The translations under genes were made by a program, and so were the position numbers. The notes beneath the pieces were generated by a model, which was given only the letters and a program-made list of their open reading frames with translations, had not been told where the DNA came from and searched no databases. Shown one piece after another: positions 1 to 32,784 of a DNA stretch of 32,784 nt. Location of the stretch: contig CALUSG010000046.1 of assembly GCA_944323365.1 (NCBI GenBank), positions 1 to 32,784 of the forward strand. Reading direction: 5' to 3'. Position 1 is the stretch's first letter. Each line of letters begins with the position of its first letter. Origin of the DNA: Candidatus Gastranaerophilales bacterium (GTDB lineage Bacteria; Cyanobacteriota; Vampirovibrionia; Gastranaerophilales; Gastranaerophilaceae).

Positions 1-273
1 AATTTCTTGTCCTGGTTGAAATACCGGCACAAATTTTGTCGTTAAAATTATTTTATCTCTAAATGATTTTACTGCCTTGCCGACCAATTCTTCATTTATA
101 AATGGTCCATATGCTTCTGCTGTATCAAATAATGTACAGCCTAAATCATAGGCTTTGTGAATTAACCTTATTGATTCTTCCTCCGGCGGAATAGCTCCAT
201 AACCGTGGCTAAATCCCATACATCCCATACCAACGGCTGATACCTCAATATCTCTTAGTTTTCTGTATTCCAT
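1..273 (-). CDS. Aldo/keto reductase, N-terminal part (runs off the window edge)
   Basis: The first 91 residues of an NAD(P)H-dependent aldo/keto reductase are visible; the gene continues beyond base 1. The sequence opens with a typical family N-terminus leading into VGMGCMGFSHGYG. Three of the four catalytic tetrad residues are in place: Asp50 and Tyr55 in FDTAEAYG, and Lys80 in LTTKF. The tetrad His would lie beyond the edge. The start ATG is preceded by a GAAAGGA ribosome site located inside the end of the upstream tetR-type gene. The two genes overlap by 19 bases, so they are very likely co-transcribed and translationally coupled. The enzyme probably reduces an aldehyde or ketone and is controlled by its TetR partner; the substrate cannot be told. 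Confidence 0.93.
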   Translation of the reverse strand, partial: MEYRKLRDIEVSAVGMGCMGFSHGYGAIPPEEESIRLIHKAYDLGCTLFDTAEAYGPFINEELVGKAVKSFRDKIILTTKFVPVFQPGQEI

Positions 274-890
274 AATTTTATCCTTTCTTTTTTAATATAA
301 GGGCTAAATATTAGATTAAGCTGTGCATTACAAAACTTTTTAGTCCATTCTAATGGCTCAAATTTACCATCTGACATGCACCAACAGGTCATCATTCCAT
401 ATAATTGACTAATTAATATATGCGTTAAAAGTTCCACAGGGGTTTCTTTTTTTAGTTCTCCTTTTTCTATTGCATTGTTAAGTATTTCTTTTAACATTCC
501 AAAATCATATGACCATTTTTGTCCGTCTTTATTATCAGGAACCTTATTTGGATCTAAAACGTCCCTTGTCCATTGTCTGCAAACATTTATGCCGCAAGAT
601 TCAACACATTCCATAAAACGATGAAAATAATATGATAACTTTTCTATTATCTCTAATTCTTTCATCTTTTCCATCTCTTCCCTTATTTCGCTGAATGGGA
701 CTCGGCTTATATCTAAAACTATATCTTCTTTCCTTTTGAAATATGTATAAAAAGTCCCTTTTGCAACTCTTGCTTTTCGGGTAATATCTTCAACATTTAT
801 TGCATCAAATCCTTGTTCTTTCATTAGTTCAAGACCGGCTGTTATTAGTTTTCTTTTTGTTTCTTTTGCTGATTGCTGCCTTTTGTTCAT
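255..890 (-). CDS. TetR/AcrR family transcriptional regulator
   Basis: This 211-residue protein is a one-component regulator. The N-terminal helix-turn-helix spans about residues 14-60: a LITAGLELMKEQGFDAINVEDI helix pair, then VAKGTFYTYFKRKEDI, which is the standard TetR recognition helix followed by the YxYFxxKxxL signature. The rest is the helical ligand-binding and dimer domain, whose ligand is unknown. The gene is the first of a two-gene unit with the aldo/keto reductase. A perfect 35-base inverted repeat covers its promoter, so autorepression is the natural reading. An AGGGA ribosome site precedes the ATG. The pairing suggests a sensor for a reactive carbonyl or a xenobiotic, but that is inference. 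Confidence 0.95.
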   Translation of the reverse strand: MNKRQQSAKETKRKLITAGLELMKEQGFDAINVEDITRKARVAKGTFYTYFKRKEDIVLDISRVPFSEIREEMEKMKELEIIEKLSYYFHRFMECVESCGINVCRQWTRDVLDPNKVPDNKDGQKWSYDFGMLKEILNNAIEKGELKKETPVELLTHILISQLYGMMTCWCMSDGKFEPLEWTKKFCNAQLNLIFSPYIKKERIKLWNTEN

Positions 891-911
891 TTTTTAATTC
901 CCTTTATTTTT

Positions 912-957
912 ATTATATAACATTATTGACCATAAGTCAATGACTTATGGTCAATAA
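912..957 (-). promoter_or_regulatory. Promoter and 35-bp operator of the TetR/aldo-keto reductase unit
   Basis: On the minus strand a -35 TTGACT (935-940) and a -10 TATAAT (912-917) are separated by 17 bases. A perfect inverted repeat with 17-base arms (TTATTGACCATAAGTCA, 923-939, and its complement, 941-957) around one central base covers the -35 box. A symmetric site of this size over the promoter is typical of a TetR operator. Confidence 0.85.
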
Positions 958-1026
958 ATTATGATGTTATATTTTTATAAGGGAGATTCTTATATATTTA
1001 AGTAAGAGCAAAGAATGCCCGAAACA

Positions 1027-1404
1027 TTAGCAAATTTCAGCATCACCAAGACCATGCTGTTCAAGGGAGTTTGCTTTTGCCTGTATACAAATAAATTCAA
1101 ATTCATTATCTCCTGTATTTTCAATAGTTCTTGATGCTTCGGGTAAAATTTTTACTGCAGATCCTTCTTTAATCATTAAAGATTCTCCATCTACAGTAAT
1201 TACGCCTTCCCCTTTTAGTACTATATATATCTCTTCATTTTGTTTGTGCTTATGATTAAAAGGTACTTTAAAACCTTTTGGCACAGTATTTACTGAAATT
1301 TCACAACTTGTCAGTTCCAGTGCGTCGTGTAAAAATGCTTTTCCGTTTTCTAAATTGATTAAATTGCTAATTTTTCCTAGTTCTGCTTTTTTGTAATTTT
1401 TCAT
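1027..1404 (-). CDS. Small cupin-domain protein
   Basis: This 125-residue protein is a single-domain cupin (double-stranded beta-helix). Cupin motif 1 is seen as PFNHKHKQNEEIYIVLKGEG, which supplies His51, His53 and Glu57/58 as metal ligands. Motif 2 is degenerate around ILPEASRTIENTG, where the usual His is absent. Small cupins of this kind are mostly sugar- or ligand-binding or isomerase-like proteins of unknown reaction. An AAGGAGG ribosome site precedes the ATG. The gene lies 43 bases downstream of a marR-type gene and has its own extended -10 promoter plus a copy of the operator found in front of marR. It is therefore probably a direct target of that regulator. Confidence 0.88.
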   Translation of the reverse strand: MKNYKKAELGKISNLINLENGKAFLHDALELTSCEISVNTVPKGFKVPFNHKHKQNEEIYIVLKGEGVITVDGESLMIKEGSAVKILPEASRTIENTGDNEFEFICIQAKANSLEQHGLGDAEIC

Positions 1405-1418
1405 AATTACCTCCTTAA

Positions 1419-1455
1419 TTCGATATCTAACTATTTTGCTAAAAAAATTATAGCA
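1419..1455 (-). promoter_or_regulatory. Cupin promoter with a second copy of the MarR operator
   Basis: On the minus strand an extended -10 TGCTATAAT (1447-1455) overlaps the stop codon of the marR-type gene. Just downstream, at about the transcription start, is ATAGTTAGATATC (complement of 1422-1434). This 13-mer is identical to one in the marR promoter, and its placement predicts repression by blocking transcription initiation. Confidence 0.72.
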
Positions 1456-1855
1456 TTTTTCTTAATAATTTATCTAATATTCTTGCTTCTTCTTCTGTTA
1501 AATTTTTATACAATAATTCATTTAAATCTTTAGAAATTTTTTCAAATATAGGCTTAAATTCTTCAGCTTTTTGTGTAAGTTCAATGTAAGTTATCCTATT
1601 ATCAATCACTGATTTTTCACGTTTTACAAAACCTAATTTTTCAAGTTTATCGACCAAAACTGTCACCGTTGGTTTTGTCCGGTGAATTTTTTCTGCAATA
1701 TCTTTCATTGTTGATTTGCCTTCATAGTATAACAGTGCAAGAATATCACCATGACTTGGCACAAGATCTACTATACCATTGATTTTTAGCTGTTCTATTA
1801 TAAAACGATTGCCCTTTTCGTGTATTTTAGATATTAATGATTGTGCCTGTTTCAT
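1448..1855 (-). CDS. MarR family transcriptional regulator
   Basis: The 135-residue length is normal for the family. A winged helix-turn-helix lies at about residues 35-95. It includes DIAEKIHRTKPTVTVLVDKLEKLGFVKRE, the recognition helix, and the wing motif IDNR with the usual Asp-x-Arg. Dimerisation helices flank it at both ends. The only plausible start ATG lies 6 bases after a perfect -10 box and has no ribosome site, so its mRNA is probably leaderless. Its operator lies inside its own promoter and is repeated before the downstream cupin gene, which suggests autoregulation plus control of the cupin. The inducer is unknown. Confidence 0.94.
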   Translation of the reverse strand: MKQAQSLISKIHEKGNRFIIEQLKINGIVDLVPSHGDILALLYYEGKSTMKDIAEKIHRTKPTVTVLVDKLEKLGFVKREKSVIDNRITYIELTQKAEEFKPIFEKISKDLNELLYKNLTEEEARILDKLLRKML

Positions 1856-1861
1856 ATTTTT

Positions 1862-1890
1862 ATTATAGTTAGATATCTAATTATTGTCAA
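1862..1890 (-). promoter_or_regulatory. Consensus promoter of the MarR gene with operator in its spacer
   Basis: On the minus strand this is a fully consensus sigma-70 promoter: TTGACA (1885-1890), 17-base spacer, TATAAT (1862-1867). The spacer contains the 12-base palindrome TTAGATATCTAA (1869-1880). The longer ATAGTTAGATATC match to the cupin promoter begins at 1865. The -10 box ends 6 bases before the ATG. Confidence 0.88.
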
Positions 1891-1927
1891 GTATTTTTAA
1901 TAGATGAAATTTATAAGATATATAAAA

Positions 1928-3064
1928 TTAACATTTGTTTATAGCTTTGTTGTATCTGTATTTAGTAAATAAGTTTGATGTACCGGCAATAAAAAATCCC
2001 ATGATGCCAATTCCAAATAATAGAGGAATGCCTGCAATCATACATTTTTGTTTTAATAATTTTTTATAAATTTGATCGAAATTACCATCTTTATTTTTAG
2101 CAATATTGGCTAATTCATTTAATTTAGGAACTTCTAATTTATTATTAATTAAATTTTTACATTTTCCGTTTTTGTAAAGAATTTTGCGAAATCCTTTTTC
2201 TAATAATTCATTACCGCAAATAATATAAAATCCAACTATAGGAAAGCGGAAGAGTGTTTCTAAAAAATTTTGTTTTCCTCTGTCTTTTGCTGCCCCGAAG
2301 TAACCTGCTCCACCGACCAAAACACATGATGTTAGCTGTCCTTTACTTAATACCATTTTTCCGTTATTTTCGGCAAAATCCAAACTAAAATATTTATTAA
2401 CAAAATCGGCTTTTTTCTTATTGTTAAAAAGTTTTGTTCCCGGCTTAAGTATTAATTCAGAAATGTTTTGGAGTATTTTTGATTTATTACCTTTTTTAAT
2501 AAGTAATGTTCCCAGGCTTAAGCATCCTGCATATATTGAAATTGCTTTTAGAATATTTTTTTTGGCATTTTTTTCTATTTTGGAATTAAGATTTTCGTCT
2601 TGTATATTTTTTGAGTCTAGATTTGCAATATTTTCGAAACTTCCTTGTTTAAATACTTTTAGTGTCATAAGATTTTTAATATAATTTAATGTAAATTCAA
2701 CCAAAGGAATTGCGAATGCCCCGAGAGCAATTGCGGCTTTAACGGGCATAAGAATTTTAGTATTTTTTGTAAGATTTACTGCCGGTATAGAGATATTTTT
2801 TTGTAATTCTTTTGGCAGATGTTTTGAATAAATATTTTTAAATCCTTTCCCTAAAATAGCAGGACAATAGTAAACTAAAGCGGATTCTGAAAGCTCAAGA
2901 AATGTATTTTCGCCTAAATCCGCTTTACTTCTTGCAAATACAGCTTTCGGAACAAGCCCTGTGGCTGTGTCCTGTATAAATCTTATGTTTGAAAGTCCGG
3001 ATTCTTGTATTGAAATAATTTTGCTTGCGGTTTTTAATCCTATATTTGTTGTTATATTATTCAT
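1928..3064 (-). CDS. Polytopic membrane protein of unknown function
   Basis: I do not recognise a family for this 378-residue protein. It has no signal peptide. The first 100 residues are mixed polar and hydrophobic. Likely membrane segments lie near residues 110-130 (KAAIALGAFAIPLVEFTL), 172-190, 248-262 (Gly-rich, SCVLVGGAGYFGAA), 273-290 (FPIVGFYIICG) and 343-365 (MIAGIPLLFGIGIMGFFIAG). Lys-rich stretches lie between them, and the C-terminus is basic. From memory, proteins of this style are frequent in gut Gastranaerophilales; this is an impression, not a database result. The ribosome site is AAAGGA. The gene has a long leader with alternative RNA hairpins, described separately. Confidence 0.8.
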   Translation of the reverse strand: MNNITTNIGLKTASKIISIQESGLSNIRFIQDTATGLVPKAVFARSKADLGENTFLELSESALVYYCPAILGKGFKNIYSKHLPKELQKNISIPAVNLTKNTKILMPVKAAIALGAFAIPLVEFTLNYIKNLMTLKVFKQGSFENIANLDSKNIQDENLNSKIEKNAKKNILKAISIYAGCLSLGTLLIKKGNKSKILQNISELILKPGTKLFNNKKKADFVNKYFSLDFAENNGKMVLSKGQLTSCVLVGGAGYFGAAKDRGKQNFLETLFRFPIVGFYIICGNELLEKGFRKILYKNGKCKNLINNKLEVPKLNELANIAKNKDGNFDQIYKKLLKQKCMIAGIPLLFGIGIMGFFIAGTSNLFTKYRYNKAINKC

Positions 3065-3078
3065 GGAATTTCCTTTAT

Positions 3079-3177
3079 ATAATCTGATAACAAAAAATGA
3101 CCTGTTGACAGGTCATTTAAGAATAAATAATATTATCAGATTATTGCCAACTTAAATGTCCTGTCTCGTTTGACAGG
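3079..3177 (-). promoter_or_regulatory. Attenuator-like leader with mutually exclusive hairpins
   Basis: Read on the minus strand, this leader contains CCTGTC-loop-GACAGG (3160-3177), then a hairpin of 11-base arms AAATGACCTGT/ACAGGTCATTT (3095-3118) followed by a T run, which looks like an intrinsic terminator. The segment GACAGGACATTTAAG (3151-3165) can instead pair with CTTAAATGACCTGTC (3107-3121) at 14 of 15 positions, which would destroy the terminator. An outer 12-base pair, 3079-3090 with 3133-3144, encloses the terminator. This is the geometry of an attenuator or riboswitch expression platform. I recognise no ligand class. Confidence 0.55.
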
Positions 3178-3238
3178 TGCCACCATGATTTAGCATTTAA
3201 ATTTAAGTTTTGCATATAAATTTACCCTTTGTTTTGTA

Positions 3239-3266
3239 AGTTTAACATAATAAAAAAAATTGTCAA
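3239..3266 (-). promoter_or_regulatory. Probable promoter of the 378-residue membrane protein gene
   Basis: On the minus strand TTGACA (3261-3266) is followed after 16 bases by TAAACT (3239-3244, 4 of 6 matches to the -10 consensus). It would give a leader of about 165 bases that includes the whole alternative-hairpin region. Confidence 0.5.
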
Positions 3267-3282
3267 TATATAATAATTTATC

Positions 3283-3310
3283 TTGTTGGTTAATTTTTTT
3301 GTATTATAAT
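3283..3310 (+). promoter_or_regulatory. Promoter of tRNA-Leu
   Basis: TTGTTG (3283-3288), a 16-base spacer and a perfect TATAAT (3305-3310) place the transcription start a few bases before the tRNA at 3321. Confidence 0.7.
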
Positions 3311-3320
3311 AATATTAAAA

Positions 3321-3401
3321 GTCGGAGTGGTGGAATGGTAGACACGTGCGTTTCAGGTGCGTATGAAGTAATTCGTGAGGGTTCAAGTCCCTCCTTCGAC
3401 A
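3321..3401 (+). tRNA. tRNA-Leu (anticodon CAG)
   Basis: This is a class II tRNA with a long variable arm. The acceptor stem GTCGGAG (3321-3327) pairs with CTTCGAC (3394-3400) with one G-U wobble. The D-arm is TGGTGGAATGGTAGAC. The anticodon loop is TTCAGGT (3352-3358) with CAG at 3354-3356, which reads CUG. The variable arm lies at about 3364-3376 with a GAA/TTC stem. The T-arm is GAGGG-TTCAAGT-CCCTC (3377-3393), and A3401 is the discriminator. CCA is not encoded. A 17-base gap separates it from a small protein gene with no terminator between them. Confidence 0.95.
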
Positions 3402-3417
3402 ATTTTAGGTAAGTAGC

Positions 3418-3681
3418 ATGAATAATAAATTAAAAATTATAATTAAATTTGTTGGTGTATTTATAAGTCTTATTTTACTTATTGCATTATATGTAGTATT
3501 TATACATTTTAACAATGCAGTAATTGAAGAACAGAATACACCTGTTCATATAACCCCTCCTATAGAAAAAATAGCTCCTAAACAAATCACACCTGTTTCA
3601 AAACCGGTTATTAAAAAACCAATAACTAGAGATGAAAATAATATGCCTAAATCTGATTATAAAGTTCCGGAAATAGGTTAA
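3418..3681 (+). CDS. Small single-pass membrane protein with Pro/Lys-rich tail
   Basis: I do not recognise this 87-residue protein. Residues 8-30 (IIKFVGVFISLILLIALYVV) form one membrane helix after a basic start, so the tail faces outward. The tail is rich in Pro, Ile and Lys (PVHITPPIEKIAPKQITPV) and looks like the spacer part of TonB/TolA-type or other trans-periplasmic proteins, but no C-terminal domain follows. It lies directly behind the tRNA with a weak AGGTAAG ribosome site and may be read from the tRNA promoter. Its last bases overlap the convergent metallophosphoesterase gene by four. Confidence 0.7.
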   Translation: MNNKLKIIIKFVGVFISLILLIALYVVFIHFNNAVIEEQNTPVHITPPIEKIAPKQITPVSKPVIKKPITRDENNMPKSDYKVPEIG

Positions 3682-5375
3682 AGAATTCTTTGTTCTAAAG
3701 ATTTCTGCGTGACCTTTAGTTGGTAATTTACGTCATCTGATGCCAAATAACTTCTAAGAAGTTGGTCATATGTTTTGTTTAGCGGCTTAAATCTGTCACG
3801 GATTTTTGATGCCCATAGAATATCATCTTTTAGTAAATATTTTTCTCCTATGGCGATTTTATATTTCTTTTTTAAATCTAGAGGCTGGTAATCATTTGTT
3901 TCAACATCTCTTATTTTTATAGCATCAATAAGGTCTTTATTTGATTTCCCTGATAAAATTTCAGAAATTAATGTTCTGTTTACTTGTATGTCTGACCATT
4001 GAATAATAGTGTTTCTTTTAGGTGCTCTCAAGTTATCTTTTATATTTTCTATAACTAAACCTGCAAGTTCATATCCTTCAACTGTTCCGATTTGAATATT
4101 AGATAAATCTTCGCTAACTCCATCAAAAATTTTCATTATATCCAAATTGTTTGAACCATCTTTTAAACCACCTCTGATTATTGATGATTGTATGCCAACA
4201 ATTACATTTGGATCTTTGCATAGCTTGCTTAAACTTAGTTTTACCGCACTTGTGAGAAAATTCGCTAAATAACTATTTTGATATCTGATAATTTCTCCAT
4301 AATCTAGTTCGATTTTTTGTCCGGTTATATCAGTAAGACTTATTATCGGTTTCATATCTTCATTAAAACTTTCTTCTAGAAAGATTTGTATTGGATTTAT
4401 AGTCAAATTATCTCTTACCGTGGTTTTGCTGTACAATGTGTTTACATCGGTACTTTCTAAATCACCATTATCATTAAATTTTATATTCAGTGCTTTTATT
4501 ATTTCATTATCTTTACCAAGAGAATTAATCGTTGATTTGCCTTTAATTGTTGTTATATTTTTATGGTCGTGTCCATTAAGTACTATATCTATGCGTGGAA
4601 CTTTATCTATAATCATTTTTGATATATTGCCACCGGTATGTGCCATTAATACAACAACACCTTTCGGATTTTCGTTTTTAAATTTTTTTATTTCTTTTTT
4701 TATTGCTTTTATAGTATTTGTTAAATTTTCTTTTGTTAAATCAGCATCTTTTTTCTTGCAATTATCAAAAAATGTCATTTCCTTTAATAATCCAGGGTTA
4801 TAAAATTGCATACTAGGAATTGTAACTCCTAAAAATAGTACTTTATGTTTTAGTTCAGGATTTTTATCGTCAGGGATTTCATAAGTCAATGAAGTAACTA
4901 CATTTGGGTTTTTATCAATAATTTTTTGAATACCAGGAGAATTCTTTATATCTACATTAGTAACTAGCGTTTTCATATCAGTATTTTTAATGACTTTGTA
5001 TAAAAATTTATCTCCGCCATCTAAATCGTGATTACCTATATTAAATACGGTATCAAAGTTAGAATTTTTCCCTGCTTGTTCATTGACGTATTTTATAATA
5101 CGTTTTAAAAATTGGTGTTGTATATCTCCGTTTGTTAAATCAGGTTTTGTTAAATACCCTTTCTTTGATGGATTTATAAAAAAATCTCCATTTATTGCAA
5201 AAATATTTAGGGTACTTTTATCCTCTGATTTTATAAATATATCTTTTTGGTTGTTTTTTATTGTTTCCATTAATAATGGCATGCTATGAACATTACCATG
5301 ATTATCAGATGTTGCGATTATATTTATTTGTGCAGCCTTAAAACTCGGGCTGTAATTGTTAATTTTTGGTATCAT
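3678..5375 (-). CDS. Metallophosphoesterase / 5'-nucleotidase family protein
   Basis: This 565-residue protein has the UshA/YfkN-type layout. The N-terminal metallophosphoesterase domain carries every metal-binding block: Asp24 and His26 in ATSDNHGN, Gly63-Asp64 in INGDFF, GNHD near residue 115, AHTGG near 245, and GHDH near 273. A 5'-nucleotidase C-terminal domain follows (about residues 350-530, with YLANFLTSAVKLSL resembling the usual conserved helix). Relatives hydrolyse nucleotides, UDP-sugars or cyclic nucleotides, usually in the periplasm. Here there is no signal peptide; instead the protein begins MIPKINNYSPSFKA and goes straight into the first beta-strand. Either it is cytoplasmic or this short segment has a role of its own. 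The ribosome site is AGAGGA. Confidence 0.9.
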   Translation of the reverse strand: MIPKINNYSPSFKAAQINIIATSDNHGNVHSMPLLMETIKNNQKDIFIKSEDKSTLNIFAINGDFFINPSKKGYLTKPDLTNGDIQHQFLKRIIKYVNEQAGKNSNFDTVFNIGNHDLDGGDKFLYKVIKNTDMKTLVTNVDIKNSPGIQKIIDKNPNVVTSLTYEIPDDKNPELKHKVLFLGVTIPSMQFYNPGLLKEMTFFDNCKKKDADLTKENLTNTIKAIKKEIKKFKNENPKGVVVLMAHTGGNISKMIIDKVPRIDIVLNGHDHKNITTIKGKSTINSLGKDNEIIKALNIKFNDNGDLESTDVNTLYSKTTVRDNLTINPIQIFLEESFNEDMKPIISLTDITGQKIELDYGEIIRYQNSYLANFLTSAVKLSLSKLCKDPNVIVGIQSSIIRGGLKDGSNNLDIMKIFDGVSEDLSNIQIGTVEGYELAGLVIENIKDNLRAPKRNTIIQWSDIQVNRTLISEILSGKSNKDLIDAIKIRDVETNDYQPLDLKKKYKIAIGEKYLLKDDILWASKIRDRFKPLNKTYDQLLRSYLASDDVNYQLKVTQKSLEQRIL

Positions 5376-5431
5376 ATTGTCCTCTAGTTACAATATAAAC
5401 CTTAAACAAATTTTTTTTTGCTAATAAAGTA

Positions 5432-5761
5432 TTAAATTCGACTTATACCTAACGTAAATAGTGACATTAATATAGAACCAAATAATGCACTTAAAAAGCC
5501 CTCTACCTCAAATCCTGGTGTTAAATACCCGGCAAGCATTAATAATAGTGCATTTATTACCAAGCTAAACAAACCTAAAGTTAATATATTTACCGGTAAA
5601 GTTATAATTTGTATTAAAGGTTTTATGAACGTATTAATTAATGCAATTATTATTACAGCCAACATGGCATTTAGAAAACTGGATACCTCAATTCCTGGTA
5701 TAATCCATGACACAAAAATTATTGCTAATGCGTAGCATAACCATCTTAAAAATAATGACAT
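5432..5761 (-). CDS. Phage-holin-IV-like 4-TM membrane protein (PF04020-type)
   Basis: This is a small protein of 109 residues with four hydrophobic segments. It matches the Mycobacterial phage holin family IV pattern: WIIPGIEVSSF, then INTFIKPLIQIITLPVNILTLG, then a second PGFEVEGF. Despite the family name it is a widespread chromosomal membrane protein of unknown role, and nothing here suggests a phage. An ATG 10 codons upstream is in frame, but only the ATG at 5761 has a strong AAGGAG site at the right distance, so I use that start. It lies 60 bases downstream of the small secreted protein, in the same direction. Confidence 0.88.
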   Translation of the reverse strand: MSLFLRWLCYALAIIFVSWIIPGIEVSSFLNAMLAVIIIALINTFIKPLIQIITLPVNILTLGLFSLVINALLLMLAGYLTPGFEVEGFLSALFGSILMSLFTLGISRI

Positions 5762-5821
5762 ATTTTTCTCCTTTTGATTTAAATTTAACATATTTAAAAT
5801 AAAATGGTATTGCCAAATGTA

Positions 5822-6163
5822 TTAGTATTCAATGTGTTTTATATGAATATGCCCGTCATTTTCTTTAAGTTCCATGTCGGATTTTTGTTTTGTCTGTCCC
5901 AATTCAATTTTTGGCGGTTGTTTCATATTATTTATTTTTTGAAACTCTGCCTGAATTTGAGCTGGATCTTCCATTCTATCTTCTACTGGATTATCATAAG
6001 CATCATTAAATCGTCTAAAATTATCTATTTCCATTTTTTGAAAGTTTTGTTGTTGTATTAGTTGGAAAGGCATACCACCTGTCGTAAGATCAGGAGCGGG
6101 ATATGCATTTGCTGCTTGTGAAATAAATAATGATAAAGTTATTATTAATAAATATTTTTTCAT
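5822..6163 (-). CDS. Small secreted protein of unknown function
   Basis: This 113-residue protein has a clear Sec signal peptide (MKKYLLIITLSLFISQAANA) with cleavage expected after Ala20. The mature part of about 93 residues is hydrophilic, rich in Gln, Asn, Asp and Glu, ends in HIHIKHIEY and has no Cys. No family is recognised. The gene begins 10 bases after the SIMPL-domain gene and is clearly in its operon, so the two may act together in the periplasm. The ribosome site is a weak GAGGG within the short gap. Confidence 0.75.
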   Translation of the reverse strand: MKKYLLIITLSLFISQAANAYPAPDLTTGGMPFQLIQQQNFQKMEIDNFRRFNDAYDNPVEDRMEDPAQIQAEFQKINNMKQPPKIELGQTKQKSDMELKENDGHIHIKHIEY

Positions 6164-6173
6164 ATTTCCCTCA

Positions 6174-6902
6174 TTATTTAATTTTAAAAACTACATTTGC
6201 GACAGCCGTAACTTTTTTATCTATGGTTGATGTGTCATTTATTCCCATATCTGAAACACTTGTAGAGTCTACTTCAGTTATTTGGAATACACCCATTTTA
6301 ACAGACTGTATGTTGCCTACTTTGTTATTTGTTGCCTTTAACATTGCAGCTGCACGTTGTTTGGCATCGTCAGTTGCTGCTTCTAATAGTTTTACTTTTA
6401 AATCTGATAGTTTTGAATAATAGTAAGCGGTTTGTCTTATGTTTATATCAATACCTTGATCTAATAAGCTTTGTATATCTAAAGAAATTTCTTTTATTTT
6501 ATTTACATCATTTGATGTTATTTCCATTGGTTGTAATAGTTTAAAATAATCGACTTCATTAGTATAATTACCTGTAGACTGATTATATTTATATGAATAA
6601 TAACCATTATAGTTTTTAATTTCTATATTTTCGGCTGGAATTCCTTTTTCAGTTATATATTTGGTAACTAAAGGAAGTTGTTTTTTCATAATTTGATATG
6701 CAGCAGCTTTTGTTTTTGCCTGTATATTTATATCAATTGATAAGCGTCCGGAATCTGATTTTACTATTTCATAAGCGGACCCTGTAACTGTAATTCCGTC
6801 TTTTGACAAAGTATTTACAGCATATTTTGTTGCAAAAAATAGCCCAAATGCTAAAATTAATGCTAATAAAACTAATTGATATTTTTCAAATTTTTCTAAC
6901 AT
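6174..6902 (-). CDS. SIMPL-domain (DUF541) membrane-anchored protein
   Basis: This 242-residue protein has one N-terminal membrane anchor (about residues 9-28) followed by a SIMPL/DUF541 domain. The domain start ITVTGSAYEIVKSD, the helix DAKQRAAAMLKATNNKVGNIQSV and the closing strand VTAVANVVFKIK are characteristic. Family members are periplasmic or membrane-tethered and the best studied ones protect against oxidative stress or act in signalling; the biochemical role is not settled. It is the first gene of a run with the small secreted protein and the holin-like gene. The ribosome site AAAGGAG and an extended -10 promoter precede it. Confidence 0.9.
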   Translation of the reverse strand: MLEKFEKYQLVLLALILAFGLFFATKYAVNTLSKDGITVTGSAYEIVKSDSGRLSIDINIQAKTKAAAYQIMKKQLPLVTKYITEKGIPAENIEIKNYNGYYSYKYNQSTGNYTNEVDYFKLLQPMEITSNDVNKIKEISLDIQSLLDQGIDINIRQTAYYYSKLSDLKVKLLEAATDDAKQRAAAMLKATNNKVGNIQSVKMGVFQITEVDSTSVSDMGINDTSTIDKKVTAVANVVFKIK

Positions 6903-6924
6903 ATTTATACTCCTTTATTTTTTA

Positions 6925-6933
6925 ATTATAGCA
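6925..6933 (-). promoter_or_regulatory. Extended -10 promoter of the SIMPL operon
   Basis: On the minus strand TGCTATAAT lies 22 bases before the ATG, followed by AAAGGAG. No good -35 box is seen, as is usual for extended -10 promoters. Confidence 0.65.
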
Positions 6934-6980
6934 TAAATTTTTATATAATTTATTTAAAAGTTTTTTAAAATTAATAATTG

Positions 6981-8285
6981 TTAAAATATTATAACTGCTA
7001 ATATAGCAAATAGTATTAAAGGTATATTGTAATGTAAAAAAGTAGGGATACATGTATCCCAGATATGATTATGCTGTCCGTCAGCATTTAATCCTGAGGT
7101 TGGTCCGAGTGTGGTATCCGATGCAGGGGAGCCTGCATCTCCTAATGCTGCCGCAGCAGCTATTACAATAATTGTTGCAGCAACGCTGAATCCTAAATTT
7201 ACGCACACAGGTACGTATAATACTGCTAATATTGGTATTGTTCCAAAAGATGTACCTATTCCCATTGTTATGAATAATCCAACAAAAAGCATAATACTTG
7301 CGGCAATAATTTTATTACCTGCCATTAATGGCAACATTGAATTGACAAGACTATCAACTGCTCCTGTTGTCTTCAATACCATAGCAAAGCCGGCGGCAAC
7401 AAGCATTACAAATGCAACATATCCCATCATTCCGATACCTTCATTAATTAATTTATCCATTTTGTCATGGTCAATGGCTTTTGTACCGAATATAATTCCT
7501 AGACCTACCAACGCTCCTAATGGTAAAGAATTTGTTAGTAATTGGATTATTAATGTCATTAGTGCTGCAAAAATAGTTATATAATGATTTTTATTGAATT
7601 TTTTACATTCTATTGAATCTGATACCGATAAATTTATATCAACATATTCTCTTGACTTTCTATAAGAAATAAAAATTGATATTAATAATCCTATAGTCAT
7701 TGCAATTCCTAAAAACCAGGTGTAGTGCCAAACATCTGATTTAGGAATATTTATTCCATTTTGCGTTATATTATCAGCCAAAAGTCCCTGGAATATTAAG
7801 CCAAATCCGGCAGGAATAACTATATATGGTGTTTTTAGGCCGTAAGCAAGTGCACATGCAACAGCTCTTCTATCAAGTTTTAGTCTATCCATAAGGTGTA
7901 ATAACGGAGGAATAACTATAGGAATAAATGCGATGTGTACAGGTATAATGTTTTGCGAGCAAATGGCTATTAAAGTTATAATTCCTAAAAGAAGATATTT
8001 ATTAGATTTTATTATTGAAGAAATTTTTTGAGCTAACAATGGAGCAAGTCCTGTGTGAGTCATTGAGGCTGCAAATGCCCCAAGTAAAATATAGCTTAAT
8101 GCAGTTTCAGAGTTGCCGCCCATTCCGTTAATAAAAGTTGTCATTATATCTGTTAATGACATATGAGCAACGAGTCCTGCTGCTATTGACGATATCATAA
8201 GAGCCAATAATACATTTATTTTAGCAAGACATAGTATGCATAGTAAAACTACAGATATAATAACAGGGTTAAATAAAATTTCCAT
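6981..8285 (-). CDS. Na+/H+ antiporter family protein (NhaC/HI1107-like)
   Basis: This 434-residue integral membrane protein has roughly eleven or twelve helices. The N-terminus (NPVIISVVLLCILCLAKINVLLALMISS) matches the antiporter N-terminal domain. The C-terminal half contains GIGTSFGTIPILAVLYVPV and GDAGSPASDTTLGPTSGLNADGQ, typical of the putative Na+/H+ antiporter family related to Haemophilus HI1107 and NhaC. It probably exchanges sodium, or an organic solute, for protons at the inner membrane. The start lacks a clear ribosome site. The gene begins 22 bases after the MCE gene, so the two may be co-transcribed. The substrate is uncertain because related carriers move amino acids or dicarboxylates. 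Confidence 0.85.
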   Translation of the reverse strand: MEILFNPVIISVVLLCILCLAKINVLLALMISSIAAGLVAHMSLTDIMTTFINGMGGNSETALSYILLGAFAASMTHTGLAPLLAQKISSIIKSNKYLLLGIITLIAICSQNIIPVHIAFIPIVIPPLLHLMDRLKLDRRAVACALAYGLKTPYIVIPAGFGLIFQGLLADNITQNGINIPKSDVWHYTWFLGIAMTIGLLISIFISYRKSREYVDINLSVSDSIECKKFNKNHYITIFAALMTLIIQLLTNSLPLGALVGLGIIFGTKAIDHDKMDKLINEGIGMMGYVAFVMLVAAGFAMVLKTTGAVDSLVNSMLPLMAGNKIIAASIMLFVGLFITMGIGTSFGTIPILAVLYVPVCVNLGFSVAATIIVIAAAAALGDAGSPASDTTLGPTSGLNADGQHNHIWDTCIPTFLHYNIPLILFAILAVIIF

Positions 8286-8307
8286 AGCTTTAGCATATCA
8301 TAAAAAC

Positions 8308-9219
8308 TTATGGACAACATTTTTTCTTTTTAACAGGCTGACCTACAAAAAGTCTCATAAGGCCCATACGTTTTTGTAGAGTTTCTAAAATCCCCTGAGA
8401 AATTTGTGTTACATTACACATTGTTGTATTGACATCAACAATTGTGGCATCAATATAAGGCATCATTTGATTAATATTTTCACTGACTTCTTTTAGATTT
8501 TTGGTCGCTTCATCAATATTTTGTGAGGAACCTTCAAATCCTGAAGTCGTATTATCAAGTCTGTTTTGTGATAAGGAATTGTTCATTTTATATGAAACCT
8601 CTTGCAGATTGGCAGTGGTTTTGGAAAGACTTGATGATGAATTTAAAAGATTTGGTCTATTTTCTACTAATATTTCATTAATTGTTGTAAAAATAGTATT
8701 CAAAGAATCACTTGTATCTTTAAGGCTTGCTAGTAATTCATCAATACTTTTGCTTATGTCATCGAGTTTACCTTTGTCGGCCTGCTGTGAAATTAATGTA
8801 TCCCAGCTTAATGAGGTTCTCCCCTTTATTAAAGATCCTGTTTTCAGATAAGAAATTGAAGGAGAATCAGGATATTCCAGTTCAATATAATCAAAATCAC
8901 CTTCTTTTTCTCCTTTATTTATTTTTTTGACAAGAGCCGTTGTGTTTTTGGGTAAACGTAAATCTTTGTAATTTATAACGACATTTACAAGTGTATGCTT
9001 AAAATCCTTGCTGGGCTTGATGCTTCTTGCATGCCCCACTTTGAATCCTTTATAGTAAACAGGCATGTTTGACTCAAATGGTGCAAGTTCATCAAATTGT
9101 ATTGTTATATAAATATTTGTAAGGATTTTAAAACCTACATAAAGACAAAAAAGCAAAAATAGTATAAAAATTTGCTGCCAAAATCTTTTTTGTTTAAATA
9201 TATTTAGAAATTTTTCCAT
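8308..9219 (-). CDS. MlaD/MCE-domain protein
   Basis: This 303-residue protein has an N-terminal membrane anchor (about residues 15-37), then an MCE domain (about 37-118; YITIQFDELAPFESNMPVYYKGFKVG is the typical first half). A long helical tail with Ser, Asn and Leu heptads follows (about 150-280), and the protein ends in KKKKCCP. MCE proteins form hexameric periplasmic rings that carry phospholipids or other hydrophobic molecules between inner and outer membranes. No mlaE permease or mlaF ATPase is next to it, so any partners are elsewhere. The Lys-rich, Cys-Cys end is unusual. No clear ribosome site precedes the ATG. Confidence 0.9.
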   Translation of the reverse strand: MEKFLNIFKQKRFWQQIFILFLLFCLYVGFKILTNIYITIQFDELAPFESNMPVYYKGFKVGHARSIKPSKDFKHTLVNVVINYKDLRLPKNTTALVKKINKGEKEGDFDYIELEYPDSPSISYLKTGSLIKGRTSLSWDTLISQQADKGKLDDISKSIDELLASLKDTSDSLNTIFTTINEILVENRPNLLNSSSSLSKTTANLQEVSYKMNNSLSQNRLDNTTSGFEGSSQNIDEATKNLKEVSENINQMMPYIDATIVDVNTTMCNVTQISQGILETLQKRMGLMRLFVGQPVKKKKCCP

Positions 9220-9381
9220 ACCAATATTTTATAAAATTTTTTCAAATTATATCTATTCCCTGAATGTATAAATATTTAATATGTAAAAATTATTAGCCAT
9301 GTGGGTAATTGTGAAATTATGTTAAAAGATGTTTAATATAATTAAATCTTTTTCATACTTCCAGCTATTCTTAATTCCAAC

Positions 9382-9408
9382 GAGCCTAATTTTTTAGGCT
9401 CTTTTTTT
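9382..9408 (+). terminator. Intrinsic terminator pointing to the plus strand
   Basis: A perfect 8-base stem GAGCCTAA (9382-9389) / TTAGGCTC (9394-9401) with a TTTT loop is followed by seven T (9402-9408). In the minus direction no T run follows the hairpin, so it serves plus-strand transcripts, yet there is no plus-strand gene upstream. It overlaps the stop of the convergent minus-strand gene. Confidence 0.8.
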
Positions 9409-11731
9409 ATCTTAAAAGATTTTGACGAATAATTCTAATATATTGTTTGTATTTAACTCTTTTATTTTCGTAATAATGCCGTTTTTTACCGGTTAGGATT
9501 TTAGAAAGAATCTTATACTTTAAATATTTTCGTATAATTTTATTTTTATTCAAACAAATATAGAATTTTTCGTCCAATTGTTCTTTATCTAATAAGGTCT
9601 TTGATATTATAAAGTTTGAAGCTTGAAAAGAAGATTTATCTTTTACCGGAGTATTTAAAGCTTCTTTCATCCAATTTTCGGCACGTTTGGTTTCACGTTC
9701 AATAATTTTATTAATCTTTTCCCAATCTCTTTTGACGAAAATTTTATCAAAATCAAGATTTTTTTCAAATATTCCGATTGAATTATTCTCTATTTCTAGA
9801 AGATTAAATAAAGAATCAAATCTATCCTGGGATTTTGCCTGGATAATTTGTACAAACGGTCTGTTAAAAATTATGGAAAATACTATTGCATGGTAAGAAT
9901 CACTTATTACAAATTCTGCATTTTTAATTAATGAGAGCCATTTTTCAACAGGCATAGTTTTGTCGAATGCAATCTTTTTTAAAGGTATTTGTAATTTTTG
10001 ACTTATTTTATCTGCAATATCATCTTCAGCCTTTGATAAATCGAAGTATGGCAGGCAAAAATATGCTATATATTTTTCGTCTGTCGGAAGATATTCGTTT
10101 GTCATTTTAATTAATTTAGACATAGGGATATTAAAGGCACCGTCTATGAGCTGTGTAGAGTCTATATTAAACTCATGTTTCAGAATATTTTCCCCAAAAG
10201 ATTCTCTGACCGATATTGCATCAAATTGGTTTATAAAATGTTTGAAGATAGCCCTGTCTTCATTTGAACTTTCATATTTATATGCTCCGAAACTTGCTGC
10301 ATATGAAAGTTTTCTAGCATTGTCTTTTACAAAATCTAAATAGTATATGCTTTTTGTTACATTAGTATGATGTGACCAGGTAATAAAATCTGCCCAAACC
10401 TGATCAGAGCCTACTATAAAATTCTTACAATTTTGGTTTAAATTTATAAAATCATCAAAATTTTGACATGGACTAGTTAGATTCAAATATTTTTTACCAA
10501 ATTTATATGAAAATGTATCCATGAATTTTTCGGGATTTATTTTGTCAGAAACATAATTAATAGTTTTTGCATTTAGACCTAATTTTTCCAGTAAACAAAT
10601 AACGCCATAACCGGTCAAAGCTGCACCATAATTTACAGAATACCAAAAGTTTAGCACCATACAATCACATTTATCATCAAGTACAAATCTTTTATTTTTA
10701 TTAATTGACAGTTTATCTAAATTTTCAAAAAACATTTCTCGATTTTTATGTACAGTGCTTGGTAAACATAGATTTCTATTACCTTTTTTTGCGTATTTAA
10801 TAGGAACTTTTTTAAATATTTTTGCATTTTTGCTCAAAATTTTAAGTAACTTATCTCCTTTAGAATTGTTTGTGGTAATCACAGATGTTCCTAAATTATC
10901 ATCTATTTTTTTCTTATATTTATCAATGCCCCAAAAATCTCCTATTGTTATATCCCCTTGACGAGGAAATTTATTGTATTCACAGCTATAGCAGGATTCT
11001 CTGAGAATAGCATTTTTCAGAAATAGTTTGTAATAATCGCTATCGTCAACTCGAAAGGTCTTATCCTTATCTTTTATTTTTAAGTCTATTCCCCAGCCCG
11101 TATAAATTTTTTCTCTAAAATTGATATATTCAACATTGTTAAAGTTTTCTTTTAAATATTTCTGAAAGACTTTTGCCGATGGTACACCGTGACAAATTAG
11201 ATCTAAACAAAATAAATTTTTATAATCTTTTTGTAAATATGATTTTAAGCCGCTGACCTGACAAGGTGTTCCGGTAAAAAGTACATTTATATTTTTGTCT
11301 AATAGCAATTTAATTTCTTTATAGCATTTGCCGATATCACTTTGAAGATATTTGGAGCTCCGCATTTTTTCTATGTCATCAGGTCTGTTTGAAACAATAT
11401 GCTTTACGCTCCAATCTTTATCCCAAACAGCACCTGCAACATATCCCCCGTTATTTATAAAATGATATGCCAAAACCGGAAAAACTCCGCCGGAGGCACT
11501 TTTTAGTCTTATTTTATCACTTGCCATAAAAGCATAACAGGAAGGGTTTGGGCTATTGTTGAACTTATCAGTATAACAAATTTTTCCGCAAAGCCCGCAA
11601 TTAGTGCATAAAGTTTTGTCTATGACAGGATATTTGAATCCTTCTGAATTTTCTTCCATTTTTATTGCATTCTGCGGACAGATATTATAGCAAGCTCCGC
11701 AGCCTGAGCAGGTTTCTTGTTTTAATCTCAT
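9407..11731 (-). CDS. Ferredoxin / FrhB-like / polysaccharide pyruvyl transferase fusion
   Basis: This 774-residue protein has three parts. Residues 1-60 hold two [4Fe-4S] sites (Cys8, 11, 14, 18 and Cys42, 45, 48, 52). Residues 65-330 are a coenzyme F420 hydrogenase/dehydrogenase beta-subunit-like domain, with GTPCQVSGLKSYL, CHGVPS and CYSCEYNKFPRQGDITIGDFWG. Residues 355 to about 690 are a polysaccharide pyruvyl transferase domain, with NYGAALTGYG, VGSDQVWADF and SDSYHAIVFSIIFNRPF. Such fusions occur in surface-polysaccharide loci of anaerobes, where the C-terminal half is thought to put a pyruvyl ketal on a sugar; the redox half is poorly understood. The ATG overlaps the upstream glycosyltransferase stop by four bases. 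Confidence 0.93.
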   Translation of the reverse strand: MRLKQETCSGCGACYNICPQNAIKMEENSEGFKYPVIDKTLCTNCGLCGKICYTDKFNNSPNPSCYAFMASDKIRLKSASGGVFPVLAYHFINNGGYVAGAVWDKDWSVKHIVSNRPDDIEKMRSSKYLQSDIGKCYKEIKLLLDKNINVLFTGTPCQVSGLKSYLQKDYKNLFCLDLICHGVPSAKVFQKYLKENFNNVEYINFREKIYTGWGIDLKIKDKDKTFRVDDSDYYKLFLKNAILRESCYSCEYNKFPRQGDITIGDFWGIDKYKKKIDDNLGTSVITTNNSKGDKLLKILSKNAKIFKKVPIKYAKKGNRNLCLPSTVHKNREMFFENLDKLSINKNKRFVLDDKCDCMVLNFWYSVNYGAALTGYGVICLLEKLGLNAKTINYVSDKINPEKFMDTFSYKFGKKYLNLTSPCQNFDDFINLNQNCKNFIVGSDQVWADFITWSHHTNVTKSIYYLDFVKDNARKLSYAASFGAYKYESSNEDRAIFKHFINQFDAISVRESFGENILKHEFNIDSTQLIDGAFNIPMSKLIKMTNEYLPTDEKYIAYFCLPYFDLSKAEDDIADKISQKLQIPLKKIAFDKTMPVEKWLSLIKNAEFVISDSYHAIVFSIIFNRPFVQIIQAKSQDRFDSLFNLLEIENNSIGIFEKNLDFDKIFVKRDWEKINKIIERETKRAENWMKEALNTPVKDKSSFQASNFIISKTLLDKEQLDEKFYICLNKNKIIRKYLKYKILSKILTGKKRHYYENKRVKYKQYIRIIRQNLLR

Positions 11732-12618
11732 GAATTTCCTCCTTTATCCCAAATGTTTACTTTTTTTGTAAATATATTGCTATTGAATACAAAATATTTT
11801 TTGTAATCTCCTAGATATTCTATTTTGAAAATTGGAAGCCCCAAAAAGTTATAGCTTTCTTTTTTGAAATAATGAAATTTTTTTAACCGACTCCAAATTA
11901 TATTGTTTTCTTGAATAAATTTTATGGTCTTATTCATTGCATTTTTATATTCATTATTATATTTATCAGATTTTATATTTACGCTGGAGTATGGATTATA
12001 TCGATAGTAATACTTTGTATCAGGTACTGTGACTAATTTATCCATATAATAAATAATTTTATGTGAGTATTCTATATCTTCAAATATAACTCCTTCTTCA
12101 AACACAACGTTTGATTTTTGAAGTTTTGTCCTGTTATATAACCTGTTCATTACATAACAATTATCGGGTAATTTTGCATATTCATATTTGAGTCTTGGTT
12201 TTTCACTGCATTTGTATCTTTTATTTTTTAAATAATATTTTTGTTTATTCTTATAAACTCTTACTAAATTTGCACAGGCTATATCGGCATTGTAGTTTAT
12301 TGCGGCATCATAAAGCTTTTCAAAAAAGTTTAAATCTATCCAGTCATCACTGTCTATAAAGCCGATAAAATCACCTGTTGCCATTTTGACACCGATATTT
12401 CTTGCTGATGATTGACCGCTGTTTTCTTTATCTATAATTTTTATTCTGGAATCTTTTTCTGCATATTCTTCTAAAATTTTTCTTGAATTGTCCGTAGAAC
12501 CGTCATTTATACATATAATTTCCAAATCATGTAAAGTTTGATTTATAACGCTTTCTAAACAATCTTTTAAATATTGCTCTGTGTTATAAATTGGTATGAT
12601 TATTGATACTTTTGCCAT
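11728..12618 (-). CDS. Family 2 glycosyltransferase
   Basis: This 296-residue GT-A fold enzyme starts VSIIIPIYNTEQYLKDCLESV. It carries NDGSTDNS with Asp39 for the nucleotide, the SSARNIGVKMATGDFIGF block, and the Asp-Ser-Asp-Asp metal motif at 89-92. It transfers a sugar from a nucleotide donor during cell-surface polysaccharide synthesis; donor and acceptor are unknown. There is no membrane segment. It is the first gene of a two-gene operon with the pyruvyl-transferase fusion. A strong AGGAGG ribosome site precedes it, with a TATAAT at 12660-12665 (minus strand). The C-terminal 80 residues are Lys/Tyr/Asn-rich and not conserved in any way I recognise. Confidence 0.93.
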   Translation of the reverse strand: MAKVSIIIPIYNTEQYLKDCLESVINQTLHDLEIICINDGSTDNSRKILEEYAEKDSRIKIIDKENSGQSSARNIGVKMATGDFIGFIDSDDWIDLNFFEKLYDAAINYNADIACANLVRVYKNKQKYYLKNKRYKCSEKPRLKYEYAKLPDNCYVMNRLYNRTKLQKSNVVFEEGVIFEDIEYSHKIIYYMDKLVTVPDTKYYYRYNPYSSVNIKSDKYNNEYKNAMNKTIKFIQENNIIWSRLKKFHYFKKESYNFLGLPIFKIEYLGDYKKYFVFNSNIFTKKVNIWDKGGNS

Positions 12619-12653
12619 TTTTTCCTCCTGTATTTATTTGCTTTTAATCTTAA

Positions 12654-12683
12654 TTGTTAATTATACGGCATGCTTATTATAAC
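12654..12683 (+). promoter_or_regulatory. Divergent promoter region, XRE regulator side
   Basis: TTGTTA (12654-12659), an 18-base spacer and TATAAC (12678-12683) form the plus-strand promoter. The minus-strand -10 TATAAT of the glycosyltransferase (complement of 12660-12665) sits inside the same spacer, so a protein bound here would affect both directions. The palindrome GCATGC is between them. Confidence 0.55.
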
Positions 12684-12758
12684 ATGATTAAAATATACGT
12701 AAAATGTTATTTAATATCTAAACTTGTTAAAATACCATCATTAAAAGGAGATTTAATA

Positions 12759-13085
12759 ATGCCGTCAGGGAATATAATGTTTGGTAGAAGGATGAAGGAG
12801 CTTAGGATAGCCAATCATTTAACACAAGAACAATTAGCAGAAAAAGTTGGGCTTGAGTATCAAACTATTAGCAGGATTGAAACGGGTTATTATTTTACAA
12901 ATTATGATAATTTAGAAAAGTTTTCAAAGGCTTTTGGTGTTCCGATAAGTGAACTTTTTAATTATGACCATATGACGAATAAAACTCATTTAAAAGAAAA
13001 AATTAATAAAGAAATTGAAAATATGAATTTGGCGGAATTACAGTATATATACAAGTCCATAATGAATTTAAAAGAATATAAGTAA
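12759..13085 (+). CDS. XRE-family helix-turn-helix regulator
   Basis: This 108-residue protein has a Cro/C1-type domain at about residues 9-66: FGRRMKELRIANHLTQEQLAEKVG, then the recognition helix YQTISRIETGYYF and DNLEKFSKAFGVPISELF. A short Glu/Asn/Lys-rich helix follows (about 72-108), probably for dimerisation. I start it at the ATG at 12759 because AAGGAG lies 8 bases upstream; an in-frame ATG about 35 codons earlier has no such site. It lies divergently from the polysaccharide genes and could regulate them and itself. The ligand is unknown; in this family many members need none. Confidence 0.9.
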   Translation: MPSGNIMFGRRMKELRIANHLTQEQLAEKVGLEYQTISRIETGYYFTNYDNLEKFSKAFGVPISELFNYDHMTNKTHLKEKINKEIENMNLAELQYIYKSIMNLKEYK

Positions 13086-13164
13086 AATTTATTTAACAAA
13101 AAAAGAAATACATAATAGTTTTATATTATAATACTTTTATAAAATTTATAAAAAGGAGTATGTT

Positions 13165-16100
13165 GTGAATAAATTTTTAAAAATTTCAGGGATTATTATA
13201 TTAGTACTTATATTAGTTATTTATATAGCATTTTTATTTATTTTACCGAAGAAAATTGATTTAAATGTATACAAATCTGATATTCAAAAATTAGCATCAG
13301 AACAGGCTCATTTAAATATTGATTTTAAAGATATAAGTTTATATACAACGCCAATATTAGAAGCGGGTGTTAAAATTAATGGATTAAATATTAAACTTCC
13401 TGATAATTCAGAATTAGTAACTATAGACAATGCAAAAGCAAAAATTTCACTTCCTAATCTGTTATTGTTAACGGTAAGAGTTTCAGAAGTTTCTGTTGAA
13501 AATCCGACTATTAATATTGATATAGCACAAGACGGGTCTCAATATAAAATAATGGACATTGTCGAAACAATAATTAATGAGCAGAAACGTAAACAAGAAA
13601 CTGCCGCAGCCCCTAAGAGGAAATTTAACCCTGCCTGGATAAAAGTTAAAGTACCTAATATCAATATTGCAAACTATGCTGTAAAAATAAATGATTTAAA
13701 TTCAAAACATTTTTTGGCATTTAAAGGGGATAATCTTTTTGCGGCATACAATAACGGTAAAACATTTAGAGTTAAAACCGATGCTATATTGTTGAGCGAT
13801 GAAGATGTAAAAGTAAAAGCAAATATTGATATCGATTCATTTATTCCTCCGGCTCCTGAACTTGACGAAGAAGACGATCCCGATTATAGAGCCGATATGG
13901 ATTTTGTAAATCCTGTTTTGATGTATAGAAATTATGATTTAAAGGCAAATATTTCAGCTAAGTTAAAAATGCGAGCTACAAAACGTGGAAATATTATATT
14001 ACATGGATTTGGGGACATTGAAAATCTTACTATGAATTTATCAGGCTATCAATTGCCTGAAAGTTATTTAAGAGCCAAATTTAAAGGTAATTCTGTAGAC
14101 TTAGACACGAATCTTTATGTGGCTAAAAATCAAAATGTTATGTTAAACGGTAATGTTAATTATAGCAGACACCCAAAAATAAATATTAATGTTAATACTA
14201 AAAAAATATATTTTAATGATTTAATAATTTTGACAAAAGCTTTAATGGATACTTTACAAATTAAAAATGATTTACAATTTGTAAAAGGAGCAGGTTTTAT
14301 AGCAGCAAACGCAAATATTAAGACTAATTTTAAAAAGTTGAAATCAAACGGTGGCATTATAATAAGGAATGGAAATATCTCTAATTCTAAAATAGGATTA
14401 TTATTTAAGGATACGAATGCAAATATCTTATTTAAAGACAGAACTTTGGAATTAGTTGACACACATCTTTTTGTAAATAATTCAATATTAAAAGCGGAAG
14501 GTAAAATTAATGAAAAATCTGTAGCGGATATTTCTATTTATGCGGAAAAATTGCCTTTGCCGGGATTGTTTGCGGCTTTTGCACCTGTTGATATGAAACA
14601 TTCTTATAAAGTAAATTCAGGTTCTTTATTCCTGGATGCTAAAATTTCAGGTGAACTTAAAAAAGCAGTGTCTAGTTTGAAACTTATTCTTACAGATTTG
14701 AATATTGCGACAAAAGATAATTCTATGACTTTTGTTAATGAAAAATTCACTGCTGAATTTAATAGTGATTTTAAAAATATTGCAGGTAATATTTTTAACG
14801 AGAATTTAAAAGTATTTTTAACAGATACAAATTCTATTATTTCAAATCCAAATCTTAAAATAATTATTGATGAGGAAAATATTACAATTGAACCTTTGAC
14901 TGTAAATGTTAATAAATCCACTAATATTAATATATCAGGTAATATATTGGAATATATGAAAAAACCTGCAATTAATATTCTTGCAAATGGTGATATATAT
15001 GCAATTGATGTAAAGCAGATTTTAGGAAAAGATTTAGAAAAATTTATTGCTGCAAAAGGCGTTTTACCGTTTAAGTTAGTTATAAACGGTAATGATAAAC
15101 GCCAAAATCTTACATTCCAAATGAAATCCGATAATCTTAATTATATAACTCCTTTTGATATTGAATCCATTAAAAAACAACAGAGTATAATTCAGGCAAA
15201 AATTAATTTTAAAGGAAATAGGTTAAATATTCGCAATACAGGATTATATGCTAAAGCTGTACCGACGCTTTTTACAGATGATTTTGATGCGAATTTGGAA
15301 GGAGCCAAGGACATAGCAACAGTTTCTGGTACAATTACAAAACTGGATACTCCTAAGCCATTTATTAACCAAATAAGAATAAATGTACCTGAAAATTTAA
15401 AAATGCAAATATGTGCATTTAAAGATTCAACAGTCAATTTTGGCGGTGACTTGCTTATATTCGGACAGGCATTATCTCCTAAATACCGTGGTGAATTTAA
15501 TATTTGGAATTTATCTATCCCTGATTTATTCATTACAATGAAAAATTTGAGTTTGAAATTCGTTGCAAAAACTCTTTATATGTCATTAGAAGATTTGTTT
15601 GTAAACGGTTCAGATATACAGATGACAGGTAATGCTAATCTAGAACCGTCGTCAATTTTTACTATAAATAATTTGGATGTAAAATCAGAAAATATTGATG
15701 TTGAAAAATTAATGAAAGTGAATGAAGCAGCAATGGCATATATGCCGTCACCAAAAGAAAATTCTGCTAAAGCTGCTGATATACCACTTTTATTAAAATC
15801 CGGAACAATTGATTTTAAAAGGATTTCAGCGACTCCAATATTATTAAATAATACTAACGGGAATATATCTTTAGCCAATAATGTATTTTTCTTGAATAAC
15901 CTGAATACAAGCACTTTAGGCGGAACAGTTACAGGAAGAATATCTGCTAATTTGGTTTCAATGTTAATCGGTGCACAATTAAACGGACAAAATTTTAATG
16001 TTGAAAGAACATTTTATGAATTAATGAATATGAAAGATACATTATCAGGTACTATGTCTTTTAATACTGATTTACAGATTAACGGAGCCGCTAAAAATCA

Positions 16101-16881
16101 ACAAGAACAAATGAAAGGTATAAACGGAGATGTTAATTTTGCAATAGTAGAAGGACAGTTGGGACCATTCGGTAAACTGGAAAACCTTATTTTGGCCGAA
16201 AATATTAGAGAATCTGAATTTTTCCAAACAGCTTTGGGCGGTATAATTAATTCATTAACGTCAATACAGACATCACATTTTTATATATTGAACGGACATA
16301 TTAAAATTAAAGATGGTATAGCTACTCTTGCACCTATTACTTCTGTAGGCCCTGTGATGTGTATGAATATTTCAGGTAATATGGATTTATTGACCAATGA
16401 GGCAGATATGAAGCTTAGAGCAAGATTAGGGTCAAAAATAGCTGATATGTTGGGCCCCATTGCTGCTGTAAATCCTGTTAATTTGGTAAAAGCTACACCT
16501 GGATTGAATGTAGCGGCAGCAAAGATGTTTTCAATATTCACGGAAGAAGTTACACAAGAAGAAATGGCCGCAATCCCTGAATTCAGAGAAGATTTTAATA
16601 AGATGAGTACAACAAATTTTCAGGTAGTTCTTCAAGGTGATACCACAAAACCATTATCTTTGATAAAATCATTTAAGTGGCTAGCAACTTCCGGTGACAT
16701 TGAAAATGCAGAACATTTTGTCGAGACGCTGCCTCCTCCTGATGTTAACAATCCAAATGCAACATTAGAAGAATTGCTGGCTGCTCAAGCCGAAGCTGAA
16801 AGAATTGCTAATGAAAATATTTTTCAAAAAACAATTCGTAAAATTAAAAATTTCTTTTCTAAAAAGGATAAAAAAGAATGA
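13165..16881 (+). CDS. Very large AsmA-like envelope protein (first of two)
   Basis: This 1,238-residue protein starts with GTG, chosen because AAGGAG lies 6 bases upstream. It has an N-terminal membrane helix (about residues 5-29, ISGIIILVLILVIYIAFLFIL) and then a very long series of beta-strands with repeated Asn-Ile-Asn and Val-x-Gly patterns. The C-terminal region resembles the AsmA/TamB-like end (INGDVNFAIVEGQLGPFGKLENLILAENI). AsmA, YhdP and TamB relatives form long hydrophobic grooves that carry phospholipids across the periplasm. A C-terminal basic tail (KTIRKIKNFFSKKDKKE) is unusual for the class. It heads a unit with the O-acetyltransferase, which overlaps it by four bases. A second AsmA-like gene is at 19,305. 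Confidence 0.87.
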   Translation: MNKFLKISGIIILVLILVIYIAFLFILPKKIDLNVYKSDIQKLASEQAHLNIDFKDISLYTTPILEAGVKINGLNIKLPDNSELVTIDNAKAKISLPNLLLLTVRVSEVSVENPTINIDIAQDGSQYKIMDIVETIINEQKRKQETAAAPKRKFNPAWIKVKVPNINIANYAVKINDLNSKHFLAFKGDNLFAAYNNGKTFRVKTDAILLSDEDVKVKANIDIDSFIPPAPELDEEDDPDYRADMDFVNPVLMYRNYDLKANISAKLKMRATKRGNIILHGFGDIENLTMNLSGYQLPESYLRAKFKGNSVDLDTNLYVAKNQNVMLNGNVNYSRHPKININVNTKKIYFNDLIILTKALMDTLQIKNDLQFVKGAGFIAANANIKTNFKKLKSNGGIIIRNGNISNSKIGLLFKDTNANILFKDRTLELVDTHLFVNNSILKAEGKINEKSVADISIYAEKLPLPGLFAAFAPVDMKHSYKVNSGSLFLDAKISGELKKAVSSLKLILTDLNIATKDNSMTFVNEKFTAEFNSDFKNIAGNIFNENLKVFLTDTNSIISNPNLKIIIDEENITIEPLTVNVNKSTNINISGNILEYMKKPAINILANGDIYAIDVKQILGKDLEKFIAAKGVLPFKLVINGNDKRQNLTFQMKSDNLNYITPFDIESIKKQQSIIQAKINFKGNRLNIRNTGLYAKAVPTLFTDDFDANLEGAKDIATVSGTITKLDTPKPFINQIRINVPENLKMQICAFKDSTVNFGGDLLIFGQALSPKYRGEFNIWNLSIPDLFITMKNLSLKFVAKTLYMSLEDLFVNGSDIQMTGNANLEPSSIFTINNLDVKSENIDVEKLMKVNEAAMAYMPSPKENSAKAADIPLLLKSGTIDFKRISATPILLNNTNGNISLANNVFFLNNLNTSTLGGTVTGRISANLVSMLIGAQLNGQNFNVERTFYELMNMKDTLSGTMSFNTDLQINGAAKNQQEQMKGINGDVNFAIVEGQLGPFGKLENLILAENIRESEFFQTALGGIINSLTSIQTSHFYILNGHIKIKDGIATLAPITSVGPVMCMNISGNMDLLTNEADMKLRARLGSKIADMLGPIAAVNPVNLVKATPGLNVAAAKMFSIFTEEVTQEEMAAIPEFREDFNKMSTTNFQVVLQGDTTKPLSLIKSFKWLATSGDIENAEHFVETLPPPDVNNPNATLEELLAAQAEAERIANENIFQKTIRKIKNFFSKKDKKE

Positions 16882-17429
16882 TTGAACGAGAAAAAATGAT
16901 AAGAGGCGAGCTTTATAATTCTGAAGACGAAATTCTTGTTAATGAACGTCTTAGGTGTAAACAACTATGTTATGAATTTAATAACTTGCCTTTTACAGAG
17001 TTAGAAAAGATGTCTGAGATTATTCGTAAACTTTTTGGCAAAGTAAAAGGAAAATTTTACATAAATCCGGTATTCTATTGCGATTATGGGTATAATATAG
17101 AGATTGGCGAAAATTTTTATTCAAACCATAATCTAGTAATTTTAGACTGTGCGAAGGTAATATTTGGGGATAATGTTTTTATAGGCCCAAATTGTGGATT
17201 TTATACAGCCGGACACCCATTAGATGCTGCAACAAGAAACAGTGGACAAGAATTTGCCAAACCAATAACTGTTGGTAATAATGTTTGGATAGGTGGAAAT
17301 GTTTGCGTTATGCCAAATGTTACTATTGGTGATAATTGTGTAATTGGGGCAGGAAGTGTTGTCACGAAAAGTATTCCGTCAAATACCGTTGCGGTTGGTA
17401 ATCCTTGCAGAGTGATAAAACAAATTTAA
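16878..17429 (+). CDS. Maltose/galactoside O-acetyltransferase-like protein
   Basis: This 183-residue protein is a left-handed beta-helix acetyltransferase of the LacA/Maa type. An N-terminal helical MAC segment (MIRGELYNSEDEILVNERLRCKQL) is followed by hexapeptide repeats (IGENFYSNHNLVILD, FGDNVFIGPN, VGNNVWIGGNVCVMPNVTIGDNCVIGAGSVV). The catalytic His is His113 in TAGHPLD. It moves acetyl from acetyl-CoA to a sugar hydroxyl; the natural sugar is rarely known. The ATG overlaps the stop of the AsmA-like gene in the sequence ATGA, so translation is coupled. Confidence 0.93.
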   Translation: MIEREKMIRGELYNSEDEILVNERLRCKQLCYEFNNLPFTELEKMSEIIRKLFGKVKGKFYINPVFYCDYGYNIEIGENFYSNHNLVILDCAKVIFGDNVFIGPNCGFYTAGHPLDAATRNSGQEFAKPITVGNNVWIGGNVCVMPNVTIGDNCVIGAGSVVTKSIPSNTVAVGNPCRVIKQI

Positions 17430-17440
17430 GGAGGTTATTT

Positions 17441-18064
17441 ATGAAGGTATTGTTAATTAATGGCAGTAATAGAAAAAATGGTTGTACATATACTGCATTA
17501 AATGAAATAGCTAAAATTTTAAATTCAGAAGAAATTGAAACTGAAATTATACAATTGGGTTCAGAGCCTATTCGTGATTGTGTCGGTTGTAGATGGTGCA
17601 GAACAAATGGTGGTAAGTGTGTTTTTAATGATGATATTGTAAACGAAGTTATAGAGAAAGCAAAAGAGTCCGATGGTTTTATTTTTGGCTCACCTGTGTA
17701 TTTTGCACATCCAAGCGGTAGGTTACTTTCGTTTTTAGATAGATTGTTTTATGCAGGAGGCGATGCTTTTACATATAAGCCGGGTGCGGCAATAGTTTCT
17801 GCTAGACGTGCCGGTACAACCGCTTCAATTGATGCAATTATTAAACATTTTTCAATTAATCAAATGCCTGTAATTTCGTCAAATTACTGGAATATGGTAC
17901 ATGGTAATACTCCTGATGAAGTTATGCAGGATAAAGAAGGCATGCAAATTATGCAAGTTTTAGGTAGAAATATGGCATGGATGTTAAAATGTATCGAAGC
18001 AGGCAAAGAAAAAGGTATTAAGCCTCAACCTGTGGATAAAATAATGACAAATTTTATAAGGTAG
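17441..18064 (+). CDS. Iron-sulfur flavoprotein (flavodoxin-fold NAD(P)H/FMN reductase)
   Basis: This 207-residue flavodoxin-fold protein has the FMN phosphate loop INGSNRKNGCTYTAL at its start and the flavin-contact block FGSPVYFAHPSGRLLSFLDR near 85-105. Between them Cys47, 50, 53 and 60 form CX2CX2CX6C, the compact cluster motif of archaeal and anaerobe iron-sulfur flavoproteins. It probably moves electrons from ferredoxin or NAD(P)H to an acceptor such as O2, H2O2 or a xenobiotic; which one is unknown. The start at 17441 is chosen for its AAGGAGG site just after the O-acetyltransferase stop. The gene ends one base before a convergent glutaredoxin gene. Confidence 0.9.
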   Translation: MKVLLINGSNRKNGCTYTALNEIAKILNSEEIETEIIQLGSEPIRDCVGCRWCRTNGGKCVFNDDIVNEVIEKAKESDGFIFGSPVYFAHPSGRLLSFLDRLFYAGGDAFTYKPGAAIVSARRAGTTASIDAIIKHFSINQMPVISSNYWNMVHGNTPDEVMQDKEGMQIMQVLGRNMAWMLKCIEAGKEKGIKPQPVDKIMTNFIR

Positions 18065-18065
18065 T

Positions 18066-18326
18066 TTAATTTAAGTATTCGTTAAGTTCACCGGATTTGT
18101 ATAAAGCGTTTAAATCGTCAAATCCGCCTATATATTTGTCATTAATTATAATTTGAGGAATTGTCATAATTTTTTTATTAAAACGTTTTTGTATATCAGC
18201 AGCCATTTCCTCAAAAGAATCAGTTACGTCAGTTTCTTTATAGTCTAAACCAAGAGATTTAAGAAGCTTTTTTGCCTTAATACAATAAGGACAAGTTTGA
18301 GAGGTGTATATTTCAATTTTGTTCAT
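18066..18326 (-). CDS. grxC: Glutaredoxin 3-like protein
   Basis: This 86-residue glutaredoxin has the dithiol active site Cys12-Pro-Tyr-Cys15, the cis-Pro loop Thr55-Ile-Pro57 and the glutathione-binding GGFDD at 67-71. It reduces disulfides and glutathione mixed disulfides in the cytoplasm using glutathione or another small thiol; whether this organism makes glutathione is not shown here. The ribosome site is AAAGGAG. The gene lies 12 bases downstream of the WG-repeat gene, on the same strand, so a shared transcript is likely. Confidence 0.95.
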   Translation of the reverse strand: MNKIEIYTSQTCPYCIKAKKLLKSLGLDYKETDVTDSFEEMAADIQKRFNKKIMTIPQIIINDKYIGGFDDLNALYKSGELNEYLN

Positions 18327-18338
18327 ATATAACTCCTT

Positions 18339-19247
18339 TTATTGTAATTGTCTTTTTAACTCATATTTAACTTCAGATAAAGGTCCATTATTAGGTGTTC
18401 TGACAGTATTGAAGTAGTTTCTGGCATAACTGAACGGGTATTTAGGAAGCCAAGTCAATTTTATAAATATAGAAACAGTTTCAGCACCTTGAGATAACAT
18501 TAATTCATCAATTGTTTGTTCATGTGCAGGTGAAATAGAAGAAAATAATTTCAGAAAATAATCAGTAAAAGTCACAACGGAATAACCTGTTGCAGTTCCT
18601 GGATTAGTAATTAATTCTGATATTTTAAAGTTTTCATTACCTTTTATATTTTGAATGTCATGTGGAAGCGTGAACGTTTCTCCTTTTAATTGTTCTATTT
18701 CATACCACTGACCATTATAGTTTATTCTCAAAATGTTAGGTTTTGGCATATAAATATCATCAAATTTATTTTCCAATATAGTATTGCCATTCATGTCTAC
18801 TATACCGTATCTAAAATTTTTGCAAGTCAAAAACATTCCTCCAAACAATAAATCGATAGAGGAATATTCTCTAGGTAAGATTTCTTTGCCATGTTCATCA
18901 TATAACGCATATTTATTACCACGTCCTATTTTTAAATATTTTCCGAGAACCCTTTCAACATGAGTATATTTTATAGGGACGAGTATGTTGCCATGATAAT
19001 CTATAAGTCCGAATTTGCTTTTCTTTTGAACTAAAAATGATGACTCTCCAACTCTTATCATTTTTTTATATATTGGGTTAATCAAAATATTTCCGTTGGC
19101 ATCTTTTAATCCAAAAAGATTATCTTGAGAAAAAACTTTTGCATTACTTAAATTTTCAGTAACATTTTCTGTTACGTTACCTGTTAATGCATATGAACAC
19201 CCTTGAATCAGAATTATTGATATTAAAAAAATTAAAAACTTTTTCAT
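18339..19247 (-). CDS. WG-repeat secreted protein or lipoprotein
   Basis: This 302-residue protein has a signal sequence (MKKFLIFLISIILIQGCSYA). The Cys after IQG could be a lipoprotein site, although Gln at -2 is unusual; otherwise cleavage after SYA is likely. Four WG-type repeats follow between about residues 44 and 165: LFGLKDANGNILINPIY, KFGLIDYHGNILVPIKY, KYALYDEHGKEILPREY and RYGIVDMNGNTILENKF. The last 130 residues are unassigned. WG repeats form small beta-hairpins and are frequent in secreted proteins of unknown binding role. It precedes the glutaredoxin gene and is divergent from the second AsmA-like gene. Confidence 0.85.
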   Translation of the reverse strand: MKKFLIFLISIILIQGCSYALTGNVTENVTENLSNAKVFSQDNLFGLKDANGNILINPIYKKMIRVGESSFLVQKKSKFGLIDYHGNILVPIKYTHVERVLGKYLKIGRGNKYALYDEHGKEILPREYSSIDLLFGGMFLTCKNFRYGIVDMNGNTILENKFDDIYMPKPNILRINYNGQWYEIEQLKGETFTLPHDIQNIKGNENFKISELITNPGTATGYSVVTFTDYFLKLFSSISPAHEQTIDELMLSQGAETVSIFIKLTWLPKYPFSYARNYFNTVRTPNNGPLSEVKYELKRQLQ

Positions 19248-19274
19248 AACTATATAATAGCATAAAATTAATTA

Positions 19275-19283
19275 TGTTATAAT
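19275..19283 (+). promoter_or_regulatory. Extended -10 promoter of the second AsmA-like gene
   Basis: TGTTATAAT matches TGN-TATAAT exactly. It lies 21 bases before the ATG at 19305 and is followed by the AAGGGAG ribosome site. Confidence 0.65.
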
Positions 19284-19304
19284 TTTATTATTAAGGGAGA
19301 TGTG

Positions 19305-22091
19305 ATGAATAAAAAAATAGTAATTGGTATTTTAAGCGTATTAATAGTAATTATAGGCCTTTTGTCGTTTTTATATATAAAAATTCTGCCAAACGTTTTA
19401 TCTAGTGCTAAATTTATAAACTTTGTAGAAAAAGAGGTTAAGAAAATAACTGATGCGGATTTGAATATAGAATCTCCTGTTTTAAAAACAGGTTTTTCTC
19501 CGGCAATAGGATTTAAGGCAAAGGAAATTAAGCTTACAAAGAACAATGCTGATTTATTGGAAATAAAAAATCTTGATACGCAAATTTCTTTGAAAGATAT
19601 AATAAAACAAAGTATAATTTTAGATAAATTTTTTGTGGAATACATTTTTGCAGATGTAAATAAGCTTATGGCATTATTACCTCAGCAGGAGCAACCTGAA
19701 AATCAAGAGAAATCAAGTTGGACATTAGATTTTTACGATTCAATTTTAGGGCTAAAAAAAGGTACAATACTTTATCATATTGACCCTGATGTAGATATAA
19801 AACTTGATGCGGATAAATTATTCATTAACAATACAAAAAAATATGAACGTTTTGTACATTTTAATTTTGTAACAACAATTAAAAAAGCAGATAAAACACT
19901 TTATTTTGCACTTGCTGATAAAAATAAAGTTATTATTAAAGAAAAACAATTATTAGTAAAAGATTGTATTTTTAATGTAAACAAATCGGATGTACATATT
20001 AATGCTTATGCTTCAAGAAAAACAGGCATGAATATAAATCTTTCATCTAAAAATTTTAGTATAGATGATATTATAGCAATTGTAGGCTCAAATCTTTTGA
20101 TAAGTAATGGTAATGAAATCATTTCTTATTTTAAGGATATAAAAGGCAGTTTTGATTTTGACCTAAATCTTACGAAAAATGATTTAAATGGCACAATTGA
20201 CATGAATAAACTTTCATTGAAAGTCGTTCCTGTTGCTGATTTGCCATTAACAGTTGATAAAGGACAAATCATTTTAACATCAAAAGATATAAAGTTAAAT
20301 GGGTTTAAAGGTTATTATGGTTCAACCAGGGAAAACCATATAGATCTTAATGGTGTAGTAAAAGATTATACAAAATCATGTGATACAGAAATTATTGTAA
20401 AAACAGTTGCAACAAATGAATTTGCAGAGAAATATTTATCTAAGCTGGTTGGTTTTCCGTTTAAAATTATAGGTAATGCGGGTACAAGTGTTATTATAAA
20501 ATCACTGTATAATAAAATTGATGTAGTATGGGCGTCAAAATTGTCTAAAGGCGAAGATATTTTGGTAGACGGGGCATCTTTAACTCCGACAGGTTGGGAT
20601 AGAGCTGTTAAAGCAGATTTGCATTTTGAAAATAATATTTTAAATATAAAAGATATAAGTTATTATATTGCATCAGAACTTGTACGTGGTGTAAAAGTTA
20701 AACCTGTATTATCTTTAAACGGTAATATTGATTTTTCAAAACAAGTACCTTTTGTAAAAGATTTAGGCTTTGTTATTCCTAATCCTTTACCAAGTGAATT
20801 TTTAAATGTTTTAATAGGTCAAAAATTATTTAAAGGCGGTAAATTTTACGGCAATCTTGCAATGGTTAATAATGGTGAATATCCTGTAATTGATGGCAAG
20901 TTAAACGCGGATAAGATAATAGTTCCGTCCCAGCGGGTATTTATAAAAAGCGGAGAATTTTATACAGATAAGAATAATATTCATATAAAATCTGAAGGCT
21001 GGTACAAAAGATCTAAATTCGATTTTTCCGGAACAATAGCAAATAAAATTATGTTTCCGGTGGTTATAAAAAATATTGATTTTGGTATTGATAAAATTGA
21101 TATAGAACGTGTAATGAAATCATTTAATCAACAGAATACTGCCGCTGTCCAGCAGCAGCAAAAAGTTGTTGAAAATGTTGAATATGATTATGAAAACTAC
21201 AATGAAGAGGAAGATACAAATGCCGTTGCTTTTGATGTTAACAATCTTATAATCGAAAGATGTATATTACGTCTTGATGATGGTAAATATAAAGATATTA
21301 AATTCGGTAACCTAAAAGCAAATTTAACTTTAAATAAAGATAATATATTAGAATTAAAATCAAACAGATTTGATATTGCAGATGGTATTTCATCTGTGAA
21401 AGTATTTTGCGATTTAAAAAAACATAAATATAATATCACTTTAGGAATAAAAGATGTAAATTCGGATGTTATGTCATCTTCTTTGCTTAATTTACCACGT
21501 GAAATATCCGGTAAAGCCAGCGGATTGATTGACTTAAATACGGATAACTCATTGAAGCTTAACGGGACTATAAAATTTCTAGTACAAAATGGTACAATAC
21601 AAAAGATAGGCTTAATTGAATATATTTTAAAATTTGCGGCAGTATTCAGAAATCCTATTGCAATGATAAGCCCGGCAGCTATATCAGATATGGTAAATAT
21701 TCCTGAAGGAAATTTTGATAAGATTACCGGTGAATTATATTTAAAAAATAATGTTGTAGAGCTGCTTAAAATAAAATCTTCAGCACCGCAGCTAAGTAGT
21801 TTTATCATTGGAAGATATGATATTGTGACCGGTGATGCTATTTTAAGAATATATACCAAATTTAGTAGTGCACATAAGGGCTTTGCCGGGGTTCTGCGTA
21901 ACTTTTCACTAAACAGTCTGGCAAATAGAATTCCGTTAAGCAGTAGAAGTGATGCAAATTATTATGCCTCTGAGCTTGAACAATTACCGCCAATCGATGC
22001 TGATGAAAAAGATTGCCAGGTATTTCTAACAAAAGTTGATGGAGATATTGTAAGTAATAATTTCATTTCTTCTTTGAAAAAGATAAAATAG
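19305..22091 (+). CDS. Second AsmA-like envelope protein
   Basis: This 928-residue protein has an N-terminal membrane helix (about residues 5-26) followed by long beta-strand-rich sequence and an AsmA-like C-terminal region (ISGKASGLIDLNTDNSLKLNGTIKFLVQNGTIQKIGLIEYILKF, then GNFDKITGELYLKNNVVELLKIKSSAP). It is built like the 1,238-residue protein at 13,165 but is shorter, and contains a low-complexity Gln/Glu linker near residue 620 (QQQQKVVENVEYDYENYNEEE). It probably bridges inner and outer membrane in lipid transport. A GTG immediately before the ATG is in frame, but GGGAG is better spaced for the ATG at 19305. Confidence 0.86.
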   Translation: MNKKIVIGILSVLIVIIGLLSFLYIKILPNVLSSAKFINFVEKEVKKITDADLNIESPVLKTGFSPAIGFKAKEIKLTKNNADLLEIKNLDTQISLKDIIKQSIILDKFFVEYIFADVNKLMALLPQQEQPENQEKSSWTLDFYDSILGLKKGTILYHIDPDVDIKLDADKLFINNTKKYERFVHFNFVTTIKKADKTLYFALADKNKVIIKEKQLLVKDCIFNVNKSDVHINAYASRKTGMNINLSSKNFSIDDIIAIVGSNLLISNGNEIISYFKDIKGSFDFDLNLTKNDLNGTIDMNKLSLKVVPVADLPLTVDKGQIILTSKDIKLNGFKGYYGSTRENHIDLNGVVKDYTKSCDTEIIVKTVATNEFAEKYLSKLVGFPFKIIGNAGTSVIIKSLYNKIDVVWASKLSKGEDILVDGASLTPTGWDRAVKADLHFENNILNIKDISYYIASELVRGVKVKPVLSLNGNIDFSKQVPFVKDLGFVIPNPLPSEFLNVLIGQKLFKGGKFYGNLAMVNNGEYPVIDGKLNADKIIVPSQRVFIKSGEFYTDKNNIHIKSEGWYKRSKFDFSGTIANKIMFPVVIKNIDFGIDKIDIERVMKSFNQQNTAAVQQQQKVVENVEYDYENYNEEEDTNAVAFDVNNLIIERCILRLDDGKYKDIKFGNLKANLTLNKDNILELKSNRFDIADGISSVKVFCDLKKHKYNITLGIKDVNSDVMSSSLLNLPREISGKASGLIDLNTDNSLKLNGTIKFLVQNGTIQKIGLIEYILKFAAVFRNPIAMISPAAISDMVNIPEGNFDKITGELYLKNNVVELLKIKSSAPQLSSFIIGRYDIVTGDAILRIYTKFSSAHKGFAGVLRNFSLNSLANRIPLSSRSDANYYASELEQLPPIDADEKDCQVFLTKVDGDIVSNNFISSLKKIK

Positions 22092-22128
22092 TATCTGCTT
22101 GTAACAATTTTTATGCCAAGTTAATATT

Positions 22129-22166
22129 TGCTGGAAATTTTATGAATTTTATTGTATAATCCAGCA
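22129..22166 (+). promoter_or_regulatory. Promoter of the six-gene envelope operon with flanking inverted repeat
   Basis: TATAAT (22155-22160) lies 7 bases before the ATG at 22168. An inverted repeat TGCTGGA (22129-22135) / TCCAGCA (22160-22166) brackets the -10 box. No convincing -35 is present; TGGAAA at 22132-22137 has the right 17-base spacing but is weak. The repeat may be an operator for a regulator needed to start transcription or to block it. Confidence 0.55.
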
Positions 22167-22167
22167 T

Positions 22168-22353
22168 ATGAACGGTAAAATTAGTGTAATAGTAATAGTT
22201 GCGGCTGTAAGTATATTGACAATAACTTTTTGCTTTATTCAACCCAAAATGCATAAGCCGTTCCAGCTTAATATTATAGAATATTTGATAAAAATTAATA
22301 ATGATGGAAGTATGACAACAATTAAAAGTATTACTACAGAGGTAAGGAAATGA
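22168..22353 (+). CDS. Small membrane-anchored protein with MHKPF motif
   Basis: I do not recognise this 61-residue protein. One membrane helix (about residues 5-24) is followed by IQPKMHKPFQLNIIEYLIKI and a short polar end. The TonB-like protein three genes further on begins with the same pattern: helix, then FQPNMHKPF, then YEIVIEE. The start is supported by that alignment although it has no ribosome site, so the mRNA is probably leaderless. The stop overlaps the next gene by four bases. It may be an anchor or a reduced paralogue of the TonB-like protein. Confidence 0.72.
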   Translation: MNGKISVIVIVAAVSILTITFCFIQPKMHKPFQLNIIEYLIKINNDGSMTTIKSITTEVRK

Positions 22354-23366
22354 AAAAGTTACTTGCTTTAATGTTCGTATTTATATATATGTTCGCTTCA
22401 AATATTTGTTTTGCAGCGGGAGAAGTTTATTACCTGAAAAATTCTAATCTGCAAAATGTTTCTAATATTGTAAAACAAGTATTATCCGAAAAAGATTACA
22501 CTATTAAAAAAGAAAATCCTTTTTATGCAATATCAAATAAAAATAGTGCAGAGCGTGTGGTTATTATATTACAGCCAAATGCTCAAAATCTGTATTATTA
22601 TATAGAAGAGGATGGCAAAAAAATTAATAAAGCTTTATTAAAAAGTTTAAAATCACAAAATATTGAATATGAAGAGTATGAAAATGCAACGCATTTAGAG
22701 TATTTTGCCGGTGTAGCTCAAAAAGTCTTAAATGGAGAAAAAACGACATATTCATTTGAACAGCCCGGGATAACTCCTCAAAGAACAACATTATCAAATC
22801 CTAAAGTACTGCATGGTTCGGTACAAAAAGTCGGTAAAGGTACCGTATTAGATGTGTATTTACAGCACGCTATTAATACAGCAACAGCAAGTGTAGGTGA
22901 TAATGTAGTTGCTATATTAAAAAACAACTGGTTAGTAGACTCTCAAATAGTTGCACCTCAGGGCAGTGTTTTATACGGGACTTTAACCAAAGCGGATCAT
23001 GCACGTATAGGGATGAGAAACGGTGGTGTTGAAATTGATTTTAATAAACTTGTAACTCCTGATGGAAAAACATATAATTTGGTAACTCAAAAAATTGATT
23101 TTGATGTGACGAACGAAGGTGCAGTAAGTTCATCAATAAAAAAAGTTGCAACAGCTACAGCTATAGGTGCAGCTGCGGGAATACTGCTTTCATTATTAGG
23201 TGGAGGTGATTATATAGGGAAAGGTGCTGCAATAGGGGCAGGTGTTGCCGGCGGTGTTGCTCTTATGACATCTGCTGCTGCAAAAGGTGTAGATGCAGAA
23301 ATCCCTTCTTATACCGAACTTCAGGTGGTTATAGATGAGGATATTAAGGTTATATTGAATTATTAA
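22350..23366 (+). CDS. Secreted protein with VirB10-like/glycine-zipper region
   Basis: This 338-residue protein has a signal peptide (MKKLLALMFVFIYMFASNICFA). Residues 23-140 are mixed alpha/beta with no recognised family. Residues 155-250 (VGDNVVAILKNNWLVDSQIVAPQGSVLYG...GGVEIDFNKLVTPDGKTYNL) read like the VirB10/TrbI-type beta-barrel pattern. A Gly-rich glycine-zipper stretch (about 265-310, IGAAAGILLSLLGGGDYIGKGAAIGAGVAGG) then inserts before the last strand. I infer a periplasmic or outer-membrane-inserting part of a trans-envelope complex; no other conjugation gene is present. The AGAGG site overlaps the upstream gene. Confidence 0.75.
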   Translation: MKKLLALMFVFIYMFASNICFAAGEVYYLKNSNLQNVSNIVKQVLSEKDYTIKKENPFYAISNKNSAERVVIILQPNAQNLYYYIEEDGKKINKALLKSLKSQNIEYEEYENATHLEYFAGVAQKVLNGEKTTYSFEQPGITPQRTTLSNPKVLHGSVQKVGKGTVLDVYLQHAINTATASVGDNVVAILKNNWLVDSQIVAPQGSVLYGTLTKADHARIGMRNGGVEIDFNKLVTPDGKTYNLVTQKIDFDVTNEGAVSSSIKKVATATAIGAAAGILLSLLGGGDYIGKGAAIGAGVAGGVALMTSAAAKGVDAEIPSYTELQVVIDEDIKVILNY

Positions 23367-23377
23367 AAGGGTGTATT

Positions 23378-24046
23378 ATGAATAAACGATTGATAATTAT
23401 AGGTTTTTTAATTTTAATTATTAGTGTTATCGGAAAATTATTGTTTTCAGCGTTAAAAAACATTGAATTAGATGAATTTCATCCGGCAGCAGTGATATTT
23501 GTTATAGATTCATCAGCCTCAAATCAAGAGAAACTTAATGAAGAAATAAAATATTTGCGAAATATATGCTCAATTTTGGATCCTGAAGATGTTATAAAGA
23601 TACTAAAAGTTTCAGAAAAATCTTATTTGATTTATGAAGGTGCTCCGACTGACGGTTCAATAATTAATGATACTTTAAAAGAATTTACAAAACTAGATAC
23701 ATCAGATTATGGTACAGCATATGGAGAAGCTCTTAAAAAAGCATTTGAGCACGCTTTGACAATGAAAAAAGAAGGTTATGTACCTTCTATTGTTGTCATA
23801 GGTGATTTGGAAAATGAAGGTGATATTTCAAAACAAATTGATTGGGATACGTTACCCGAAAACGTGGAAAATGTAAAAAAATATGTGCCTGAAATTTCAA
23901 TGTTATTTGCATATGCACATCCTGAAAAATTAGATTTAGTAAAAACAAAATTAACACCTGTTTTAGGTGAAAAAAAATTAATTGTGGTAAATGAACAAAC
24001 CGCTGCAAAATCTCAGCGTAAACTTTTAGAGGCAATCGGAAGATAG
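23378..24046 (+). CDS. Membrane-anchored VWA-like protein
   Basis: This 222-residue protein has an N-terminal membrane helix (about residues 5-24) and then a VWA-like domain: AAVIFVIDSSAS gives the MIDAS Asp44-x-Ser46-x-Ser48, Thr113 in DYGTAYGEAL is the likely third ligand, and Asp143 in VVIGDLENEGD the fourth. The domain faces the periplasm if the helix is a simple anchor. VWA domains bind partner proteins through a metal. The gene is 11 bases after the glycine-zipper gene with an AAGGG site. The VWA call rests on motif spacing and is moderately firm. Confidence 0.75.
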   Translation: MNKRLIIIGFLILIISVIGKLLFSALKNIELDEFHPAAVIFVIDSSASNQEKLNEEIKYLRNICSILDPEDVIKILKVSEKSYLIYEGAPTDGSIINDTLKEFTKLDTSDYGTAYGEALKKAFEHALTMKKEGYVPSIVVIGDLENEGDISKQIDWDTLPENVENVKKYVPEISMLFAYAHPEKLDLVKTKLTPVLGEKKLIVVNEQTAAKSQRKLLEAIGR

Positions 24047-24055
24047 GAGAAATAA

Positions 24056-25648
24056 ATGACTTTTACTATAATAACAAAGAATAACGAAAAAACTTTTGCT
24101 AATAAAGAGCTTGTAAATATCTCATCACGTGATGGATATGATTATAAACTTGATTTGGGTTTTGATTTTATGCTTACAGTTGAATATAACAAAGATACAA
24201 ATAGATATGTATTATTAAACCAGTTTAATTGTAGCAATTTTTTATTCAAGGGACAACCGCTTCCTCAGCGTTTGGAAATAGATAAAGTCTGTAAAATTAT
24301 GGTAAAAGATTCCGATGAATTTATAAGTATAAAAGTACTGCAGGAGTTTGTAACTACTAAAGTCACACCTGAAAATTTGACAGAGCAGGATTTGAAAGAT
24401 TTATACGGCGAAGATGTTAATGCTTCAGCAAGACTAAAAATAGAAAGAAGAAAGGCTGAACTAGAGGAAGCAAGAGTTGCAATAACAAAACAAGTTGCAT
24501 ATTCAATAAATGATTTAAGAAGTAAACTTTCAATGAATTCAAAAGCAGGCATTGTAATGCATATCGCATTGTTTATAGCATCTGTAGTTTTAGCTTTTGG
24601 TGTTGCGAATTACTTGACAGGTCTATCATTAAAAGATGCCGGCAGTATAATTCAAATGCCTGTCAATATGAAAATAGTTTTGATGTATTCAGTTATAATT
24701 TATGGTGTGGGATTGGTAGCTAAACAGGGTGTATATTTATTTTTACAAAATAAACTTGATGAACTTAGTAATAATGCCGCTGAAAAAATTATGATAGTTT
24801 TATCAGTGTTATTTTATGTTGCAATATATTTAATAAATTTACTATATTACTTGGCTCCGGGTTCAATGACATTTTTCGCAATTTTTATGTCGCTATTTTT
24901 TACGGGGACATGTGCTGTGCTTGCTGCCGCATGCGGATATTTTAAAAGTGCAAAGGTAGAGTTGTCAAAAGAATTGAGCAAATATGAATATCGGGAAGAT
25001 TTTGAAATTGTTGTAAAAGAATATCAGCAATGGATTGAACGATTTATCAATAATTTAAGTAATTCAAAGATTAGAAACATAAAAGACAAATTGTTTATGT
25101 TGCAATTAAAATCTGTTGGAGAAATTTGTTTGGGTATTTTAACGGCACCATTTTTGGCATATGGTGTTTCAAACACTTTAGCAATGTGTTTCCCTGAAGC
25201 TGCAGGTTGGATTAGAATTTCAGGGTTAAGATTTTCTCCTGTATTTTTAGTACTTGCAACTTTTATGATAATATTTGCATTTTTTGCTTTTGTTAATGCA
25301 TTTTTCTGTAATAAAAAAATACAGGCCTCAAATGTTTTGAAAAATGATGGCTTTAGTAATTATTTTAAGCATGGTGTAGAAATATATGGGTTACAAGGTA
25401 TAAAAAAACTTAATACAGATATGCAGCGTTCATTTATTATAGGTTTGTGTATAATATTTATAGAATTTTCAATGAATATATCGTATTTTATGCAAGAAAT
25501 GGGCGGTGACTTAGGAGGTATGTTCTTAAGTTCTGTCGCAGCAATGGTTCCGACAGCATTATTGATTGCAGAAACTTATATGCTAAGTCAGACAAAATTT
25601 GATATTTACGCTTGTGATGAATTGTTAGCTAAATTGGATAGAGATTAA
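24056..25648 (+). CDS. Polytopic membrane protein with soluble N-terminal domain
   Basis: This 530-residue protein has three parts. Residues 1-100 form a soluble beta-rich domain whose last strands (YVLLNQFNCSNFLFKGQPLP, then IMVKDSDEFISIKVL) look FHA-like, but the FHA Gly-Arg and Ser-x-x-His residues are not visible. A charged helical stretch follows (105-160). Then about eight membrane helices lie near 164-190, 204-230, 245-267, 270-298, 357-382, 393-420, 457-480 and 487-510, with a long Glu/Lys-rich cytoplasmic loop at 300-355. I do not recognise the family. It is likely the inner-membrane core of the operon's complex. AGGAGAAATAA precedes the ATG. Confidence 0.78.
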   Translation: MTFTIITKNNEKTFANKELVNISSRDGYDYKLDLGFDFMLTVEYNKDTNRYVLLNQFNCSNFLFKGQPLPQRLEIDKVCKIMVKDSDEFISIKVLQEFVTTKVTPENLTEQDLKDLYGEDVNASARLKIERRKAELEEARVAITKQVAYSINDLRSKLSMNSKAGIVMHIALFIASVVLAFGVANYLTGLSLKDAGSIIQMPVNMKIVLMYSVIIYGVGLVAKQGVYLFLQNKLDELSNNAAEKIMIVLSVLFYVAIYLINLLYYLAPGSMTFFAIFMSLFFTGTCAVLAAACGYFKSAKVELSKELSKYEYREDFEIVVKEYQQWIERFINNLSNSKIRNIKDKLFMLQLKSVGEICLGILTAPFLAYGVSNTLAMCFPEAAGWIRISGLRFSPVFLVLATFMIIFAFFAFVNAFFCNKKIQASNVLKNDGFSNYFKHGVEIYGLQGIKKLNTDMQRSFIIGLCIIFIEFSMNISYFMQEMGGDLGGMFLSSVAAMVPTALLIAETYMLSQTKFDIYACDELLAKLDRD

Positions 25649-25650
25649 TT

Positions 25651-26403
25651 TTGTATAGAATTATTTTTAGTTTAATAATTGCAATAGTTATTATTTTTAC
25701 ATTGTGTGTAAGTATTTTTCAACCGAATATGCACAAACCTTTTATGGTGTATAATTCATCATACGAAATTGTTATAGAAGAACCTGATGTTGAGATAGAA
25801 AAAAATATTCCAACACAGATAAATAAAAATCAAGCTGTAAATAAAACAGATAAAGTAAAAACTTATACAACACCTAAGTCTGAAATAGTTGAAAAGAATG
25901 TAATAACAACAACTAAAACTGACATTCAAAAGCCGACTCAAAAAACAATAAAACAAGAAACGACTCCGAATTTTTTAACACAATTCCAAACTAATGTTGT
26001 AGAATCAGCTCCTTCTCAGACAATTACTGAGGAAGAAAAAGCTCAGCAAGAAGTTATATTATGGAATGAATGGCGATCAAATTTACAAAATAAAATAATG
26101 CAGGATGTTCAATTACCAATAGTTCCTGAGGGAACGATTTTTAAATTTTCGTTTAATGTTGACAAATATGGTAAAATAAGTAATGTACAAACATGGTCAC
26201 TGTCACCGGCATATACACCATATGCAATTCAATATATTGCTCCTGTTATAAGAAGTTATCAAGGACATGATATTTTGAATTTCCCAAAAGGATCAAACAG
26301 GTATAGTACACTTGTTGAAGGCGGATGGAAGATATCTCAAACAGCTAAATTTAGTACACCGGAAGATTACAGTGACACTGAAAAAGTTATGAACAGGAAT
26401 TAA
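25651..26403 (+). CDS. TonB-like protein with MHKPF motif
   Basis: This 250-residue protein starts with TTG, two bases after the previous stop; no earlier or later start would keep the membrane helix, and the same helix plus FQPNMHKPF recurs in the 61-residue protein at 22168. After the helix (about residues 4-24) comes a Lys/Thr/Pro/Gln-rich linker (about 45-115) and a C-terminal domain (about 130-235) in the TonB/TolA C-terminal style: WNEWRSNLQNKIMQDVQLP, then FKFSFNVDKYGKISNVQTWS. It could link the inner-membrane component to an outer-membrane partner. No ribosome site is evident beyond GAGAT. Confidence 0.72.
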   Translation: MYRIIFSLIIAIVIIFTLCVSIFQPNMHKPFMVYNSSYEIVIEEPDVEIEKNIPTQINKNQAVNKTDKVKTYTTPKSEIVEKNVITTTKTDIQKPTQKTIKQETTPNFLTQFQTNVVESAPSQTITEEEKAQQEVILWNEWRSNLQNKIMQDVQLPIVPEGTIFKFSFNVDKYGKISNVQTWSLSPAYTPYAIQYIAPVIRSYQGHDILNFPKGSNRYSTLVEGGWKISQTAKFSTPEDYSDTEKVMNRN

Positions 26404-26405
26404 AT

Positions 26406-27269
26406 ATGTATAAATGTACTGATTGTGGACACGAATATGATATAAAACCGGATTATTGTGATTGCGGAAATAATGTTTTTGAACAAATTGAGATTATAGA
26501 TAAGACTGATAGGCCACAAAACAGAGTTCGAAAAACCGGTATAAAAAAATCTGATAGAAAATCAGATATATTATCATGGTTAATATTTACTAGCTGTATA
26601 ATTTTTTCTATATTATCGATAATATTTATAGATATAGGCGATAAAACAGTAGAAGTTGCCGAAAATATTCAGAAACAAACAAAAGTAGAAATTCCATCAA
26701 TAGACGAGTTATGGGTTAATACCAAGGCAATTCCTAAACAATCTGAAGAAAAGCCTATAATTAAATCAATTATAAATATATCTAAACCTATCGAACAGGT
26801 AAAACAAAAAAAAGTTAAAGTGGAGCCAACGGTTTCTCCTAATACTGTGAGTAATCAGAAAACTACAAAACCAACTATGACACAAGAACAAAAAGATAAG
26901 ATAGTGAAACGGCTTACAACGCCTAAATTATCAGAAACAGAGAAAAAACCGGTAATAGATGAAGCTGCGATAAAACGTGAATTGGTTTCATATAAAATTG
27001 CATTAAGAAATAAAATCGCATCGAATATTGACTTTGCAAGTGTAATAGGTGATGGAAATTGTGCGGTTAGTTTTAAAATCAATGACAAAGGGAATTTAAT
27101 TGATAGAAAATTTTCTATACAATCGAATAATAACAGTCTTAACGATGTTGTTTATTCAGCGATGATACAAAATCCAAGTTTTAACCCTCCTCCACAGGGA
27201 TATAAAAATGAAACATTGACTTTAAATGTAAAAATGTACGGCGGTAATTTTGAAGTCAGTTTAAAATAA
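26406..27269 (+). CDS. Zinc-ribbon TolA/TonB-like protein
   Basis: This 287-residue protein begins with a small zinc ribbon (Cys4 and Cys7, then Cys18 and Cys20). A basic stretch and one membrane helix follow (about 55-77), then a Lys/Pro/Thr/Gln-rich spacer (about 90-190), and a TolA/TonB C-terminal-like domain (about 195-287: ALRNKIASNIDFASVIGDGNCAVSFKINDKGNLIDRKFS, then PSFNPPPQGY). The ribbon lies on the cytoplasmic side and the C-terminus in the periplasm. The gene starts two bases after the TonB-like gene and abuts the convergent VWA gene. A zinc ribbon on a TolA-type protein is unusual to my knowledge. Confidence 0.75.
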   Translation: MYKCTDCGHEYDIKPDYCDCGNNVFEQIEIIDKTDRPQNRVRKTGIKKSDRKSDILSWLIFTSCIIFSILSIIFIDIGDKTVEVAENIQKQTKVEIPSIDELWVNTKAIPKQSEEKPIIKSIINISKPIEQVKQKKVKVEPTVSPNTVSNQKTTKPTMTQEQKDKIVKRLTTPKLSETEKKPVIDEAAIKRELVSYKIALRNKIASNIDFASVIGDGNCAVSFKINDKGNLIDRKFSIQSNNNSLNDVVYSAMIQNPSFNPPPQGYKNETLTLNVKMYGGNFEVSLK

Positions 27270-28169
27270 TTAATTACCAATGAATTCATATTTTTGAGCT
27301 GGTTGCGAATCAGTTTTAGGAGCATTTTGGATTGATTCTTGTAAAACATTTACAAAACTAGATATGTCATCAGTATTATAAAAAGTTCCATGTGTATAAT
27401 CTGCAAGGCATTTAAGTTCAGTAGAATCAGCAGAAACAAGCACAACATCAATGATGATATCATTTCTTTTAGCAACTAATGCTCTAGCAAAAGCACAAGG
27501 ATCTCCGCCGCAGTTTTCTCCGCCATCAGTTATCAAAATTATTTTTTTCTTATAACTGGTAGGTAATCCGGCAAAATCAAATGTAACAGCTTGCTCTAAT
27601 CCTAATGTTAAAGGTGTAGATCCGCCTATTGAAACAGAATTCATACCGGCAATAAGCTTTTGTGCATCATAAGGCATTACAGGTACAATTGTCGATGTTG
27701 CAGAACAAGAGCCGGATGTTGTTCCTAGATATGAAGATGTTTTGGTTTGTACTTTATATTTACCGTTTTTATCTTTTTTTATTGATTTAACCATATTAAC
27801 TATAGGAGAATATGGATTATTTCCGCTATCATGACCAAATACTCTAAATCCGATTTTAGTTGATGAAGGAAGTTGTGAAACAATTGCGTTCATATAATTT
27901 TTTGCGGCTTCAATCCAATAGTACATACTTCCTGAGTAATCCATAACTATATCAATTGTGCTTATTGAATTCAATGTAGCTGTTTTTTGTGATATATAAT
28001 TTGGTGCATAATAATTATTGTACAAATTTTTTACAACATTTGAATTTTGTTGTATAGCTCCTGTCGGAGATATTACTTTTCCACCTGTATTCACTTTGTA
28101 TTTTGTTGAAGCAAATACGTAAGTTGATGATAAACATATAAGTAATAAAGATGTTAGTATTTTTTTCAT
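27270..28169 (-). CDS. Secreted VWA-domain protein
   Basis: This 299-residue protein has a signal peptide (MKKILTSLLLICLSSTYVFA) and a VWA domain from about residue 70 to 275. The MIDAS is complete: Asp77-x-Ser79-Gly-Ser81-Met, Thr185 in GGSTPLTLG and Asp215 in ILITDGGENCGGDPC. Cys155, Cys220, Cys225 and Cys254 could form disulfides. The C-terminal tail is Gln/Pro/Lys-rich. It meets the six-gene operon tail to tail with no gap, so it may belong to the same function but has its own promoter. It has no clear ribosome site. Its binding partner is unknown. Confidence 0.92.
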   Translation of the reverse strand: MKKILTSLLLICLSSTYVFASTKYKVNTGGKVISPTGAIQQNSNVVKNLYNNYYAPNYISQKTATLNSISTIDIVMDYSGSMYYWIEAAKNYMNAIVSQLPSSTKIGFRVFGHDSGNNPYSPIVNMVKSIKKDKNGKYKVQTKTSSYLGTTSGSCSATSTIVPVMPYDAQKLIAGMNSVSIGGSTPLTLGLEQAVTFDFAGLPTSYKKKIILITDGGENCGGDPCAFARALVAKRNDIIIDVVLVSADSTELKCLADYTHGTFYNTDDISSFVNVLQESIQNAPKTDSQPAQKYEFIGN

Positions 28170-28182
28170 AGTAGTTAAAATT

Positions 28183-28212
28183 ATTATATCATAAATGCTT
28201 TAATGTTGTTAA
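28183..28212 (-). promoter_or_regulatory. Promoter of the secreted VWA gene
   Basis: On the minus strand TTAACA (28207-28212), an 18-base spacer and TATAAT (28183-28188) are seen. The -10 box is 13 bases before the ATG, which implies a leader of only about 6-7 bases and no ribosome site. Confidence 0.65.
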
Positions 28213-28285
28213 TATGCATAAAACAAATGAGTTTTACTTGACTGATAGTAGCTCTAATGTTTTATTATAATAAAATAGGTTAGCA

Positions 28286-28915
28286 ATGGATAGAAGGAAA
28301 TTTATAAAAAACACTATAATTACTGCTGCAGGAATAGTTGTCATAGGCTCGACAATATTCTTAGAAAAACAAGGAGGTCACAAGATGAAAATATTAGTTA
28401 TTACAGGGAGTCCAAGAAGAAACGGAAATTCAAACACGTTGGCTGATAGTTTTATAAAAGGAGCTGAAGAAGCCGGACATAGCGTTGTAAGATTTGATTC
28501 AGCTTTCAAAAATGTTCATCCGTGCATTGCTTGTAATAAATGCGGTATGAATGGAGAATGTGTTTTTAAAGATGACTTTGAATTTATAAGAAATAATATA
28601 ATTGATGCAGAAGTTGTTGTATTTGCAACACCTATGTATTATTTTGGAATTTCTGCACAAATAAAAACAGTTATTGATAGATTTTATGCAATTAACGGAC
28701 AGATTCACGTGCCTAAAAAAGCTGTTTTAATTATGACTTATGCTGATACATCAGCAAAAGAAGCACAACCTATAATCAGTCACTACGAAACATTGTTAAA
28801 TTATCTCGGCTGGTTTGATGCAGGAAAAGTTATAGCCTCAGGTGTTTGGACAGAAGGAGCTGTGAATAATACTAAATATCCAAAGCTTGCATATGAACTC
28901 GGCAAAAATATGTAG
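28286..28915 (+). CDS. Iron-sulfur flavoprotein with possible Tat-type N-terminus
   Basis: From the first ATG the protein has 209 residues and begins DRRKFIK followed by a hydrophobic stretch (residues 9-26), which looks like a twin-arginine signal or anchor. A second in-frame ATG at 28385 has a strong AAGGAGG site 7 bases upstream and would give a 176-residue soluble flavodoxin-fold protein. That core carries ITGSPRRNGNSNTL for FMN and CX2CX2CX5C (Cys47, 50, 53, 59 counting from the second ATG) for a compact cluster. It is a paralogue of the gene at 17,441. A TATAAT at 28266-28271 puts transcription ahead of the first ATG, so both forms may be made. Its acceptor is unknown. Confidence 0.85.
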   Translation: MDRRKFIKNTIITAAGIVVIGSTIFLEKQGGHKMKILVITGSPRRNGNSNTLADSFIKGAEEAGHSVVRFDSAFKNVHPCIACNKCGMNGECVFKDDFEFIRNNIIDAEVVVFATPMYYFGISAQIKTVIDRFYAINGQIHVPKKAVLIMTYADTSAKEAQPIISHYETLLNYLGWFDAGKVIASGVWTEGAVNNTKYPKLAYELGKNM

Positions 28916-29021
28916 AAAAAATATTTGTAAAGAATTTGGAAAATAAAGTCTTAAATCCACAACTTTCTTAATCAAAGGAAGAATATTAGGAAATTTCCGA
29001 CCATTTTCATTAATTATCATC

Positions 29022-29049
29022 TTGATTTATGTTATTAATGTTGTATACT
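29022..29049 (+). promoter_or_regulatory. Promoter of the dehydratase-like gene set, overlapping an inverted repeat
   Basis: TTGATT (29022-29027), a 16-base spacer and TATACT (29044-29049) fit a sigma-70 promoter. An inverted repeat TTGTATA (29041-29047) / TATACAA (29061-29067) covers the -10 box and start site, a likely operator. The promoter position rules out the upstream ATG at 29029 as the main start. Confidence 0.5.
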
Positions 29050-29082
29050 TTTTTTGAAAATATACAAATAATAAAAGAGGTC

Positions 29083-30162
29083 ATGAAAGAAAAATTTTTG
29101 TATAAAAAGATTGGTATTCCCAAAGCTTTGTCATATTATAATAATTACCCTTTTTATTATGGATTTTTTAATTCATTGGGATTGGAAGTTGTCTTATCTG
29201 ATAAGACAACAACAAAGACTATTAACGACGGCACAAAATATGTTGTTTCAGATACATGTTTGCCAATAAAAGTTTATGTCGGTCATGTAATAAATCTTTT
29301 AGATAAAGGCTGCGAGGTTATATTTATTCCGTCATTACAGTCAACTGATTATAAAATAAATAATTGTAGTAAAATAAGAGGTCTGCCTGAAATTATCAGA
29401 AATGTAATTAATCGTCCTTTTACAATGATCGAGCCTACTTTAGATAAAACAGAAGGTGTAGGACTTAATGATTTTTGTATTGAAACAGCACGCTTACTGG
29501 GTGTAAAAGATAGAAAAGTAATTAAAAAAGCAGTCGATAAAGGGTGGGAAATTTATAATTCTTTTATGAAAATGACTCAATCAGGTGTAGATTATAGTGA
29601 AGCCCTTGAAAATGCTATAAAGGGTAAATTTGCCCGAAAAACGGTAGATATTGTTAAACCTCTTTCTGTTGCGATTATGGCCCATGGCTATAATTTATAT
29701 GACGAAAGAATTTCTTTGAATTTGATTAAAAAACTTGAAAAAATGGATGTTAAAGTTTATGCATCTGTATCAAAAGAAAAATCTTTAGAAGCTTTAAAAC
29801 AGCTTGGTGAAGTTCAATATTGGGCAAATGAACTTGAATTAACAGGAACCGCAGCATATTATCTTTTAAATAAGAAAGTTGATGGTATAATAGCATTATC
29901 TGCGTTTGGTTGTGGGCCGGATTCTTTAATGGTAGATGAAATTTCTTATCACTGCAAAGAACATGGTATGCCTTTAATCCATTTAACAATTGATGAACAC
30001 ACAGGAGAAGCAGGTTTTATCACAAGAATTGAAGCATTTATAGACATGCTTTTGAGAAGGAAAAGAAATCTTATTGTCAAAAAATCTGATTCTGTTAAAT
30101 CGTTTAAAGCAAATGTTATTGATATTAAAAAAGAAAAAGTTCTTACCGGTTCAGCAAAATGA
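29083..30162 (+). CDS. Acyl-CoA dehydratase activase-related Cys3 protein (DUF2229-like)
   Basis: This 359-residue protein resembles the DUF2229/HgdA-HgdB-like group linked to 2-hydroxyacyl-CoA dehydratase. The start KKIGIPKALSYYNNYPFYYGFF and the end DEHTGEAGFITRIEAFIDML are characteristic. Cys59 (SDTCLPIK), Cys95 (NNCSKIRG) and Cys277 (AFGCGPDS) could hold a [4Fe-4S] cluster with one open site, as in the dehydratase subunits. The enzyme reaction is unknown because no dehydratase substrate gene lies nearby. I take the ATG at 29083, since the promoter lies over the earlier ATG at 29029; the AGAGG site is close to it. The stop overlaps the PHP gene by four bases. Confidence 0.85.
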   Translation: MKEKFLYKKIGIPKALSYYNNYPFYYGFFNSLGLEVVLSDKTTTKTINDGTKYVVSDTCLPIKVYVGHVINLLDKGCEVIFIPSLQSTDYKINNCSKIRGLPEIIRNVINRPFTMIEPTLDKTEGVGLNDFCIETARLLGVKDRKVIKKAVDKGWEIYNSFMKMTQSGVDYSEALENAIKGKFARKTVDIVKPLSVAIMAHGYNLYDERISLNLIKKLEKMDVKVYASVSKEKSLEALKQLGEVQYWANELELTGTAAYYLLNKKVDGIIALSAFGCGPDSLMVDEISYHCKEHGMPLIHLTIDEHTGEAGFITRIEAFIDMLLRRKRNLIVKKSDSVKSFKANVIDIKKEKVLTGSAK

Positions 30163-31154
30163 ATATTTCGGACTTAAAAAAAACATATAATTATTCAATG
30201 GGGGCTATTCATATCCATTCAAAATTTTCTGACGGATCAGGCGACATTGAACAAATTACAAAAGCTGCTAAAAAAGCAGGTTTGGATTGGATTATAATTA
30301 CTGACCATAATCTTATGGAGGTAAAAGAAGGTTTTTATAACGGTGTTTGTGTAATTGTTGGTGAGGAAATCTCGCCAAAAGATTCGTATCACTATCTTGG
30401 TTTAGGAATAAATAAAGTTATAAGTCCAAAAATCGGTGTCGAAAATTATATTAATGAAGTAGTGAAGTCAGGCGGTTTTGGTTTTGCAGCACATCCGAAT
30501 GAGGCAGATTATCGGAAAAATAAGGCTAAATCAATAAAATGGTTAGATAAAAATATTGTTCCGGATGGTATTGAAATTTGGAACTGGTTTTCTGATTGGG
30601 CAGATAATTATGATGATAGTAATATTTTTAAAATAGCCTATGGATATTTTTTTAAACATAAGTTGATACGTGGGCCGCATGCTGAAACTTTAAAATGGTG
30701 GGACAATTTAAATAATATTAAAAAAGAAATTGTTCCTGCTATAGGAGGAGTTGACGCACACGCATTAAAAATTTTGAAATATATAGTCCCTGTAACCGTT
30801 TTTCCATATGAACAAATGTTTAAAACTATTAATAATGTGATTATATCAGACGAAAAAATTCCTAATTTATTTGATGAACAAAAAAAATATATCTTAAATG
30901 CATTGAAAAATGGTGATAATATTATAATAAATAGACATGTAAAGGATACTATTCCTTTAATAAGTTTTGCTGATAATAAAATAGAAGTTCAGCTTTTAGA
31001 CAATGCTGAAATAAGGATAATGAAAAATGGCTGTATGGTTTTAAAAGAAGTAGATAAGGGTTTGATATTTCCTGTAAAAGAAAAAGGTAAATACAGAGTA
31101 GAAATTTATATTAATCAAAAACCATGGGTATATACCAATCCTATTAATTTGTGA
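30159..31154 (+). CDS. PHP-domain metal-dependent phosphoesterase
   Basis: This 331-residue protein has a PHP domain over about residues 14-215. The metal ligands are His18 and His20 in AIHIHSKFSDGSG, Asp25, Asp49-His50 in ITDHN, Glu69/70, His112 in AAHPNEADY, and Asp199-x-His201 in GGVDAHA. PHP proteins are two- or three-metal phosphatases acting on nucleotides, histidinol phosphate or similar; the substrate here is unknown. The C-terminal 110 residues look like a small beta-domain. It is translationally coupled to the upstream Cys3 protein and lies 13 bases before its paralogue, so it acts in the same pathway. Confidence 0.9.
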   Translation: MNISDLKKTYNYSMGAIHIHSKFSDGSGDIEQITKAAKKAGLDWIIITDHNLMEVKEGFYNGVCVIVGEEISPKDSYHYLGLGINKVISPKIGVENYINEVVKSGGFGFAAHPNEADYRKNKAKSIKWLDKNIVPDGIEIWNWFSDWADNYDDSNIFKIAYGYFFKHKLIRGPHAETLKWWDNLNNIKKEIVPAIGGVDAHALKILKYIVPVTVFPYEQMFKTINNVIISDEKIPNLFDEQKKYILNALKNGDNIIINRHVKDTIPLISFADNKIEVQLLDNAEIRIMKNGCMVLKEVDKGLIFPVKEKGKYRVEIYINQKPWVYTNPINL

Positions 31155-31167
31155 TAGGATAATTGTT

Positions 31168-32304
31168 ATGAAAAATAACAAGATGGGAAATAAATTTGCT
31201 GCAAAAGAGAGAATAATTGCCTGGCCAAGAATGGGAAGAATTGATATTCCTTTAAAAGCTTTAGTGTTGGCATTAGGTGCAAAAGTTGTAATACCGCCAG
31301 CAAATAGTAATGAAGCCTTAGAGATCGGTGTTAGAAATAGTATTGAAGGAATTTGCCTTCCTTATAAGTTAAATTTGGCCAATTATATTATGGCCCTTGA
31401 AAAAGGAGCAAATACCCTAATGATGTTTCAGGCTCCTGGATCCTGCCGTTTAGGTAACTATACCAAAATGGCACAAAAAACGCTTAATCAAATGGGCTAT
31501 AATTTTGATATGGTAATTTTTGATATGTATAAAAGTAAGATGCTGCAAACTTTGCAAGCGTTTTGGCATGTCACTCATTGTATTAATCCTTGGTGTTATT
31601 ATAGAGGTTTTAGTTTAGGATTTAATAAACTTTTTGCTATTGATACTGCTGAAAAACTTTTGTTTTATACACGACCTAGAGAACTTAATAAAGGTGAGGC
31701 AGAAAAATGCTATAATAAATGGCTCGAAATTGTAGATAATACTAATTCTATTCGTGGAGCTAAGCGTTTGAAAAAACAGATTATAGCTGATTTTAAAACA
31801 ATTCCTATAGATAAAAATAAAAAAGTTCCTAAAGTTTATTTAATTGGTGAATTTTTTGTTCTTTTAGATCCATATACAAATCAGAACATAGAAAAAGAAC
31901 TGGGGGAAATGGGAGTTGAGGTACAAAGACAAATAATGTTCTCTGATTGGCTTGAACATGTCCTAAAACCATCATTGTTTTATCATAAAGAATCTCACAG
32001 AGAACGTTCTGTAAGATATGCAAAAGAATATATGAAAAGAGCAATTGGCGGTGAATGTATTGAAACAATAGGCGATACTGTATATGCTGCAAAACATGGT
32101 ATCGATGGTATAATCCATATTTCTCCTTTTTCTTGTATGCCTGAAATTGTTGCTCAAAATATTCTTCCCAAAGTCAGTAAAAATGAAAATATACCTGTTC
32201 TATCGCTTGTATTAGATGAACAAACTGGAAAAGCAGGTTATATTACTAGAATTGAAGCGTTTATTGATTTAATAAAACGCAGGCAAATGGATTATTTAAA
32301 TTAA
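31168..32304 (+). CDS. Second 2-hydroxyacyl-CoA dehydratase-like Cys3 protein
   Basis: This 378-residue protein is a divergent paralogue of the one at 29,083. The three cysteines are Cys63 (GICLPYKLN), Cys93 (GSCRLGNYT) and Cys323 (FSCMPEIV). They correspond in order and context to Cys59, Cys95 and Cys277 of that protein, and the end DEQTGKAGYITRIEAFIDLI matches its end. The two may form a heterodimer such as HgdA/HgdB, each with a cluster. An ATP-dependent activator with an HgdC/ASKHA fold is not in the window. The AGGATAATTGTT site before the ATG is weak. A terminator follows directly. Confidence 0.87.
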   Translation: MKNNKMGNKFAAKERIIAWPRMGRIDIPLKALVLALGAKVVIPPANSNEALEIGVRNSIEGICLPYKLNLANYIMALEKGANTLMMFQAPGSCRLGNYTKMAQKTLNQMGYNFDMVIFDMYKSKMLQTLQAFWHVTHCINPWCYYRGFSLGFNKLFAIDTAEKLLFYTRPRELNKGEAEKCYNKWLEIVDNTNSIRGAKRLKKQIIADFKTIPIDKNKKVPKVYLIGEFFVLLDPYTNQNIEKELGEMGVEVQRQIMFSDWLEHVLKPSLFYHKESHRERSVRYAKEYMKRAIGGECIETIGDTVYAAKHGIDGIIHISPFSCMPEIVAQNILPKVSKNENIPVLSLVLDEQTGKAGYITRIEAFIDLIKRRQMDYLN

Positions 32305-32346
32305 TATTAAGTTTGTAACTTAATATTGCCCAAATGGGCTATTTTT
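32303..32346 (+). terminator. Double-hairpin intrinsic terminator after the dehydratase-like set
   Basis: A perfect 11-base stem AATATTAAGTT (32303-32313) / AACTTAATATT (32317-32327) is followed at once by GCCC-AAAT-GGGC (32328-32339) and then TATTTTT. It closes the three-gene unit. Confidence 0.8.
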
Positions 32347-32348
32347 AC

Positions 32349-32376
32349 TTGTAATTTTACCTGTTTGTGTTAGAGT
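32349..32376 (+). promoter_or_regulatory. Promoter of the radical SAM gene
   Basis: TTGTAA (32349-32354), a 16-base spacer and TAGAGT (32371-32376), with TGT before the -10 (extended type), lie just behind the terminator. Both hexamers are imperfect. Confidence 0.45.
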
Positions 32377-32399
32377 ATTTTTATAGCAGGAGAGTAAGT

Positions 32400-32784
32400 A
32401 TGACAACAAAATCAAGAAATAATATGAATTTTGAACGTTTAAAATATTACAGACACCTCGGGGGGGGGGCTCTTGAATGCCTTGTCAGCCGCCTATCTCG
32501 GACACCTAAACCTTTATGTTTTTCTCTTATGGTTACAAGTAAATGTAACTGTGATTGCGATTTCTGTTTTTGGAAATCTAAAAAAGGCACTGACGATATG
32601 CCGAAAGAGGAAATCATAAGATTATTAACAGAAGCCGGACAAATCGGGTATTTAGATAGTATTTTATGGGGCGGAGAACCTTTATTAAGACAAGATTTTG
32701 ACGAAATATGCAAAGCCTCTCACGATGCGGGGCTTTATACAAAAATTGCAACAAATGGGTGGTTTTTAGAAACTAATCCCGGGT
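32400..32784 (+). CDS. Radical SAM protein, N-terminal part (runs off the window edge)
   Basis: The first 128 residues of a radical SAM enzyme are visible; the gene continues beyond the window. The cluster motif CX3CX2C is Cys49, Cys53 and Cys56 in SKCNCDCDFCFWKS; Cys51 is an additional Cys between them. The SAM-binding GGEPLL is at 91-96. This resembles the AdoMet-dependent maturases and the pyrroloquinoline/heme D1/SPASM-type group, but without the C-terminal domain the subtype cannot be given. The ATG at 32400 has an AGGAGAG site. A run of ten G lies at codons 21-24 and gives Gly-Gly-Gly, so slippage would shift the frame before the active site. Confidence 0.87.
   Translation, partial: MTTKSRNNMNFERLKYYRHLGGGALECLVSRLSRTPKPLCFSLMVTSKCNCDCDFCFWKSKKGTDDMPKEEIIRLLTEAGQIGYLDSILWGGEPLLRQDFDEICKASHDAGLYTKIATNGWFLETNPG
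32460..32469 (+). repeat. Homopolymer G10 tract in the radical SAM gene
   Basis: Ten G in a row occur inside strongly AT-rich DNA. The tract encodes three GGG glycine codons plus the first base of Ala24. Such tracts are classic slippage sites, although sequencing or assembly error is also possible. Confidence 0.9.

Follow-up and report, generated by a model that had tools for sequence, protein, structure and literature searches.

We found that six adjacent genes of a Gastranaerophilales genome are one conserved unit, which looks like a second machine between the inner and the outer membrane, composed of known force-transmitting parts of the TonB/TolA type. We read it, at even chances, as a Ton/Tol-like trans-envelope system particular to the Gastranaerophilaceae lineage, with tm530, a protein joining an FHA fold to eight membrane helices (FHA-8TM), as its inner-membrane base. 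Gastranaerophilales are common uncultured gut bacteria, and the family is a non-photosynthetic one of cyanobacterial lineage.

The window is the whole stretch of 32,784 nucleotides analysed here (CALUSG010000046.1 positions 1-32,784), and all coordinates follow its numbering. All six open reading frames lie on the plus strand (22168-27269), and their spacing, a 4-base overlap followed by gaps of 11, 9, 2 and 2 bases, agrees with the preliminary description; the features it assigned to the parts (helices, signal peptide, domains and zinc ribbon) were borne out by domain, profile and conservation analysis. Compared with a congener, five of the genes have dN/dS values of 0.04-0.16, and the 61-aa gene has 0.40, a noisier value taken against a more distant relative; these low ratios indicate that the operon genes are coding. 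A promoter scan returned 39 matches against 39.2 expected by chance, and promoter and terminator scans were not used. The operon had no match in the plasmid collection.

The gene order gz–VWA–8TM–TonB–TolA recurs across 97 Gastranaerophilaceae loci, even where protein identity falls to about 40%, with the TonB gene kept at 93, the VWA gene at 91 and the gz and TolA genes at 83 each. The vwa and TM8 genes are adjacent at 91 of these loci (median gap 13 bases) and TM8 and tonB at 93 (median gap 2 bases). In 59 genomes, with partners elsewhere in the genome sought by family search, VWA222 and the zinc-ribbon TolA were present in 20/20 genomes with tm530 and in 0/39 without it (p 4e-16), while TonB250 was found in 19 of the 20, with one weak match among the other 39. 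This all-or-none pattern includes one genus in which 4 of 16 members carry the operon. Both the co-occurrence and the recurring order are far beyond chance and, together with the dN/dS values, rule out a chance arrangement or misread frames; the genes that had been grouped in the window do occur together in related genomes. The absence of vwa222 from six loci and the non-adjacent TolA287 gene at a few count against the Ton/Tol-like reading.

The second gene ties the operon to a familiar system. Its product gz338 (22350..23366, plus strand) has a signal peptide, an N-terminal domain, a TrbI/VirB10-type region and a glycine zipper; among 30 homologues, TrbI was recognised in 12 (best 1.6e-7) and Gly-zipper_YMGG in 14. 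The TrbI-like region recalls VirB10/TrbI of type IV secretion, but gz338 has a signal peptide rather than an inner-membrane anchor with a cytoplasmic part, carries the glycine zipper, and has its gene in Ton-type operons at the loci read. Judged by sequence (E 4e-29), gz338 is a paralogue of gz249 from the class's standard Ton operon, and a gz249-type protein precedes tonB-exbB in all nine such operons read. The gene set can be recognised as a modified form of the gz-TonB-ExbB-ExbD-ExbD operon that the class itself has, and in that respect it is less novel. Both begin with a gz paralogue and include a single-helix TonB_C protein with a long linker; however, in the present operon VWA and FHA-8TM genes are found instead of ExbB-ExbD-ExbD, there are two unlike TonB-type proteins without a membrane histidine, and a receptor is undetected in most carriers.

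TonB250 (25651..26403, plus strand, TTG start) consists of a membrane helix, a PxMHK motif, a low-complexity linker and a conserved C-terminal domain. No Pfam domain was recognised in any of 40 homologues, and the C-terminal domain shows a distant likeness to TonB/TolA, seen by profile comparison only (E 9.8e-7 against TolA287). TolA287 (26406..27269, plus strand) has an N-terminal zinc ribbon CxxC...CxC with invariant C4, C7, C18 and C20, then a membrane helix, a linker and a TonB_C domain. TonB_2 was detected in 39 of 40 homologues and the comparison with the standard TonB C-terminus gave E 2e-8, by which the last operon gene encodes a zinc-ribbon TonB_C protein. The 61-aa anchor protein (22168..22353, plus strand), with one membrane helix, PxMHKPF and two short strand-like stretches, is by its profile match (E 1.3e-13) a truncated copy of the TonB250 N-terminus; its gene lies upstream of gz and, in another clade, between tonB and tolA. 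In PDB sequences the VWA and TolA profiles matched a PPR protein and a designed coiled coil, which we rejected as composition artefacts.

In known transducers, the histidine of an SHLS motif in the membrane helix docks on ExbB/TolQ, and the D-box strand of TonB binds ExbD (PMC10907165). A histidine in the membrane helix was found in 0/40 homologues of TonB250 and 0/40 of TolA287, hence docking on ExbB/TolQ through this motif is not expected, which leaves tm530 as the natural partner of both proteins. No ExbB or ExbD is present among the operon proteins, nor TolQ, TolR, TolB or Pal; two OmpA-family genes lie on other contigs. The operon thus shares with Tol-Pal the TolA-like transducers at the inner membrane and differs from it in these missing genes and in the lack of the SHLS histidine. 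The TonB-dependent receptor barrel (PF00593) was undetected in the 97%-complete genome of the window and in 16 of 20 operon carriers, although divergent barrels could be missed. A receptor was found in 4/20 carriers and 9/39 non-carriers (p 1.0), a lack of difference on which we rejected the supply of such receptors as an explanation of the operon.

The genome does carry a standard ExbB-ExbD-ExbD set on another contig, and the sole PF01618 gene of the genome lies on contig C61. This set could drive the transducers, which counts against tm530 as the base. The TonB-like proteins might then be extra adaptors of the housekeeping motor, with tm530 and VWA forming a cargo or receptor platform; we hold this to be rather unlikely, though it survives better than the other alternatives. 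One motor serving several TonBs is common, and ExbB occurs in 59/59 and ExbD in 58/59 relatives. Moreover, the strand-like, proline-flanked stretch after the helix of TonB250 and the anchor loosely resembles the ExbD-binding D-box (PMC10907165). The adaptor reading is opposed by the lack of a membrane-helix histidine in any of the 80 homologues, by the N-termini of TonB250, the anchor and TolA287, for which profile comparison with the standard TonB N-terminus gave no clear likeness (E 0.03-0.08, with a single sequence on one side), and by the genomes without the operon, which still keep the ExbB-ExbD motor.

The protein tm530 (24056..25648, plus strand) is a membrane protein of no known family, encoded where the usual motor genes would be. 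Its cytoplasmic N-terminal domain (residues 1-98, 24056..24349, plus strand) matches the FHA fold of 6ccd with a Z of 12.7 and an rmsd of 2.2 over 93 residues; the phosphothreonine-binding Arg and SxxH of FHA domains are not conserved in 23 homologues. In the rest, long helices coincide with eight membrane segments and form two homologous four-helix halves (tandem-duplicated 4+4). Invariant E470 and E506 fall inside predicted membrane helices 7 and 8, and one segment, TAPFLAYGVSNTLA..CFPEAAGW.RISG, is nearly invariant. An NCBIfam match to a carbamoyl phosphate synthase-like family (4.5e-4) was rejected, as it covered the FHA and stalk region only and was far below cut-off.

Many transporters likewise have eight duplicated helices, and the conserved glutamates and segment would also suit a solute transporter or channel, with the TonB, VWA and gz proteins as a periplasmic and outer-membrane extension of an import or export route rather than force transducers. 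We consider this improbable. No credible transporter match emerged from Pfam, NCBIfam or PDB sequences, and the fold search gave no clear match, with weak Z values up to 7.9 over unrelated proteins, a result that does not by itself prove a new fold; a known transporter, the alternative raised in the preliminary description, is thus matched by neither family nor fold. A similarly small chance goes to tm530 being the first known representative of a separate, new family of ion-driven motors with no relation to MotA/ExbB/TolQ, which would power TonB-type transducers by way of the two four-helix halves and E470 and E506. The MotA_ExbB domain was matched in none of 23 homologues, and the tm530 profile against ExbB and MotA gave P 0.3-0.5, compared with 2e-4 for the ExbB-MotA control, so that a diverged ExbB or MotA finds no support in profile comparison. 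Neither these comparisons nor the fold search directly supports a motor role.

VWA222 (23378..24046, plus strand) has an N-terminal membrane helix followed by a VWA domain (VWA_2, PF13519, 3.8e-6), predicted to be periplasmic, with an intact MIDAS whose residues D44xS46xS48, T113 and D143 are invariant. vWA force transducers encoded beside tolQ have been described (Williams-Jones et al. 2025, PMC12204202). VWA222 resembles them as a membrane-anchored VWA (helix plus domain) in a set with force-transducer traits, whereas the operon in the window has no tolQ-like, MotA or ExbB-type gene and does have separate TonB_C proteins, and the helix contains no H or D in 30 homologues, that is, neither the SHLS His nor a pore Asp. 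Convergent with the operon and abutting it is vwaD (27270..28169, minus strand), which encodes a secreted VWA protein (9.7e-8). Near 37 of the 97 loci a vwaD-type gene lies on the opposite strand, and in 35 it follows tolA immediately, with a median overlap of 4 bases; within the genus the close orthologue was found only in operon carriers; vwaD is a co-inherited seventh member of the set.

In Myxococcus, GltG combines an FHA domain, one helix and a TonB domain, and GltG and GltJ are TolA/TonB-like (PMC3169522, PMC5349195); CglB is given as a VWA adhesin acting in the gliding machine in a reference cited in PMC12204202. The Agl-Glt gliding and focal-adhesion machine brings FHA, TonB-type transducers and VWA together in a single trans-envelope apparatus, domain types that the operon also encodes, and the secreted, convergent vwaD is amplified locally to four copies, yet a surface-adhesion or gliding-type apparatus with VWA adhesins is the least probable alternative, since the operon lacks an AglRQS-type motor or TPR gene and has its FHA joined to eight helices rather than to TonB, with another domain order in a different phylum.

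Synteny, all-or-none inheritance, TonB_C homology, gz paralogy, the missing membrane histidine and the few receptors favour the Ton/Tol-like system. From the parts and their synteny we infer one envelope-spanning machine, in which tm530 would take the place held by ExbB/ExbD in the Ton system. TonB250 and TolA287 would be two single-helix transducers, docked on tm530 through their membrane helices, with flexible linkers and C-terminal domains of TonB/TolA type that would extend across the periplasm. The 61-aa protein, sharing the anchor and PxMHK motif of TonB250, probably sits at an equivalent place on tm530, and the gz protein would be found on the periplasmic/outer-membrane side, where the paralogue from the standard Ton operon is presumed to be too. 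VWA222 and vwaD may bind metal-dependent ligands, whether periplasmic or at the surface, while the FHA domain and zinc ribbon may act as cytoplasmic control or scaffold surfaces. The likely job would be to relay a conformational signal or force to some component of the outer membrane or surface other than a classical TonB-dependent receptor.

To our knowledge, the TonB/TolA-type transducers described so far all depend on a motor of the MotA/ExbB/TolQ class. Open literature searched for TonB with Gastranaerophilales or Melainabacteria contained nothing bearing on this operon, and the earlier statement that no named system with this set is known stands across everything searched. The conserved operon ties two transducers without the docking histidine closely to an FHA-8TM protein that belongs to no known family; it is either a new means of anchoring and energising trans-envelope transducers or the old motor put to a new use. 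With nothing alike in that literature, it supplies a testable candidate for the envelope biology of Gastranaerophilales.

The six plus-strand ORFs at 22168-27269 lie as the preliminary description placed them, with a 4-base overlap followed by gaps of 11, 9, 2 and 2 bases, and encode a 61-aa anchor, a TrbI/VirB10-type glycine-zipper protein (gz), the membrane VWA protein VWA222, the 530-aa protein tm530, TonB250 and TolA287. The genome is 1.70 Mb and 97% complete; the public genomes with the closest relatives are Candidatus Gastranaerophilales or Melainabacteria MAGs, chiefly from gut and rumen. Homologues of tm530 came from 59 relatives and from a public genome collection, where 80 of the 184 confirmed loci were kept, and the neighborhoods of 97 loci with tm530 were read, the same genome sometimes occurring in both sources. 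The gene set is conserved: order is constant across these loci, with TonB near tm530 in 93, VWA in 91, and gz and TolA in 83 each, some neighbors being missing because a contig ends there. Median gaps are 14 bases between gz and vwa, 13 between vwa and tm530, 2 between tm530 and tonB and 3 between tonB and tolA, and tm530 identity falls to about 40%. Three loci titled "uncultured Acinetobacter sp." (L080, L090, L091) have the Gastranaerophilales-type operon; their organism names look wrong. Upstream, at 18339-22091, lie a WG-repeat protein (minus strand) and a 929-aa AsmA-like ORF, which we left out of the unit because the pair is present in only some relatives.

Among 146 genomes sampled from the order, 95 have full-length tm530, as do 97 of the 292 sampled at phylum level, counts that omit five matches to the FHA part alone. 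In both samples it is confined to Gastranaerophilaceae, except for genome G051, where a binning error is possible because the match lies on an 8.7-kb contig of a 66%-complete MAG. Independent profile searches of 59 genomes placed both VWA222 and the zinc-ribbon TolA in 20/20 genomes with tm530 and 0/39 without it (p 4e-16, which overstates the case because related genomes are not independent); the TolA count excludes two matches (G001, G006) to a generic TonB C-terminus alone, and in carriers G016 and G022 the zinc-ribbon match is weak and elsewhere in the genome. TonB250 was found in 19 of the 20, plus one weak match among the others. This co-occurrence is repeated within one genus (4/16) and over 17 genera.

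A seventh gene, vwaD (27270-28169, minus strand), encodes a secreted VWA protein, is convergent with the operon and abuts it. Of the 97 loci, 37 have a homologue on the opposite strand, which in 35 immediately follows tolA (median overlap, 4 bases), and within the genus the close orthologue (83% identity) occurs in operon carriers only, the carrier G004 having a contig end there. All six loci without membrane VWA have an adjoining vwaD, versus 31/91 of the remainder, which hints that the two proteins can substitute for each other, only a lead because those six loci are related. At L051:3172-6939, four tandem vwaD-like secreted VWA genes are divergent from a second operon copy without the membrane VWA gene.

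TonB250 and TolA287 each combine a single membrane helix with a long linker. An invariant zinc ribbon and a TonB_C domain are present in TolA287, a relative of that genome's standard TonB (E 2e-8). No Pfam family was recognized in TonB250 across 40 homologues, but it is a distant relative of TolA287 (E 1e-6 over the full length, 3e-5 for the C-terminal part). The 61-aa anchor is homologous to TonB250 residues 1-50, PxMHK being common to both (E 1e-13), and in another clade a small anchor gene lies between tonB and tolA. TonB and TolA dock on ExbB/TolQ via SHLS, a motif of the helix in which the His is conserved (PMC10907165; PMC12204202), whereas the membrane helices of TonB250 and TolA287 have no His in any of 40 homologues each. 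Receptor barrels (PF00593) were undetected in 16/20 carriers, and genomes with and without the operon are alike in this respect. Because the helix His is missing and receptors are undetected in most carriers, this is not an ordinary Ton system. Known vWA force transducers have the SHLS His or a pore Asp in the helix and an adjacent tolQ (PMC12204202); VWA222, with invariant MIDAS residues, has none of the three.

The standard Ton operon, gz-TonB-ExbB-ExbD-ExbD, lies on a separate contig; gz-TonB-ExbB order was seen in 9/9 genomes read across the class, and the operon gz is a paralogue of the standard gz (E 4e-29). At loci of this operon (L159:4713-8787, L180-L187), two distinct exbD genes are present and the TrbI/glycine-zipper protein precedes tonB; most such genomes have no detectable TonB-dependent receptor. 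It is unlikely, though the strongest alternative, that this housekeeping motor powers the TonB-type transducers; it occurs in essentially every genome, with or without the tm530 operon.

Residues 1-98 of tm530 fold as an FHA domain, superposing on Rv1747 FHA-1 over 93 residues (Z 12.7, rmsd 2.2), but the phosphothreonine-binding Arg and SxxH are not conserved among homologues. A separate FHA-type ORF, about 100 aa long and homologous to this N-terminus (38% identity), adjoins a TolC-like gene at L002:1495-1794 (contig C44 of G000) and in others of the genus, and is present in nearly every genome of it, operon-less ones included. The remainder, modeled separately from 64 sequences (mean pLDDT 86, pTM 0.71), comprises a long stalk helix and eight membrane helices, the fifth and sixth of which are separated by a strongly conserved segment. 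By profile comparison (E 0.0005-0.002, a score reached by 0/150 column shuffles preserving the hydrophobic pattern), its two four-helix halves are homologous; these halves and the two homologous anchors suggest two equivalent docking sites. Invariant residues include E470 (helix 7) and E506 (helix 8), membrane glutamates that would suit ion coupling. Pfam, NCBIfam and PDB sequences gave no credible match to tm530, nor did a fold search, though tm530 may have a known fold; profiles of the same genomes' ExbB and MotA did not match it, ExbB-MotA serving as positive control. That tm530 is a transporter with a periplasmic extension appears improbable. An adhesion or gliding apparatus of Agl-Glt type is more doubtful still, and the module was kept out of the Ton, Tol, vWA-transducer and Agl-Glt families because hallmarks of each were looked for and not found. 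The best-supported reading, to which we give even credence, is an envelope-spanning arrangement that would have tm530 as its base in the inner membrane, with TonB250, TolA287 and probably the anchor docking there, TonB-type domains extending to the outer membrane, and gz and the VWA proteins on the periplasmic and outer-membrane side.

As far as searches reach, the module appears undescribed, in keeping with the earlier impression that no named system has this set. Set beside the standard operon, it retains the gz and TonB parts and has VWA and FHA-8TM proteins in place of ExbB-ExbD-ExbD, which it lacks. We file the module of Gastranaerophilaceae as a new form of TonB/TolA-type trans-envelope system.
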